Notes under the pieces: model-generated
The model's input: the letters and a program-made list of their open reading frames with translations, nothing else
What the model was told of the DNA's origin: nothing
The model's database searches: none
Shown here: piece after piece, positions 1 to 64,000 of the stretch
How the letters are laid out: each line of letters starts with the position of its first letter
How positions within the stretch are numbered: the stretch's first letter is position 1
Source: Candidatus Nitronauta litoralis
GTDB taxonomy: Bacteria > Nitrospinota > Nitrospinia > Nitrospinales > Nitrospinaceae
Length of the DNA: 64,000 bases
Assembly: GCA_015698285.1 (NCBI GenBank)
Contig: CP048685.1
Span: forward strand, 3,722,060-3,786,059
Reading direction: 5' to 3'
Program-made: the position numbers and the translations under genes

Positions 1-560
1 AGATTCTTCGTTACGTTAGCAACATCGCCTTTGCTTGGCAGAGGCTTGTTGAACAGGGTCTTGCGGTTTGCACCTTTCACTGCATAACCATGTGGGTTGT
101 GCAGGATGTCAGGATCCTGGTTGGTGATAGAAACGTTCACGAAATCCTTTGCCATTTCTTTCTTTTCAGTTTTGCGAACTACAGCAATTTTCGGGAAAAT
201 ATCGCAGGTTTTGAAATCAAAATTCTGGCCCTTGTATTCCCAGGCTTTACCTTCTTTGATGTCTTCAATAAAGACAACAGCACCCTGTAGCTTGCCACCT
301 TCCGCGGTGACTTTAGTACGCGGACGAATTCCGCCTTCTTTAGTATCAGGATGTGTAGCGCAGAACTCAACATTTTTACCTTTGTTCAGATCTTCCATAA
401 TGGGTGGAGGTGGGTCACCTTTCAAGGTTACAACACCACTGATGCTGCCACCACCACTTACCGTTCCAGCTTTATACTTTTTCTTTTTAGCCAAGCTGTC
501 GGTAGCGCCCATAAAAAGGGCCAGTGCCGCAACCATACAAATTGCAGTAAACTTTCTCAT
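1..560 (-). CDS. Secreted cupredoxin-like protein (partial, runs off window start)
   Basis: The gene reads leftward from an ATG at 560 and stays open to base 1, so the C-terminus is missing (about 186 residues visible). TAGGAGG sits just upstream of the ATG. The N-terminus is a signal peptide ending near DSLAKKKK. A beta-rich segment follows, starting SGVVTLKGDPPPP, as in carboxypeptidase-regulatory-like domains. Further on, ITNQDPDILHNPHGY resembles the first copper-ligand region of cupredoxins (N-x-D-P...HN-H). The closing Cys/His/Met ligand loop would lie outside the window, so copper binding is inferred. It lies downstream of the giant multicopper oxidase on the same strand, but a terminator separates them. 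It may be an electron carrier or partner of that oxidase; this is a guess from position. Confidence 0.7.
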   Translation of the reverse strand, partial: MRKFTAICMVAALALFMGATDSLAKKKKYKAGTVSGGGSISGVVTLKGDPPPPIMEDLNKGKNVEFCATHPDTKEGGIRPRTKVTAEGGKLQGAVVFIEDIKEGKAWEYKGQNFDFKTCDIFPKIAVVRKTEKKEMAKDFVNVSITNQDPDILHNPHGYAVKGANRKTLFNKPLPSKGDVANVTKN

Positions 561-680
561 TCCTTTTTTCCTCCTAGTGATTAAAAAAACAAAGGACAAC
601 TAAACCTCAATTTCTTGAGATAGAAACGCGAGTTAAAATGCAAGGGCGGCCTATAATAACAGAACTGGATACCGGTGTAA

Positions 681-712
681 AGAAAAGGGCCCCGGCCAAA
701 AGACCGGAGCCC
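681..712 (-). terminator. Intrinsic terminator after the multicopper oxidase gene
   Basis: On the minus strand an 11-bp GC-rich stem (two G-U wobbles) with a UUUU loop is followed by TTTTCT. It lies just past the oxidase stop codon and separates that gene from the cupredoxin-like gene. Confidence 0.8.
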
Positions 713-746
713 CCCCTTTATATATAACCTATTATCAATCAATAAC

Positions 747-3700
747 TTACTTCATTGATAACCGGTCATCTTGTGGTTCAGCCTGAGCGGACTTTCCAGA
801 AGGAGTCGCGCCGCCCAGAGGCAGAATGGACCTATCGCCCTTCGGCAGAACCTTGAAATACCCCCACTGCCCTGCCTGCTGGTAAGGCGTGCGGGCGTTC
901 AACCAGAGGTAGGTTCCGGGAACATTATAGGTTCCGCCGGCTCCTGTCCTCAGGTGAGCAACAAGGGATTCACCTGCACCAAACTGATGAACGTCAATCA
1001 TATCAGATCCTTCTTGATCCATATGACGCCGCCATTGATGTCCGTCCAGGTTGAACATCTGATTCTGCTCATTGTGGACACCAAAAAAGGTGATCATCAC
1101 CTGGTCTCCAGCATGAGCTTTCAAGGTTGGCGTAGCCGGCATGCTGTCCGCTGCAACACAAGGTGTGAAGATGTTACCCAGTTCACAACCTTCGTCTTCG
1201 CGGTACACCCACGGCTCCAGCCGGTAATTCACGCCTGTCAGACCTGCAACGTTCTGCAGGTAAGGCATGAAGGACGTTCCAAGGATGTTGTCCTCGTCCT
1301 GGAAGTACAGGGCAAAACTACGATAATTTTCGTATTCCTGGTTTTCAGGATAGGACTTGTCAACGATAACGTCGGCTTTCCAGGAATTGCCCATCGAAAT
1401 ATCTTTACCCGTTTCCGGATCACGATAGACAGAGCCCCGTGGGCCAATGATGATACCGCCGAACAAACCATTGCGAACATTCTTCGTCAGGTCGCCAAAA
1501 TCCCAGACCAAGGCACCATTTACTTTAAAACCTGGATGCGCATACAAGGTATAGGTTTTGGACTTACCCGGTGCAACCGTCTGGTCGCCTGGGTTATTCC
1601 CGACGTTGATGCCCTGGCTGTCCTTGGGATCAAACGCCATGTTGGTTACATGAAAAGAAGCATTTCCTTTTTTCATGCGATTGGTCAGTTTGATTTTCAC
1701 ACAATCACCGATATTGACGTGAAGTGTCAGCGGATGAGGATGAACTTCACCAGCCGCTACTTTCGCCACTTCGTTTTCAAGTGCGAAAATCTTACCTTCA
1801 GGGTTAGCCAAAATCAGCTTACGCTCAAAGTCAACTTCGATCACGTCTTCCGTGTTCGGGTTGAACTTAAGCGCCTTGTCGATAGCAACCACACTGAACT
1901 CTTTCAAAGGTGCACCCTTTTCGCACGGCGATTTTTTAGCCGGGAGAATTCCGCGGGTCCCTTCGAGGGGTTTCAGGTCTTTTTGTGGTTTATCAAAAAC
2001 CCGGAAGATCGTCCAAGACCCTTCTGATAGATGGGAGGACCGACCGTTATAGATAAGATAATCACCAGGCATCTGCTGGTAGCCTCCTGCCGTGGTGGCC
2101 AGGTCATAACGCTCAGCAATACCAATGTGAATAGTATTGGTCACACGAGAATCAATGTCATACCGTTCAGGGCGATAACCATGACCGGAAACAACAAACG
2201 TGTGGGTTTCATTCTGCATGCCGTGCAACAGACGGAACACCACGTTGTCACCCAGATACGCCCGAAGCATCGGAGTATCAGGATCGCGGTGTGCCTTACT
2301 GCTGAACAATACAGATGGATCAGGATTAGCTTTCAAGCGAGACGCAAGAGACGCCGCGCGAAAGTTCAATCCACCCCCTGTGGTATGAGTTCCACCGTTG
2401 AGATAGGGGAACGCCACATTCAGCATGTCGGTTGGCATCTGGAAGGAAATTGACTGACCCGCCGCAATTGCATTTTCACGCGACATGCCAGGAGGATTCC
2501 CTTCCGTTACAACCTGTGCAGTATGAGGAACTGTGTCATGGAGCTGAACAACCAGTTCACGGAAACTTCCGTTCCGCCCATAGGCGATCGGCTCTGTTCC
2601 GTGAATGTCAGCAACAGGACCACTGCGGATCAACTCTCCAGTTTTCGGATCATGATAAGTCGAGCCCCAGGGCTCTACGATCGTGGATCCGATACCGCCG
2701 TGCGGCCAGGTCGTGGCACCAAAAGCGTGATCGTGCCAGAACACCAATCCGAGATCAGCGTCCACCCACCAGCGATAACGAACAAATTCAGCCGTAACAA
2801 TCTGACCCGCTTTATGCGGATGCGTCATGCCTTCGGTAAATGTGATCGTGTATTTATGATCTTTCGCTGTGTTAGGTGCAGGCTCAATCTTTTCGATCCA
2901 CCGTGCATCCTTACCGTTGGGAACTTCAATACCCACGATAATGTCAGCACCTTCATGGAACATGGTGGCATGGTGCGCCAGCTCAACCTTTACCGTTTTG
3001 TCGCCAGGTTTGGTGTCTTCCAGAACCTTGGCGTTCATCGGTACCGGCATGCCAACGTGATGGCCATCCTTTTGCTTCTTGGTAAACTGCTTGTATGAAC
3101 GCATGGACTGATCATAAGAAAAGCCCGTGATAACGCCATCCGAAGACTGGTTATCAAACTGAAAGAAATGCGGATGGATGTTGACCTTCGACATCTGGAA
3201 GTTTGTGAAGTCATCATCATCCCATTCACTGGAAAGCAACACGTCAACGCAGTCATAAACGTTGGCACGAATTACCAGTGGAATCGCTTTCTTCGGATCA
3301 GCTTTTACTTCAGCCATGTCTTCATCGATGACATAGATCAAGCCGTACTTATCAATAATTGGCTTGGTCTCACCATACGCTCCGGAAAGCTCGATCGGAG
3401 TGTTGATGAAATGCAGGTTGTACTGCTTACGACCTGCACCAGGAGGACAAAGACTCCATCGGCCATGCTCACCCGGTTTAGCGGGCGCGCTACTTTCTAT
3501 GTTAGGACCTGAACGACCACTACCGGATTCTGTCTTGGTGATGATGTCCGGATCAGGTTTAAGGTGGAAAGGTTCAAGCCAGGGTGCTCCACCGTGATGC
3601 CGTGCAAACGGAACGCGTTTACCAAAGTGCGGCGTCAGGTGAGGCCAGGCCAGTTTTCCGTTGACTGGATGGAACTGCAACGGATGCCGCTTCCAGGGAT

Positions 3701-5675
3701 GCGGAGATTTGTACTTCGGGTTTTTAATGGTTGACTCACGTTCGGACAAAGCAAGGTTTTTGTCCTTGGCATCCCAAGTCCAGTCGATAACCGTACCATC
3801 GTAAGACTTGATCTGCTCAACTTCGTCATCCGAATGTCCCGGAAGACCCGCCGGAGGCAGCATATACTTGACCCAGTCGTGAATATTCACAACCGGTACT
3901 TCCTTGGTCCAGTCGCTGGCACCATCGCCCGTAACCTGAAAGCGTTTACCGTACCAGTTCATCTTCTTGCCAACCAGATCGGTCGAATGCACACCCTTGG
4001 GGATATACCCTTTACGGTCTGGCAGTTCAAGCAACGGACGCATCACATCTGTGCTGCCAAATGGATAGTTTCCATCCTGCAGGGTGTTGTATACGCGCCA
4101 GTAACCCCACATGCCCGCAACATAGTGATGCGCTACGTGACAATGGAACAGGAAGTCACCTGCCAGCTTCTGACAAAGACCGGAACCGCATTCGGTTTCC
4201 AGGTCAATCGCTTCGGCTGGGCCAATAACCTGAACGTCTACACGGTCAGTAGTGGTGCGAACAACAGGGTATTTAACAGGACCATCGTAAGCCGCAGTCA
4301 ACAGGTTTTCGATGCCTGGCTCTCGCTTTGGAGAACGGGTCCAACGAATCGTACCGCCATGTGGATGATGAGAATGGAACACTTCACCACCACCATGGAT
4401 CAGGCGAAATTTCGCAGGGTCACCAAGGTAAGACCGTGGAATGGTCGTTGGAGCATCCGCAAAGGTATAGGAGCTGTACCCCAATGACTCATCTTCAAAG
4501 TGAAATATTTTTTCCTGAGTCGCCAGGTTATTAATACCAAAAGGTTCAGAGCGGTAATTTAGCGCCCGGGCAGATGGACGATAGGAGTCGGTCTGCGGGT
4601 CACGCTGTGGAATCATCTCTCCATGACGATTGAGGGGACGAAAAGATTCATCACCCACTTCATGATAGAACAAGACAAATTCCCTGAAATCCTTTGCATC
4701 ATCGTGAACGATCATAGCTTCCCAACCATTTTTCAGTTCACCACCGGTAAACGGGTCGAGATATTTTGAACCGCGGGGCTCAACCATGAACGCACCAATG
4801 AGACCCAGTGAGGATGGATCTCGACCGGCATGGCTCATAATCAGATGGCCGCCTTCCTGTTCATCAATTGGAATGTACCATTCAAAGTTCTGGGTCTCAC
4901 CGGCAGGGATGATCGCGCCGGGTGTAGCCGCAGTGTCCGGAAGCCCGGAGTCACTGATGATCATGGCAGAACCATTGACCTGAAAACCCACCGATTCATC
5001 TTCAACTTGATTGGTGACTTTAAAGCGAATGCAGTCACCCTGATTACCACGAATGGCAAGAGGCTGAATTGCATCACCCTGAAGACCTGTGGAAACAGCA
5101 CCAGGGTCCAAGGCATCTTCACGAGCCGCAGCATTTCTTTCTTCTTCAGCGCGCACCCGAGGAATATCTTCTGTGAGGACAAACATATAGCCTGGATAGT
5201 AGTCACCCCACTGGTTCAATGTGATTTCCACATTGATCGCAGTGATGTCGTATGACTTTGTTTCTACACCGGCAGGGCAATGGCCTCCCTGTTCGACCTT
5301 GGCTGCTGCTTCAGCCGTTGGCCCCAACAGGAAACCATTCTGCAACTGGTGAGAGGTCCAGGAATCATGGAAACCACCGCCAGCAGATGCTGGTGAGGCG
5401 TGTTCTTTCATTTTTCCTTTGAGGCGATCCATCAAAGACATAAATGTCTTGTCAAGACGTTCCTGATCGCCTTCTTTACCTTCCATCATTTCTTCGTACT
5501 TCACCTGGTTTTCAAGCTTCTCCAACCAGGCAGGACGATCCACCGCAGAGTTGTGGTGGTGTCCGCTTTCGGGACCTGTGCCTGGCGCAAAGGCCATGGC
5601 GGTCCCGGCACTCACACCGAGAAATAGCAGGCTTGCTGCAAATGCCTGCGATAAAACTTTTCTGCTTTCAGCCAT
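747..5675 (-). CDS. Giant MnxG-like multicopper oxidase
   Basis: A 1642-residue secreted oxidase with a signal peptide ending near AMAFA, started by an ATG after CCAGGAGGTTC. Multicopper oxidases couple one-electron substrate oxidation to reduction of O2 to water. All four His-x-His motifs of the trinuclear site are present: HSH 434-436, HCH 511-513, HPH 834-836 and HDH 981-983. The type-1 copper loop HCH-x3-H-x4-M is intact (Cys512, His517, Met522). HPHFFQFD with the following SSDG is very like the MnxG Mn(II) oxidase family, which also has about six cupredoxin domains and this great length, against about 500 residues in ordinary laccases. The segment after about 1250 has further cupredoxin-like repeats. 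Substrate (Mn(II), Fe(II) or other) cannot be told from sequence. It follows the HtrA-type protease gene by 53 bases on the same strand. Confidence 0.9.
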   Translation of the reverse strand: MAESRKVLSQAFAASLLFLGVSAGTAMAFAPGTGPESGHHHNSAVDRPAWLEKLENQVKYEEMMEGKEGDQERLDKTFMSLMDRLKGKMKEHASPASAGGGFHDSWTSHQLQNGFLLGPTAEAAAKVEQGGHCPAGVETKSYDITAINVEITLNQWGDYYPGYMFVLTEDIPRVRAEEERNAAAREDALDPGAVSTGLQGDAIQPLAIRGNQGDCIRFKVTNQVEDESVGFQVNGSAMIISDSGLPDTAATPGAIIPAGETQNFEWYIPIDEQEGGHLIMSHAGRDPSSLGLIGAFMVEPRGSKYLDPFTGGELKNGWEAMIVHDDAKDFREFVLFYHEVGDESFRPLNRHGEMIPQRDPQTDSYRPSARALNYRSEPFGINNLATQEKIFHFEDESLGYSSYTFADAPTTIPRSYLGDPAKFRLIHGGGEVFHSHHPHGGTIRWTRSPKREPGIENLLTAAYDGPVKYPVVRTTTDRVDVQVIGPAEAIDLETECGSGLCQKLAGDFLFHCHVAHHYVAGMWGYWRVYNTLQDGNYPFGSTDVMRPLLELPDRKGYIPKGVHSTDLVGKKMNWYGKRFQVTGDGASDWTKEVPVVNIHDWVKYMLPPAGLPGHSDDEVEQIKSYDGTVIDWTWDAKDKNLALSERESTIKNPKYKSPHPWKRHPLQFHPVNGKLAWPHLTPHFGKRVPFARHHGGAPWLEPFHLKPDPDIITKTESGSGRSGPNIESSAPAKPGEHGRWSLCPPGAGRKQYNLHFINTPIELSGAYGETKPIIDKYGLIYVIDEDMAEVKADPKKAIPLVIRANVYDCVDVLLSSEWDDDDFTNFQMSKVNIHPHFFQFDNQSSDGVITGFSYDQSMRSYKQFTKKQKDGHHVGMPVPMNAKVLEDTKPGDKTVKVELAHHATMFHEGADIIVGIEVPNGKDARWIEKIEPAPNTAKDHKYTITFTEGMTHPHKAGQIVTAEFVRYRWWVDADLGLVFWHDHAFGATTWPHGGIGSTIVEPWGSTYHDPKTGELIRSGPVADIHGTEPIAYGRNGSFRELVVQLHDTVPHTAQVVTEGNPPGMSRENAIAAGQSISFQMPTDMLNVAFPYLNGGTHTTGGGLNFRAASLASRLKANPDPSVLFSSKAHRDPDTPMLRAYLGDNVVFRLLHGMQNETHTFVVSGHGYRPERYDIDSRVTNTIHIGIAERYDLATTAGGYQQMPGDYLIYNGRSSHLSEGSWTIFRVFDKPQKDLKPLEGTRGILPAKKSPCEKGAPLKEFSVVAIDKALKFNPNTEDVIEVDFERKLILANPEGKIFALENEVAKVAAGEVHPHPLTLHVNIGDCVKIKLTNRMKKGNASFHVTNMAFDPKDSQGINVGNNPGDQTVAPGKSKTYTLYAHPGFKVNGALVWDFGDLTKNVRNGLFGGIIIGPRGSVYRDPETGKDISMGNSWKADVIVDKSYPENQEYENYRSFALYFQDEDNILGTSFMPYLQNVAGLTGVNYRLEPWVYREDEGCELGNIFTPCVAADSMPATPTLKAHAGDQVMITFFGVHNEQNQMFNLDGHQWRRHMDQEGSDMIDVHQFGAGESLVAHLRTGAGGTYNVPGTYLWLNARTPYQQAGQWGYFKVLPKGDRSILPLGGATPSGKSAQAEPQDDRLSMK

Positions 5676-5728
5676 TTTTGAACCTCCTGGGATTTTTAGG
5701 CTAATGCAATTTTTAAAACAAGGTCTCC

Positions 5729-7138
5729 TTACGGGTTGGCCGGACCACTTGGAGACAAGGATCCCACGGTACTCTGCAAAGTTAATCTTATTGTTTCTTT
5801 CATCCTCACAATGAGAAGAAACAAAGGTTGGCTGTCAGGTTTTGATTCCAAAATAGAATTAAAATCCTCTGTTTTAAGGATTTTCCGTCCATTGACCGCA
5901 GTGATCACATCTCCCCTTTGCAAGCCTCCCTTTTGGGCGGCTCCATTGGGTTGCACTGTAGTCACAACCACCCCATTAATTTCTGCAAGATTAAACGATT
6001 TTCTGGTGTCTTCGTCCAATCCTTCCACCGTGAAACCCAAGGGCCGAGGTCTTTCCGGTTCCAGTTTTGCAATTTGAACCGGATCCTCGAACCGCTTGGC
6101 CAAAAGAACGGTCATCGTTTTCACTTTCCCGTCCCTTAATATATCGACATTAACTGTTTGACCGGGAGTGATGCTCCCAATCAAGCGAATCATTTTACTG
6201 GGTGAATCCACCCTTGATCCGCCAATTTTCAGAATAATGTCTCCAACTTTGATTCCCGCTTTCGCGGCAGGTTGACCGTCAAAAACTGAATTGACGACAA
6301 CCCCTTTTACTTTTTTGTATTTTGACTTTCGTTTGAGCTCGTCGGTAATAAAATCGATCCCAACACCCATCCATCCCCGTCTCACCTCACCATTTTCTAT
6401 AAGTTGCCCTGTTACAAACTTAACCGTATTGGATGGAATGGAAAAACCGATTCCCTGAGCATAATTAATGATCGCTGTATTAATCCCGATTACTTCTCCT
6501 TGAATATTAAATAGCGGCCCACCGCTGTTGCCTGGGTTAATAGAAGCATCGGTCTGAATAAAGTCTTCGTATTGCGAGATGTTGACGTTTTCCCGGTTAA
6601 GACCACTGATGATTCCAAACGTGAATGTATCGTTCAGCCCGTATGGGTTTCCGATTGCTATGGCAAACTGGCCTACACGAAGTTTTGAAGAGTCTCCAAG
6701 CTGAACTTCAGGAAGGTCTCCTTCTTTTTCCACCTTGATTACTGCAAGGTCCGTATCCTCGTCGTATCCCAGAGTGTTGCCGACTAACTCTTTACCCCCG
6801 TAAAGCGTTATCGTAACTTTTTCTGCCTTGCGAACTACATGGCTGTTGGTGACTACATAGCCTTCGGCTCCGTCAATGATCACTCCTGCACCGGCATTGG
6901 TTGCCCGCTGCTTCAATTCCCCTTTTCTACCAATCGAAGGTGAGGGAGGAACATATGGAGAAATGTTAACGACAGCGGGCAATGTCCTTTCGGCCAAAGC
7001 CACCATTCCCGCTTCAAGTTTCAACAGGTCTGCCAGCCCATTTAATCCCTGGCTGGAATCCGCTCTGGCCGAAATCCCGAAAAGCAGGAAACCTGCGGCC
7101 AGAAAAGAAACTGAAATGTAACGAAGAAAAATCCTCAT
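5729..7138 (-). CDS. HtrA/DegP-type periplasmic serine protease with two PDZ domains
   Basis: A 469-residue secreted trypsin-like protease for periplasmic protein quality control. The signal peptide ends near ISARA. The catalytic triad is visible: His100 in TNSHVV, Asp130 in DEDTDLAVI and Ser205 in NPGNSGGP. PDZ domains lie at about 255-345 and 375-455, as in DegP/DegQ (usual length 450-480). The start ATG follows AAAGGGGC. The oxidase gene begins 53 bases after its stop, so co-transcription is likely, and the protease may help that very large secreted protein to fold or turn over. DegP and DegQ cannot be separated here. Confidence 0.93.
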   Translation of the reverse strand: MRIFLRYISVSFLAAGFLLFGISARADSSQGLNGLADLLKLEAGMVALAERTLPAVVNISPYVPPSPSIGRKGELKQRATNAGAGVIIDGAEGYVVTNSHVVRKAEKVTITLYGGKELVGNTLGYDEDTDLAVIKVEKEGDLPEVQLGDSSKLRVGQFAIAIGNPYGLNDTFTFGIISGLNRENVNISQYEDFIQTDASINPGNSGGPLFNIQGEVIGINTAIINYAQGIGFSIPSNTVKFVTGQLIENGEVRRGWMGVGIDFITDELKRKSKYKKVKGVVVNSVFDGQPAAKAGIKVGDIILKIGGSRVDSPSKMIRLIGSITPGQTVNVDILRDGKVKTMTVLLAKRFEDPVQIAKLEPERPRPLGFTVEGLDEDTRKSFNLAEINGVVVTTVQPNGAAQKGGLQRGDVITAVNGRKILKTEDFNSILESKPDSQPLFLLIVRMKETIRLTLQSTVGSLSPSGPANP

Positions 7139-7643
7139 AGCCCCTTTAACATCCTGAAAATGGCATGCGGTAAGCTCGGTTTCAGCAACAAGTAATGGTG
7201 ATAAAACCTTTCACTGCTTTATTGCCTTATTTCCGAATTAAGGTTGAATACCAAACTGACATTGCCTTGAATTTGGCAAAATTAATTGAATATTACCTTA
7301 ATCTGAGCTTCGGAGCGACAGAACCTGCCGTTTCAAATGACAGGACCTGATAACCTGATTTAGCCTTTAAAAACGACCCACTGAGAGGTGTCACTGTGCA
7401 GCTTATTATCACTAAAACGAACAAAACCAATAAGTTAACTTGATTTTACCCTTTTTAGGAAGTTCCTGTTCAACCCTAAGTAGTTATCCAAAGGCCATTC
7501 TATTTAAATAAAATGTTGAATCTTGTCAAGGTAAAAAGGCTCTTGTAATAGATGGAAAAACCTTGTTAAATATGGTATTTACGCGGTTTCGAGAACATAA
7601 GTTCAACCCTTTCAAGCATTTTTTTGAAAATAAACGGAAAAAA
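7139..7643. other. 505-base gene-free divergent region between the protease gene and cysH
   Basis: AT-rich spacer holding the promoters of two divergent genes. An open frame extends cysH upstream to 7563, but its extra 27 residues are not typical of the family. One possible promoter for cysH is listed separately. I see no RNA gene, long repeat or further coding region. Confidence 0.5.
7523..7551 (+). promoter_or_regulatory. Possible promoter of the cysH cluster
   Basis: TTGTCA at 7523-7528 and TAATAG at 7546-7551 are separated by 17 bases, upstream of cysH. The match to the sigma-70 consensus is moderate. Confidence 0.3.
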
Positions 7644-8333
7644 ATGGAATATTCTGAAATTGAGAAAAAAACGGCACAGGAAATTCTGAATACAGCTTCT
7701 AGGGAGTTCGGAAAAGAAGTCGGTCTGGCCTCCAGCTTTGGTCTGGAGGATATGGTATTGATCGATATGGTCTCCAAACTTGAAAACCCTATCATGGTCT
7801 TTACCCTGGACACCGGTCGGCTACACGAGGAAACTTACGAAACCATGGAAAAGGTTCGATCCCGATACGGGCTTGAAATCATCACCTATTTCCCAGACCG
7901 CGAAGCTACCGAGGCTCTTGTTCGAGAAAAGGGTTTTTACTCCTTCAGAGAAAATGTGGACAACCGCAAGGAATGCTGCCGAATAAGAAAGGTAGAGCCG
8001 CTTGGACGAGCCTTACAAAATTTAAAGGCGTGGGTAACGGGCATGAGACGTGAACAAAATGTCACCCGAACCCAGATTGAGAAAATACACCCGGATGAAG
8101 CACATCCCGGCCTGGTAAAAATAAATCCCCTTGCAGATTGGACCGAACAGGAAGTGAAGGACTATATTGAAGAGTACAAGGTCCCCATCAACCCGCTTCA
8201 CCAACGTGATTTTCCCAGCATAGGCTGCTCACCCTGTACCCGCCCCATTCAGCCAGGAGAAGACATTCGTGCGGGGAGATGGTGGTGGGAAAACCCTGAA
8301 CACAAAGAGTGCGGCTTGCACCGCCCCCGCTAA
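7644..8333 (+). CDS. cysH: Assimilatory adenylyl-sulfate (APS) reductase
   Basis: Reduces activated sulfate (APS) to sulfite with thioredoxin or glutathione, in cysteine synthesis. From the chosen ATG it has 229 residues. It carries the [4Fe-4S] cysteines typical of APS-type enzymes: Cys111-Cys112 in KECCRIRKV and Cys195/Cys198 in GCSPC, plus the catalytic Cys223 in ECGLH. PAPS-type CysH lacks the CC and CxxC pairs, so APS is the likelier substrate. The start at MEYSEIEKK gives the usual family length; a start at 7563 would add a basic 27-residue leader and is less likely. HD and sirtuin genes follow closely on the same strand. Confidence 0.92.
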   Translation: MEYSEIEKKTAQEILNTASREFGKEVGLASSFGLEDMVLIDMVSKLENPIMVFTLDTGRLHEETYETMEKVRSRYGLEIITYFPDREATEALVREKGFYSFRENVDNRKECCRIRKVEPLGRALQNLKAWVTGMRREQNVTRTQIEKIHPDEAHPGLVKINPLADWTEQEVKDYIEEYKVPINPLHQRDFPSIGCSPCTRPIQPGEDIRAGRWWWENPEHKECGLHRPR

Positions 8334-8345
8334 CCCCTGCTTTTC

Positions 8346-8996
8346 ATGACACAACCGGCAATCGAAAAAGCCCGTGATTTTGCCAAAAGCCATTTCGCGG
8401 AAGATAGTTCCGGGCATGACTGGTGGCATGTCCACCGCGTCTGGAACACTTCTATTTCGCTCGCTGAAAGCGAAGGTGCCGACCGGACTATTGTCGAGAT
8501 TGCTGCTCTTCTTCATGATGTTGCCGACTGGAAACTTTCTGAAGACGGCGAAGAAGCTGGGATGAAAAAAATCAGGGCTCTGCTCGAAAAGGAAATGAAA
8601 TCTCACGAGGTGGATCATGTTTGCAACATCGTGGAGAACATTTCGTATAAAGGTGCCGGCGTGTCCACCCCAATGGCTACTCTGGAAGGAAAAGTCGTCC
8701 AGGATGCGGATCGTCTGGATGCTATCGGAGCGGTTGGTATCGCCCGCGCATTTGCCTACGGAGGAAATCGCAACCGCTTGATCCACGATCCGGAAAAACC
8801 GCCAGTCATGCACGAAGATTTTGAAGCTTACAAGAAAAACAAAGGGGCCTCCATCAATCATTTTTACGAAAAGCTACTTCTGCTAAAAGATCGAATGAAC
8901 ACCAATTCAGGACGCAAGATGGCAGTCGAACGTCACCAGTTCATGGAAGCTTACCTGGAGCAGTTTTTTAAAGAATGGAATGGAGGTGTCCGGTGA
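8346..8996 (+). CDS. HD-domain phosphohydrolase (YedJ-like)
   Basis: A 216-residue soluble metal-dependent phosphohydrolase. The HD signature is complete: HDWWHVHRVWN near the N-terminus, LLHDVADWK in the middle and QDADRLDAIGAVGIAR further on. It resembles the YedJ/YpgQ group, some of whose members hydrolyse (d)NTPs; the substrate here is unknown. It starts 12 bases after the cysH stop and its own stop overlaps the sirtuin start (GTGA), so the three genes are probably one transcript. No clear Shine-Dalgarno precedes its ATG, which fits translation coupled to cysH. Confidence 0.85.
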   Translation: MTQPAIEKARDFAKSHFAEDSSGHDWWHVHRVWNTSISLAESEGADRTIVEIAALLHDVADWKLSEDGEEAGMKKIRALLEKEMKSHEVDHVCNIVENISYKGAGVSTPMATLEGKVVQDADRLDAIGAVGIARAFAYGGNRNRLIHDPEKPPVMHEDFEAYKKNKGASINHFYEKLLLLKDRMNTNSGRKMAVERHQFMEAYLEQFFKEWNGGVR

Positions 8997-9802
8997 TTGA
9001 GCAATGTGCTGACATGATTGCGAACGCCGAACGGGTTCTGTTTCTTACCAGCGCCGGCATGAGTGCCGATTCTGGAATCCCAACATTCCGCGACAAAGCA
9101 GGTTACTGGAAAAACTTTCCTCCGTTTAAAAAAAAAGGTCTGGAGGCTCAAGAGCTGGCAAGCCCCTGGGCTTTTCAGAATGTTCTTCCCCACGCCTGGG
9201 CCTTTTACGAATGGCGCCGCCGTAACGCCCACGAAAACCGACCCCACACGGGTTATGAAATTATCAATCAATGGATCGACCACCGTTTTGATGATGCCTT
9301 TATCCACACAACCAATACTGACGGGTATCACATTATTTCTGGAGTTCCACGTAACAAAGTGATGGAGGTACATGGTTCCATGTGGAGGCTTCAATGCCTT
9401 TCTCCTTGTTCCCGTGAGTTTTGGGATGATTCTTCGGTTCCTTTATGTGATTTGGATTACGACCGGATGGAAGCATCGAATTATCCAAGGTGCCCAAACT
9501 GCGCCGGGATTGCCCGGCCTCATATTCTTATGTTCGGTGATTGGGATTATGTCGGCCACGAAAAACAGGAAGAAAACTTCGCCCGTTTTACCCGTAAGGC
9601 TGTGGACCTGGTATTTCTGGTTGGAAGTTCGGGCGGTGTTCCCACCAACGATTACATCGCCCTTCAATACAAGCAGGGTGGCGTACCAGTGATTAATATC
9701 AATCTGGATGCTGCCGCTAATGGAATTGTAAACACAGAATACCTGCTTACGCTCAAGGGAAAAGAGGCCTTTGAGCAGCTGGACGCTGCCCTTCCCTCTT
9801 AA
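8993..9802 (+). CDS. SIR2-family NAD-dependent protein deacylase
   Basis: A 269-residue sirtuin that would remove acyl groups from lysines using NAD. I chose the GTG at 8993, which overlaps the HD-gene stop by 4 bases and has GGAGG at 8982-8986; the ATG at 8975 has no such site. NAD-binding residues lie in TSAGMSADSGIPTFRD (18-33) and TTNTD (106-110). The catalytic base is His127 in EVHGSMW. A structural zinc site is formed by Cys135, Cys139, Cys167 and Cys170. The usual GAG motif reads SAG here. It is a standalone enzyme of normal length, not fused to any effector domain. Confidence 0.88.
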   Translation: MIEQCADMIANAERVLFLTSAGMSADSGIPTFRDKAGYWKNFPPFKKKGLEAQELASPWAFQNVLPHAWAFYEWRRRNAHENRPHTGYEIINQWIDHRFDDAFIHTTNTDGYHIISGVPRNKVMEVHGSMWRLQCLSPCSREFWDDSSVPLCDLDYDRMEASNYPRCPNCAGIARPHILMFGDWDYVGHEKQEENFARFTRKAVDLVFLVGSSGGVPTNDYIALQYKQGGVPVININLDAAANGIVNTEYLLTLKGKEAFEQLDAALPS

Positions 9803-9815
9803 TCTCTTTTTTACC

Positions 9816-10805
9816 CTATTGAATCATCACGATCTTTCCAAAGTGCTGATGGGCTTCCATAGTTGCCTGAGCTGCACCTGCATCAGGAAACGGAATAGTT
9901 TTCGCGACAGGCACTTCGATGAGTTTCTCCTCAATTAAAGGATAAATTTCGGACCAGACCTCCTGCATGGCTTCCGGGTCGGCAAGATTTTTCAGTACTA
10001 CATAGCCATGGACCCTTGTTTGTTGGAAAAGAAAGGTCGGCGACAGGGAAAACCCGCTTCCCATCAGGTTTCCGTATACAACATAGGTTCCATCCATCGC
10101 CATCAGTTCAAGCAGTGATTCTGCCAAAGGTCCCTGCACCGGATCGAAAACATAATTCACACCTTCATCGCCCAGGCAGCTTGAGACCTTTTCGCAAATT
10201 TCTTTCGGATCCTTTCCAACAACCACTTCGCATCCTAAAGCCCGAACCTGATCGACTTTGTTTTCATCCCGCGTAGTACCGACTACTCTAAGGCCCTTCA
10301 TCCTGGCCAGTTGCATTGCCGCAATTCCCACAGCACCGGTGCAAGCGGTCACCACAATATTTCCTGTTTCAGGCAATGGAGAGTGACAAACCATCGCGTC
10401 GTAGGCAGTCAACAATGCCATCGGCAAGGATGCCGCCTGGGCAAAATCCAGGTGAGCGGGAATTTTTAAAACCTTGCTTTCATCAACTAAAATATGACTG
10501 GCGTATGTACCCTGTCCCGCTTGCAGATAGGAGTCAATATCAAACACGGCGACACGATCGCCGGGTCGCGTAGACAATACGCTCCCTCCCACTCCCTCAA
10601 CAATACCTGCCCCCTCAGCCCCTAACACCATCCCCTCATCCAATGAGACAGCCCAATCCCCCCTACGGATCATTACTTCCGACCAGTTCAAACCTGTAGC
10701 CTTCAGATCGATCAGAACCTGTTTCTCTTCAGGCAGAGGAGTTGGAGTTTCAACCGTTTGAAAAGACTCAGCACTACCTGTTCCTGTCACGATAATTGAT
10801 TTCAT
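9816..10805 (-). CDS. Zinc-independent MDR oxidoreductase (quinone oxidoreductase-like)
   Basis: A 329-residue medium-chain dehydrogenase/reductase of the QOR group. The N-terminal GroES-like domain contains LNWSEVMIRRGDW and GAEGAG, and lacks the catalytic-zinc ligands of alcohol dehydrogenases. The Rossmann fold shows ACTGAVGIAAMQLA, typical of NADPH binding. The start at MKSIIVTGTG has GGAG 10 bases upstream; the open frame continues 31 codons further but that extension is unlike the family. The substrate is unknown. It converges with the sirtuin gene across 13 bases. Confidence 0.85.
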   Translation of the reverse strand: MKSIIVTGTGSAESFQTVETPTPLPEEKQVLIDLKATGLNWSEVMIRRGDWAVSLDEGMVLGAEGAGIVEGVGGSVLSTRPGDRVAVFDIDSYLQAGQGTYASHILVDESKVLKIPAHLDFAQAASLPMALLTAYDAMVCHSPLPETGNIVVTACTGAVGIAAMQLARMKGLRVVGTTRDENKVDQVRALGCEVVVGKDPKEICEKVSSCLGDEGVNYVFDPVQGPLAESLLELMAMDGTYVVYGNLMGSGFSLSPTFLFQQTRVHGYVVLKNLADPEAMQEVWSEIYPLIEEKLIEVPVAKTIPFPDAGAAQATMEAHQHFGKIVMIQ

Positions 10806-11061
10806 ATATTTCTTTCTCCATCCCTTCAAGTTCTCCAGGCATCTCCGCCAGCCAGGAAATACGATTTTAATCTCCACGAATTTTGTAGTATTCTTCAATT
10901 ATTACAATCACTACTTGGGATCGTAAGGAGAACGGCTCAAGAGTGTTTATGGGGGGGAATCAAGATTCTTTTCGACCTGCCGTTCTGTTTGCATAAAAAT
11001 AACCGGCCGGCAAATTTTTAACACCCCCCATATTAGATTAACGATCCCCATGGAGTCCATC

Positions 11062-11718
11062 ATGCGCAAGGTTCTTTTTACCATTCTTTTGTGGTTGATC
11101 ACCACAAACCCTCTCTATGCCATCGATCTGGATAAAGCGGACTGTAAAAAGCAGGAAGACATTTGTAGCCTAATGAAAACCCAAAGCCACTTTGCCATTC
11201 TCGATAAATGTCCAGGTGCCGGGCCCATGCTGCTTGAATGTAAAAAAACATCCTCAGCAAAGCTCGAATCCTTGCCAGAACCAGAATTTGTGGCTAATGA
11301 AGACGGGACCATTACCGATACCGTGAACAAACTGGTCTGGATGAAAACAGGGGTCAACAAAAAGTTTTCCCTGAAAATGGCAGATGAACACGCTATAAAC
11401 TCAGAAGAAGCCGGTGTCTCAGGGTGGAGAGTTCCCACCTTGAAAGAGCTCTCTTCACTTCTCCAAAACCAAAAGGCCCAAAACGCGAGGGGAAAAACCA
11501 GTTGGATTCATCCCTTGTTTGATGATACCGGGGAATACTATTACTGGACCACCACTTCCTGTGAAGATATTTCTGAAATCACAGACAGGTATCAGAAAAA
11601 GACTTGCCAGCAGGGTGCTGCAGCCGGCTGGTTAATCAATTTCAAGGCCGGCGCCATCATCTGGCATTTTGTCGATTCCAAAAAGTTCTACGCCTGGCTG
11701 GTCCGGGACCTCGAATAA
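11062..11718 (+). CDS. Secreted DUF1566 (Lcl-type) protein
   Basis: A 218-residue exported protein with a signal peptide ending near NPLYA. The C-terminal half carries DUF1566 hallmarks: DTVNKLVWMK, GWRVPTLKELSSLL and YYYWTTTS. These domains are common in surface proteins of aquatic bacteria; their function is unknown. Several cysteines (six in the first 65 mature residues) suggest disulfides. I chose the ATG at 11062 because GGAG lies 6 bases upstream; an ATG at 11050 is too close to that site. A strong terminator follows. Confidence 0.75.
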   Translation: MRKVLFTILLWLITTNPLYAIDLDKADCKKQEDICSLMKTQSHFAILDKCPGAGPMLLECKKTSSAKLESLPEPEFVANEDGTITDTVNKLVWMKTGVNKKFSLKMADEHAINSEEAGVSGWRVPTLKELSSLLQNQKAQNARGKTSWIHPLFDDTGEYYYWTTTSCEDISEITDRYQKKTCQQGAAAGWLINFKAGAIIWHFVDSKKFYAWLVRDLE

Positions 11719-11777
11719 AAACAATACATTTGCCAAACTCCTGAGTTCCAGCCATCAGAAAAGTATTTTTCTGGGCT

Positions 11778-11810
11778 TGCCGGAAAACACCTGTTTTCCG
11801 GCATTTTTTT
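11778..11810 (+). terminator. Strong intrinsic terminator after the DUF1566 gene
   Basis: A perfect 11-bp inverted repeat (TGCCGGAAAAC / GTTTTCCGGCA) with an ACCT loop is followed by seven T. Confidence 0.93.
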
Positions 11811-12008
11811 GATCTTTCCGACTTTCTCCGAACCCCTCTTACCCCTCGAGTCATCAAATTCAATAGAACATTAATGTTCCTGAAGAAATTTTAATTCCAG
11901 GGGGTCTAATTTTATAGCTTTCGGCTATCGATGGTCTTGGTGTTAATTGCCGAAACACTTTTTGGGGTCAGTTGGAGCCCCTTGGAAAAACAATTTAGGA
12001 GGTGGACC

Positions 12009-12401
12009 GTGGAAGAAATCGGCGAATTCATGACATCCCCTGTATTAAGGATTGAGGCTGAGGATTCAGCACAGGATGCAGCAGCCTTCATGGAAGGGAA
12101 CCATGTGGGTTCCCTGATTGTTCAGGACGTAGGCGACGACATTGGAATTATTACAGAAAGGGATTTGAGTACCAAGGTTGTGGCTGCCGGGAAAGATCCT
12201 CTTGATGTAAAAATCAGGGATATCATGACTACCCCGGTCTTAACAATGGACCGATATTTACCTGTTGAAGAAGCCAACCGGTACATGCTGGAAAATAAAA
12301 TCAGACACCTGGCAATAACGGAAGAGGACCGTATTGTCGGTATCCTCTCTGTCAAGGATTTGATCAAGTTTTACTCCAAGCAATTCAGAATGCAGGAATA
12401 A
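12009..12401 (+). CDS. CBS-pair regulatory protein
   Basis: A 130-residue protein made almost only of two CBS motifs, which bind adenosine nucleotides and act as energy-state sensors. CBS1 begins FMTSPVLRIEAEDSAQDAA and contains GIITERDL; CBS2 begins IMTTPVLTMD and ends ILSVKDLIKF. I chose the GTG at 12009, with a perfect AGGAGG at 11997-12002 and a 6-base spacer; the open frame from 11931 has no such site. It precedes selO by 38 bases. The partner protein is unknown. Confidence 0.85.
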   Translation: MEEIGEFMTSPVLRIEAEDSAQDAAAFMEGNHVGSLIVQDVGDDIGIITERDLSTKVVAAGKDPLDVKIRDIMTTPVLTMDRYLPVEEANRYMLENKIRHLAITEEDRIVGILSVKDLIKFYSKQFRMQE

Positions 12402-12439
12402 TTTTTTGTTTTCTGTGGTTTTGCTATCGAGGCATTTAT

Positions 12440-13924
12440 TTGAACGCTTTTAATGAACTGAACTTTAAAAATCGCTTTGTCCAACTGGGTGAGGATTATT
12501 TCCAGGCCAAACCACCAGTGCCGGTAAATAGTCCTTACCTGGTTTCCTTTAATCGCGAAGCAGCTGCCTTGATTGACCTGGATCTGTCCAAAATCGAGAA
12601 ATCGAAACTCGCCGAGTATTTTTCAGGCAACCTGGCACTTTCTGGCGCAACACCTCTGGCTATGGCCTATTCGGGCCATCAGTTTGGTTCCTATAATCCC
12701 CAACTGGGAGATGGCCGAGGATTGCTGCTGGGTGAAGTCCAGAATGAGCGAGGAGAGTTCTGGGATATTTACTTGAAGGGCTCAGGACAAACACGATTTT
12801 GCCGCGGATTCGATGGGCGGGCCACTTTCCGCTCCTCTATCCGGGAATATCTTTGTCAGGAGGCGATGCATGGCCTTGGCATACGAACCACGCGTTCACT
12901 GGCACTGGTGAGTACGGGAGAGCTCATTTACAGACAACATCCGGAACCTGCAGGAATCGTCACCCGGCTGGCAAGAACCCATATACGATTCGGAAGTTTC
13001 GAATATTTTTTCAAAACAAATCGTCCGGAACATGTCACCCGTCTTGCCGATCACGTCATCGAACATTATTTCCCGGATATTGCCCGTGAAAATGACCGAT
13101 ACCGGTTGATGTATAGAAAGATAACGGAGAATACCGCCGAAATGATTGCCGGTTGGCAATCGGTGGGCTTTGGGCATGGTGTCATGAATACCGACAACAT
13201 GACCCTCCTCGGTGAAACATTTGATTACGGGCCCTTCGGCTTTATCGACCGTTTTAATCCGAGGTATGTTTGTAACGCTTCAGACACCCATGGACGCTAT
13301 GCGTTTAATCAGCAACCGGAAATCGGTCGATGGAATCTGTTTAAACTGGGTGAAACACTGCAACACCTGGTTCCCATTGAGGACTTGCAGGAAGAGCTGA
13401 ATCGGTTCTCAATACATTTTAATAAAGAATTTCAACGCAGGATGGCTGCGAAGTTGGGGCTGACTATCATAGACTCTGATTTCGAAGAATTGATGAACAA
13501 CCTGTTCAGGCTATTGGCAGCGCATCAACCAGATTACACCAATTTCTTTCGCAGGCTGGCGTATCATAGGAGCGGAGGAATCGAAGACCTCAGTGCCGCA
13601 TTCCACCAACGCCCGGAGGATCTGGAAACATGGCTGGCTCAATACGAGCGTTTACTCGACCGTGAAGATATACATCCAGATGAGCAGAAAAAAAGACTGA
13701 CACAAACCAATCCAAAATTCATTCTGAGAAATTATCTTGCCCAACGGGCCATCGACGCGGCTCTGATGGAGCAGGACTATTCAGAAATTGAACGGCTTCT
13801 TACTCTTTTGAAGAACCCATTTTGTGATCCGGACAGAGAAGCATTTTCTGAAAATGACCCGGACCAATATTCCGCTGATACACCTGACGCACAACTTGGA
13901 ATGCAGGTGAGTTGTTCAGCTTGA
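12440..13924 (+). CDS. selO: Protein adenylyltransferase SelO (YdiU)
   Basis: A 494-residue pseudokinase-fold enzyme that transfers AMP from ATP to Ser/Thr/Tyr of target proteins; in known bacteria it acts in redox homeostasis. Visible hallmarks are YSGHQFG, QLGDGRG, LKGSGQTRFCR, GFGHGVMNTDNM and DYGPFGF. The C-terminus ends SCSA, with Cys at the position that carries selenocysteine in animal SelO. The start is a TTG at 12440 with GAGG 7 bases upstream; it gives the normal length. Confidence 0.93.
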   Translation: MNAFNELNFKNRFVQLGEDYFQAKPPVPVNSPYLVSFNREAAALIDLDLSKIEKSKLAEYFSGNLALSGATPLAMAYSGHQFGSYNPQLGDGRGLLLGEVQNERGEFWDIYLKGSGQTRFCRGFDGRATFRSSIREYLCQEAMHGLGIRTTRSLALVSTGELIYRQHPEPAGIVTRLARTHIRFGSFEYFFKTNRPEHVTRLADHVIEHYFPDIARENDRYRLMYRKITENTAEMIAGWQSVGFGHGVMNTDNMTLLGETFDYGPFGFIDRFNPRYVCNASDTHGRYAFNQQPEIGRWNLFKLGETLQHLVPIEDLQEELNRFSIHFNKEFQRRMAAKLGLTIIDSDFEELMNNLFRLLAAHQPDYTNFFRRLAYHRSGGIEDLSAAFHQRPEDLETWLAQYERLLDREDIHPDEQKKRLTQTNPKFILRNYLAQRAIDAALMEQDYSEIERLLTLLKNPFCDPDREAFSENDPDQYSADTPDAQLGMQVSCSA

Positions 13925-13977
13925 CCCTACGTTCAATAATTACGGGGCTCAATAACCATTGAAAGGAACCCGATTCC

Positions 13978-14211
13978 ATGATCGTTCTTGAAGGCGAAGT
14001 AACCCAGACCAGTGCCCCTCCCAATCAGGCAGACCAGTATCGAACCGTCACAATCTGGGTCGAACAGACAGAAGATGAAATTGAGTTCACGTTTCCTCTG
14101 GATGAATTTAAAAAATATGGATTTCAAGAAGGCGACAAATTGTCGATCAAAATAGACAAACAGTTTGATATCGATAGAATGGCTCAGGACCTCTTCAAAC
14201 AGGGGTCGTGA
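13978..14211 (+). CDS. Small conserved-looking hypothetical protein
   Basis: A 77-residue acidic soluble protein between selO and thiL. AAAGGAA precedes the ATG. It looks mostly beta-strand at first (MIVLEGEVTQ..., VTIWVEQTEDEIEFTFPLDEF), then EGDKLSIKI and a short helix. I do not recognise the family. Good ribosome-binding site, tight spacing and overlap with the upstream thiL frame support it as real. Confidence 0.6.
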   Translation: MIVLEGEVTQTSAPPNQADQYRTVTIWVEQTEDEIEFTFPLDEFKKYGFQEGDKLSIKIDKQFDIDRMAQDLFKQGS

Positions 14212-14236
14212 TCCTTCACCCAACCCCGGGACACAC

Positions 14237-15274
14237 GTGACACGAGGAAAAAAGACCAACCTTTCCAAACTCGGCGAATTTGGCCTCATAGACCGTCTGA
14301 CAGGAAATCTGCCCGGAAACTCAAAAGTGGTGGTCAAGGGTATTGGGGACGACTGCGCTGTATACAAATCCTCAAAAGACCGTTATCAGATCATCACTAC
14401 CGATGCACTGGTCGAGGATGTTCATTTCACCCTCGCCAATCACCCTCCCCGGCTACTGGGGAGAAAATCCCTGGCGGTCAGCCTGAGTGACATTGCTGCT
14501 ATGGGTGGCACTCCCCGAACTGCCGTAATATCACTTGGAATCCCAAAATCGCTTCCCCTGGCCTTTCTAGATCGTTTTTATGAAGGTATTCACTCTATTT
14601 GTGAAGAATTCAATATTTGCATTGCAGGAGGAGACACGGTCCGCTCTCCAAAAGGATTCTGGGTTTCCCTCACCTTGATTGGGGAAGTCAGGAAAAACCG
14701 TTTGTTCGTCCGGTCCGGAGCCAAAGCGGGGCACGCGATCATGGTAACTGGAACTCTAGGGGATTCCGCACTCGGCCTGAAACTTCTCTCCAAGAAAAAG
14801 AGCCCTCTCAAGGCCTCAAAGGCGGCTAGAAAATTTCTGGAAACCAGACATCTGGATCCGGTCCCAAGGCTTGAATTTGCCAGAAGCCTGGCTGCCTCTA
14901 AAATTCGGGTGTCCTCAATGATCGACATCAGCGATGGGCTTGAGCAGGATCTCGGGCATATTTGCCGTCAATCCAACAAGGGGGCTGACTTGGATCTGAC
15001 GACCATCCCAGAGTCCAGAGAATTAAAAATTTTATGCAAAAACAATGACTTAGATAACAATCCCTTTTGCTTAACTGGAGGTGAGGACTATGAATTACTA
15101 TTTACAATACCCGGTGAAGATGTTAAAAAATTAGTTAATATCACTTTGAAAGTCGGTGTGCCTGTAACCAGAATCGGAAGAATGACTTCTGAAAAAGGTG
15201 TCATCAGACTTCTTAAGGAAAATGAATCCCCACAAATACGAAAAACCTCTTCCGGTTTCGACCATTTCCGCTGA
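14237..15274 (+). CDS. thiL: Thiamine-monophosphate kinase
   Basis: Phosphorylates thiamine monophosphate to thiamine diphosphate, the last step of the pathway. All family motifs are present: GIGDDCAV, TTDALVEDVHF, SDIAAMGG, AGGDTVRS, DISDGL and TGGEDYELLF. From the GTG at 14237 it has 345 residues, the usual size. The ribosome-binding site is weak; an ATG at 14165 would add 24 residues inside the preceding gene. The first residues LSKLGEFGLIDRL match ThiL N-termini. Confidence 0.92.
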   Translation: MTRGKKTNLSKLGEFGLIDRLTGNLPGNSKVVVKGIGDDCAVYKSSKDRYQIITTDALVEDVHFTLANHPPRLLGRKSLAVSLSDIAAMGGTPRTAVISLGIPKSLPLAFLDRFYEGIHSICEEFNICIAGGDTVRSPKGFWVSLTLIGEVRKNRLFVRSGAKAGHAIMVTGTLGDSALGLKLLSKKKSPLKASKAARKFLETRHLDPVPRLEFARSLAASKIRVSSMIDISDGLEQDLGHICRQSNKGADLDLTTIPESRELKILCKNNDLDNNPFCLTGGEDYELLFTIPGEDVKKLVNITLKVGVPVTRIGRMTSEKGVIRLLKENESPQIRKTSSGFDHFR

Positions 15275-15357
15275 AGATAATTACAGGTTTAAATTCACAG
15301 CCTCTTGCTGGTTGTTAAATAGCAGGCATCGACCCTTCTGGAGTTTTTTGTAAAGCC

Positions 15358-16656
15358 TTGGACGACTCCATATCAACTCGATTTTTCAGCCTGATCCTAC
15401 TCTTTGGGCTCTCTGCATTTTTTGCATCCTGTGAAGCTGCGTTCTTTTCACTGAATCAGGCACAGCTTGCCGAATTTAAGGAAAAGCGTGGGCGCAAAGG
15501 TTCACTTATTCACTCCCTCCTGCTTAAACCCAAAGAACTTCTCATCACCATTTATATCGGAAATGAGTTGGTCAATATCGCTATTTCTGCCCTGACCACC
15601 TCTCTTGCCCTGCATCTCTTCGGGAGTGCTGGTCTGGCGATTGCCATTGGAGTTGGAACGTTCCTGATCCTGCTGTTTGGAGAAATCGTTCCAAAATCAC
15701 TCTCGCTGGCATTTTCCGAACGCTTTGTGATGATTGCCGCCGGCCCCCTCAACTGGTTTTACAAGCTGGTGCGCCCCATCCAGGAGCGGTTCACGAAAGT
15801 TGCGGAGAATATGATCCGGTTGTTTGGTATTGAGCCCTCCCAGTCAAGCCAGACCGCGATATCGGATATGGAGTACAGCACCATGGTGGCCATGGGTGAA
15901 GGACACGGTGTGATTGAGGCGCAGGAGAGGGAAATGATCCAGAACGTGATCGAGTTTGGTGAGAAAACGGTCCAGGAAATCATGACCCCCGAAATCGATA
16001 TGTTCACACTAACGTGTGATGAAAAGATCGAAGACATTCTTCCAAAAATTGTTGCCAACTTTTACGCCAGGGTCCCGGTTTATGAAAAAGACGAGGAAAC
16101 CCTGGCCGGAATTCTGTTCACAAAAGACCTCAACAGGTTTAAACATCTACCCGTTGAAAAATTTAATCTGAAAAATATTCTTCAACCCGCAATTTTCGTC
16201 CCTGAAACCAAGAAGCTGAACGAAATGCTGGAAGAGTTCAAAAAGCTGAAACGGCATCAGGCGGTTGTGTTGGACGAATATGGCAGGATCACAGGGCTCG
16301 TAACACTTGAAGATATTCTGGAGGAGCTCGTAGGGGAAATTGACAGTGAAATGCGGCAGGAAGAGTTACCGGTCACCCACATTGGTGAAAACCGCTACCG
16401 CTTACACGGCACCTACCCTATCTCGGATTTCAACAGTTACTTTGAATGCATTCTTCCAAACGGGGAAGTGAACAGTATTGGGGGATTCGTATTCGGTCTT
16501 TTTGGCAGGGTTCCCCGGTCTGGAGAATATGTCATTTACGATAAATTCAGGTTTGTTGTGGAAAAAATGAAAGGAGCCCGCATTCTTAAACTACAACTCA
16601 CTATCCTCGCCCCTGAGGAAAAACCTCCACTTCCAACCAATCCGGAAACTGACTGA
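15358..16656 (+). CDS. CNNM/CorC-family (HlyC-like) membrane protein, copy 1
   Basis: A 432-residue inner-membrane protein. Residues 1-190 form a CNNM (DUF21) transporter domain with membrane helices (LFGLSAFFASCEAAFFSL; GEIVPKSLSLAF). A CBS pair follows (IMTPEIDMF; VVLDEYGRITGLVTLEDILEELVGEI), then a C-terminal CorC_HlyC domain (from about 345). Relatives such as CorC/YfjD/MpfA take part in Mg2+ or Co2+ efflux. The start is a TTG with GGAG 14 bases upstream, rather far. It overlaps the next, paralogous gene by one base (TGATG). Confidence 0.88.
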   Translation: MDDSISTRFFSLILLFGLSAFFASCEAAFFSLNQAQLAEFKEKRGRKGSLIHSLLLKPKELLITIYIGNELVNIAISALTTSLALHLFGSAGLAIAIGVGTFLILLFGEIVPKSLSLAFSERFVMIAAGPLNWFYKLVRPIQERFTKVAENMIRLFGIEPSQSSQTAISDMEYSTMVAMGEGHGVIEAQEREMIQNVIEFGEKTVQEIMTPEIDMFTLTCDEKIEDILPKIVANFYARVPVYEKDEETLAGILFTKDLNRFKHLPVEKFNLKNILQPAIFVPETKKLNEMLEEFKKLKRHQAVVLDEYGRITGLVTLEDILEELVGEIDSEMRQEELPVTHIGENRYRLHGTYPISDFNSYFECILPNGEVNSIGGFVFGLFGRVPRSGEYVIYDKFRFVVEKMKGARILKLQLTILAPEEKPPLPTNPETD

Positions 16657-17939
16657 TGGACCTGACAAGCACATTAATCCTGGTAGTCGTCTTCATCCTG
16701 ATGGAAGCCTTTTTTTCAGGCTGCGAAATCGGTCTGATTTCCATCAACCGGTTCAAGATTCGTCAGGATGCTGAAGAGGGAAATGAAACAGCCCGGCGAG
16801 TACAGAATTTGCTTTCATCTCCGGAACGTTTTTTTTCAACCACCTCGGTTGGCACTAACATAGCGGTAGTCAGTTCCACTGCAATTTTTACCGCCTACGC
16901 CGTCACACTGACCAAAGACTGGGGTGATCTTGTTGCCGTGGTCATTCTCTCCCCAGTAATTTTGTTTTTAGGTGAAATTGTTCCCAAGATCATTTTCCAG
17001 GCAAAAGCGGACACGCTCATACCCCTTTTGATCCACCCCCTGACCTGGTTCACCAGAATATTTGGTCCAGTCACAAATATATTTGCGGGCATTCACACCA
17101 AAATGCTTGGATGGTTGTTTAAATCCGAATCAATCAGTCGAAAAAGCCTGGTCAGTCGGGATCAACTGGTACAGGTGGTCAAACCGGAATTTGAAAATGC
17201 CGAGCTTGATGCGGTCGAGAAAAAAATGATCCACAGGATTTTCAATCTTGGAGACATCACGGTCGAGCAATGCATGGTACCACTTGTTCAAATGTATGGG
17301 ATCAGTGATTCGGCCACCCTGTCAGAAGCCAACACAATTGCAAATGAAACGGGGTTTTCGCGACTCCCGGTTTTTCATGAAAGAATATTCAACACCATTG
17401 GTATTCTAAACACTTTTGACCTGTTAACCGCTCCATGCGATAACACAAGAATTACCAGTCTGATCCGACCTGCCTACTATGTTCCCCCTAATAAAAAGGC
17501 GGATGACCTCCTGAGGGAGTTACAGCAACGCGGGTTGCATATCGCCTGTGTGGTGGACGAATATGGCGGCTGCATCGGCATTGTCACGGTCGAAGACCTG
17601 GTCGAGGAAATAGTGGGCGACATCGAAGATGAGTTTGACCAACCTGAGGAAAAAATCGAAACCTACACAGAAGGTGGTTATATAGTTGAAGCGGAAATGG
17701 ATATTGAGGCAATCAATGAAGCTCTGCAACTGGAACTACCTGAAGGGGAGTATGAAACTATCGGTGGGTTGATTATCGACCGACTGGAACGCATCCCATC
17801 GCCCGGCGATCAAGTTGATCTGGGTGAAATAAGGCTGACTGTTCGAGAGTCTGGAAAACGAAAAGTGAATACCGTCATTATCACGCGGATTGAAGCGCAT
17901 GGCCCATCCATTCCTGCAGAAGAGACTGAATCCTCCTAA
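16656..17939 (+). CDS. CNNM/CorC-family (HlyC-like) membrane protein, copy 2
   Basis: A 427-residue paralogue of the preceding gene with the same order: CNNM helices ([28 protein letters not shown]), CBS pair ([37 protein letters not shown]) and CorC_HlyC domain. The one-base overlap with copy 1 indicates coupled translation, so the two may form a heteromer for divalent-cation transport. Its stop overlaps the end of the opposite DnaJ-like gene by 4 bases. Confidence 0.88.
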
Positions 17940-18658
17940 AGCCCTCGAGATATTTCAATTTCCTTATAAGCCGCTTGTATTTCCAGAAACCTCAAATGAG
18001 CCTCTTCGACATAGGACTCGCCAAGATGCGCAACCCGATCCGGGTGGTTTTCTTTTAAACACGCTCGGTAAGCTTTTTTTATCTCTTCATTCCCTGCTTT
18101 TTCATCAACTCCCAAAACTGAATAAGGTGTCTTGAGCTCCCCAAGGGAAAACTTTTTTCTAATGTTCCCGTGCTCTTCATACCCGACATTAAGCCATCCT
18201 GCCAATTCATTTAGAGTTTTCTCCGCCTCTTCATTCAACCGGTTTTCAATCAGGAGAATCTGATACCCCAGCGCAAGCAACAACCCCCTGTAATGGGTGG
18301 GACTGGCCTCAAGAAACTTTTCTGCTACCGGTTTTAAATGGGGGTTGACTCGCAAAGTCTCTCGAATAACAAAATTAATATGGCCCAACTCACTTGTTTT
18401 GTAATCAAGATTCCTGACGAAAAAACGGTAAATAGCTTCAACCTGCCGGGAGGAAATCTGACCCTCCTGTGATGCCAGGCGGGTTAGAATGACAACAACT
18501 GAAGTGATAAACAAATCTTCATTTTTTATTCCGGGAAGCCGCTTCTGGACTTTTTTCCTCACCTTTTTGGTAATAAAATGCCCCAAAGCTCCACCGGCTA
18601 TAGCACCCAGTGGTCCTCCGCGCAAAAACCCTAATCCCGCACCCCATAACAAGGACAT
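17936..18658 (-). CDS. DjlA-like TerB/DnaJ-domain co-chaperone
   Basis: A 240-residue protein. A Gly-rich hydrophobic N-terminus (about 5-28) may anchor it in the membrane. Residues 45-160 resemble a TerB/DjlA central helical domain. The C-terminus is a J domain, PYSVLGVDEKAGNEEIKKAYR followed by HPDRV, so the HPD that stimulates DnaK is intact. DjlA is a membrane-linked DnaK co-chaperone. It converges on the CorC gene. Confidence 0.8.
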   Translation of the reverse strand: MSLLWGAGLGFLRGGPLGAIAGGALGHFITKKVRKKVQKRLPGIKNEDLFITSVVVILTRLASQEGQISSRQVEAIYRFFVRNLDYKTSELGHINFVIRETLRVNPHLKPVAEKFLEASPTHYRGLLLALGYQILLIENRLNEEAEKTLNELAGWLNVGYEEHGNIRKKFSLGELKTPYSVLGVDEKAGNEEIKKAYRACLKENHPDRVAHLGESYVEEAHLRFLEIQAAYKEIEISRGL

Positions 18659-18725
18659 CTGCTCATTTCCTTAAAAACAAAAAAAAATAATCATAGCATA
18701 ACTCATTCAAATCAAGGGGGTTCTA

Positions 18726-19016
18726 ATGGTAAAGCATATTGTCATGTTCAAATTGAAGGAGAAAACACCAGACAACCTGAAGCAGGTAGTCGATGCCTTA
18801 AAAGGTATGGAAGGCCGGATTGAAACTTTAAAATATATTGAGGTCGGAGAAAACTTCAAGGAATCCGACCGGGCATTTGATGTGGTGCTCACAACTCACT
18901 TTGAAAATGAAGCAGGACTGGATACCTATATCGCCCATCCAGTCCATCAACCGGTGGTCTCCCTCATCAGGTCTCTTTGTGAGAAAATGGCTTCAGCAGA
19001 CTACCATTGCCCCTAG
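18726..19016 (+). CDS. Stress-responsive A/B barrel (Dabb) domain protein
   Basis: A 96-residue ferredoxin-like barrel protein that usually forms dimers. The N-terminal MVKHIVMFKLKE and the later DVVLTTHFENEAGLDTYIAHPVHQ are classic Dabb features. Functions in this family are mostly unknown. A purine-rich AAGGGGG precedes the ATG. Confidence 0.82.
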   Translation: MVKHIVMFKLKEKTPDNLKQVVDALKGMEGRIETLKYIEVGENFKESDRAFDVVLTTHFENEAGLDTYIAHPVHQPVVSLIRSLCEKMASADYHCP

Positions 19017-19281
19017 AAATGAAAACCCTTTTTCGCACAAACTGGACTGAGGGTGGAGTTGATTTACAATTTTCTCCAAGCCTTCAAAATGGTCTTGACA
19101 TTAACCCGACTAATGTTAACCTTTATTTTGCTTTTAAATCGGCATAGTTATTCTTTTGTTTTTAAACAAGTTTCATTCGTTTTTGGCAATCCTTGGGACG
19201 TTCAGACCAACCTGTAAAAAGCAGGGGCATGTTCCTGTTTCGAGCGGGTAATCCAGCAACCTGACGAGTAGGAGTAAAAGG

Positions 19282-20016
19282 GTGCCTGCGAAATCCAAAA
19301 AGAAGACTCAGAAGAAGTCCACGTCTTCCAAGAAAAAAACTAAAAAAGTCGCGAAAAAAACTGCAAAAAAGGCTGTCAAAAAATCCGTAAAAAAGGCGGT
19401 TAAAAAGGCAGCCAAAAAGCAGGTGAAAAAAGCCGTAAAAAAAACGGTCAAAAAATCACCTTCTAAAGCTAAAAAAGCAGTTAAAAAGTCCCCTGCGAAA
19501 AAGGCGGTTAAAAAGTCAAAGGTCACCAAAGCAAAAACCAAAAAGGTGACGAAAAAGACGACCGCTAAAAAGAAGGTAACGGCCAGGAAAAAATCCCCGG
19601 CCAAACCAGCCAAACCAGCCAAACCCAAAAAACTGGACCCAGCTGTCAGGAAGATTCGCGATCAGTTGATTCAGGAACGCAACGAATTGCTGAATATGAT
19701 TCGCTCCAACCGTGAGGTGGAAAGAAACGTAGGTGAGCTGACTTTCAGTAATGAAATTGACCTGGCTTCCAGTCTGGAAGGAAGGGAAATGGCATTCCAG
19801 CTTTCCAGCCGTGAACGCAACGAACTCAAGATGATCGAAGAAGCTCTTCTGAAAATTGAAACAGGAGACTATGGAGTCTGCGTGGATTGCCCGTTTGGGT
19901 TGGGACCGAAAGCTATCGGAATCAAGAGACTTCAGATCATGCCGCTGACAACTTTATGCGTCGAATGCCAGGAAGCTGTCGAAACTAATCAGCCAGGCCC
20001 CATTCAGCGTCCATGA
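19282..20016 (+). CDS. Histone H1-like Lys/Ala-rich tail fused to a DksA/TraR zinc-finger domain
   Basis: A 244-residue protein. Residues 1-117 are almost only Lys, Ala, Val, Ser and Thr in AVKK/AKK/SPAKK repeats, like eukaryotic H1 and bacterial Hc1-type DNA-binding tails. Residues 118-244 form a DksA/TraR domain: a coiled-coil, then a C4 zinc finger with Cys200, Cys203, Cys226 and Cys229. At the coiled-coil tip, where DksA has DxxDxA, this protein has NEIDLAS, so one of the two acidic residues is changed. The start is a GTG with AGGAG 7 bases upstream. It could bind DNA through the tail and RNA polymerase through the DksA part; that is inference. Confidence 0.85.
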
Positions 20017-22637
20017 CATTTTTTGTATTTTTTCCCACTACCGCAGGGACAGGGGTCGTTGCGGCCCACCTTTGATTCATCGTTGCGAACAGGCTCTGCC
20101 TTTTCAGGCTCGTCCTCCGCACCCCCTCTGTGTTCCACCATCTGTTGCTGTTGCTGCTCCTGCTGTAGTCTTTCCTGTTCCTGGAAATGCTCCAGAGCTT
20201 CAAGTGCACTTTTATCAATCTGGGCATGAAATAATGTTTCCAGAATTTTTTCTTTCATGCGGAAGATCATGATGCTGAAAAGATCGAATCCTTCTTTTTT
20301 ATACTCAATGAGGGGATTCTTCTGTGCATATCCCCTGAGCCCAATACCTTCCTTTAAATGATCCATTGAAAGCAGATGCTCACGCCATAATTTGTCGAGG
20401 GTTTCCAACATGATGTGTTTTTCAACACCCCTCAGGCTGGATGGACCAAATACCCGACCCGTATTCACTATTGCTTCAAATATGGGATTGAGTTCAGCCT
20501 CCTTACGGTCATAGTGTTCAATGGCCTGTTTATGGATTGATTCTCGTAATTTCTCGGCATTACAGTGCTCTAACTCCAAAACCGGCTGACCTTCTACCTG
20601 GATATGTTTGTCGTCTTTTTTCTCAATTGAAATCATCAGGGTTCGATCAAAATAGTCCCGGAGCTGGTCAATATCCCATTCTTCCGGATAGACTTTTTCG
20701 TGACAGACTTCGGCCAGCTTTCCATCAATGATTTCCTCTACAAACTCATGTACCATCTCTTTCTGATGGTCACCCGTGAGGATATCTTTTCTCATCGTAT
20801 AGATAACCTCACGTTGCTTGTTCATGACATCATCGTATTCAAGCAGGTGCTTTCTCATGTCAAAGTTATGGGCTTCAACTTTTCTTTGCGCGTTCTCTAC
20901 TGCCTTGGAGATAATCTTGTGTTCGATCGGTTGACCATCTTTCAAGCCCAGTTTTGCCATCATCCCTGAGAAGCGATCCGAACCGAATACCCGCATCAGG
21001 TCATCTTCCAGAGAAAGGTAAAATCTGGAAGACCCGGGATCACCCTGCCGACCACTACGCCCCCGGAGCTGATTGTCAATCCGTCGACTCTCGTGACGCT
21101 CAGTCCCCAGAATGTGAAGGCCCCCAAGTTCCAAAACCCCTTCCCCCAGCTTAATATCGGTTCCGCGGCCCGCCATATTGGTTGCTATCGTAACTGCCCC
21201 CTGCACCCCGGCCTGTGCGATGATCTCAGCTTCCTGCGCATGATGTTTCGCATTGAGGACATTATGAGGGACCTTCGCTTTTTTCAGGAGACTGCTGAGC
21301 TGCTCCGACCGTTCAATTGAAATGGTCCCTACCAGAACGGGCCTCTTTTGTTCATACATATCGCGGATTTCTTCAATGACTGCTTCATACTTTTCACTTG
21401 CGGTACCATAGATCAAGTCGGCATAGTCCGCACGAACCATAGGCATATTGGTTGGAATAACCATCACCTCCAACCCGTAAGTAGAATTAAACTCTTCCGC
21501 TTCGGTGTCTGCTGTACCGGTCATCCCGGCGAGTTTCTTGTACATGCGAAAATAATTCTGGAACGTAATTGAGGCCAGGGTCTGGTTTTCATTTTCGATC
21601 TGGACCCCTTCTTTGGCTTCCAGTGCCTGGTGCAGTCCATCACTGTAACGCCTACCCGTCTGCATGCGGCCGGTGAACTCATCGATGATAACCACCTTGC
21701 CTTCGGTCACAACATAATCGACTTCATTTTTGAACATTGCATGCGCTTTGAGGGCCTGGTTCACGTGGTGCAAAGTTTCAATATTTTCCGGAGCGTAGAG
21801 GTTTTCCACCTGCAGCAGGTTTTCCACCAATGCCACACCATCGTCGTTCAACATGGCGGACTTTGATTTTTCATCAATAGTGAAATGCTTTTCCTTTTTT
21901 AACTGGGGAATGATTGCGTTCACGGTATAGTATTTATCCGTACTCTCTTCTGCAGGCCCAGAAATAATAAGCGGTGTTCGAGCTTCGTCGATGAGAATAC
22001 TGTCCACCTCATCCACAATTGCGAAGTTCTGCTCGCGCTGAACGTAGTGCTCAATACTGCTTTTCATGTTGTCTCTAAGGTAATCAAACCCGAATTCATT
22101 GTTAGTCCCATAGGTAACATCTGCAGCATAAGCTTGCTGGCGTTCGTCTTCCGGCATATCGCTGTATATAACACCAACGGTCAATCCAAGGAACTTGTAT
22201 ATATTTCCCATCCATTCCGCATCGCGGGAAGCCAGGTATTCATTTACCGTGACTACATGGACACCCTGCCCCGTCAAAGCATTCAGGTAAACAGGAAGAG
22301 TCGCCACCAGGGTCTTACCCTCACCCGTTTTCATTTCCGCAATTTTTCCTTCGTGCAAGACTACCCCACCTATCAACTGCACATCGAAGTGACGCATATT
22401 AAGGGTTCTGAGTCCTGCTTCACGCACCACTGCAAAAGCCTCCGGAATCAATTCTTCCAGAGTCTCTCCTTTCTGATAGCGTTCTCGAAACTCATCTGTT
22501 TTCCCACGCAGTTCAGCGTCGCTCAACTTTTGAGTTTCGGGTTCCAACGCATTAACCTGGTCTACATATACTTGAATCCGTTTTAACTCCCGTTCGTTAT
22601 GCGTACCGAACACTTTTTTCAATAAACCGAGAACCAT
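20004..22637 (-). CDS. secA: Preprotein translocase ATPase SecA
   Basis: An 877-residue motor that drives unfolded proteins through SecYEG. Visible features are the Walker A loop MKTGEGKTL, the [15 protein letters not shown] helicase motif, [10 protein letters not shown] and the helical scaffold. The C-terminus ends with the zinc/SecB-binding motif [15 protein letters not shown] after a Gln-rich linker. AAAGGA precedes the ATG. Its end overlaps the opposing DksA-type gene by 13 bases. Confidence 0.98.
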
Positions 22638-22991
22638 GAACTGTTCCTTTAGGAAAATTAAGGATTGTGGATTTTAAAATGCGGGAAATGAAACCCTGAA
22701 AGACTTTATCCCTGATGAAGAAAGGCAATCATTCAACAAAATACGAAAAGCTTTCAATAAGCTTCTGGAAACCTTATAGGCAGTGTATCTACAACACCGT
22801 TGAAAGATGTGACCTTAATTGTGCCATCCCAGCCTGAAAAGGCAATCTTAAACTTAAGAAGGCTTCAACAAATAGGGATATTAACCTATATAAGAGGTCA
22901 GACCAATCAAATCAAGCTGGTACTAAAAAAAGTAAACCAGTTGGGTCAGAACCTCCATATGTATGGAGAGGTTTACCGGAATGGTTGGGGA
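22638..22991. other. 354-base gene-free stretch upstream of secA
   Basis: It must hold the secA promoter, which I cannot place with confidence. At 22951-22974, just after the M23 gene stop, there is an imperfect inverted repeat (AACCTCCATA / TATGGAGAGGTT, 2-base bulge). It is not directly followed by a T tract, so I do not call it a terminator. I see no coding region. Confidence 0.4.
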
Positions 22992-23921
22992 TTAATCGGA
23001 GAGGATGTAGTTCTTGGGGTTAACCGGAACACCGTTAAGCAATACTTCATAGTGCAGGTGAGGACCGGTACTTCTTCCGGTATTACCCACCAGTGCAATT
23101 GCCTGACCACGACGGACACGGTCTCCAACCTTGACCAGATGTTTGGAGTTATGGCCAAAGCGCGTTACCAATCCATAGCCATGGTCAATTTCAACCATGT
23201 TGCCATAACCGTATTGGCGGCCTGCCACAATCACCTTACCTTCTGCAGTGGCATAAACCTTGGACCCCTTACGGGTCGCTATATCGAGCCCTTCGTGCTT
23301 TTCAGGCAACCCGGTAAATGGAGATTTACGATACCCGAAACCAGAAGTCACCCAACCCCGTGTTGGCCAGATGGATGGTGTGGATAACAGCAGCGACCGT
23401 TGGCTTTTGAAATACTCGTCCAGCTCCTGAAAGCTGATCTGCTGAATCTTGGCCTGGTTGGTCATCATATCCACATTGGCGGAAATCCTGCCTAACATGG
23501 ACTTGGTTTCGTGTTCCAGAGAAGTTGTGAAGCTTGCAGAGTTGAGACCGTAAGGTCCACCCACACCCCAGTTCTTCTCAGCAACTTCGGTGGAATTTTC
23601 CTGTGCTGTTATTACCCGGAGTTTCTTTTCAAAACGTTCAAGACGGGCCATCTCAGATTCGAAGTTTCGGACCTGATGCCCGAACTTTTCAATCTGAATT
23701 TTCTGGATTTTACCTTCGCGACGGAGTGAGGCAAGCTCAGATTCACTTTCCTTGTATTTGAAATACTGTTGAGACAGGAATGCGGTGGAACCAATCAAAC
23801 CCAGTACCAATAATACGACTGAACTTATTGCAGCTTTTATCAGCCTCTTTGATAACTGAATCTTTTTTGGTGCGCTGGTAGTTCCCGGAAAGACAACGAT
23901 AGTCAGTTCGTCTTTTTTCAC
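22992..23921 (-). CDS. Membrane-anchored M23 (LytM) peptidase
   Basis: A 309-residue envelope protein. Residues 23-50 form a transmembrane segment, followed by a coiled-coil (about 55-105) and a C-terminal M23 domain with the zinc motifs HEGLDIA and HLHYEV. It would cut peptidoglycan peptide cross-links or activate another hydrolase. The conserved context SGFGYRKSPFTG and GRSTGPHLHYE is intact. The start is a GTG after AAGGGGG. Confidence 0.9.
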   Translation of the reverse strand: MKKDELTIVVFPGTTSAPKKIQLSKRLIKAAISSVVLLVLGLIGSTAFLSQQYFKYKESESELASLRREGKIQKIQIEKFGHQVRNFESEMARLERFEKKLRVITAQENSTEVAEKNWGVGGPYGLNSASFTTSLEHETKSMLGRISANVDMMTNQAKIQQISFQELDEYFKSQRSLLLSTPSIWPTRGWVTSGFGYRKSPFTGLPEKHEGLDIATRKGSKVYATAEGKVIVAGRQYGYGNMVEIDHGYGLVTRFGHNSKHLVKVGDRVRRGQAIALVGNTGRSTGPHLHYEVLLNGVPVNPKNYILSD

Positions 23922-24075
23922 CCAACCCCCTTGAATTTTTTAGAATTACCTAATTGATACAGTGTCACGCACGGTAAAAACGGGTGCAGAATATCGCCTA
24001 AACCCCTATTTTGTCAAGGGTTATTCGTTTTAAAAAAACCTGGTGATTTGCCTGACAAGCGGTAGCTACTGTAAG

Positions 24076-24975
24076 TTACTGATTTTTAATTCCTTGTTCA
24101 ATTTCCTTAATTCGCTCCCTGGCTTGGATATGATCCGGGTTGATTTTTAAAAGCTTCCGATAATGCTCTAACGCCGCATTTTTCTGACCTCTTTCTTCTT
24201 CCAGCAAAGCTAGACTAAACAATGCCGAAACCTCTCCAGTGGGATGTTTGATGTCCTGATACACCTTCAACATGGCCGTCATTTGTTCAAAAGTCTTGTT
24301 TACATTTCCAGCCCCATAAGCTTTGAAACCCTCCTGACGAAGATAAGCAGCATAAGCCCGACCATACCCCAACGTATTCGCGCGGGACTTTTGCGCTTTG
24401 GCAGCCTCGAATTCTTTCAAAAATGTCTCTTCCTTGCCCATTGCCTGATAAGTGCGCAAAAGGTTGCGATATACCAGGAGGTCTCCAGGACTTTTATCAA
24501 TTGCCGTCTGCAATTTTTTAATAGCATTCTGATAATCATTCTTATCAAAATATAAAACAGCCAGGGTGTTGTAGGCCGGACTGTTCTGTGAATTTTTTTC
24601 AATGGCCCGGTTCAAATAAGACTCCGCCTTTTCAGAATTCTTGTTTATAAAACTGGCAAGGCCCAACCCGTATAGGACCGAGGATGAGTCTGGATTCTTT
24701 TTTAAATACTCCTCCAGAAATCCGGTAACTTCTTCAATCTTTTTCAAACCCGCTTTTGCTTTTACCAATCCTCGAACCACATAAGGATTTTCAGCACCGG
24801 TTTCAAACAGTTTTGAATAGATCGCTTCAGCACCCTCAAACTGTCCCATCTTGAGCAGGGTTTCACCCATCTGCATGGGAGGGAGGGCAAACTCCTGAGT
24901 CTCCCCCTGCGCAAAAGTTAGAGAAGACACCATTAGTAGGACAGATATTAGAAATGTCTGAAAGGTTTTAATCAA
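24076..24975 (-). CDS. Secreted TPR-repeat protein
   Basis: A 299-residue exported protein of repeated 34-residue TPR helices (for example SSVLYGLGLASFINKNSEKA, YNTLAVLYFDKNDYQNAI, SALFSLALLEEERGQKNAAL). I chose the TTG at 24975, 7 bases after the dnaB stop, because GAGG lies 5 bases upstream and the product then begins with a good signal peptide ending at LTFAQ. An upstream ATG at 25005 lies inside dnaB. It is probably a protein-protein scaffold; the partner is unknown. Confidence 0.8.
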   Translation of the reverse strand: MIKTFQTFLISVLLMVSSLTFAQGETQEFALPPMQMGETLLKMGQFEGAEAIYSKLFETGAENPYVVRGLVKAKAGLKKIEEVTGFLEEYLKKNPDSSSVLYGLGLASFINKNSEKAESYLNRAIEKNSQNSPAYNTLAVLYFDKNDYQNAIKKLQTAIDKSPGDLLVYRNLLRTYQAMGKEETFLKEFEAAKAQKSRANTLGYGRAYAAYLRQEGFKAYGAGNVNKTFEQMTAMLKVYQDIKHPTGEVSALFSLALLEEERGQKNAALEHYRKLLKINPDHIQARERIKEIEQGIKNQ

Positions 24976-24982
24976 GGTTTCC

Positions 24983-26377
24983 TCATATGGTAGGGGGTAC
25001 GGCATTCTCCTGAAACTCGGGAGCAGCCTGCTCGAAATGACTGAGGTTGTCGAAGCGGGTACTTTCTTTTTGAAAAGCCAGCCTCACATCGCCGATAGGT
25101 CCGTTTCTCTGTTTACGAATCAGAATTTCGGCCACGCCAACATCCGGGGACTCCGGATTGTAAACTTCGTCACGATAAATAAACATCACTACATCCGCAT
25201 CCTGCTCAATGGACCCCGATTCACGCAGGTCTGAAAGCAACGGTCTTTTGTCTGTGCGACTTTCGACTCCACGACTGAGCTGGGACAGCGCAATGATTGG
25301 AATATTCAACTCCTTGGCCAACCCCTTGATCCCGCGGGAAATTTCGGAAATCTCCAATTGCCGACTCTCAGTACCAGACCGACCATGCATTAGCTGAAGG
25401 TAATCAATGACAATTATCCCCAGATTGTGCTCTGCCATTAAACGTCGGGCCCGAGCACGCAAATCAAGTGTAGAAAGGTCTGCACTGTCGTCAATGAACA
25501 AGGGTGCCTCGGAAAGTCGTCCGGCTGCGGCTGTCAAATCGGGCCAACTGGAACTTGGAATAAACCCGGTCCTCAATTTTACCGAGCTCATCCGGGCTTC
25601 TGAACAAAGCAACCTGAGGCCAATCTGTTCTTTCGACATTTCCAGGCTGAACAATCCAACCGTCTTGCCTCGCCGTGTGGCAATAAACCTGGCCATATCC
25701 AGCGCAAAACTGGTTTTCCCCATACTGGGGCGACCCGCCACGATAATCAGGTCAGAAGGCTGAAACCCGGAGGTCAGTTGATCAAGATCTTTAAAACCTG
25801 ATTCAAGCCCCGTCACAGTACCCGGGTTTTCGAATAACTTTTCTATCGCATCAAAATTACTTTTGACGATTTCCTTCAGGCTGAAAAAATTGCGTTTGGA
25901 TTTTCTTTCAGATATTTGGAAGATCGCCTGCTCTGCCCGGTCGAGTATAGTCTCCGCCTCTTCGGAGTCATCGTAACTGTTCGTGACAATTTCAGTCGCC
26001 GTCTCGATCAGGTCGCGCAGAATCCTTTTTTCCCGGACGATTTTGGCGTGATGGGCAATCGCTGCTGATGTCGGCACCAGCCCTTCAAGAAAGTCCAGGT
26101 AGTCAAGTCCACCTATATCGTCGAGTTCATTTTCCTTGCGCAGGGTTTCAGCAAGGGTCAGCACATCGATTGGCTGAGCGGCCTCAAACAAACGACACAT
26201 GCAGGCAAATATTTTACGATGGCTGGTTTTGTAAAAATCGCCTTCTTCAAGGATTTCGAGCGTACGTGAAATACCATCCGGGGAAAACAGGCAGGCACCC
26301 AGAACATATTGCTCGGCTTCTTCAAGATAAGGCGGAAGTTTTCTTAGGGAAATATCCCCTGAATTTGGGTTGGGCAT
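24983..26377 (-). CDS. dnaB: Replicative DNA helicase DnaB
   Basis: A 464-residue hexameric helicase of the replication fork. The N-terminal domain begins LPPYLEEAEQYVLG. The RecA-like domain has Walker A GRPSMGKTSFALD, Walker B IVIDYLQLMHG and the arginine-rich ESGSIEQDADVVMF segment. It follows rplI, as is common, but a terminator-like hairpin lies between them. Confidence 0.96.
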   Translation of the reverse strand: MPNPNSGDISLRKLPPYLEEAEQYVLGACLFSPDGISRTLEILEEGDFYKTSHRKIFACMCRLFEAAQPIDVLTLAETLRKENELDDIGGLDYLDFLEGLVPTSAAIAHHAKIVREKRILRDLIETATEIVTNSYDDSEEAETILDRAEQAIFQISERKSKRNFFSLKEIVKSNFDAIEKLFENPGTVTGLESGFKDLDQLTSGFQPSDLIIVAGRPSMGKTSFALDMARFIATRRGKTVGLFSLEMSKEQIGLRLLCSEARMSSVKLRTGFIPSSSWPDLTAAAGRLSEAPLFIDDSADLSTLDLRARARRLMAEHNLGIIVIDYLQLMHGRSGTESRQLEISEISRGIKGLAKELNIPIIALSQLSRGVESRTDKRPLLSDLRESGSIEQDADVVMFIYRDEVYNPESPDVGVAEILIRKQRNGPIGDVRLAFQKESTRFDNLSHFEQAAPEFQENAVPPTI

Positions 26378-26406
26378 ATACTCTTTATAACACCAAAATT
26401 TCCATT

Positions 26407-26458
26407 AAAAAAGGGAGCAGGAAACCCGGTTAAATGCGGGTTAACGCAACTCCCTTTT
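26407..26458 (-). terminator. Terminator-like hairpin between rplI and dnaB
   Basis: On the minus strand AAAAGGGAG pairs with CTCCCTTTT around an inner AACCCG/CGGGTT stem, and the second arm runs into six T. It likely ends or attenuates the rpsF-rplI transcript before dnaB. Confidence 0.7.
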
Positions 26459-26512
26459 ATTTCAAACTCATGACATGGATCGACCATCATGACGGGATGG
26501 TCTTAAATAATT

Positions 26513-27058
26513 TTATTCTTCCGTTTCTTTTTCCGCTGTTGTTTCCTCTTCAGGGGCCTCCGTATTGGTTTCGACCTCCTCTGCAGCTTCAGCGGCTGGA
26601 GCTTCCGGCTCAGGATCTTCAGACTCAACCACAACTTTAATTTTACCGGTCACTTCCGGGTGCAGTTTCACCGGGACTTCAAATTCTCCGAGTTTTTTGA
26701 TCGGCTCCGACAACTGAATCCTTCGCCGGTCTATGTTTACTCCCTGGGCACGCAAAAAGTCTCCAATTTCCTGGCTGGTCACCGATCCAAATAGCTTGCC
26801 CTGTTCGCCTACTTTCTTTTTTACGGTACAGGTCAGAGCAGCAATTTTATCTGCCACTTCCTGCGCCCCTGCCTGCAACTTCTTCAGGCGTTTCATAACC
26901 ACCATCTTTTGATGAGTATAGGCTTTGACATTCTTCGGTGTGGCGTGAAGAGCTTTTCCTCTCGGGATCAGAAAATTTCGTGCGAAACCGTCTTTCACAT
27001 CCACTTCATCACCAACAGAACCAACGTGTTCTACATCCTCTTTCAACAAAACCTTCAT
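26513..27058 (-). CDS. rplI: 50S ribosomal protein L9, with acidic tail
   Basis: L9 binds 23S rRNA. The N-domain MKVLLKEDVEHVG...GFARNFLIPRGKA is typical. The total is 181 residues against about 148 in most bacteria; the extra part is a Glu/Ala-rich tail after about 150 (ESEDPEPEAPAAEAAEEVE onward). The S6 protein in the same cluster has a similar charged tail. Confidence 0.95.
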   Translation of the reverse strand: MKVLLKEDVEHVGSVGDEVDVKDGFARNFLIPRGKALHATPKNVKAYTHQKMVVMKRLKKLQAGAQEVADKIAALTCTVKKKVGEQGKLFGSVTSQEIGDFLRAQGVNIDRRRIQLSEPIKKLGEFEVPVKLHPEVTGKIKVVVESEDPEPEAPAAEAAEEVETNTEAPEEETTAEKETEE

Positions 27059-27114
27059 AACCTATTCCTTTCCAGCCCGTTATGCGGGGTTGTTTCCTGG
27101 TTTTACTTTAAAGT

Positions 27115-28089
27115 TTAATCTTCGTAATCTTCTGGCTCATCCTGCGCCGGAATGACCGGCTTTCTTATTTTCCTGAAATCGACCCAGGTATCAAACAATC
27201 CCAACCCTATGGCCAGCCCTATCATCGGCGGTTGCGTCAGTACCAGGAGGAAAACTATCCCGGACACAACGACGTGGGCTTTTTTAGCCTTCAAAATGGA
27301 CAGGGCGATTGCCAGTCCCTGAAAATAGTACAAGGTCAGAACAATTATGAATATGTTCAGACCAACCCACTTTATTGCCCCATCTCCAAGAAACAGGGTT
27401 CCAAAAGAGAGGATAAATCCCCAGACTATCTGGTCTGGCAAAATCCAGTTTGCTGGCTCCGAATCCTGGAAATACGTGGCTGGGTAGAACTTCAACCAAA
27501 GCGACCGGACCAACAGGTAGTTTAATGTTGCCGTTAACATGGCCCCGACTACCAGAATCGCAACGGGAGCCCTTGAAATAGCAGAGACGTAATACTGAGT
27601 CGCTTCCTTCATCAGGGCCATTTCTTCAGCAGATGCGCCCGACTCCTTAAAAGCTTTCAGGGAATCTTCTGCTATGACCTTTAGCTTCCCCTGCAAAAAC
27701 TCTACAGGCGAATGCCCTTCGCCGGTCAAGGTAATCCAAATCAAAATCCCGGATAGAAGGGCTGCTGAAAGAGCCGCCACAGCAATTGTTTTATCCGGCG
27801 GCAAATTAAACCGGATGCCCTCTGCCAGAAAAACCACCACGATAGCATAGGCAACAGCAAATCCCATCGCTGCATTCAGGCCGGCGGTCAAACTCAACAC
27901 CACCAGAACCGCCCCAAGGGCAAACATTCCGGCGGACTTTCCATGCTGAAGGTAAAGCAACACCAACGGTGCTGGCATCAGCAGGCTCAACATCAGCCCC
28001 AGGCTGGGCGCAATCAGCGACCCGAGCATGATGAACATGAACAGGCCAAACGGTAAGAATACCGTGACCGGGTTTGGTGCTTCGGGCAA
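27115..28089 (-). CDS. DUF2232 (YybS-like) membrane protein
   Basis: A 324-residue inner-membrane protein with about eight hydrophobic segments. Proteins of this family sit between rpsR and rplI or near dnaB in many bacteria; the function is unknown. It starts 2 bases after the rpsR stop, so translation is probably coupled. The last 15 residues are acidic. Confidence 0.8.
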   Translation of the reverse strand: MPEAPNPVTVFLPFGLFMFIMLGSLIAPSLGLMLSLLMPAPLVLLYLQHGKSAGMFALGAVLVVLSLTAGLNAAMGFAVAYAIVVVFLAEGIRFNLPPDKTIAVAALSAALLSGILIWITLTGEGHSPVEFLQGKLKVIAEDSLKAFKESGASAEEMALMKEATQYYVSAISRAPVAILVVGAMLTATLNYLLVRSLWLKFYPATYFQDSEPANWILPDQIVWGFILSFGTLFLGDGAIKWVGLNIFIIVLTLYYFQGLAIALSILKAKKAHVVVSGIVFLLVLTQPPMIGLAIGLGLFDTWVDFRKIRKPVIPAQDEPEDYED

Positions 28090-28091
28090 GG

Positions 28092-28328
28092 CTAGTATTC
28101 GACCGAAAACGGCAACAGCGCGATATTTCGAGCCCTCTTTACGGCTTCGGTCAGCTGACGCTGGTGCCCTGCGCAGTTTCCTGAAATCCTGGAGGGAACA
28201 ATTTTGCCCCGCTCGGAAATCAGAGGCTTGAGAAGCTTGATGTCGTGAAAGTCAATGTACTGAATCTTCTCAGCGCAAAACCGGCAAATTTTTTGTGTAA
28301 AAAAACCTCTTTTTTTTCCTGTAGCCAT
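28092..28328 (-). CDS. rpsR: 30S ribosomal protein S18
   Basis: A 78-residue protein that pairs with S6 on the platform of the small subunit. The core [23 protein letters not shown] and [13 protein letters not shown] is standard. The cysteines of CRFC and NCAGHQ suggest the zinc-binding (C+) form. Confidence 0.97.
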
Positions 28329-28358
28329 TTAACTGTCCTAGCGAAAATTATGAAACGG

Positions 28359-28772
28359 TTAAAAAGGGATGTCGTCTTTGGGTGGGGCGCCCTCGCCCAT
28401 TCCGCCTCCTCCACCATCCATATCCATGGAGGGTTTTCCGGAGCCGGATTTACCAAGAAATTGAACTACATTGGCCACCACTTCCAGTTTGTTTCTTTTT
28501 TGACCATCCTGAGCTTCCCAGGATTGGAAATTTAATCGGCCCTCAATAAAAACACCGCTGCCTTTATTAAGATACTCGGTGCAGTTTTCCGCTGTCCTTC
28601 CCCAGACTGTGATATCGACAAAACACACGTCCTCTTTCCACTCATCACCGCTTTTGTATTTACGGTTTACTGCAAGACCAAAGCTTGCAACTGCCGCACC
28701 ACTTGCGGTGAAACGTAATTCAGGATCACGAGTCAAATTCCCCATTAAAAGAACTTTGTTGTAACTTGCCAT
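28359..28772 (-). CDS. ssb: Single-stranded DNA-binding protein
   Basis: A 137-residue protein with an N-terminal OB fold (KVLLMGNLTRDPELR, FVDITVWGRTAENC), a Gly-rich linker and the conserved acidic tip DDIPF that recruits repair proteins. It lies between rpsF and rpsR as in most bacteria. The linker is short. Confidence 0.96.
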   Translation of the reverse strand: MASYNKVLLMGNLTRDPELRFTASGAAVASFGLAVNRKYKSGDEWKEDVCFVDITVWGRTAENCTEYLNKGSGVFIEGRLNFQSWEAQDGQKRNKLEVVANVVQFLGKSGSGKPSMDMDGGGGGMGEGAPPKDDIPF

Positions 28773-28810
28773 ATTATTTAGTTGGGTTCAGGATGGTCGG
28801 TAAAGGATAC

Positions 28811-29263
28811 TCAGGCTGAGGCCGGTGATTCCTCTTTTTTCTCTGGTTCTTTTTTCTCTTGTTCTTTGTTCTCTGGTTCTTTTTTATCAGAACTCTCTCC
28901 GGCTTTCTCTGTGCCTTCGCCACTGGCTTCTTCGGCCGCGGTTTCTTCAATCGGTTTCAAAAGGCGATCAAGATCTTTTTCTTCAAGCCGGATGACCATG
29001 TATTTGATAACCAGGTCATACAACTGAAGTTCCTTTTCAAAGTCTGCAATCCGACTGGGGTCGCAGGTATGAAACCAGTTGAGGTAATAACCAAATTTAT
29101 TTTTTTTGATTCGGTAGGCCAGGCGTTTTTTACCCCACTTTTCAAGTCGGGTGTCTTTACCATCACACTTCTCAAGAAGCTCGTTTAGTTTTTCAACAGC
29201 CTGGTCGACATGACCTTCATCAAGGTCTGGCTTTAAAATAATTACGGTTTGATAATGACGCAA
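28811..29263 (-). CDS. rpsF: 30S ribosomal protein S6, with charged tail
   Basis: I chose the TTG at 29263: AGGAG lies 6 bases upstream and the product starts MRHYQTVIIL like other S6 proteins, giving 150 residues. A longer frame to 29296 lacks a site. Residues 1-100 are the S6 fold. The last 45 or so are a Glu/Lys-rich low-complexity tail with KEPE-type repeats. It is the first gene of the rpsF-ssb-rpsR-DUF2232-rplI cluster. Confidence 0.95.
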   Translation of the reverse strand: MRHYQTVIILKPDLDEGHVDQAVEKLNELLEKCDGKDTRLEKWGKKRLAYRIKKNKFGYYLNWFHTCDPSRIADFEKELQLYDLVIKYMVIRLEEKDLDRLLKPIEETAAEEASGEGTEKAGESSDKKEPENKEQEKKEPEKKEESPASA

Positions 29264-29444
29264 AGGAATCTCCTCTCGGGTTGAAGCCCTGACCACCGTG
29301 AGTCAGAGCGAGGGGTGGGTTTGAATTTCCGAAATATTGTCATATAAAAGACCTCAATGCAAGTAAAATGAGGGTGTTGGGGGCTTGGCATCCAGACAAA
29401 CCCGGCTCCTATTCACCATCGGTCAACGCCCTGGACTAGGCTAT

Positions 29445-30578
29445 ATGAAAACTATTTTGACCAAAATTCCAATATCGGTCCTTGCCGTTATTGGCCTCAT
29501 ATCTTGCGACCTGCCCCAGGCCAAGCCGCCACCGGACCTGTTCAGGAAGATCCACCTCGCCCGGGTAGGCCAGGGACCGGGATATCTTGCCTCCGGAGAC
29601 CTTGATCTGGATGGGTTTCCGGATATCATCTCTTGCAATTCCAAAGGACACAGTCTTTCCATTCTCTGGGGTAAGGGGGATGGCACTTTCGAAGACCCTC
29701 AAACCCAGACCACCGGCCTTGAGCCTTCATTTGCCATGATTACGGATGTTAACCAGGACGAGGTGCCCGACCTCATTTTCAACTCCAGGGGGTCTGATGC
29801 TGTCCTGGTCCAGTTGGGTCGGGGGAAACGGCAATTTCTAAAACCCGTAAGAATACCGACCGGTAAAGTTCCACTGGCCATCATCCCGGGAAATTTTAAT
29901 GAAGATGATGCTCTCGATCTCGCAGTCACCCTCACCTTCAACAAAGTCCAGATTTTTCTGGGCGTGGGAGATGGCAGCTTCAAACAGGGGGACACTTACC
30001 AGACAGGGTCGAGATCCCTCTCTGGTGTGGCGAGCGATTTTGACCGGGATGGTCATACAGACCTGGCTCTTGCAGTCAGCAGCAGCACAACCAGTTCCAT
30101 AAGGCTCTATTCTGGAAGCGGTGAGGGTACTTTTAAACAGGTCAAACGAATTGCGTTAAACCTTCGCCCTTTGATTCTGATCCAGAAAGACATGAATGGC
30201 GATGGAACGGAGGACCTGGTTTTTTCCACTGCCATTCAAGATAATCTTTACGCCATGATGGTCAAGGCGGATGGAACATTCGAAGAACCGGAAGCCTTTT
30301 CCGGTGGAGGTGGTCCAATTTCATTGGTCGCTGAAGATTTTGACGGTGACCATAAACCTGATGTTGCAGTGGCCAATTCCCGAAGCAGCAGCTTTTCACT
30401 TATCACCCGGACCCGCGAAGGAGGATTTTACTTTCCTACTCGCGACTACGTAACAGGCAGCACTCCTTTAGCGCTAACCAGCAGCGACTTTAATCAGGAT
30501 GGGAAAATGGACATTGCCGTTTCAAGCAATACAGATGGAACCGTCGAGGTTTATCTGAATCAAAGAGGATTGCGCTGA
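29445..30578 (+). CDS. FG-GAP/VCBS repeat lipoprotein
   Basis: A 377-residue exported beta-propeller protein. The ATG at 29445 gives a lipoprotein signal with lipobox GLISC, so the mature chain would be attached to a membrane at Cys22. About six repeats carry calcium-loop motifs such as GDLDLDGFPDI, SDFDRDGHTDL, KDMNGDGTEDL, EDFDGDHKPDV and SDFNQDGKMDI. Such proteins are usually surface binding or adhesion factors. The ribosome-binding site is weak. It diverges from rpsF. Confidence 0.85.
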   Translation: MKTILTKIPISVLAVIGLISCDLPQAKPPPDLFRKIHLARVGQGPGYLASGDLDLDGFPDIISCNSKGHSLSILWGKGDGTFEDPQTQTTGLEPSFAMITDVNQDEVPDLIFNSRGSDAVLVQLGRGKRQFLKPVRIPTGKVPLAIIPGNFNEDDALDLAVTLTFNKVQIFLGVGDGSFKQGDTYQTGSRSLSGVASDFDRDGHTDLALAVSSSTTSSIRLYSGSGEGTFKQVKRIALNLRPLILIQKDMNGDGTEDLVFSTAIQDNLYAMMVKADGTFEEPEAFSGGGGPISLVAEDFDGDHKPDVAVANSRSSSFSLITRTREGGFYFPTRDYVTGSTPLALTSSDFNQDGKMDIAVSSNTDGTVEVYLNQRGLR

Positions 30579-30627
30579 CTATTGAGAGGAGAGCTTTGCA
30601 TAAGTGCAAATTTTTGGAACAAAGTGT

Positions 30628-30750
30628 TCGTCATTACGAGGAGCCTTTGCGACAATGCAATCCAGCCGGGCAACGCCCGGAGGAAACTGGGAAAAACCTC
30701 TGGATCTCCCTTTCGGGCCACGAATGCTTAGAGAAAAAAACTTGCCCCCG
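30628..30750. repeat. Degenerate REP/MITE-like palindromic element
   Basis: Between two convergent genes, CGTCATTACGAGGAGCC followed by GCGACAATGCAATCC matches the left end of a short repeat family widespread in bacteria (CGTCATTGCGAGGAG...GCAATCC). A perfect small hairpin CCGGGC-AAC-GCCCGG follows. The right end is too degraded to define. Confidence 0.45.
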
Positions 30751-30828
30751 GTCATTCGTGATGGCGGATTTTTTGTCAAAATTGCTATAAGTCAAACACG
30801 GCTTTGATTCGGAGTTATGCAAAGGATT

Positions 30829-32973
30829 CTATTGAGAAGCTGCAAATTCCGGTGCTTTGGGCAGCTTGCGCCACTGATTAAAATAGTACCGGATATTACC
30901 GCCCTTGACCGGTGTGATTTTACGATAGCTTTCTGTTCCATCCGGGTTCTGGTCGACGATCACCAGCTTTTTGTCGAGAAGTCGGGCGGCTTTGCCAACA
31001 AACAGAAACGTATAGGGCTGTTCTTTCGCAATCAACGCATGCAGTTTATGCGCCATCTCAATTTGTCGATCGTGATCGTATTCCTGACGGATCCTGACAA
31101 TCAATTCGTCCGCCTTCTCATTTTCAAACCCTACAAAATTGAGTTGCCTGGGCCCAGTCTGGCTTGAATGCCAGAGCTGGTAAAGGTCGGGATCTATCCC
31201 CATACTCCACCCCAGAATCAAGGCATCAAATTTCATTGAATTGACAAAATCTTTCAGGAACACCGCCCATTCAAACAGTTGGGTGTTGCACTTGATCCCG
31301 ATCTTGCGCCATTGGTTTTGTACAACAGTCAATATGGCTTTCCTGCTTGGGTTGCCATTGTTTGTGATGAGGTTGAACTCAAACTCCTTACCATCTTTCT
31401 CCAACCAGCCGTCCGCGTTCTTTTCCCAGCCGAGCCGATTCAATATTTCAATTGCCCCTTCAGGGTCGTAAGGAAGTGGTTTGACAGACGGATCGTACCA
31501 GTCGGTGATTTTGGGATAAGGACCTGTCACGCGCTCACCCTGCTCATAGATCACATATTTGATGATCTTTTCAACATCAAGTGCCATCCCCAGAGCACGG
31601 CGGACTTCCGGGTCCTTGAACAAAGGTTTTCGCAGGTTATATCCAATGTATGAATAATTGAAACCCACCGTTGAAAAGCTTTGATACCTCGGGTCATTGG
31701 CAAGCCGCTTGACTTGATAGGGTTCGACGTCATAGTTGTCCACTGCTCCGGCATAAAACTCCAGTTCCCGCGTCAGAGCATCCGGAATAACCCGCATGAC
31801 AAACTCTTCAAATTCCGGAGGACCGTCCCAGTAGTCCGGGTTTCTTTCAAGGCGGATCAACTCATCTGATTGCCATTCAACAAAACGAAACGGGCCTGTG
31901 CCAATAGGGTGGCGATTAAATGTCGTGTCCTGCAGGGTGAAAGCAGCCGCGTCTTTTCCAATCAACCCTTTTGCTTTTGCTTCCTTCTCCAGAACGTTTT
32001 TGTTCAACAGATGCTCGGGCAGAATACCCATGGTCCAGGCATTGATAGCAGGAGAGAATAAACGCTTGTAAGTGAATTTGATTTGGTGTGGCCCAAGGGG
32101 CTCCGCTTTTTTTACGGGTTCGTAGTCTGAACGGCGTGGTGAAAGATTACTGGGGTCCATGATCGATTCATAAGTAAACAACACATCTCCAGAATCAAAA
32201 ACATGCCCGTCATGGAAGCGAATATTTTCTTTTAGGTCAAAAATAATGACCGGGTTATGCTCGGTTACTTGAAGCAGTTCCTGGTATTGAGATTCAAGTT
32301 GTAACTGGTTCGAGTTATTTTTAGCGCGGATAAAATGCTGGTAGGGAAACGAGTCAAAATATTCCTGGCCCAGAAAATTCTGGATGGGTTTAAAAAAATC
32401 CTGGTCGATGGTTTTCAATGTAAAGTTTATGACCAGAGGAGATTCAATTTTGTAGTCGACAGACTTTCTCTTAGGTTTGCCATTTTCCAAAACAGGTCTA
32501 CCCTCTGCATCGCGTTCGGTTACTTTAATCTTTCCTTCGCTGGCATCTCTTTTTATTACTTCAACCTTTTTTAAATTACTGCGCCAACCTTTATTTACTT
32601 TCAAGTGACGAATCAATTGCCGGGCGAGTTGCTTGGGTGTTTTTATGTCGGGATGTTCCCAACTGGGGTTCCAGATCAAATAAGCTTCTTCAAACTGTTC
32701 CCAGCTTTTAGCCAGTCGCGGGCGCAAACGCAGCTGGTCATCAAGGTCCAGCAAACCATCAAAAACACGCTCATTGATATCGCTACTGGCACTGTCCGCA
32801 CTCAGGATAGGATTCAATATCCGTGCATCGCCCGTTGTAGCTTCAATGTACCGCAGGAGTCTTTTGGGATTTCCCGTAGCCTGGTCGTCATAGGTGGGGA
32901 CCCAGAAGAACGACTGCAAAAGGATCGCAACCAGGAGTATTGGAGTCCAAATCAGGATTTTTTTTATCAACAT
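30829..32973 (-). CDS. Large oligopeptide-type solute-binding protein (SBP family 5)
   Basis: A 714-residue exported binding protein of the Dpp/Opp class. A hydrophobic N-terminus (residues 6-27) is a signal or membrane anchor. Family hallmarks include HDGHVFDSGDVLFTYE, RHPIGTGPF, ALGMALDVEKI and ILGWSMGIDPD. It exceeds the usual 500-560 residues because of an insertion at about 100-240 holding a Lys/Arg-rich stretch (KRKSVDYKI). No permease or ATPase genes adjoin it, so its transporter, if any, lies elsewhere. The ligand is unknown. Confidence 0.85.
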   Translation of the reverse strand: MLIKKILIWTPILLVAILLQSFFWVPTYDDQATGNPKRLLRYIEATTGDARILNPILSADSASSDINERVFDGLLDLDDQLRLRPRLAKSWEQFEEAYLIWNPSWEHPDIKTPKQLARQLIRHLKVNKGWRSNLKKVEVIKRDASEGKIKVTERDAEGRPVLENGKPKRKSVDYKIESPLVINFTLKTIDQDFFKPIQNFLGQEYFDSFPYQHFIRAKNNSNQLQLESQYQELLQVTEHNPVIIFDLKENIRFHDGHVFDSGDVLFTYESIMDPSNLSPRRSDYEPVKKAEPLGPHQIKFTYKRLFSPAINAWTMGILPEHLLNKNVLEKEAKAKGLIGKDAAAFTLQDTTFNRHPIGTGPFRFVEWQSDELIRLERNPDYWDGPPEFEEFVMRVIPDALTRELEFYAGAVDNYDVEPYQVKRLANDPRYQSFSTVGFNYSYIGYNLRKPLFKDPEVRRALGMALDVEKIIKYVIYEQGERVTGPYPKITDWYDPSVKPLPYDPEGAIEILNRLGWEKNADGWLEKDGKEFEFNLITNNGNPSRKAILTVVQNQWRKIGIKCNTQLFEWAVFLKDFVNSMKFDALILGWSMGIDPDLYQLWHSSQTGPRQLNFVGFENEKADELIVRIRQEYDHDRQIEMAHKLHALIAKEQPYTFLFVGKAARLLDKKLVIVDQNPDGTESYRKITPVKGGNIRYYFNQWRKLPKAPEFAASQ

Positions 32974-33108
32974 CAGCCAACTCGAAATTCAGGGTTTTCA
33001 GAATCTCAACTCCAGTCCAGGATTAGAGCTGTTTTGCAGAAACCGCGTATTCTGCTCGTTAAATGGAATAATGACGCCGAATAGAGAAATAACCTCTCGC
33101 ATAATTTC

Positions 33109-33135
33109 TTGACAAAATCCAAGAAACATTATAAT
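33109..33135 (+). promoter_or_regulatory. Likely sigma-70-type promoter of the ferredoxin gene
   Basis: TTGACA at 33109-33114 and TATAAT at 33130-33135, both consensus. The 15-base spacer is short; a TAATAC two bases further gives 17. Confidence 0.6.
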
Positions 33136-33240
33136 ACCTTACTTTGAAACAGCTTAGGGGATTCCAAATTAAAGGATTTGAGTTTCCATGAGCGTTGGAT
33201 TAAGATACACTTCTTTTGGCCGGGACGATTTGGTTTCGGA

Positions 33241-33268
33241 GCTCTTTTTATGTATAAATAAAAAGAGC
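33241..33268 (+). repeat. Perfect inverted repeat in the ferredoxin leader
   Basis: GCTCTTTTTAT and ATAAAAAGAGC (11 bp, 6-base loop), about 75 bases before the start codon. No T tract follows on either strand, so it is not a standard terminator. Confidence 0.7.
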
Positions 33269-33344
33269 AAATTAAACAGCTGTCAATTTTCTAATTTAGA
33301 GTTTTACATATAAGTTCAATTCATTTTTGGAAGGAAACTGCACT

Positions 33345-33692
33345 ATGGCCACAATCATCACTGACGAATGTATCAACTGCGGTGTCTGTGAACCCGAATG
33401 TCCTAATACGGCAATTGACGATGGGACTAAAGGCGGAATCGATTTTTATTACATTGATCCGGATCTCTGTACCGAATGTGTGGGTTTTCACGGTGAAGAA
33501 GCTTGTCAGGAAGTATGCCCGGTAGACTGTTGTATCCCTGACGTAGATCGAAAAGAGTCAGAAGAAGAGCTTCTAGAGAAAGCCGCAAAAATCCACCCAG
33601 ATCAGACGTTCCCTGCATTGGACGATTTGACCAACGAAACGTCTCTCTTCCGGAACCCTGACCGCAAGAACGCTCATTTGAGCGAAGAATAA
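33345..33692 (+). CDS. Ferredoxin with two [4Fe-4S] clusters
   Basis: A 115-residue low-potential electron carrier of the YfhL/Fdx type. The cluster cysteines are in CINCGVCEPECP and in CTECVGFHGEEACQEVCP; the 8-residue insertion between the second and third Cys of cluster 2 is characteristic of that subgroup. An acidic C-terminal extension of about 45 residues follows DCC. The ATG at 33345 has AAGGAA upstream and is preferred over one at 33327. It is a single-gene transcript with its own terminator. Confidence 0.93.
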   Translation: MATIITDECINCGVCEPECPNTAIDDGTKGGIDFYYIDPDLCTECVGFHGEEACQEVCPVDCCIPDVDRKESEEELLEKAAKIHPDQTFPALDDLTNETSLFRNPDRKNAHLSEE

Positions 33693-33704
33693 TTCAGAAC
33701 TATA

Positions 33705-33751
33705 CAAGAGCGGTCTTCGGGGAAACTCGGACCGCTCTTGCTGTTTTTTTT
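33705..33751 (+). terminator. Strong terminator after the ferredoxin gene
   Basis: Perfect 11-bp stem CAAGAGCGGTC / GACCGCTCTTG with a 14-base loop, then CTG and eight T. Confidence 0.93.
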
Positions 33752-33807
33752 CGAGTCCCGGTTTAGCGCTAATTATAAAACCTCACTCGGAAAATGATTC
33801 AGATCAT

Positions 33808-33884
<77 letters not shown>

Positions 33885-33892
33885 AAACAAAG

Positions 33893-33928
33893 AGGCACTT
33901 TGAGGACACCCCTCAAGGTGCCTTTTTA
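33893..33928 (+). terminator. Terminator after tRNA-fMet
   Basis: A 13-bp stem, AGGCACTTTGAGG with CCTCAAGGTGCCT (one G-U pair), loop ACACC, followed by TTTT. Confidence 0.9.
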
Positions 33929-33965
33929 AGTTTTGGGAATTTATTTTCAAATATAAAAAGCCTGT

Positions 33966-34634
33966 ATGTGCGGACGATACTCCTTATCCAAATCCATCAA
34001 AGAAATTGCAGAGCATTTTAAATCACCGCTGATTGAAATCGGGCCGTGGCCACGATTCAATATTGCTCCTACTCAATCATTGCCTGTGGTGACTGAGGGA
34101 CAGGATGGTTTTGAAATTCAATTGATGAAATGGGGGCTGGTACCGCACTGGGCCAAGGATGCAAGCCTGGGCAGTCGCATGATCAACGCCCGTGCGGAAA
34201 CAGTTGCGGAAAAACCGAGCTTCCGCGATGCCTTCAAATCGAAACGTTGCCTGATTCCCTGTGACGGGTTTTATGAATGGGTGGCGGGTGAGGATGGCAA
34301 GACACCGCATTATATTCATATGAAAGGTGGACAACTGTTCGCGCTCGCCGGTATCTGGTCAGAATGGACCAAAGGGGAAACACCTCTGCAAACGTACTCA
34401 ATCATCACAACTGAAGCCAATGAGTACTTAACTCCCCTGCATCACCGCATGCCAGTTATTTTAAAACCCGATCAGTACTCAGAATGGATGCAGAAAGCTG
34501 CTTCGAAAACGGATCTTTTATCTCTGCTGAATCCTCTTAAAGAAGATGCCCTTGAATATTTTCCGGTATCAAAACTGGTAAACTCCCCAAAAAATGATTC
34601 AGCAGAATGCATCTTTCCTGCTGTAAACGAGTAA
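33966..34634 (+). CDS. SRAP domain protein (YedK/HMCES family)
   Basis: A 222-residue protein that crosslinks covalently to abasic sites in single-stranded DNA, shielding them from cleavage. Cys2 of MCGRY, exposed after Met removal, is the crosslinking residue. Active-site motifs FNIAPTQ, NARAET, GFYEW and HHRMPV are all present. The start is fixed by the need for Cys at position 2. There is no strong ribosome-binding site. Confidence 0.95.
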   Translation: MCGRYSLSKSIKEIAEHFKSPLIEIGPWPRFNIAPTQSLPVVTEGQDGFEIQLMKWGLVPHWAKDASLGSRMINARAETVAEKPSFRDAFKSKRCLIPCDGFYEWVAGEDGKTPHYIHMKGGQLFALAGIWSEWTKGETPLQTYSIITTEANEYLTPLHHRMPVILKPDQYSEWMQKAASKTDLLSLLNPLKEDALEYFPVSKLVNSPKNDSAECIFPAVNE

Positions 34635-34664
34635 GTCCTTTTTCGCCACCTCCCCTAAATCAAA

Positions 34665-34700
34665 CAAAAAAACCCGGACCCGCCAACGCGGATCCGGGTT
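34665..34700 (-). terminator. Terminator of the SmbP-like gene
   Basis: AACCCGG...CCGGGTT with an inner CCGC/GCGG stem; on the minus strand it is followed by a run of T. It lies 18 bases past the stop codon. Confidence 0.88.
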
Positions 34701-34718
34701 GTAAGAAAAACAGAATTC

Positions 34719-35180
34719 CTAGTGAGAACCCTCATGCGAATGATTTGAACCTTCCTGATGACCACCGGGAGGCCCGCCATAACCATAAGGCATACCCTGC
34801 CCCATTCCTCCGGGAGGTGGCCCTCCATGGTCGGAACCCTCGTGACTGTGATCAGAACCTTCCCCCATCATCTGGTTGCGAGCGGGTCTACCAAGAGATT
34901 CATTCCCATGGGCCAATGCCTCGTTGTAGTGCTTCAAAGCCTCTTTGGCATGTTGAAGGGCAACTTTTCCATGTTGCTGCAATTGAGGGCTGGCATCATC
35001 CATTTTCAAACTGAACTCAAGGTGCTTGATCATTTCCTGAAGGTGCAAATACCCTTCTTCCCCATGCCCCAGCCCGACACTGGCGTGTCCGCCGGATTGC
35101 GCAAACACTGAAGACGAGGTTAAAACTAAAAACAGTGCGATTGAAATAACACGACACTGCCAACTTTTTCTTATGTTCAT
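34719..35180 (-). CDS. Secreted His-rich small metal-binding protein (SmbP-like)
   Basis: A 153-residue exported protein with a signal peptide ending SSVFAQ. Residues 40-100 form helices with regularly spaced His (HLQEMIKHLEFSLK; HGKVALQHAKEALKHYNEALAHGN), as in SmbP of Nitrosomonas europaea, which binds Cu and other metals in the periplasm. The tail adds a Gly/Pro/Tyr-rich stretch between two similar motifs, GSDHSHEGS and GSNHSHEGS. GGAGGAATTGT precedes the ATG. It probably stores or buffers metal ions. Confidence 0.85.
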   Translation of the reverse strand: MNIRKSWQCRVISIALFLVLTSSSVFAQSGGHASVGLGHGEEGYLHLQEMIKHLEFSLKMDDASPQLQQHGKVALQHAKEALKHYNEALAHGNESLGRPARNQMMGEGSDHSHEGSDHGGPPPGGMGQGMPYGYGGPPGGHQEGSNHSHEGSH

Positions 35181-35303
35181 ACAATTCCTCCAGGAACCAT
35201 GAATTGTTAATGTGCTTTACTGGAACAAATGCCCGTTTCCCATTAGAAGGATCAGCACCGGCGGCAGGCTCAGAGCGAAGCTCTCTTTTGAACCTTCCTT
35301 TTT

Positions 35304-35332
35304 ATTATACCCCCACAAAAATCGCACTGCCA
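35304..35332 (-). promoter_or_regulatory. Possible promoter of the SmbP-like gene
   Basis: On the minus strand TGGCAG and TATAAT are 17 bases apart, about 120 bases before the start codon. The -35 box is poor. Confidence 0.3.
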
Positions 35333-35344
35333 CGACTAGAAAGC

Positions 35345-35371
35345 AAAAAAAAACCTGGCCAATCGGCCAGG
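35345..35371 (-). terminator. Terminator after fliE
   Basis: CCTGGCC-AATC-GGCCAGG followed on the minus strand by nine T. Confidence 0.9.
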
Positions 35372-35399
35372 CATTTGAAGCAGGATAATGCGGGTCTCG

Positions 35400-35720
35400 T
35401 TATACCTGCATTCGCATCACTTCCTGATAGGCTTCTACCATTTTATTGCGAACCTGCATGGTCAGGCGAAAAGCAGTGTCGGCTTTTGAAACGGCAAGCA
35501 TAGCACCATGCACACTGTTGGATTCACCAGTCGCAAGTTTTTCGATCGCCACATCAGCTTCTTTCTGAAGCTCGTTGACCTTCTGGATCGAATCCGACAG
35601 GGTTTCAATAAACGAACCCTCTTCACCCTCACCCGCTGCGGCAGCCGGTTTGGCTTCGAGGTTACTCAATCCTGGATTGAGCACCGATTTCAGATTCGTT
35701 TTTACTGTAATATCCTGCAT
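35400..35720 (-). CDS. fliE: Flagellar hook-basal body protein FliE
   Basis: A 106-residue small protein that joins the MS ring to the rod. The C-terminal pattern LAVSKADTAFRLTMQVRNKMVEAYQEVMRMQV is diagnostic. It follows flgB by 67 bases on the same strand and is closed by a terminator, so no other flagellar gene follows in this unit. In most bacteria flgC lies between flgB and fliE; it is absent here. Confidence 0.93.
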   Translation of the reverse strand: MQDITVKTNLKSVLNPGLSNLEAKPAAAAGEGEEGSFIETLSDSIQKVNELQKEADVAIEKLATGESNSVHGAMLAVSKADTAFRLTMQVRNKMVEAYQEVMRMQV

Positions 35721-35787
35721 AGCCTTATTAACTTAATCCTTCAAGACCCTGATTGTCAATGAGAAAGGGTTACCCTTCCCGGGATCC

Positions 35788-36210
35788 CTATTGAGCGATT
35801 TCAGTGATGGCCGCCCTTATGGTTGATGCGCGCTTCCCTAGCAACTGAGTGGTCGCATTGTAGGCAATCTGGTTTTCCGCCAGTTTCATCATTTCCTTGT
35901 CCAGATTGACATTATTTCCATTGGACTTGGCCGGGTCCGGTTCTTCAAATACATCAGGACTCATTTTCTTAACGGCAGAATTTCCCGGGCCTATATGTTT
36001 TCCGTGGGTTGTGGCCATTTTCAAATCGCCCGTGGTCCCTATAGCCTGCCTTAACTGGCCTTCAAAATTGACATCTTTGGCCTTAAATCCCGGTGTATCC
36101 AGATTGCTGATATTGCTGGATACCAGCAAATGCCTCTGAGACTGGAAATCAAGGGCCTTTTTGAGCACCGCAGGGGTGCGATTGTTGAATAAAATGCGGT
36201 CTAATAACAT
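35788..36210 (-). CDS. flgB: Flagellar basal-body rod protein FlgB
   Basis: A 140-residue proximal rod protein. HLLVSSNISNLDTPGFKAKDVNF is the flagellar rod N-terminal signature, and VNLDKEMMKLAENQIAYNATTQLL is typical of FlgB. I chose the ATG at 36210 because AGGAGG lies 8 bases upstream and the product has the normal length; the open frame extends to 36402 without family similarity. A possible sigma-54 promoter lies directly upstream. Confidence 0.93.
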   Translation of the reverse strand: MLLDRILFNNRTPAVLKKALDFQSQRHLLVSSNISNLDTPGFKAKDVNFEGQLRQAIGTTGDLKMATTHGKHIGPGNSAVKKMSPDVFEEPDPAKSNGNNVNLDKEMMKLAENQIAYNATTQLLGKRASTIRAAITEIAQ

Positions 36211-36236
36211 TGAACAAGCCTCCTGCACCTTATAAA

Positions 36237-36251
36237 GCAAATCATATGCCG
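36237..36251 (-). promoter_or_regulatory. Possible sigma-54 (-24/-12) promoter of flgB-fliE
   Basis: The minus strand reads CGGCATATGATTTGCT: GG and GC are separated by exactly 10 bases, matching TGGCAC-N5-TTGCT with two changes. Transcription would start about 15 bases before the flgB ATG, close to the ribosome-binding site, which is tight. The divergent gene encodes a sigma-54 activator. Confidence 0.4.
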
Positions 36252-36492
36252 AAATTGAAGTTTTTACCCACAAACCCATAACCATATAACCCGTTATAAA
36301 ATAAAGCTTTAAATTTTTCTCAAAGGGACCGGTTTTCATATTTCGCCCCATGACACCAAAATTTTGGCATTTTTTGCCTGATTTGGGGAACTTTTGACAC
36401 ATGCTGAAAAAACAACCTTCCGGTAGAAATATGATCTCAATTGGTTATACTAAACAAACCTGTGTAATATTTTTACTCACTCCTGCCTAATA

Positions 36493-39324
36493 ATGAAAAA
36501 ACTTTTTGACGACCTGACCCGCTCCCTGCAGCAATTCGACAAAGAACATCTTTCTGAAATTCTCCATACTGTAGCCACTGGCCTTAAAAAGGGTTTTAAG
36601 TGCAATACGGTTAGGGTGTATCTCGAGGATCTATACGAGGGAATGCTGGTGTGCCAGTACATTTCTGGAAAAGATCGTCCGGAAAACCACCGGATAATTA
36701 AATATATTTCACCCCGGGAATCCATCACCTCGCAGGCTCTTTATGAAAATTCGGTCATGGTTTCCTGGAAAGTTCCGGGTGGGATTTCCAACTACCGAAA
36801 CCCATTTGAAACCATTGCAGGTATCAAAAGCATGGTCGTATTCCCCATCACCTACCAGATGAGACCCATTGGAACCTTAAGTCTTGATTGGGACCGTGAA
36901 GGACAGTTTCTGGACCAGGAAGCGATTGACGGTATTGCAGGTTTTCTTTCTGAAATCAGTGAGCGCATAGAAAAGGCCAAACGCTTCCGGCAAATCCTGA
37001 CATTTTCCAAACATATCAACCGGGCACAAAAAAAAGAAGCTGCATGGATGATGATGCGATCTGCTGTCAATTTGATTGAAAAGTTGACTCTGGCTTCCGT
37101 CCTAATCCCTTCCAGTCTTCAGGATAACAAGCCCATTCAAGATGGCTCGACCGACCTTGTGGAAATTTTCACTGTATACAGCCAGAACAAGGAGCATGTC
37201 CCGGTTTACAGCGACAAGGACCAGATCAGCGTTCTTAACGATCAAAACCTTATCAGCAGGATTGTTGAGTTTGACCAGGATAAAGGACTTGTCATTCTAG
37301 ATCCCAAACGTTCTGAGGTTTATACCGCTAACGTGATGGAGGAGCAATTCCCACGGAAAGAAATTGTTGAACAATTGAACCTGGTCTCGCTTTATCAAAT
37401 CCCCAAATTTAATAAGGAAACGAACCAGTTCATTTGTGCGGTCAATTATTACACCAGTGAGCCATACCGGTTTACCCGATTCGAAACGCAGCTCTTGCAG
37501 GAGCACGCTTCAATGGTGGAGAAGTTGATTCTGGAGCAGAATCCCACCCATATTGAAATCCAGGTGTTATCTGAAATTGAGGAACTGCTTTCCGAAAAAA
37601 AAACATCCCTTCCGGAATTTTTAAGCAATATCCTGGCTAAAACCTCCGAGTTGCTGGGTGCCGATTGTGGGACCATTTCCCTGTTAAAACTTGTCAACAA
37701 CACATCGTGGCTGGTGATCGAAGATGAAGAAGGCAATACCATTGGGGCCAAATCACGCGACTGGAAGAAAAACAAAATCCCTCCCCTGGCTGTCGGAGGC
37801 AACGACCTTCCCGAGGACACGCGCTCACTTAACGGATACTGCGCACACACGGCACGTCCAGTATTGGTGGGCGATGTAAGGAATAAAAATTCGACCCAGG
37901 GGTTTTATAAAAGCCTGTCTCCCGCTATTCGGTCTGAATTGGCCGTCCCCATCCTCTTTGAAAACCAAGTCTTGGGGGTCATCAACCAGGACAGCTTTCG
38001 AATCAACCATTTCACTGAAGAGCACAAAAAAATCCTGCAAATTATTGCCAGTCTGATAAGTCAAAAAGTACACAACCTGAAGCAGATTGAGGAAATCAAA
38101 CAGGAGAAATCGGCGCTAAGCCAGGAAATTGAATATCGCGATCCAAAGATTTCCTCTTATTACCTCGGTAATGTCATTGGCCGTAGCAGGAAAATCCATA
38201 CTCTTGTTGAGCAAATTGACACGGTAGTCGAGTCCATTGGAAACCGTATGCTGCATTGGGATGAAAGCCATCAATCGGATACAGTGATGGGTTTGCCCTC
38301 GCTCCTGATCGTTGGAAAAACGGGAACCGGAAAAGAATTTTTCTTCAACAATATTTATTCAAGACTTTCAGAAATGTTCAGGAAGCACGGCGGAAATGAC
38401 TTCGAACTGCCTGTAAAAAAAACAAATATTGCAGCCTATAGTGGGGAATTGACCTACAGCGAACTGTTTGGTCATAACAAAGGGGCGTTCACCGGAGCCG
38501 ATTCACACAGGCAGGGTATTCTGGAAGAAGCCGACGGGGGCATTGTTTTTCTGGATGAGATCGGGGATGCCGATCCCAAAACCCAGGTGCAGTTATTGCG
38601 ATTTCTGGATGCAGGTGTGTTCTTCCGTCTTGGAGAAAACAAGCCTCGGCACTCAAGAATATTTTTAATTGCAGCAACCAATAAAAACCTAGGAGAAGAA
38701 ATTGCCCAGGGCCGGTTCAGGGAAGATCTTTTTCACAGATTAAATGCTCTCAGCTTCCGCATACCTTCGCTCGACGAAAGGCGCGATGATATTCAGGACC
38801 TGGCGATTCATTTCCTGGGCCGATTGCATTTCGCCTATAGAAAAGTTAAAGAAGAAGATCCTGCCCCTTATCTGGACCAACCGGCTATAGAGTTTCTTAA
38901 AAAACGAAACTATCGAGGCAATGTGAGGGAATTAAAAAATATCTTGCTACGCGCCCTGTTTTTCCGCAAAGGCCCTGTCATTAAACGCGAGGATATTGAA
39001 GCTGCTTGTCAGGATGATAGTCCGTGGAACACACAACCTGAGGCTCATGAGGAAATATCCACTTCACTTTTGGAGCATATCGAAAATCAGGGAAACAATT
39101 TCTGGACTGTTTTGTACCGTCCCTTCAAATCAAAAGAAATAACTCGCGATACCGTAAGAAATGTTATCGAGACCGCGCGTGACAAATATCAAACCAACCT
39201 TCCCGGACTGGCGATAAAACTAAAAGTGTGTGAAGAGGACTTCCGCGAAAACCAGGAAGAAAATAAAAAGTTTATAAGTTTTAAAAACTTTCTCTACAAA
39301 ACCATTCGAATTTCTGAAATTTAA
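36493..39324 (+). CDS. GAF-domain sigma-54-dependent transcriptional activator
   Basis: A 943-residue regulator. The N-terminal part has two GAF-like sensor regions (about 15-160 and 360-530) with a poorly conserved section between. The AAA+ domain has Walker A GKTGTGKE (about 606-613), the sigma-54 contact loop GAFTGA (about 664), Walker B GGIVFLDEIGD and the arginine-finger region GRFREDLFHRLN. No canonical Fis-type helix-turn-helix is visible; the last 85 residues (FWTVLYRPFKSKEITRDTVR onward) may be a diverged DNA-binding domain. It has no clear ribosome-binding site. It lies back to back with flgB, the likely target. The ligand of the GAF domains is unknown. Confidence 0.9.
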   Translation: MKKLFDDLTRSLQQFDKEHLSEILHTVATGLKKGFKCNTVRVYLEDLYEGMLVCQYISGKDRPENHRIIKYISPRESITSQALYENSVMVSWKVPGGISNYRNPFETIAGIKSMVVFPITYQMRPIGTLSLDWDREGQFLDQEAIDGIAGFLSEISERIEKAKRFRQILTFSKHINRAQKKEAAWMMMRSAVNLIEKLTLASVLIPSSLQDNKPIQDGSTDLVEIFTVYSQNKEHVPVYSDKDQISVLNDQNLISRIVEFDQDKGLVILDPKRSEVYTANVMEEQFPRKEIVEQLNLVSLYQIPKFNKETNQFICAVNYYTSEPYRFTRFETQLLQEHASMVEKLILEQNPTHIEIQVLSEIEELLSEKKTSLPEFLSNILAKTSELLGADCGTISLLKLVNNTSWLVIEDEEGNTIGAKSRDWKKNKIPPLAVGGNDLPEDTRSLNGYCAHTARPVLVGDVRNKNSTQGFYKSLSPAIRSELAVPILFENQVLGVINQDSFRINHFTEEHKKILQIIASLISQKVHNLKQIEEIKQEKSALSQEIEYRDPKISSYYLGNVIGRSRKIHTLVEQIDTVVESIGNRMLHWDESHQSDTVMGLPSLLIVGKTGTGKEFFFNNIYSRLSEMFRKHGGNDFELPVKKTNIAAYSGELTYSELFGHNKGAFTGADSHRQGILEEADGGIVFLDEIGDADPKTQVQLLRFLDAGVFFRLGENKPRHSRIFLIAATNKNLGEEIAQGRFREDLFHRLNALSFRIPSLDERRDDIQDLAIHFLGRLHFAYRKVKEEDPAPYLDQPAIEFLKKRNYRGNVRELKNILLRALFFRKGPVIKREDIEAACQDDSPWNTQPEAHEEISTSLLEHIENQGNNFWTVLYRPFKSKEITRDTVRNVIETARDKYQTNLPGLAIKLKVCEEDFRENQEENKKFISFKNFLYKTIRISEI

Positions 39325-39430
39325 AACCTGACATCACACCAAAACCATTTTATTTCAGACCGGGAAAACTGTGAGGTAAGCTCCAATAAACTCTCTCCAC
39401 CCCAAACTAGGCAAAGGATACCAAATCTGC

Positions 39431-39538
39431 TATAATTAACAGTCATTTAGCTGATTTACCTGCAGTCAAATCCGTCAAATTCCCGAGTTTCCTTGATATT
39501 CCTTCCTTTACAGGAAACGCCGGGTTAATAATCGGGAA
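39431..39538 (+). promoter_or_regulatory. ahcY leader: -10 box and long two-part hairpin
   Basis: TATAAT lies at 39431-39436 without a good -35 box. Further on, TTCCCGA (39480-39486) and GTTTCCT (39487-39493) are contiguous and pair with AGGAAAC (39512-39518) and TCGGGAA (39532-39538). This gives two stacked 7-bp stems with a 13-base bulge on the 3' side, 60 bases before the start codon. I do not recognise a SAH or SAM riboswitch in it. Confidence 0.5.
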
Positions 39539-39597
39539 AAAAGAAAACAACAAAATCCAGCACCAAAAATCACAACTAAGAAAAAAAGGAGCCTTTC

Positions 39598-40902
39598 ATG
39601 AGTTCGTCTGTCGGCGTGGCCGAAAAATTTAAAGTTAAAGACATGTCCCTTGCTGAGTGGGGACGTGAGGAAATTATAATTGCTGAAAAAGAGATGCCCG
39701 GACTGATGGCGCTCCGTGAAAAATACGGTAAGGAAAAACCTCTCAAGGGAGCAAGAATTGCCGGTTCCCTTCACATGACCATTCAAACTGCAGTTCTGAT
39801 GGAAACCCTGATAGAGCTGGGAGCAGAAGTCCGATGGGCTTCCTGCAACATCTTCTCAACGCAGGATCACGCAGCCGCCGCTATGGCAGCAGCGGGCATT
39901 CCAGTATTCGCCTGGAAAGGTGAGACTGAAGAGGAATACTGGTGGTGCACAGCACAAACCCTGCTCTTCGATGATGGCCCCAACATGATCCTGGATGATG
40001 GCGGTGATCTCACGGGTTACGTCCACGACAAGCACCCTGAGATGCTGGCACAGATCAAAGGAATTTCAGAAGAAACCACCACTGGCGTTGGCAAACTTTA
40101 TAAAATGATCAAAGATGGGTCCTTGAAGGTTCCCGCCATGAACGTCAATGATTCAGTAACAAAATCCAAATTTGACAATCTTTACGGTTGCCGCGAATCA
40201 CTGGCTGACGGTATCAAGCGTGCGACTGATGTTATGGTCGCAGGAAAAGTTGTAGCTATAGGCGGTTATGGGGATGTTGGGAAAGGTTCTGCTCAATCCA
40301 TGCGGGGTTTTGGAGCTCGGGTTCTCGTGACTGAAATCGATCCTATCTGCGCCTTACAGGCGGCGATGGAAGGTTTCGAAGTGACCACTATGGATGAGGC
40401 AATAAAAGAAGCTGATATTTTTGTCACCACAACAGGTTGCGAAGACATCATCACTATTGACCACATGAAAAACATGAAAGACACCGCCATCGTTTGTAAT
40501 ATCGGTCACTTCGATTGCGAGATTCAGGTTGAGGAACTTAACAATTTCCCGGGCATCGTAAAAAAGGAAATCAAACCTCAGGTTGATAAATACACCTTCC
40601 CTGATGGCCATTGCATCATACTGCTGGCGGAAGGTCGGTTGGTGAACCTGGGTTGCGCAACCGGGCACCCATCTTTTGTTATGTCCAACTCATTCACCAA
40701 CCAGGTACTGGCCCAGATGGAGCTTTACAACAAGAAATATGAGGTTGGAGTTTACACATTACCTAAAAAGCTGGATGAAGAGGTCGCGCGCTTGCATCTT
40801 GATAAACTGGGTGTCAAGTTGACCCGGTTGACTGATAAACAGGCCGCCTACCTGGGTATTCCTGTGGAAGGCCCATACAAGCCTGAGCATTACCGCTACT
40901 AA
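39598..40902 (+). CDS. ahcY: S-adenosylhomocysteinase
   Basis: A 434-residue cytosolic enzyme that splits S-adenosylhomocysteine to adenosine and homocysteine, recycling the product of methyl transfer. Visible are [24 protein letters not shown], the NAD-binding [17 protein letters not shown] and the C-terminal KPEHYRY. GGAG precedes the ATG. It is a single-gene unit with a long leader and a terminator. Confidence 0.98.
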
Positions 40903-40923
40903 AATTTAAATAGTTTTATACAA

Positions 40924-40953
40924 ACGGCTTCCCATTCGGGGAGCCGTTTTTTA
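40924..40953 (+). terminator. Terminator after ahcY
   Basis: ACGGCTTCCC / GGGAGCCGT stem followed by six T. It ends next to the stop of the convergent oleB gene. Confidence 0.9.
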
Positions 40954-41850
40954 TTTGGCATCAATAGGGTGTTTGTTTAAAAACCGGATCATGTTCGGAA
41001 TAATGTCTTCATAAGCATCCTCAACAACATAGTGGCCCGCCTTTTTTAAAGCCTGCACCTCGGCGTTTGGTAAAATCATTTTCCATCGATCCAGAAAGTG
41101 CTCGGTAAAACAAAAATCCTTCAATCCCCAGACGATCAAAGCCGGATGATTTTTGAACTTCCCCAGACTCGACTCAATTTCCTGAACAACAGGGTAACTT
41201 TTCACATCCGGAGTCATTGGAATATCCTGCACAAAACGCAGTTGTGCAATCCGATCCTCGGGCGTTTTATAGGGCGCCAGATAACCCTCACTCACTTTTC
41301 CGGCCAATCGTCCACTAACTTTACTTGCTCTAATCAAAGCTACGCGGGAAAACGCGTTTAACCCTTGTATAGCAAACGGACCAATTAATGGGTTGCGACA
41401 AATATCTATACTCCACGGGATCCGGTTCGAAATAAAAGCTGCCGTATTAAAAATAATAAGCCGTTTGATTTTTTCAGGATGACGTGTGGCAAACCCCATT
41501 CCAATCGCCCCACCCCAATCATGCACTACCAGCGTGATGTTATCCAGGCTCAGATGATCGACCAACGTTTCGACATTTTGTATATGAGTCTCTAGAGTGT
41601 ATGGATAGTTCTGCGGTTTATCTGACAGCCCACAACCCATGTGGTCGGGAACCACACAACGATTCTGATGCTGCAATCCACGAATCAGAGACCGGTAGTA
41701 AAAGGACCAGGTAGGGTTTCCGTGGAGCATCAGAAGAGGATCGCCCTCCCCTTCATCAAGGAAATGATAACTATATGAATCCAGTTTTAAAAAATGAGAT
41801 CTAAAAGGATATATTTCTTTAAAAGGGGCAACAATCTCTTCCGCTACCAT
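40951..41850 (-). CDS. oleB: OleB-like alpha/beta hydrolase (beta-lactone decarboxylase)
   Basis: A 299-residue hydrolase of the haloalkane dehalogenase group. LHGNPTWSF supplies the Asn of the halide/oxyanion pocket, VVHDWGGAIG the nucleophilic Asp and Trp, and the C-terminal KKAGHYVVEDA the catalytic His. On sequence alone it could be a dehalogenase, but its start overlaps the oleA stop (ATGGTAG), which favours OleB, the enzyme that decarboxylates the beta-lactone made in long-chain olefin synthesis. The start at 41850 is preferred; 41871 is also possible. Confidence 0.8.
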   Translation of the reverse strand: MVAEEIVAPFKEIYPFRSHFLKLDSYSYHFLDEGEGDPLLMLHGNPTWSFYYRSLIRGLQHQNRCVVPDHMGCGLSDKPQNYPYTLETHIQNVETLVDHLSLDNITLVVHDWGGAIGMGFATRHPEKIKRLIIFNTAAFISNRIPWSIDICRNPLIGPFAIQGLNAFSRVALIRASKVSGRLAGKVSEGYLAPYKTPEDRIAQLRFVQDIPMTPDVKSYPVVQEIESSLGKFKNHPALIVWGLKDFCFTEHFLDRWKMILPNAEVQALKKAGHYVVEDAYEDIIPNMIRFLNKHPIDAK

Positions 41851-42890
41851 TCTACACCCAGCATCATACAATTCAATCCACTTCCAATTCCAAGCAGGGC
41901 TATCTTATCTCCTGTTGAAAGGAAACCCGCCTCCTCTCCCTTCGCCAGGGTCACTGGAAGTGCAGCGGAACCGGTATTACCGAGAGTTTCCAGGGTTGTG
42001 AAATCATTTGCGGGATCCAGTTGAAATGTCTCCAGCATTAATTTTCTGTGAAGGGAACCCACCTGATGACAAAAAGACCGATTTACTTCGTCACCAGACC
42101 AACCCATTTCTTTTTTAAAGATTTCCCAGGTTTTCCCTCCCAATCGAATGCCTTCCTGCATCAAGGTTTCCGCATCGGTTTCCATCAACGGCTGTGCCGT
42201 CAATCCCATACCCGTATCTTCAGTACCTCGACATAAATGGTTGTGACTTGTATCGGCGCGTGAAACCCCACCAAGTAAACGGTGTCCATTTTCAGAAAAG
42301 TCTCGATGAACAAGAAGCACAGCCACAGCTGCGGACCCAATAGTAAGTGAAGCAAAAGCGGTTTTGATTTTGGATCGATTCGGTTCAGGATCGCTCAGTA
42401 AATTTTCAATAGTAGCCCGAACCAGTGGCCCACCATTTTCCCCTGCCACTACAAGGCCTGCCTTGATTTGCCCTGATTCAATCTGGTTGGCAACGGTAAT
42501 CATGCCATTCATCACCCCAAGGCAGGCGTTGGAAATATCAAACACCATACAGTCCTGGGGTAATTCCAGGTTGTGGTGGATCACCGTCGCGGTCGCAGGC
42601 TCCAGGAAGTCCCGGCAAACACTGGCGCAAATGAGTGTTCCGATATCATTTTTGTCGATCGAAGATTTTTCAAGGGCACGGGTACCCGCTATGGAACTCA
42701 CCTCACTAGGGAATATCCCCTTTTCCCAGAACCGTCTCTCACCGATCCCGCTCATCATTTCCAGACGACCGTATGGAAGTTTTAATTTTTCATAGAGCGG
42801 CGCAAGCTCCCGTTCCAGATCCTCCGAGGTCACCACATTTTCTGGAAGGTGATAGCCAAGGGATTCGATAAAAACGTTTTCAAACTTCAT
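41844..42890 (-). CDS. oleA: OleA-like thiolase (acyl-CoA head-to-head condensation)
   Basis: A 348-residue thiolase-fold enzyme. OleA joins two fatty acyl-CoAs to a beta-keto acid, the first step of long-chain olefin synthesis. The active-site Cys lies in FDISNACLGVMNGM. The segment CRDFLEPATA carries the Glu that OleA contributes to the partner active site and that FabH lacks. QVGSLHRK and TLGNTGSAA hold the catalytic His and Asn. AAGGA precedes the ATG. It overlaps oleB and follows the ABC exporter gene by 56 bases. oleC and oleD are not in the window. Confidence 0.85.
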   Translation of the reverse strand: MKFENVFIESLGYHLPENVVTSEDLERELAPLYEKLKLPYGRLEMMSGIGERRFWEKGIFPSEVSSIAGTRALEKSSIDKNDIGTLICASVCRDFLEPATATVIHHNLELPQDCMVFDISNACLGVMNGMITVANQIESGQIKAGLVVAGENGGPLVRATIENLLSDPEPNRSKIKTAFASLTIGSAAVAVLLVHRDFSENGHRLLGGVSRADTSHNHLCRGTEDTGMGLTAQPLMETDAETLMQEGIRLGGKTWEIFKKEMGWSGDEVNRSFCHQVGSLHRKLMLETFQLDPANDFTTLETLGNTGSAALPVTLAKGEEAGFLSTGDKIALLGIGSGLNCMMLGVEW

Positions 42891-42946
42891 TAAGGTTTTT
42901 CCTTTTTACTTTGCTTAATTTTTTCTAATTATTTATTTAGCCCCAT

Positions 42947-44686
42947 TCAACCTGCAAATTGCATCTCATAATACTTCTGGTACTGGGCGCAATCCGCAAG
43001 CAGTTTTTCATGGTTGCCTTCTCCCACTATTTCTCCGTGCTCCATTACAATGATTCGATCTGCATTTTTAACGGTCGAAAGCCTGTGTGCGATAATAAAT
43101 GTCGTCCGATGTTCCATTAAATGTTCAAGAGCATTCTGCACCAGTCTTTCCGATTCGGAATCCAGTGATGATGTGGCTTCGTCCAGAACCAGGATTGGGG
43201 CATTTCTTAGAATAGCACGGGCAATGGCCAGTCTCTGTCTCTGCCCTCCTGAAAGTTTCAACCCACGTTCGCCGACGACGGTGTCATAACCGTCATCCAG
43301 GTTTTGGATAAAGTTATCAACATGGGCCGCTTCTGCGGCTTTTAGAATTTCCTCTTTGGAAGCTCCAGGGTTTCCCATCGCGATGTTGGCCCAAACCGTG
43401 TCATTAAATAAAAATGTTTCCTGAGTCACCAATGCCATCTGCCGCCTGAGTGAATTACTGGTGATCCTGTTTATATCGATCCCATCTATGAGAATGCTTC
43501 CCTTGGTAACACGAAAAAACTTAAACAGAAGATCCATCAACGTGGTCTTGCCGGCACCACTCATCCCAACAATGGCAATCACATCGGATTTATGAATAGT
43601 CAGATTGATATCTTTCAGTACCATCCCTTCACGTGTCGGGTATTCAAAAAAAACGGACCGATATTCAATGGTGGACTGAAAATTTTCAATCACTGTATCC
43701 CCATCGTCAGCAGCCTCTTCCCTTTCGTCAAGGACCTGAAACACGCGCTCTGCCGCAGCCAGAGCCTTTTGTGATTCGGTGTATGTTTTGAAGAGTAATC
43801 GCACCGGATCATTCATCATAAAAAAAGCGACGATAAATGAAATAAAAACACCTTGAGAAACTTCACCCTCAATAACCTGGGTTCCACCCAGCCAGAGCAC
43901 GACAGCCCCAAGGGTAATCCCAACCATTTCCATAAATGGAGACGTCATTTCAGTGTATTTGACATCTTTACGCATGATGCCAAGAAACTCCTGGTTATGC
44001 TGACGGAGTTTTTCCTGTTCCTTGTTCTCAAGACCAAAGGCGCGGACGATCTTGATCCCTGAAAAGGATTCAAGCATGGCGGAATTGATAGTAGCGAGGA
44101 CTTCCTGCCCACGACGCCCAAGGCGGCGAAGCTTTTTTGCAATTATGGAAATGGGACCCAATGCAAGGGGAAACACAATGATAGAAAAAAGAGCCCAGTC
44201 CCATTTCATGTAGAACACCCAGGCCAGTAAACCAATCAACATAACCCCATTCTGCATGAGGTCCTTAACAAGTTTTGTAATAGACAGGAGCATCACATTG
44301 ACGTCGTTTATCAGGCGTGACATCAATTCCCCGGTCGTGTCACCTTCAAAAAAAGTATAAGGCACCCTGTGCAGATGCTGAAACATATCCTCCCTGAGCT
44401 TGGCTACCAGCTCCCACCCGATTCGTTGAATAATAATACTCTGCAAATACCGCAGACTGTCCTTGACCAGATAGACCACAATCATTAAAAGAGGCACCAC
44501 TTTCAACATGAACATATCTTTTTGAAGAAAGATGTCGTCAAAAATCTTTTGAATGATCGGGACAGGAGATGTTGATAAAACACCAATAATGACCGAGGTC
44601 ACCATCGTCAGGATGATTAACTTCCGGTAAGGCACCAGATAGGTAACCAGCCGTTTGAAAATTTGAAATCCTGATTGAGTGACCAT
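42947..44686 (-). CDS. MsbA-like ABC exporter (fused membrane and ATPase domains)
   Basis: A 579-residue half-transporter that would dimerise. Residues 1-320 hold six membrane helices; the ATPase has Walker A GMSGAGKTT (about 374-382), signature LSGGQ (about 477), Walker B ILVLDEATSSLD and the switch AHRLSTV. It is closest in layout to MsbA, the lipid A flippase, but similar proteins export other lipids. The ATG has no clear Shine-Dalgarno. Being just upstream of oleA, it could be co-transcribed with the ole genes; a lipid link is inference. Confidence 0.88.
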   Translation of the reverse strand: MVTQSGFQIFKRLVTYLVPYRKLIILTMVTSVIIGVLSTSPVPIIQKIFDDIFLQKDMFMLKVVPLLMIVVYLVKDSLRYLQSIIIQRIGWELVAKLREDMFQHLHRVPYTFFEGDTTGELMSRLINDVNVMLLSITKLVKDLMQNGVMLIGLLAWVFYMKWDWALFSIIVFPLALGPISIIAKKLRRLGRRGQEVLATINSAMLESFSGIKIVRAFGLENKEQEKLRQHNQEFLGIMRKDVKYTEMTSPFMEMVGITLGAVVLWLGGTQVIEGEVSQGVFISFIVAFFMMNDPVRLLFKTYTESQKALAAAERVFQVLDEREEAADDGDTVIENFQSTIEYRSVFFEYPTREGMVLKDINLTIHKSDVIAIVGMSGAGKTTLMDLLFKFFRVTKGSILIDGIDINRITSNSLRRQMALVTQETFLFNDTVWANIAMGNPGASKEEILKAAEAAHVDNFIQNLDDGYDTVVGERGLKLSGGQRQRLAIARAILRNAPILVLDEATSSLDSESERLVQNALEHLMEHRTTFIIAHRLSTVKNADRIIVMEHGEIVGEGNHEKLLADCAQYQKYYEMQFAG

Positions 44687-44731
44687 AGTTAGGAGGTAGG
44701 AAAACTGAGGAGCGTGGCTTGGTGCCTAAAG

Positions 44732-44773
44732 AAAAAAACCCTGTTACCCCGGAAACTATCCGGAGCAACAGGG
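44732..44773 (-). terminator. Terminator of the Usp/PCP_red gene
   Basis: CCCTGTTACCCCGG / CCGGAGCAACAGGG stem with one mismatch, followed on the minus strand by seven T. Confidence 0.9.
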
Positions 44774-44835
44774 AAATCCTGAAAACAAAATGGATTCAAA
44801 GTACAGGCAGGGTTGGTGCCTGCACTAATGAAGGC

Positions 44836-46905
44836 CTATTTTCCCGGAAGGAAGTCTTCAATGGTGGCCCCGTTCTGAATCATTTCACTCATCACCTGAA
44901 CTGAATACTCAATCCCCTTCACGCAGGTTTCGTATGAGATGTTGGTGATGTTTTCTTTTTTCGCAAAGTCAATGACACGGGTGCGGGTGTTGTCTCGCAT
45001 GAACCCTTTTGGAACCTGCTCGAGACGCGCAATCGCTTCCTGCTCCCAAGTAAAGCCGTCCACATCCGGTTGACCGGCTACCAGGTCGCAAACTTCAGGT
45101 TCGGCTGTTGCCACTTGGGTTGCCGAGCCATCACCTGCAAGACCTTTACTGGAATCATTCGCTCCATTGCCATTTCCACCGGAACCGTTTGCCCCATTTT
45201 CCTCTTTCTTAATAACCGCTTTGCCGTTGATGATCTGGGTGGCAAATTCAAGAGACACTTCCAAAACTTTCTGCACTCGGGCGTTTTTCTCGATGCGCGC
45301 ATGAGCACGGCGTCTGATGTGGCCTTCCGGAAACTCCTCCAGAAAGTTGATGGCTTCCTGAGTCCAGGTAACTTCAACAGAATCGAAGGTGGTGACAGTG
45401 GTCGTGTCCTTACTTTCTTCGTCTGTTGGGGTGAACTGGTCTTTGTCTACCGGGGCGAAACTGGAGTCAGTCGCTCCGCAGACGCTGCATTTAACTACAT
45501 CTGAAGGATGGTAAGCCCCACAACTACCACACTTGAGAGTGACGGGAACATCACGTCCATCAGTTTCAGCATGCTCTTCAGCATCTTTCTGGAACTTTTC
45601 GTAGAGAATTTCCTGTCGGTCTTTAATCATGCCCTCCAGTGGATCCTCTCCCTTATCCATTTTATCGCGCATTTGATCCCCAATGCTGTACATCGCCTGC
45701 ATCGCTCCTGCCGGCAGGATATTTTCGCACGCTTCGGTGATAACAGCGGACGTGATCATGCTGTGACCGCGTTCCAGGGAATAGCGCAAGATTGCTGAAG
45801 TCGCCATTGGGCGAACAAAGCCTGGAATTTTCTTGAGACGCTCTTTAGCTTCGGCAGTCCAGTCGATACTTTCCTCTGCCTGCATGTCGATCGGTGGCTT
45901 GAACACTTTGCTGGAAAGGAAGACATTACAGGGAACCATGCGCAGCAGGTTTTCTGTATTTCCTCCGATGTCCATATCTGGTGCACTGTGAACGCCGATC
46001 CTACCCAGAATGAGTAAATAGGGTTTTTCTTCACGAGCGTATTGGAGAATCTTTTCGAAGACCTTTCCATCTAGAAGCCGGATGGTGCACTCCATTCCCT
46101 CTTCCTCAACCAGCTTACGGGACACTTCAAGGTGTGACTGATAAATTTTTGCAAGGCCCTTATCAATAATGTCTTCGTGGAGTTTTTCCTGCTGCTCAAA
46201 CTTGAACACCTTAGCCGCATCTTTGGAAAGGACGCCGGTCAGGCTGTTGAACATTGCGTAATGGAAATAAGGATCAAAAGTGGAGATCACTTCCAGTGGA
46301 CGGTTCAGCTTTTTTGCCATCTCAATACCTGTTTTGAGCCCTCCAAAACAGTGTCCGCTGCCATCAACCGCCACAACAATTTTTCCACTACCGTTGTCAT
46401 TCCCATGCAATTCAGGAACATTTTTTACAATGAGAGTATCGGTTTCAATACGGCGAATCACGCGTTCCGTTACCGTTCCCATTTGGCTATCTTTGATAGC
46501 TCCCAGACCCAGCGCTCCCATAATGACCAAGTCGTAATCTGATTCCTTGATATCCCGGACAAGCTCAATCCAGTTTCGACCTTCAAGTGACTTGCCTACA
46601 AAAGGGACGTCTTCGGATTTACACTTGAAGCGGGGAACATCGAGATAGGAATCGGTAATAACTTCCATCCCCTTAGTGATCAACTGGTCGTGGATGGCAC
46701 GCTGCTTTTCGAGTTCCTGCTCATCCTGGTATTCCTCGGGAAGTCCACTCTCCATCTGGCGAAAGCGAACGTCATGCATTTTGGCCGCATACACATGGCT
46801 GGACGTAACTGTGGTATCGCCACATTTGGCGAATTCCACTGCCATATCGATACAGGCGTTGGAATAGTCCGAGTTATCAACGGGGACATAAATATTTTTG
46901 AACAT
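44836..46905 (-). CDS. Two universal-stress domains fused to a zinc ribbon and three PCP_red-like domains
   Basis: A 689-residue soluble protein. Usp domain 1 spans about 1-163 and Usp domain 2 about 173-333; both keep the ATP-binding pattern G-2x-G-9x-G (G130/G133/G143 and G301/G304/G314). Then comes a PCP_red-like segment at 348-400 (DWTAEAKERLKKIPGFVR), a zinc-ribbon-like pair CGSC 459-462 and CSVC 473-476, and two more segments at about 513-560 (WTQEAINFLEEFPEGHIRR) and 619-675 (WEQEAIARLEQVPKGFMR). PCP_red domains are known from the C-terminus of protochlorophyllide reductase subunit B; this organism shows no sign of photosynthesis. The role is unknown. Confidence 0.85.
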   Translation of the reverse strand: MFKNIYVPVDNSDYSNACIDMAVEFAKCGDTTVTSSHVYAAKMHDVRFRQMESGLPEEYQDEQELEKQRAIHDQLITKGMEVITDSYLDVPRFKCKSEDVPFVGKSLEGRNWIELVRDIKESDYDLVIMGALGLGAIKDSQMGTVTERVIRRIETDTLIVKNVPELHGNDNGSGKIVVAVDGSGHCFGGLKTGIEMAKKLNRPLEVISTFDPYFHYAMFNSLTGVLSKDAAKVFKFEQQEKLHEDIIDKGLAKIYQSHLEVSRKLVEEEGMECTIRLLDGKVFEKILQYAREEKPYLLILGRIGVHSAPDMDIGGNTENLLRMVPCNVFLSSKVFKPPIDMQAEESIDWTAEAKERLKKIPGFVRPMATSAILRYSLERGHSMITSAVITEACENILPAGAMQAMYSIGDQMRDKMDKGEDPLEGMIKDRQEILYEKFQKDAEEHAETDGRDVPVTLKCGSCGAYHPSDVVKCSVCGATDSSFAPVDKDQFTPTDEESKDTTTVTTFDSVEVTWTQEAINFLEEFPEGHIRRRAHARIEKNARVQKVLEVSLEFATQIINGKAVIKKEENGANGSGGNGNGANDSSKGLAGDGSATQVATAEPEVCDLVAGQPDVDGFTWEQEAIARLEQVPKGFMRDNTRTRVIDFAKKENITNISYETCVKGIEYSVQVMSEMIQNGATIEDFLPGK

Positions 46906-47394
46906 GGGGTACTAATCTCCCTGAGTCGTCACCAATTAAATTAGTGAGTGAAATTCAAGACTGTATTTTATTTGGCGGGCTTCACCTGACCCGTTGCCAC
47001 CACTTACAGAGTCCTAACCTACAAGGACCCAAATGACAAAAGCTTTTAACAGTGTAGCCCCTTAAACCCTTTAGAGGTCGGTTTTAAACAAAGACAAGGC
47101 GCAAGGGCGCAATTGTTTGAAAATTCTAGCAAAAATATTGGGGGTGTCAACTGAAAATCCCCTTTATAGAACAAGCACAACTCCTTATAACCACGATATT
47201 TTCAAAGATTGTCCGTCTGAAGTGATTTGGATTTCCCGGATTCAGAAATTCCGTGAGGAAAGCTACAAACAACCGGCGCACTCAGGCTTTCAACCCTTTG
47301 ATTTTTAAAGCTTTTTTAACTACTATTTTTCTCATGCCCAAGGCACCCTGTTTAGGCTATAATCCTTCAGACTTATTACCGCTTAGGTAGTCTC

Positions 47395-47430
47395 CCCCAA
47401 AGTAATAGCAAGACATACAGCCTTTTGGGG
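47395..47430 (+). repeat. Inverted repeat 1 in the aldolase leader
   Basis: CCCCAAAG at 47395-47402 pairs with CTTTTGGGG at 47422-47430, with a 19-base loop. Confidence 0.5.
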
Positions 47431-47459
47431 AAAAACTCACGGCAAATGGAAAAGTAAAA

Positions 47460-47495
47460 GGGTTCCCCGCGATATTTTGACAATATTGGGAACCC
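47460..47495 (+). repeat. Nested inverted repeat 2 in the aldolase leader
   Basis: GGGTTCCC (47460-47467) and GGGAACCC (47488-47495) form a perfect 8-bp outer stem; inside, ATATT and AATAT form a second stem. It lies about 50 bases before the start codon and has no T tract. It could be an RNA hairpin or an operator. Confidence 0.65.
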
Positions 47496-47546
47496 GTTTC
47501 CAGCCGCCATCAAAATTGACAACTTACTCAGAAACAGGAGTTTCCG

Positions 47547-48947
47547 ATGGTTCCCACCAGTAAAGAGGATATCGCTAACCTATTAAAGGGTGCTGCCACT
47601 CTCAATGACCGGGATGTGGAGCTGAATAACGCTGATCTTCTCAGGTCTGGCCCCCTGGATTCCCTGGTGGAAAACTCGGTTTTGAATGAGTCTCCTGAAA
47701 TACGCGCATATTGTCGGTACGTTATCAAGAAACTGTCTTTACAACTGGGTGTTATTCCAGCCTCCATACAAGGCCTTTATGATGCCCGTGGCCGTGGAGA
47801 AAATAGCGGGTACACAGTTCCTGCTCTCAATATCCGGGGAATGGCATATGAGTTTAGCCGGTCAATTTTTCGGACGGCCCAGGCTCTGGATGCTGGAGCT
47901 TTCATCTTTGAAATAGCAAAGTCAGAAATCGGGTACACCCACCAAAGACCCCATGAACTCATTGCGGTCATCCTGGGAGCTGCTATTAAGGAAGGATTTG
48001 TTGGACCTGTTTTTGTCCAGGGCGACCACTTCCAAATCAATGCAAAAAAATATCATGAAGACAGCAATAAAGAGGTTTCTGGCCTCAAGGATCTCATTCT
48101 CGAAGGATTGAACGCCGGTTTCTACAACATTGACATCGACACCTCTACGTTGGTGACCCTCGACCCTGAAGAAGTAAAAGAGCAACAGCGCTTGAATTTT
48201 GAAGTGGGTGTTGAGCTTACCAAATTTGTCCGTGAAAACGAGCCCGAAGGAGTTACGGTTTCCGTGGGAGGTGAAATCGGGGAGGTAGGAAAAGAAAATA
48301 GCAATGAGGCCGAGTTGCGTGCTTATATGGATAATTTCAATGAACAGTTGGCAAAGATCAACCCGGACTACAAAACCATCAGCAAAATTTCTATCCAGAC
48401 AGGCACCGAGCACGGAGGGGTTCCCCTCCCAGATGGCACCGTAGCAGATGTAGCACTTGATTTTGATACGCTGGAAAACCTGTCTCGAATTTCAAGAGAA
48501 CACTATCAACTGGCCGGAGCTGTGCAGCATGGAGCCTCCACCCTTCCCCATGATATGTTCAATCGGTTCCCCCAATTGGAAACCGCCGAAATTCACCTGG
48601 CAACGGATTTCCAGAACCTGATCTATGAAAGCGAACACTTCCCCAAAGACCTCAAGGAAAGAATCTACAAACATCTGCATGCTGAGTTTCCTGGAGATAA
48701 AAAACCAGGCTGGACGGATGAACAATTTATTTACAAAACCAGAAAAAAAGGTTTTGGTAATCCGTTCAAAAAAGAATTCTGGGGATTATCTGAAGATATC
48801 AAATCTGCCATCGGGAAAGAACTCGAAGCAAAGGTTCGTTTTTATTTCGAACAACTACAGGCTGGAAATACAAGGGATATAGTTACCAAATCTGTAGACC
48901 CCAAACAGGTCACCCCCTGCCTGGACAATGAATTGAAATACGCCTGA
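47547..48947 (+). CDS. Class II fructose-bisphosphate aldolase-type enzyme
   Basis: A 466-residue zinc aldolase, longer than the usual 300-360 residues. VQGDHFQIN, GGEIGEVGKEN, TGTEHGG and AVQHGASTLP match metal and phosphate-binding parts of the class II fold. The first 85 residues before GYTVPALNIRG are an N-terminal extension, and there is an extra C-terminal part. It probably acts in glycolysis, gluconeogenesis or the reductive carbon cycles, but tagatose or other sugar bisphosphates are possible substrates. AGGAG lies 6 bases before the ATG. Confidence 0.82.
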   Translation: MVPTSKEDIANLLKGAATLNDRDVELNNADLLRSGPLDSLVENSVLNESPEIRAYCRYVIKKLSLQLGVIPASIQGLYDARGRGENSGYTVPALNIRGMAYEFSRSIFRTAQALDAGAFIFEIAKSEIGYTHQRPHELIAVILGAAIKEGFVGPVFVQGDHFQINAKKYHEDSNKEVSGLKDLILEGLNAGFYNIDIDTSTLVTLDPEEVKEQQRLNFEVGVELTKFVRENEPEGVTVSVGGEIGEVGKENSNEAELRAYMDNFNEQLAKINPDYKTISKISIQTGTEHGGVPLPDGTVADVALDFDTLENLSRISREHYQLAGAVQHGASTLPHDMFNRFPQLETAEIHLATDFQNLIYESEHFPKDLKERIYKHLHAEFPGDKKPGWTDEQFIYKTRKKGFGNPFKKEFWGLSEDIKSAIGKELEAKVRFYFEQLQAGNTRDIVTKSVDPKQVTPCLDNELKYA

Positions 48948-48954
48948 CGGCCCC

Positions 48955-50424
48955 CTATTCCAACCATACTTTTACCTTCCGCACAGAATCTTCCATCTCT
49001 AATAGTATCTGGGACTGAAATCCAGAACGTTGAATCCTCTTCTGGACACTTTCCAAGTCAATATTTTGATTTTTAATCGACTCCAATACAGGCGGGTCGA
49101 TCACTTCTTCCAGATTTTCTGCCACTCGCGCAGGCATTGTCAGTTCCACGCGATTCCCATTTCCTTTGCGAACATCAATTTTAAGATAACGAGACAACCC
49201 ATCAAAGTTTGCCGCCTCCTCATTTTCATCGAACTCTGGAAGGGGCCATTCACTTGCTTGCTCGAATAAATCCCCTGCCACGTCATCCAGTAAAAATGAC
49301 CAGGAAATCGAAACTTTCAATTTCCCCAGATGGTTGACGAGTCCATGAAACGTTCTCATTAAAAAAATAACCCTGGGCGGCGCCGCCGAACGGAACCACC
49401 ACTTCAAATCTCCGACAATATCATCCCAACGTTTGTTTATATTCCAATCATCAAAATCAAACGGCTCATCCTGAATGAATGGTTCGAATAACACGGCAAG
49501 CAACCCGGGCAGGCAGTGCCGGATGTCATTTAATTTTTCCAGATCAAAACCCAGCCCCTTAAGACATTGAGCCGGATCAATATTTTCACGGTTTCTAATG
49601 GCGAGAATGATTCTTAGCAACAACATCCTTTCACTTTGCGTCACCTCAAACAAACTGCCGAAATCGTATAAAACAATGCCCGGGCTTCGACCTTTGGTGC
49701 GAAAAGCAAAATTTAGAGGATTGGGGTCAGAATGCATAATTCCTTTATGAAACAGCATGAACAAAATATGGCTCACCCAGATCTTCCCAATCTCCTGCCG
49801 TTTCTCTTGAGGGAGCCCGATTACCTTCTCCAACGTCTGCCCTTTTTCAAACGCCTGCACCAGTACTTTTTCATTGGAATACTCCGGATACACTTTGGGA
49901 ACAATGACATCTGAACGATCACCCCATTTTTCCCGATACCGCACCTGTTGATCAGCCTCCCTGGTGTAATCCAGTTCTTGATCCAGATGTTCCCTAAGCT
50001 CGCGAATGTAACCCGCCAGATCCATTCCCCATTTTTTCATGGGCCCCATTCCGGGCAGCCATCCCAGAATTTTCAGTTCCGAATCCACTTTTTCCTTAAT
50101 TCCCAGGTATTGGATTTTTATGGCGACAGGCTGTCCGTTTTTCAAAGTCCCCGGGTGGACTTGCCCCAATGATGCCGGTCTTGCCTGAGGTTTTATATTT
50201 CTAAAAACAGTATGGAAATCTCCTCCGTATTCACGGTTCAAAATCTCCACGACCTCTTCCCACGGCATCGGATTGACAGAGGCATTTAAGGCCTCTTGCA
50301 ACTCATCAGCTTCTTCTTTCATACTTAAAAATTGCCCTATCTTGGTCGGCAATCCTTGAGATTCTCCCAACAGCTCAATAAGAAGCTTTTGAGCCCGAAG
50401 CTTTTTATCCGCATCAGTCGACAC
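48955..50424 (-). CDS. ABC1/AarF (UbiB-like) atypical kinase
   Basis: A 489-residue member of the UbiB/ADCK family, linked to quinone synthesis or lipid homeostasis. The family signature KxGQ is in PTKIGQFLSM, the Ala/Gly-rich loop in PASLGQVHPG, the ATP-binding Lys in VAIKIQ and the catalytic loop in HSDPNPLNF (usual form HxDPHPGN); YDFGSL is the metal motif. The first in-frame common start is the GTG at 50424, but it has no good ribosome-binding site. In-frame sequence resembling the family continues 19 codons further up to an ATT with GGAG in front. Confidence 0.85.
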   Translation of the reverse strand: MSTDADKKLRAQKLLIELLGESQGLPTKIGQFLSMKEEADELQEALNASVNPMPWEEVVEILNREYGGDFHTVFRNIKPQARPASLGQVHPGTLKNGQPVAIKIQYLGIKEKVDSELKILGWLPGMGPMKKWGMDLAGYIRELREHLDQELDYTREADQQVRYREKWGDRSDVIVPKVYPEYSNEKVLVQAFEKGQTLEKVIGLPQEKRQEIGKIWVSHILFMLFHKGIMHSDPNPLNFAFRTKGRSPGIVLYDFGSLFEVTQSERMLLLRIILAIRNRENIDPAQCLKGLGFDLEKLNDIRHCLPGLLAVLFEPFIQDEPFDFDDWNINKRWDDIVGDLKWWFRSAAPPRVIFLMRTFHGLVNHLGKLKVSISWSFLLDDVAGDLFEQASEWPLPEFDENEEAANFDGLSRYLKIDVRKGNGNRVELTMPARVAENLEEVIDPPVLESIKNQNIDLESVQKRIQRSGFQSQILLEMEDSVRKVKVWLE

Positions 50425-50544
50425 CCTTGCATCCTTGAATGCCTGACCGATACGAAGCCATCTGAAAAGTCGCTTTAAAATGTTATTTCTCCATTAGTTA
50501 AATACCTGCAACCAGATTCGAGCCATCAACCCCATTTTTCAATA

Positions 50545-50592
50545 GAAAAACGCCTTCACAGGTCTGCCAGGCAGCCTACGAAAGCGTTTTTT
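50545..50592 (-). terminator. Terminator after the M16 peptidase gene
   Basis: On the minus strand AAAACGCTTTC pairs with GAAGGCGTTTT around an inner CTGCC/GGCAG stem and runs into a T stretch. Confidence 0.8.
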
Positions 50593-50612
50593 CTTTTTCT
50601 GAATTGTTATTT

Positions 50613-53429
50613 TTATTTTCTGTTCTTATTTTTTTCCTTGATCATGGCGACCTTCGTAAGCACACCTTCCGGCACACTATCCTGATTGGAACGCGAACGA
50701 ACCAGAACGATAGAGCGTGGAGTTTTGGAATCAGTGAATAAACGCCTGGCCGCTGCGACCACATCGTTTTTCTTAGCTTTCTTCACAACCTCAATCAATT
50801 TCCTTTTGTAATCAAAATCTCCATCTTCCTCCGCCGCGAAATAGTACAGCTCTCCTGCCATTTCAGCGATACTGTCTGGTTTCTTTTCAAGAGATACAAC
50901 AAGACTGTTTCGGTGTTTGTTGAATTCTTCATCAGTTAACCCATCGAACAGTTTTGTTGCTTCCGCCATCCAGGCCTCCACCCTTTTTTGCAGTTCAAAA
51001 GGGCCAAACCCGGCAGACTGAATGATCATTTTTAAAAACAGCCTTTCTTCAAGGCGTTGTCCAAAACTCCAGACGATATATCCCAACTGCTGGTTAGTTC
51101 GCATCTGGGTATAAAAATCACTTTCAATAACAGAGGCAACAAGCTGGGAAACAGCATAGTTTTCCATACTGTGCGGGCCAACCTGAAGGGTATAAAACAA
51201 CGCGTTGTTATTGTCCGGAACCTGTTCACTGTATAAAAACTTTTCCGATTCACCCAAAACGACAACCTTGTTTTCAAATCTGTCTTCCTTAGGCAAGGGC
51301 TTACTGCCCATTTCCCGAATGACCAGGTTCACCGATTCACGCGCCTGCTCCTCTGTCCAGTTGCCATAAATAACTGAGGTGATATACACACGGTCGAACA
51401 GTTTCCCGGCATATTGCTTGATCTCATCAAAAGTCGCTGCCTTCAAGCCTTCAAGAAGCTGTTCTTCAGTAAATTGCTGGGCCAGCCAGATTTGTCTGTT
51501 GAAATAGGAAGCCCGTTTATAACCTTGTCCCAGTTTTTTGTTCTGAACACCCCGGACAAATTCATCTTTTAAATCCCGAAACTTGTTTTCGTCAATGGTA
51601 ATTTTACGCAAGCTTCCAACCACTAATTTCAACAGATCCTGCACCCGTTCAGAATAGCCACCAACGACCAACACCACTCCTTTTTTCTCAAGGCTAAGCG
51701 CGTAGGACAAGCCAGCTTGACTGATCGGGTAAGTGATCTCATTCAAGCCTTCCATAATGGCCGCTTCGTACAATTTTGATCGGGCTAGATTTCCAGGATT
51801 GTCATAGACATGAGGCGTTTCAATTAAAAACTTGAGATACACTTTTGGCTTTTCAAACCTGTTGTCATACTGAAAGTAGACCTGTGCCAGATCGTCATCT
51901 CGAATAAGGTGCGGGTTTTCAGGATGCAACACCAGGTCATTGGGAATAAATTTGTTCTCAAGAGGATAATGTATCCCTTCCACCTGTCCGGGATTCTTCA
52001 GCTTGTTGAATTTTTCTCCGCCTACCTGCTCCAGTGAATACTCAGTCCCGAAGAAATGTTCCTTCTTATTGGTTTCAACATGCTGTGTGCTTAAAGCCAC
52101 CAGCATATTTTCCGGACGCAATGTATCCAGAATCGCCATGTAGTTTTTCTGGTCCTCTTTCATCAAGAGATATGGCAAGGTTTCAATATCCTCGAGTTCG
52201 TAGCGTTGCATGAGGGACGCCTGACCCGCGACATAGCCCATGCCCTCCTGCAACTCCCGCCACTTGTGATTGATTTCCATCATTTTTTGATTCTGGGCAA
52301 AAGTATAATGTTGAAACTTCGCTTCCCTCAGCATCTTCAGGTAAGAAAAAACCAACTCAAGGACACGTTCATATTCCTTCTCACCCTTCTGTGTAAGACT
52401 GATATTGATATCAAATGTATTGATATTAGGATGGGAATATCCACCGCCTGCTGAAAGTCCCAACGCCAGCCCTTCCTCCTTGAGCTTGGACAGCAGGGAC
52501 CCCTTACCTTCATGCCCAATCACAGACCCTACGATTGTAGCCGGACGACTTTCCTTCAGATCAAATAATCTGATAGTGGCAAATTCAAGACTCAAACTGC
52601 GAGTATCTTTGATGGTCTTAATTTTCAACAACCGGTATTTATCTTTTAAAGGCTTCCTGAAATTGGGGTCAATTTCTGGAAGTTTGACCGGCCGATTGGG
52701 AATTTTTGAGAACAACTGGCGAACCAGTTTTTCCTGCTCAGCCAGGGAAAGGTTGGACAACACTGCCAGTTTCATAATCGCTGCAGAGTAGTACTTCTCG
52801 TAAAAATCCAGAAGGGCTGGTCGATTATCCCCCGCGAGGGTGTCTTTATTTCCGATCCCAAATTTCCGCATGGGATGCCCGGGTTCCGTTACTTGATGCG
52901 CCAGGTGGTTGGCTCTCCATCCATCCTGCAACCTGTTTTTATCAAATTCACTGTTTACCGCATGAACTTCCCGTTCGGCATATTTCGGATTAAACAATGG
53001 GGCCTGGAAAAACTGGCTGAACCGGTCTAAGGCTCCTTCAAATGCACCATGAGAAACCTGGAAAAAGTAATTGGTGATGTCATCACTGGTGTAGGCATTG
53101 CTCGCACCGGAATTGGCATTGAGGTATTTTTTATAATCTTCAACATCCGGGTATTTTTCCGTTCCAAGAAACAACATGTGCTCCAGATAGTGTGCCAGTC
53201 CCTGCTTCTCCATTGGGTCGTAAATATGGCCAACTCCTACGGACAAAGCGGCAGCACTGCGAGTCACGTCCTTATCAGACATCAGGTAAACAGCCAGTCC
53301 GTTCTCCAACACAAGGGTTTTCGTTTTTCGGTCCCGTTTCGCATCAGCCGGGGATGCCACCAGCATCACGCAGGCCAGAGCGGCCAGTCCAAGTGAAAAT
53401 ATATGTTTTGAAATATTCCGCGTCGTCAT
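50613..53429 (-). CDS. Secreted M16 (insulinase/pitrilysin) zinc metallopeptidase
   Basis: A 938-residue periplasmic peptidase of the pitrilysin/insulinase branch, with two homologous halves joined in one chain. A signal peptide ends near SPADA. The inverted zinc motif HYLEH lies at 80-84 (His80, Glu83, His84), with the third ligand in EVHAVNSEFDKN. The C-terminal half lacks the motif, as usual, but keeps the QLGYIVWSF substrate-binding segment. AAGGA precedes the ATG. It degrades short peptides. Confidence 0.93.
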   Translation of the reverse strand: MTTRNISKHIFSLGLAALACVMLVASPADAKRDRKTKTLVLENGLAVYLMSDKDVTRSAAALSVGVGHIYDPMEKQGLAHYLEHMLFLGTEKYPDVEDYKKYLNANSGASNAYTSDDITNYFFQVSHGAFEGALDRFSQFFQAPLFNPKYAEREVHAVNSEFDKNRLQDGWRANHLAHQVTEPGHPMRKFGIGNKDTLAGDNRPALLDFYEKYYSAAIMKLAVLSNLSLAEQEKLVRQLFSKIPNRPVKLPEIDPNFRKPLKDKYRLLKIKTIKDTRSLSLEFATIRLFDLKESRPATIVGSVIGHEGKGSLLSKLKEEGLALGLSAGGGYSHPNINTFDINISLTQKGEKEYERVLELVFSYLKMLREAKFQHYTFAQNQKMMEINHKWRELQEGMGYVAGQASLMQRYELEDIETLPYLLMKEDQKNYMAILDTLRPENMLVALSTQHVETNKKEHFFGTEYSLEQVGGEKFNKLKNPGQVEGIHYPLENKFIPNDLVLHPENPHLIRDDDLAQVYFQYDNRFEKPKVYLKFLIETPHVYDNPGNLARSKLYEAAIMEGLNEITYPISQAGLSYALSLEKKGVVLVVGGYSERVQDLLKLVVGSLRKITIDENKFRDLKDEFVRGVQNKKLGQGYKRASYFNRQIWLAQQFTEEQLLEGLKAATFDEIKQYAGKLFDRVYITSVIYGNWTEEQARESVNLVIREMGSKPLPKEDRFENKVVVLGESEKFLYSEQVPDNNNALFYTLQVGPHSMENYAVSQLVASVIESDFYTQMRTNQQLGYIVWSFGQRLEERLFLKMIIQSAGFGPFELQKRVEAWMAEATKLFDGLTDEEFNKHRNSLVVSLEKKPDSIAEMAGELYYFAAEEDGDFDYKRKLIEVVKKAKKNDVVAAARRLFTDSKTPRSIVLVRSRSNQDSVPEGVLTKVAMIKEKNKNRK

Positions 53430-53565
53430 CGCAAATTCCTTAAAAGGTGATTAGAAGCCCATTCCTTTATATATGATATCTCCACAAACGGAACAGATGC
53501 ATTAAACTTTTTTAATCTTGGCAGTCCCTTATTCTTTATTTTGGTTTTTCATTCAAGTCCAACAA

Positions 53566-54462
53566 TCAATCAAGGCCAATGAGGGCAACACCTCCAGCGA
53601 TCAGGGCTCCGGCCAGAATCCTTTGCGGGCCAAAAGGTTCCTTGAGCTTGAAAACTCCCCACAACACCACCATCATGACACTGACCTGCCTCACCGCCAC
53701 CACCTGACTGACGGCCTCAAACTGCAGAACCACGCAAATCAGACCATAAGATCCAACGGTGGTGATTCCCGCAATAAACCCCTTAACCTTCTCCTGCCCC
53801 CAGGCCTCAAAGATTTCTCGCGGCTTGTGTTTCATGAACAGATACAGGTTGCACAGGGTAAACCCTATGGTGGCCTCAAAAAAGAAAAACTCCATCCCGT
53901 TCATAAAAGAGCGGTCGGGAAACTGGTGGAGAAAAAGGTCCATTCCCCTTTTGTCTACCAGACTGTAAGACACCACCAACCCCAGGGTAATAAAAGCCCA
54001 GCGCAGGTCTTTATGCCATAAGGCATCCCAGACATTTTTGAAACCTTCCAGAAGTTTACCTTTGAAATGCAGAATGTAGACCGCCAGAAGGATTGCTCCA
54101 ATAGCCAGAATACTGGTGAGCCCTATGCGTTCATCCAGCCACCACCAGGCAAACAGGGGAACAAACACAGGGGCAGAACGGGCTATCGGGTAAACGTAGG
54201 AGATGTCGGTGGTGTTGTAGGCTTTGGACAGGCTGAGGATATAGGTGCCATGGAGGACCCCGGAGATGATGATCCATTTCCAAAGTTCCGGTGGTAGATG
54301 TCCGACACCATTGACGGTCATGAGAACCAGCCCGGCCCCCATGATCCAGACCCCTTTCAAACCGGATAAAAACTGGGAATTCTGACTGGTCTGGGTGAGA
54401 ATATTCCAGATGGCATGGAACAGACTGGACAAGAAGACAATAGCAATGTGCTCAATGGCCAA
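53566..54462 (-). CDS. EamA/DMT-family membrane transporter
   Basis: A 298-residue protein with about ten membrane helices and the two-repeat EamA pattern (YVYPIARSAPVFVPLFAWWWLDERI in the first half; VVLWGVFKLKEPFGPQRILAGALIAGG in the second). Such proteins export metabolites or amino acids; the substrate is unknown. The start is a TTG without a clear ribosome-binding site. It diverges from moaC. Confidence 0.82.
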   Translation of the reverse strand: MAIEHIAIVFLSSLFHAIWNILTQTSQNSQFLSGLKGVWIMGAGLVLMTVNGVGHLPPELWKWIIISGVLHGTYILSLSKAYNTTDISYVYPIARSAPVFVPLFAWWWLDERIGLTSILAIGAILLAVYILHFKGKLLEGFKNVWDALWHKDLRWAFITLGLVVSYSLVDKRGMDLFLHQFPDRSFMNGMEFFFFEATIGFTLCNLYLFMKHKPREIFEAWGQEKVKGFIAGITTVGSYGLICVVLQFEAVSQVVAVRQVSVMMVVLWGVFKLKEPFGPQRILAGALIAGGVALIGLD

Positions 54463-54602
54463 ATCGAAAACCCAAAATAAGTTTAGACAAACAAAAACGC
54501 TGTATTATAGGCCAATCTTTACAAAACCCACATTTCTATCAACCAATACTGAAAAAACATTTCAAACTCGCCGGAGAGCTGGTTTTAAGGTAAAATGTCC
54601 CT

Positions 54603-55118
54603 ATGAATAATCCATTGACGCATTTCAACGATCAAGGCCGCGCCCGTATGGTGGATGTTTCGGAGAAATCCGTCACTGAGCGGGTGGCCACAGCTACTGG
54701 CTGCATACTCATGAAACCCGCCACCCTGGAGCTCATCCAGAAAGGCGAAATCAAAAAAGGTGATGTCCTGGCGGTGGCTCAAGTGGCAGGAATTATGGGA
54801 GCTAAAAAGACTCCCGAAGTGATCCCCATGTGCCATCCCCTCAACCTGACCGGTGTCGACATCAGTTTTGAAATCAACGATGAACCCGAGGCGGAATCCG
54901 GTCTCGTTTCAATTGACATCAACGCCACGGTTAAAATCAGTGGAAAAACAGGAGTGGAAATGGAAGCACTCACCGCCGTTTCCATTGCAGCTCTCACGAT
55001 TTACGATATGTGCAAGGCAGCGGATCGCGAAATGGTAATTGCAGATGTCGGCCTCGCCTATAAAGCAGGAGGTAAATCCGGCACTTTCCAGCGGGATAAA
55101 ACGGGGACGGACTCATGA
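54603..55118 (+). CDS. moaC: Cyclic pyranopterin monophosphate synthase MoaC
   Basis: A 171-residue enzyme that, with MoaA, turns GTP into cyclic pyranopterin monophosphate in molybdenum cofactor synthesis. The active-site segment MCHPLNLTG, with [21 protein letters not shown] and KSGTF, is intact. It overlaps moaD by 4 bases (ATGA). moaA is not in the window. Confidence 0.97.
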
Positions 55119-55366
55119 TCACAGTTAAGTATTTCGCCCAACTCAGGCAAATGGCCGGCAAGGATGAAGACCAGTTCGATCTCGGCGCCCAGGTCACTCT
55201 GGATCAACTGAGTGATGCCATAGGAACAAGCCTTCCTAAAATCGGAGAGTTGGTACGTGATAAAAAAATAATGGTCTCAGCTAACCACGATGTAGTGGCC
55301 TCGGACCACATTTTCAAAGATGGGGATGAAGTCGCCCTGCTCCCTCCGTTTTCAGGCGGGATTTAA
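55115..55366 (+). CDS. moaD: Molybdopterin synthase small subunit MoaD, with an extra C-terminal residue
   Basis: An 83-residue ubiquitin-like sulfur carrier. [18 protein letters not shown] and the C-terminal [12 protein letters not shown] are typical. The family normally ends in Gly-Gly, which is adenylated by MoeB and converted to a thiocarboxylate. Here one Ile follows before the stop (GGC GGG ATT TAA), so the tail may need processing or be a recent change. Confidence 0.92.
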
Positions 55367-55387
55367 TTCACTATTAAGGGTAAACAT

Positions 55388-55825
55388 ATGAGCACCACAT
55401 TGGAACGCAAAGTCAGGATTCAACGTGAAGATTTTTCCGTCACGGATGAAATCGAAACGATTAAAAAATCCTCCCAGAATATCGGCGGGATTGTTGTCTT
55501 CCTGGGTACAGGACGGGAATTGAACAAAGGCGAAAGTATTTCAGATCTGAATTTCGAGCATTACCCTAAAATGGCCGAGAAAAAGCTGGAGGAAATACGG
55601 GTCAAAGCCATTCAAGATTACAAAATCATCGACATGAGCATCATCCACCGCATCGGCCACATCGATATTGGTGAAAATATTGTTCTCATAATTGCTGCTG
55701 GTGAACACCGCAAAGAGGCCTTTGATGCCTGCGAATGGGCCATTGCGGAATTGAAGCGCACCACTCCCATATGGAAAAAAGAAACCACCACCAAGGGGGA
55801 AGTCTGGGTCCAGGCCACTCCTTAG
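55388..55825 (+). CDS. moaE: Molybdopterin synthase large subunit MoaE
   Basis: A 145-residue catalytic subunit that, with MoaD thiocarboxylate, inserts the two dithiolene sulfurs into cyclic pyranopterin monophosphate. HRKEAFDACEWAIAELK and the Lys-rich PIWKKETTTKGEVWV are the substrate-binding motifs. It follows moaD by 21 bases, completing a moaCDE unit. Confidence 0.96.
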   Translation: MSTTLERKVRIQREDFSVTDEIETIKKSSQNIGGIVVFLGTGRELNKGESISDLNFEHYPKMAEKKLEEIRVKAIQDYKIIDMSIIHRIGHIDIGENIVLIIAAGEHRKEAFDACEWAIAELKRTTPIWKKETTTKGEVWVQATP

Positions 55826-55872
55826 CGTTTTGCCTGGAACACCATTTTTAGAGGTATCCTTATCATATTTCT

Positions 55873-58575
55873 ATGACCCTAAAATTTCCCCTCCCTGAAA
55901 ACCACCTCGTACTTACCGTAAACAACCGATTAAAGCGGCACCTTGAATTACAGGACGCAGACGCACGAAAAAATAACGGCCAAACCATCTGGCTCACCGC
56001 ACCCATTTTTTCCATTCAAAGCTGGTTGAATGAAATCTATCAAGCCAATTGGCCTGACCGGTGGATTTTATCTTCCCTGCAAAGCCAGACTATTTGGGAA
56101 ACCCTGCTTGAAGCGGACCGGGAGTTTGTCGCCCTCGACCCGCTTACCCTGAAGGGAGCAGCCAAAGATGCAGCAAAAGCTTACGCCTTCCTGCACCAAT
56201 ATGAAATCCCGGCAACTGAAAGAAATTTTTCCGGTACCGAGGAGACCCAATCCTTTTTTCGCTGGAAAAATGCTTTTGAAGGTGTTCTTCAACAACAAGG
56301 AGCCATTGATCAAAGCCAGGTCATGGGTAGAGTTATTCAACTCATCGTTTCCGGGAAAATCACACTGCCTGATCAAATTATACTGGCCGGCTTTGATGAA
56401 ATAATACCTGCAACAAAAAGCCTGATTCTGGCTCTTGAAAAGGATGACCATAAGGTCAGTTATTTTCCTGAAGAAATTTCAAACCACTCCCCCACCGATT
56501 TTCCAAACAGTGAAAATGCCAGCGTCCGTCGTTTCAGCGACCTCAAAACAGAAATCATCCAATGCGCACGGTGGATACGGTCACAATACAAGGAAGGCCG
56601 TCGGATTGGAGTGGTTGCGACCCGTCTGGACGAAGTCAAAGTACCGCTTGAGCGAGAGTTGATGGCGGAGCTTGCTCCCAATTCGATTTTTCCCTGGGAA
56701 GAGGTCAAACTACCCTTCAACGTTTCTCTGGGACAACCTCTAATTAAAGAGTCCATGTTCCCACCTGCCTTGACCATCCTGAGTTCAGCCTCAATTCCAG
56801 CCCCGTTTCCCAGGCTGCTGCAGACCTTAAAAAGCCCTTATCTTGTTCCAGAAGTTGATGATGAAAATGTCGTCGAAGATTTGGAAACCCGTCTGATCAA
56901 TAAAAAATTACAGGAGGTGACTCTCGCCAACTTGCGCAATCTCACCCTCCCGGCAGCAGGAAAAACCCAGAAAGATTCCCTCCAGTACAAAAGCATTAAA
57001 AGACTTTTGGCTAAATGGATAGAATTCCAACAGAACAAAAAATACCAATCAAGAAAACTTCCCAGTGAATGGGCTCGTGTTTTCGTAAAAGTATTGGCAG
57101 GAATTGGTTGGCCAGCAAAGTTTCGCAAATTAAGTTCACGGGAAATTCAGGCCTACCTGGAATGGGAAAGTCGTCTGGATGAATTGGCAACGCTTGATCC
57201 TATCCTCGGGCATATCTCAAGGACCGAGGCTGCAACCTACCTGATCAATATGGTGGCCAACCCGGCCCGGCCATTTCAGGAACAATCGACAGAGGATTCC
57301 CCTGTACAGCTGATGGGGCTTTTGGAGTCTTCTGGCCAGACGTTTGACAGCCTTTGGGTCATCGGTTGTGAGGCCGATATATTACCGGAACCTTTAAGGC
57401 CCAACCCGTTCCTTCCCGCAAGACTCCAGAAAAAACTGGAGCTTCCTTATGCTTCTCCTGAAAGACAATTCAGGTTTGCGAAGACCTTGATCTCCAGACT
57501 TGTCAAGTCCTCACCTCATGTTGTTTTCAGTTATTCACTTGTTAAAAATCAGGAGCCGAAAAGACCAAGTCCATTACTATCCGGACTGCATGAAATAGAA
57601 ATGATCTCTGAGGAGACACACAGACTCAAGGACCAGATCAAGGTCACTCCTCTTGAGTCCATTTCTGACACACCCGAAATACAGGCGAGCTCTGCGTTTT
57701 TAGAAAACTTTCAAGGTGGGTATGGAATACTCAAAAACCAGGTGGAGTGCCCGTTCCGTGCCTTCTCGATTTACAGGCTCCTGGCAGACCGGTATTTAAT
57801 TGCAGAAACTGATTTCGACCTTATGGAGCGAGGAAACATTATTCACCTGGCATTAGAGCTGGTATGGAAAGAAATAAAAACACGCAGCAAACTCGAACAA
57901 TTATTTAATTCGGGTTCTTTATCCAATCTGGTTGGAAATGTAATAAAAAAAATTCTGGTCAAAGATGATTACATTCGCATTCTCAAAGACCAACCCCATT
58001 TCAAGGAAATGGAATTTCAGAGGGTTACGGATCTGGTTTTAGGTTGGCTGGAGTTTGAATTGAATCGTGAGGACTTCCAGGTATCCGCCCTGGAGAAAAA
58101 AAATAAATTCAACTTTGAAGGTTTAAGATTCAGCTATCGTGCGGATCGCATCGATGCCTTTCCCGATGGCCGACAATTATTAATCGACTATAAATCCGGC
58201 AAAGTCACACCCGGCAACTGGTTCAAAGAACCTGTCAGAGATCCCCAACTCCCTTTATACGCAATACACCTCAATCCAGACGGCATTGCCTTCGGACAAG
58301 TCAAAAAAGGGGACTTCAATATCCACACGGCGGCTTCAGAATTCATCCCATCTCAAGGCCTCAAAGCCCTTTCCATCAAGAAACAAACAAAATGTGAAAA
58401 CTGGGAAGAATTGTGTGAGCGGTGGCATACCCAATTAAAGATAATCGTCCTTGATTTTAAAAGCGGGAGAACAGATATTTCCCCCATTGACGATGAAGGC
58501 ACATGCCGAAATTGTCAGCACGCCTCACTTTGTCGTGTTGAAGAACTTAAACAGCGACTGGAGGACCCCGCATAA
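55873..58575 (+). CDS. AddB-like recombination protein with Fe-S PD-(D/E)XK nuclease
   Basis: A 900-residue partner of the next gene in DNA double-strand break processing. The N-terminal two-thirds resemble a degenerate superfamily-1 helicase with no clear Walker A loop. The C-terminal nuclease has Glu/Asp-rich RADRIDAFPDGRQLLIDYKSG. Its four cluster cysteines are visible: Cys626 in ECPFRAF, and Cys878, Cys881 and Cys887 in CRNCQHASLC, as in AddB. This form is usually annotated as a probable DNA repair protein. The helicase gene begins one base after its stop. Confidence 0.88.
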   Translation: MTLKFPLPENHLVLTVNNRLKRHLELQDADARKNNGQTIWLTAPIFSIQSWLNEIYQANWPDRWILSSLQSQTIWETLLEADREFVALDPLTLKGAAKDAAKAYAFLHQYEIPATERNFSGTEETQSFFRWKNAFEGVLQQQGAIDQSQVMGRVIQLIVSGKITLPDQIILAGFDEIIPATKSLILALEKDDHKVSYFPEEISNHSPTDFPNSENASVRRFSDLKTEIIQCARWIRSQYKEGRRIGVVATRLDEVKVPLERELMAELAPNSIFPWEEVKLPFNVSLGQPLIKESMFPPALTILSSASIPAPFPRLLQTLKSPYLVPEVDDENVVEDLETRLINKKLQEVTLANLRNLTLPAAGKTQKDSLQYKSIKRLLAKWIEFQQNKKYQSRKLPSEWARVFVKVLAGIGWPAKFRKLSSREIQAYLEWESRLDELATLDPILGHISRTEAATYLINMVANPARPFQEQSTEDSPVQLMGLLESSGQTFDSLWVIGCEADILPEPLRPNPFLPARLQKKLELPYASPERQFRFAKTLISRLVKSSPHVVFSYSLVKNQEPKRPSPLLSGLHEIEMISEETHRLKDQIKVTPLESISDTPEIQASSAFLENFQGGYGILKNQVECPFRAFSIYRLLADRYLIAETDFDLMERGNIIHLALELVWKEIKTRSKLEQLFNSGSLSNLVGNVIKKILVKDDYIRILKDQPHFKEMEFQRVTDLVLGWLEFELNREDFQVSALEKKNKFNFEGLRFSYRADRIDAFPDGRQLLIDYKSGKVTPGNWFKEPVRDPQLPLYAIHLNPDGIAFGQVKKGDFNIHTAASEFIPSQGLKALSIKKQTKCENWEELCERWHTQLKIIVLDFKSGRTDISPIDDEGTCRNCQHASLCRVEELKQRLEDPA

Positions 58576-58576
58576 A

Positions 58577-61500
58577 ATGCCGGAAATTGCCGATCTAACA
58601 GTTCGAAAAATGGCACTCGACCTTTCGCGGTCCTTCATTGTGCAGGCTCCTGCGGGATCGGGAAAAACGGAATTATTGATCCAGCGTTTCCTAAATCTAT
58701 TAGGCCAGGTGGAACAACCCGAACAAATTGTCTGCATGACTTTCACCAGAAAAGCCGCGGGTGAAATGCAATCCCGCATATTCAGTGCTCTTGAAAGAGC
58801 TGCAGAAAGAGAACAACCATCCGAGCCCCACCTCCAAACATCATGGGAACTTGCATTAAAGGTACTTGAGCAAGATAGAAAGTGTGGCTGGAACCTGCTC
58901 AATAACCCTGGACGTCTAAAGATTCAAACCATCGATTCCTTCTGCGCCTGGATTGTCCATCATATGCCTCTTAAGTCCAGGTTGGGAGGGAGCCTGAATC
59001 CCGAAGAATTCTCAAGAGGAACCTATGCAGAAGCTGCCAAAAGAATCCTGGAAATGGCGGAAGAAAACTCCGAAACAGGAGAAAACATAAGAACCCTTTT
59101 AAAGCACCTGGATAACAACAAGCTCGATTTTCTTAATCGCATCCAGTATCTCCTTGAAAAACGCGACCAATGGATTATCCCGTTTTTTTCTTCTATGGAG
59201 CTCACTTCCCTCCATAGAAGTTGGTTTGAAAACACATTGAGCGATCTTTTGCGCGATCAATTGAAACTTGCTGATGCATTGTTTCCCGCCTCCGTTAAAG
59301 CCACTCTTCCCCCATTACTTGCTTTAAGTGCGGAGAACCTCAATCAACAAAACCCGGATACCCTTTCCTCTTTAACCGGGTTGAAATCTTTTCCAGATCC
59401 AACGCCCGACAATATTCCTAAATGGAGGGAGCTGGCCAACAGATTGATCACTTCAAGCGGAACTTTTCGAAAAAAGCCAAACAAAAAGGATGGATTTCCT
59501 ACCGAGTTAAAAAATGAAAAAGAATCCTTCAAAGCAATTCTCGAAGACTTGTCTGATAACCGGGAGCTTGAATCCGTTCTGGATGATCTCAGAGAAATTC
59601 CAGACTCTTCTTTTTCAAACAAAGACTGGGCCATACTCGAAGCCACGTTCAAAATTCTGAAACCCATGGAAAACACCCTTCGTGAAATTTTCAGAAAGAA
59701 CGAAGTGACTGATTTCACCGAAATTTCTCTGGCCGCCATTGATGCCCTGGGAGATTACGACCAGGACGGCAACCTGCTACCTACTGACCTGACTGAATAT
59801 CTTGATTATAAAATCCAGCATATTCTGGTCGATGAATACCAAGACACCTCCTTTAAGCAGTACGAACTACTAAAACGGCTTACCGCGGGATGGCAAGCGG
59901 ATGACGGCCGAAGTCTGTTTATTGTGGGCGACCCTATGCAATCCATTTTCCGTTTTCGAGATGCAGAGGTTGGAATATTTCTTAAATCCCAGAATGAAGG
60001 CATTGGGGATTACCCACTCGAAAAACTGACGTTGACGACAAACTTTCGCTCACAAAAAAATCTGGTGGCCTGGGTGAATGACTGTTTCCAGCAAGTTTTC
60101 CCAAAAAAGGAAAATCCGGATTCCGGAAAAATCAGTTACTCCCCCTCCAAGGCTTTTCAGGAAGAACTTGGAATACCAGGTGTGCAATATCATTGTTATG
60201 AGGAAGGTGACTTCGAAAAAGAAGCTTGTGATGTGGCGGACCTCATTCAGACCCTTTCAGCAGAATATCCCGGTAAAAACATAGCAATTCTGGCCCGAGC
60301 CAAACGGCATTTACAGCAAATCATAAGAACGTTGCGTGATCGGAGAATCACTTACCGGGCTGAGGATATTGATCCACTATCAGAGCGTTGGGAAGTCCTC
60401 GACCTTTTGTCACTATTACGCGCCATTCTCAAGCCAATGGACCGGATCGCCTGGCTTTCTGTTTTGAGAACACCCTGGGTTGGTTTAACTATGACGGATC
60501 TGCATGAGCTCTGTGTGGAATCCAAGGGGATGTCGGTCTGGTCTCTTTTGCTGGATTCAAAGAGGCTTGACAAACTCACGGACGATGGAAAAACGCGTGC
60601 TGAGCATTTTGTCCATACTATGAAACCTGCTCTGGAAAACCTGTCAACGGCCGGCGTGAGAAATACCCTGGAAGCTTTGTGGATTTCTCTTGGGGGACCC
60701 GCTTGCATACCCGGCACTTCACAGGAGGATATCGAAACTTTTTTTGATGAACTGGAAAGTTTTCTGGACTCCCAGGACGAAATAAATTTACAGGCTTTTG
60801 AAAACCGGCTCGAGACTATTTTTTCAAAAGCCGCCTCAGATGAAAGTAATCTTCAATTGATCACCATGCATAAAGCCAAGGGTCTCGAGTTTGATTTTGT
60901 CATTCTCCCAGGACTTGGAAGGAAAACGCAACCAGATAAAAACCGACTTGTTTTCTGGCTTCCACACAAGCAATCGCTCTTATTGGCACCGATAGAAGAA
61001 ACGGGGACAGACCCGTCTCTCCTCTATCGCTATATTAAAAAAATCAACTCTCAGAAGGATTTATCAGAAGCGGCTCGCCTTCTTTATGTCGCAACCACGC
61101 GCGCTAAATGTCAACTCCACCTTTTTGGCAATGTCTCCCCAACTAAAAAAGAAGACACGACTCCATCTTCGGGATCTCCTCTTGGCCTGCTGTGGCCATA
61201 CATTTCAAAACACTGGCAAAAAACTGAGGATACGTCAGCCAGCACTGCGGAGAAAGATGGCAGGCCAGTTTACCCAAATGTTCTAAAGAGAATGCCCGAC
61301 TTGTTTCAGCTCCCTGAAATTCCTGAAACTCTCCCCACGGGAAAAGAAATACTCATAAAAGAAGTGGAAGAGCCTTCATTTGAATGGGCTGGGTTGCGGG
61401 CCAGATGTCTTGGCACAGTGCTTCATCGATGCCTGCAAAGTCTTGCAGAAAATGGATTCAGCCCAAACACGGAAGAGGAACTGGGGATGTGGGAACCCAG

Positions 61501-61909
61501 GGTGAACACTGCATTCAAGGGAATGGGGTTAACTCACCGTGACCTGAACTGGGCCAATGAACAATGTCTGAATGCCCTGAAGGCCACCCTTGAAGACGAA
61601 ACAGGTCGCTGGGTCCTGGATCAACATGACGAACCACAAAACGAATACGCACTAACCTATTCAAATAAAGGAACAATTGAAACACGTATTCTGGACAGAA
61701 CTTTTGTTGAAGAAAATATAAGGTGGATTATAGATTATAAAACAGGACTCCACGAAGGCAGCGACCTGGAGGCGTTTTTAAAAAATGAAATTCAACGCCA
61801 CCGGCCGCAGTTGGACGGCTATGAAAAAGCCCTAAGAAACTTTGGAGAAACCCGGCCCATAAAGAAAGCCATTTACCACCCCTTTTACCAACGCCTGCTG
61901 GAAGTTTGA
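58577..61909 (+). CDS. AddA/RecB-like UvrD-family helicase-nuclease
   Basis: A 1110-residue helicase that unwinds DNA ends for recombination repair. Motifs are in order: Walker A APAGSGKTELL, VDEYQDTSFKQY (Walker B), GDPMQSIFRFR, TNFRSQ, TMHKAKGLEFDFV and LLYVATTRAK. The C-terminus is a PD-(D/E)XK nuclease with IIDYKTG. I chose the ATG at 58577 directly after the addB-like stop; the open frame upstream overlaps that gene and lacks similarity. It converges with clpB. Confidence 0.92.
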   Translation: MPEIADLTVRKMALDLSRSFIVQAPAGSGKTELLIQRFLNLLGQVEQPEQIVCMTFTRKAAGEMQSRIFSALERAAEREQPSEPHLQTSWELALKVLEQDRKCGWNLLNNPGRLKIQTIDSFCAWIVHHMPLKSRLGGSLNPEEFSRGTYAEAAKRILEMAEENSETGENIRTLLKHLDNNKLDFLNRIQYLLEKRDQWIIPFFSSMELTSLHRSWFENTLSDLLRDQLKLADALFPASVKATLPPLLALSAENLNQQNPDTLSSLTGLKSFPDPTPDNIPKWRELANRLITSSGTFRKKPNKKDGFPTELKNEKESFKAILEDLSDNRELESVLDDLREIPDSSFSNKDWAILEATFKILKPMENTLREIFRKNEVTDFTEISLAAIDALGDYDQDGNLLPTDLTEYLDYKIQHILVDEYQDTSFKQYELLKRLTAGWQADDGRSLFIVGDPMQSIFRFRDAEVGIFLKSQNEGIGDYPLEKLTLTTNFRSQKNLVAWVNDCFQQVFPKKENPDSGKISYSPSKAFQEELGIPGVQYHCYEEGDFEKEACDVADLIQTLSAEYPGKNIAILARAKRHLQQIIRTLRDRRITYRAEDIDPLSERWEVLDLLSLLRAILKPMDRIAWLSVLRTPWVGLTMTDLHELCVESKGMSVWSLLLDSKRLDKLTDDGKTRAEHFVHTMKPALENLSTAGVRNTLEALWISLGGPACIPGTSQEDIETFFDELESFLDSQDEINLQAFENRLETIFSKAASDESNLQLITMHKAKGLEFDFVILPGLGRKTQPDKNRLVFWLPHKQSLLLAPIEETGTDPSLLYRYIKKINSQKDLSEAARLLYVATTRAKCQLHLFGNVSPTKKEDTTPSSGSPLGLLWPYISKHWQKTEDTSASTAEKDGRPVYPNVLKRMPDLFQLPEIPETLPTGKEILIKEVEEPSFEWAGLRARCLGTVLHRCLQSLAENGFSPNTEEELGMWEPRVNTAFKGMGLTHRDLNWANEQCLNALKATLEDETGRWVLDQHDEPQNEYALTYSNKGTIETRILDRTFVEENIRWIIDYKTGLHEGSDLEAFLKNEIQRHRPQLDGYEKALRNFGETRPIKKAIYHPFYQRLLEV

Positions 61910-61919
61910 TCAGCTTCCG

Positions 61920-64000
61920 TCAAACCTTTGAGAAAACCACTTTATCTCCTTCCAGGTCTGCGGACAAAGAATCACCTTCACCAATCTCTTCCTCCAGCAT
62001 CTTCACGGAAAGTGGATCCTGGACAAATTTTTGCAATACCCGCTTGAGAGGACGCGCCCCAAAAACCGGATCGAATCCTTTGTCTGCAAGAAACTCTTTC
62101 AATCGATTCGTTAACTCGAGCGTGATGGATTGCTCCGCCAGCCTCCGGCGAAGATCAACCAACAGGATATCGACTATCTCGAATATCTGCTCCCGCCTCA
62201 AGCTCCGGAAGATGATCATGTCATCTATGCGATTGAGAAATTCCGGCCGGAAATGATTCCGTAATTCCTGCCGAACCGACTCCTGAATTTTTTCATAGCC
62301 GGCATCCCATTCATCCACATCATCCTCTTTTAGATGAGCCATTTGCAATCCAGCATCCTGAATCATTTTCCCTGCAATGTTGGATGTCATCAGAATTACT
62401 GTGTTTTTAAAGTCGACCGTCTTCCCTTGCCCATCCGTCAAACGTCCCTCATCCAGAATCTGGAGAAAAAGATTGAAGACATCGGGATGCGCCTTTTCGA
62501 TCTCATCAAATAAAATGACAGAGTATGGTTTTCGCCTGATTCGTTCCGTCAGGTAGCCACCCTCGTCATAACCCACATAACCGGGAGGGGCCCCAATAAG
62601 CCGGGCAACGGAATGTTTTTCCATGAATTCGGACATATCAATCCGCACCATAGCCTGGGGATCATCAAACAGAAAATCAGCAAGAGATCGTGCCAACTGG
62701 GTTTTACCCACACCCGTCGGTCCCAGAAACAAGAAGGAACCAATGGGCCGGTTTGGATCCTGAAGACCGGCACGTGCCCGACGAATGGCATGGGATACAA
62801 GACGGACAGCATCTTCCTGCCCCACCACTTGCTTATGAAGGGCCTGCTCCATTTCAAGAAACCGTTTTTTGTCAGACCGAAGCATCTTTTCAACAGGAAT
62901 GCCCGTCCATCGCGAAACTATTTCTGCGATCTCATCTTCCCCGACCTCTTCATTCAGAATTTTATTTTGAGACTGCAGTTGGGCAAGGTGTGCTTTGGCT
63001 TTTTCAAATTCTCCTTGCAACCGAGGAAGAGTTCCGTATTTCAGTTCAGCGGCACTTTCCAAATTCCCTTCCCTCTCAGCACGTTCGGTTTCCAGTTTCA
63101 CCGATTCCATACGTTCATTCAAATCCCTGATCTCACTAATCAGTTTTTTCTCTTCTTCCCATTGCTTTAGTTTTTTGTCGCCCTCTTCATTTAGTTTCCT
63201 GATTTCTTCCTCAATTGATTTTATCCGCTCGAGCGATTTTCCGTCGGATTCCTTTTTCAGGGCTTCTTTCTCAATTTCAAGTTGAGTCACACGACGCTGA
63301 ACCTGGTCTACCTCAACAGGAACAGAATCGATCTGCATTCTCAAACTGGAAGCCGCTTCATCAATGAGGTCGATCGCTTTATCAGGAAGAAAGCGATCAG
63401 AAATATAACGGTGCGAGAGTTTCGCTGCTGAAATTATCGCAGCATCCTGAATCCTGACTCCGTGATGAATTTCATACTTTTCCTTAAGCCCACGGAGAAT
63501 TGAAATAGTGTCCTCCACATTGGGCTCACCCACATTGACAGGCTGGAAACGCCGCTCCAGCGCTGCATCTTTCTCAATGTGTTTTCTGTATTCATCCAGA
63601 GTTGTCGCACCAACACAATGCAGTTCGCCTCTTGCCAATGCAGGTTTCAGCATGTTGGAAGCATCCATGGAACCTTCCGCCGAACCCGCTCCAACCAGAG
63701 TGTGCAGTTCGTCAATGAACAAGATTAATTCACCGTCGGACCCATTTATCTCTTTTAGAACGGCTTTTAGTCGATCCTCAAACTCCCCGCGATATTTTGT
63801 TCCCGCTATAAGAGATGCGAGGTCAAGGGAGATGATTCGTTTGTCCTTGAGGCTTTCGGGGACATCGCCATGAACCACCCGTTGAGCAAGCCCTTCAACT
63901 ATTGCCGTCTTGCCCACCCCGGGTTCACCAATCAATACCGGGTTATTCTTTGTCCGGCGAGACAATACCTGGACCACTCTCCGGATTTCAGTATCTCGAC
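61920..64000 (-). CDS. clpB: Disaggregase ClpB (partial, N-terminus outside window)
   Basis: About 690 residues of a hexameric AAA+ chaperone that rescues aggregated proteins with DnaK. Visible are the first ATPase domain ([26 protein letters not shown]), the coiled-coil middle domain and the second ATPase domain ([34 protein letters not shown]). The frame stays open to base 64000, with [19 protein letters not shown] reading in from the edge, so the N-terminal domain is missing only because the window ends. Confidence 0.96.

Follow-up and report, generated by a model that had tools for sequence, protein, structure and literature searches.

The analysed window, a 64,000-nucleotide stretch of the Candidatus Nitronauta litoralis genome, contains on its minus strand an open reading frame that begins with an ATG codon at position 46905, ends at position 44836 and encodes a protein of 689 aa. 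Results of Pfam searches, profile searches of the PDB and comparisons of AlphaFold models with the use of Foldseek are concordant as to the order of its parts from the N- to the C-terminus: two universal stress protein (Usp) domains, a PCP_red domain, a knuckle of four cysteines (Cys4), and two further PCP_red domains. This is the layout that had been read from the sequence in the original prediction. The features of the gene and its surroundings are as follows:

44836..46905, minus strand: whole gene, stop codon included, of the 689-aa tandem-Usp, PCP_red and rubredoxin-like protein (open reading frame, Pfam, orthologues)
46423..46905, minus strand: Usp domain 1 (Usp1), residues 1-161 (Pfam PF00582 at residues 1-161, motif, fold match)
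45907..46392, minus strand: Usp domain 2 (Usp2), residues about 172-333 (Pfam, fold match, alignment)
45730..45861, minus strand: PCP_red copy 1, residues 349-392 (52.9 bits in the genome search, cut-off 32.5; match to 2KRU)
45448..45537, minus strand: Cys4 rubredoxin-like knuckle, residues about 457-486 (RUBY_RBDX in orthologues, profile matches, four Cys)
45235..45366, minus strand: PCP_red copy 2, residues about 514-557 (weakest copy; gained as the third Pfam stretch when E up to 1 is allowed)
44926..45048, minus strand: PCP_red copy 3, residues about 620-660 (31.0 bits in the genome search; pLDDT about 90)
44739..44773, minus strand: terminator-like hairpin of 15 pairs followed by TTTTTTT, 63 bases past the stop codon (consensus scan only)
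47123..47150, minus strand: promoter-like site TTGACA-16-TAGAAT upstream of the gene (11/12 match; consensus scan)

The terminator-like hairpin 3' of the stop codon suggests that the gene forms a single-gene unit, while the promoter scan is weak, with 2 sites found versus 2.8 expected at the 9-of-12 threshold. The neighbouring genes, which encode an aldolase-like protein, an MsbA-like ABC transporter, a ketoacyl-synthase-like protein and SAHH (the last two assigned by eye), are kept around the gene in Nitrospinaceae. They were dropped as a clue to its function, as they have no common theme and the hairpin lies 3' of the Usp gene. The aldolase-like neighbour (window 47547-48947), whose adjacency to the Usp gene is kept in Nitrospinaceae, is a diverged protein of class II type, whose scores fall far short of the NCBIfam cut-offs usual for aldolases. 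Elsewhere in the window, positions 36493-39324 encode a 943-aa protein, in which GAF-like N-terminal regions followed by an AAA+ domain of the sigma-54-activator type can be discerned by eye.

The Usp family (PF00582) is matched by two stretches of the protein, with an E value of 4.9e-30 and 105.4 bits (cut-off 24). In Usp1 the nucleotide motif G-2X-G-9X-G-T is complete (G130, G133, G143, T144), and its three glycines are invariant in all 54 tandem-Usp sequences that we aligned. The corresponding motif of Usp2 reads G301-2X-G304-9X-G314-G, with the final glycine replaced by serine in Nitrospira (G-S). The model of the N-terminal half superimposes on the tandem Usp Rv2623 (3CIS) with Z 24.9 and an rmsd of 4.1 over 279 aligned residues, and on 3AB8 with Z 24.2; the AlphaFold models behind this fold and that of PCP_red copy 1 have mean pLDDT values of 71 and 74. 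The protein thus resembles known tandem Usps, such as UspE/YdaA, Rv2623 and TTHA0350, in having two Usp domains per chain and the nucleotide motif in Usp1, but differs from them by six near-invariant histidines, by its C-terminal PCP_red and rubredoxin-like parts and by a fixed genomic partner.

The six histidines are distributed over both Usp halves, several of them in or near helical inserts: H37, H44 and H72 in a helical insert region of Usp1, and H215, H243 and H306 in Usp2. We aligned 54 tandem-Usp sequences, with and without PCP_red, whose identities reach as low as about 31%. All of them have H37, H72 and H306; H44 and H215 are each present in 53 of the 54, and H243 in every one of the 53 sequences that include its position. 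Near-invariance of the set is independent of the presence of PCP_red. The sole exception, L244, has no fused PCP_red and has apparently lost H44, H215 and the position of H243 together, as read from its sequence. The histidine set looks like a candidate site for a metal or an iron-tetrapyrrole.

The PCP_red family (PF08369) is matched in the window protein with E 5.9e-25 and 87.5 bits (cut-off 32.5), in three stretches when E up to 1 is allowed, two of which have E of 0.01 or less on their own. The weakest is copy 2. In the orthologue from Nitrospira moscoviensis, all three copies score above the Pfam cut-off (54.3, 41.7 and 35.4 bits for copies 1, 2 and 3), including the one at the position of copy 2. 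A profile of the C-terminal half, built from 51 orthologues and searched against the PDB, has as its top matches the PCP_red structures 2L09 (Asr4154) and 2KRU (the tail of Chlorobium BchB) and several B subunits of DPOR. The best Foldseek match of the model of residues 343-689 is 2KRU, an isolated PCP_red domain (probability 1.00, rmsd 1.1 over 51 columns, E 5.5e-3), and chain D of 2YNM aligns to this model at 0.9 Angstrom over 50 residues. The match to 2KRU concerns copy 1, and copies 2 and 3 are assigned by the identical three-helix pattern that the model has in all three. These segments, accepted by the profiles and matched in fold, are not the unrelated helical hairpins that had been considered as an alternative. 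The PCP_red fold also resembles the lids of AAA+ proteins, for example that of RuvB (Z 6-7.6), and PCP_red might on this account be a purely generic helical contact module. We consider this highly improbable, since the partners of PCP_red are repeatedly tetrapyrrole enzymes, and read the likeness to the lids as a common helical arrangement. A search of the open literature (subscription papers being outside its scope) found nothing on the function of PCP_red (PF08369).

Between PCP_red copies 1 and 2, cysteines C459, C462, C473 and C476 are invariant in all 51 orthologues. The segment had been proposed to be a zinc ribbon; the four cysteines stand, but the domain is better called a diverged rubrerythrin-type rubredoxin-like domain, as RUBY_RBDX (PF21349) is matched by 34 of the 51 orthologues (best E 3.1e-8; the window copy itself is below the Pfam threshold) and the profile of the C-terminal half also matches rubrerythrins 3MPS and 1NNQ over the Cys part. 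In Nitrospirota the segment reads YFVCDGCGYIGKGDTPVKCPVCGAxxxxFKxVDK, and the Nitrospina version is diverged with the four cysteines retained. While the likeness to the C-terminal rubredoxin-like domain of rubrerythrins is seen in these orthologues and by profile, the window protein differs from rubrerythrins in that its own knuckle has diverged below the Pfam cut-off and in that no rubrerythrin di-iron domain was detected in it.

The layout of the protein is not due to chance, because the same layout recurs at full length in two phyla, in Nitrospirota in Nitrospira and its kin. A match to the window protein is present in 73 of 77 genomes of Nitrospinota (taken as the phylum of the host from named relatives) and some match in 235 of 296 sampled genomes of Nitrospirota, about a hundred of which have alignments that cover the protein wholly or for the most part, with 45-52% identity. 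The tail grows across Nitrospinota: one deep family has a form of about 400 aa with the layout Usp-Usp-PCP_red only, and another family (L086) has more PCP_red copies and a rubredoxin-like part. Tandem-Usp relatives without PCP_red form a separate branch in a quick tree, which has long branches and from which we draw no direction of change. One genome-wide scan was evaluated by its best 80 matches, and a search of plasmids yielded only weak Usps, mostly haloarchaeal, with 22-24% identity. In two loci (L254:5053-7755 and L255:5078-7807) the tandem-Usp orthologues have 900-909 aa, with extra PCP_red-like copies and two further Cys-rich knuckles past the region common with the window protein, both recognized by eye.

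PCP_red forms the tail of DPOR, the chlorophyll enzyme that works in the dark, and has to our knowledge received little explanation so far. The domain of the window protein is the same as that of DPOR subunit B (BchB/ChlB) and of the stand-alone Asr4154 by Pfam, by profile searches of the PDB and by predicted fold, but the protein differs from subunit B in lacking the nitrogenase-like catalytic part, in having three PCP_red copies and in the absence of DPOR from the phylum. It was ruled out as a BchB, since it matches TIGR01278 (BchB) only at profile positions 457-510 of 512, with 53.1 bits versus a cut-off of 490 and no full-length match. In agreement with the view in the original prediction that the organism is apparently non-photosynthetic, none of the 77 Nitrospinota genomes has a BchN above the cut-off; weak matches in two of them are probably nitrogenase-like. 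The possibility that PCP_red is a relict of DPOR in these bacteria was rejected on the same ground.

The bare pairing of Usp with a BchB tail is not new, as a 2025 survey of archaeal USPs already notes it, as an unusual automatic annotation, in Methanomicrobiaceae, where USP is linked to LI-POR_suB-like_C, the C-terminal domain of BchB (PMC12159084). The proteins described there are archaeal and come from non-photosynthetic organisms, and the passages on them mention no radical-SAM or heme partner, repeats or rubredoxin-like knuckle.

The host genome contains five PCP_red genes, which we designate A to E, E being that of the window protein. Gene products A to D differ in their further domains. 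Protein B is a radical SAM/SPASM protein with PCP_red at its C-terminal end (E 1.1e-12). The two best NCBIfam models of protein B are NirJ2 (322.8 bits) and AhbD (305 bits), both well below the equivalog cut-off of 500 bits. On its sequence it is to be placed in a related, separate subfamily beside NirJ2 and AhbD, and a tetrapyrrole is its putative substrate. Protein C (L041:5599-6549) has PCP_red fused N-terminally to an enzyme of the HemQ/chlorite dismutase family, which among solved structures is nearest to coproheme decarboxylases (E 6.9e-26 versus about 9e-14 for chlorite dismutases), and protein D has three PCP_red copies. In the first search of relatives, PCP_red matches were found in 41 of 41 genomes, most of which have seven to nine.

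Protein A, of 145 aa, combines Cys motifs with PCP_red, and its gene adjoins that of an NBP35/Mrp-type ATPase (L039:6207-7604), a pairing that recurs in Nitrospirota (L178, L191). 4Fe-4S clusters are present in BchNB/BchL and in the radical-SAM enzyme. Together with the Cys4 knuckle, this would be consistent with PCP_red proteins serving in iron-sulfur cluster maturation or iron handling, the links to radical-SAM and NBP35-like proteins then reflecting Fe-S clusters; however, PCP_red occurs also on the HemQ-like coproheme decarboxylase, which belongs to a family without an Fe-S cluster, and we regard this explanation as rather improbable. In Nitrospira (L204:1465-2679 and L201) a protein of 164 aa that combines Cys motifs with two PCP_red domains adjoins a DUF420 membrane protein.

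The fixed partner of the tandem-Usp gene is gene B. In Nitrospirota, gene E is followed directly by B on the same strand in 42 of 43 testable loci, and among 19 divergent Nitrospirota loci the order is the same in 14 and a downstream same-strand radical-SAM gene is absent in five, one of which (L236) has the order reversed. The two testable loci of the deepest Nitrospinota family, that of the 400-aa form, also have the E-B order. In many loci the two genes overlap by 7-51 bases, and the pairing holds even for Usp proteins that lack PCP_red altogether, at identities of about 31-43%. The gene next after the pair in Nitrospirota usually encodes a small membrane protein (DUF4149, weak CopD). In a 730-aa protein (L251:3214-5406) B is fused with D, and in L253 the tandem Usp is fused to the tail of D, with E 1e-26 outside PCP_red. 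The conserved gene order and these two fusions suggest that E, B and D belong to a single functional unit. Within the host's own genome E and B lie about 0.69 Mb apart, and they are unlinked across Nitrospinaceae, so for the host we infer the link by orthology from its relatives.

The setting of these genes in the host is that of heme synthesis. Ferrochelatase is present in 12 of 13 genomes of the host order, and HemY/CgoX is above the cut-off in 12 of 13, although the model used, TIGR00562, does not tell CgoX from protoporphyrinogen oxidase. In the same 13 genomes no HemF was found and no HemN above the cut-off, the HemN-like matches of 175-200 bits being probably HemW. A siroheme or heme d1 route in the host was rejected, because none of the genomes of the host and its relatives, 21 in all, has a siroheme decarboxylase above the cut-off. 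By elimination, given the presence of ferrochelatase and HemY/CgoX and the lack of HemF, HemN and siroheme decarboxylase above cut-offs, the coproporphyrin route is likely in the host order. Both candidate enzymes of the host for the conversion of coproheme to heme, the HemQ-like protein C and the radical-SAM protein B, carry PCP_red. Either AhbD or ChdC suffices for the final step of this route (PMC7242693), and in Haloferax volcanii ChdC is used under aerobic and AhbD under anaerobic conditions (PMC5746218), which is a precedent for the division between oxic and low-oxygen conditions that we propose for the host.

The radical-SAM enzyme might instead be of NirJ type, in which case the window protein would support the making of heme d1 or some other modified tetrapyrrole, and not of heme b. 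Among the NCBIfam models NirJ2 fits B best, and at one locus with a PCP_red-free tandem Usp (L237) the genes nearby encode a cytochrome cd1 (Cytochrom_D1, E 4e-126), another protein with a cd1 domain and an enzyme resembling NirJ, with siroheme decarboxylase genes about 2 kb off on the same contig. Such a NirS-type cluster was found at this locus only, however, and siroheme decarboxylase is missing not only from the host and its relatives (21 of 21 genomes) but also from eight of ten others, most of them carriers of the E-B pair, N. moscoviensis included. The lack of this enzyme disfavours a role in heme d1 synthesis in those eight genomes, and we find such a role quite improbable. At another locus with a PCP_red-free tandem Usp (L247), the adjoining gene is hemL.

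Taken together, gene order, gene fusions, the tetrapyrrole genes at L237 and L247, the pathway setting, the conserved histidines and domain content lead us to favour, with moderate confidence, the interpretation that the window protein is a dedicated accessory, be it a subunit or a chaperone, of the radical-SAM reaction with which heme synthesis ends. The step served would best be read as that from coproheme to heme b, or as a closely related tetrapyrrole step, and the protein probably assists in heme synthesis instead of being a general stress protein. In comparison with AhbD, NirJ and ChdC (HemQ), the window protein is not itself such an enzyme but a putative accessory, whose genomic partner is NirJ2/AhbD-like, in a host whose HemQ-like protein carries PCP_red.

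Within this accessory role, the tandem-Usp core, through the histidines of both halves, would hold an iron-tetrapyrrole or its iron, and Usp1 may bind ATP. By analogy with the end of the DPOR B subunit, the three PCP_red arms may dock onto tetrapyrrole enzymes or their substrate, and the rubredoxin-like knuckle could pass electrons or hold iron. In this way the protein would feed, stabilise or gate the radical-SAM enzyme, which is sensitive to oxygen; with peroxide, the same reaction would be performed by the PCP_red-HemQ protein. More tentatively, and with the odds in our opinion against it, one may envisage a hitherto undescribed heme-assembly module of nitrite oxidisers in which the six-histidine tandem Usps act on tetrapyrroles as chaperones that depend on ATP. 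PCP_red would then serve chlorophyll and heme synthesis alike as a general domain for docking or substrate transfer, carried by the peroxide-dependent, HemQ-like terminal heme synthase as well as by the radical-SAM one.

The original prediction envisaged a stress sensor of a tetrapyrrole, of redox state or of an Fe-S protein. Its tetrapyrrole part is strongly supported by the gene order, the fusions and the presence of PCP_red on both candidate coproheme decarboxylases, and its redox part is compatible with the rubredoxin-like knuckle, but the stress sensor itself is not borne out. As a regulator or sensor, the protein would read the nucleotide state through Usp1 and Usp2 and iron, redox state or heme through the knuckle and the histidines, with the PCP_red arms signalling to tetrapyrrole enzymes at low oxygen. 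The tandem-Usp fold with its intact nucleotide motif is in favour of such a function, the same gene partners are compatible with it, and UspA proteins are reported to be increased at low oxygen in Nitrospira marina, where they lie next to induced operons (PMC8115632), although we do not equate them with the window gene. No signalling output domain was found in the window protein, however, and a gene that stably pairs and overlaps with that of an enzyme more typically encodes a subunit or chaperone. We consider a regulator or sensor unlikely and prefer an accessory of heme synthesis to a stand-alone stress sensor, because the constant partner is a biosynthetic enzyme.

Universal stress proteins are, as far as we know, mostly without a precise biochemical function. 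The tandem Usp described here goes with one constant partner, itself related to tetrapyrrole enzymes, in two phyla of nitrite oxidisers that are of global importance. If the accessory role is true, a Usp gains a testable function and PCP_red a general role in tetrapyrrole handling, and a way is suggested in which Nitrospira and Nitrospina may switch heme synthesis between oxic and low-oxygen water.

It can be added that several Nitrospirota whose tandem Usps lack PCP_red encode, near the radical-SAM+PCP_red gene, a conserved protein of about 240 aa (L243:8540-9253, L246:8560-9291, L247:3551-4285, and L241 from 12665). For the L243 copy neither Pfam nor NCBIfam gives a match, and the protein is recognizable by the motif F.NEM..GK.LRYFSAHLPVM.TW ... 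NMTVKGIGLIPR.
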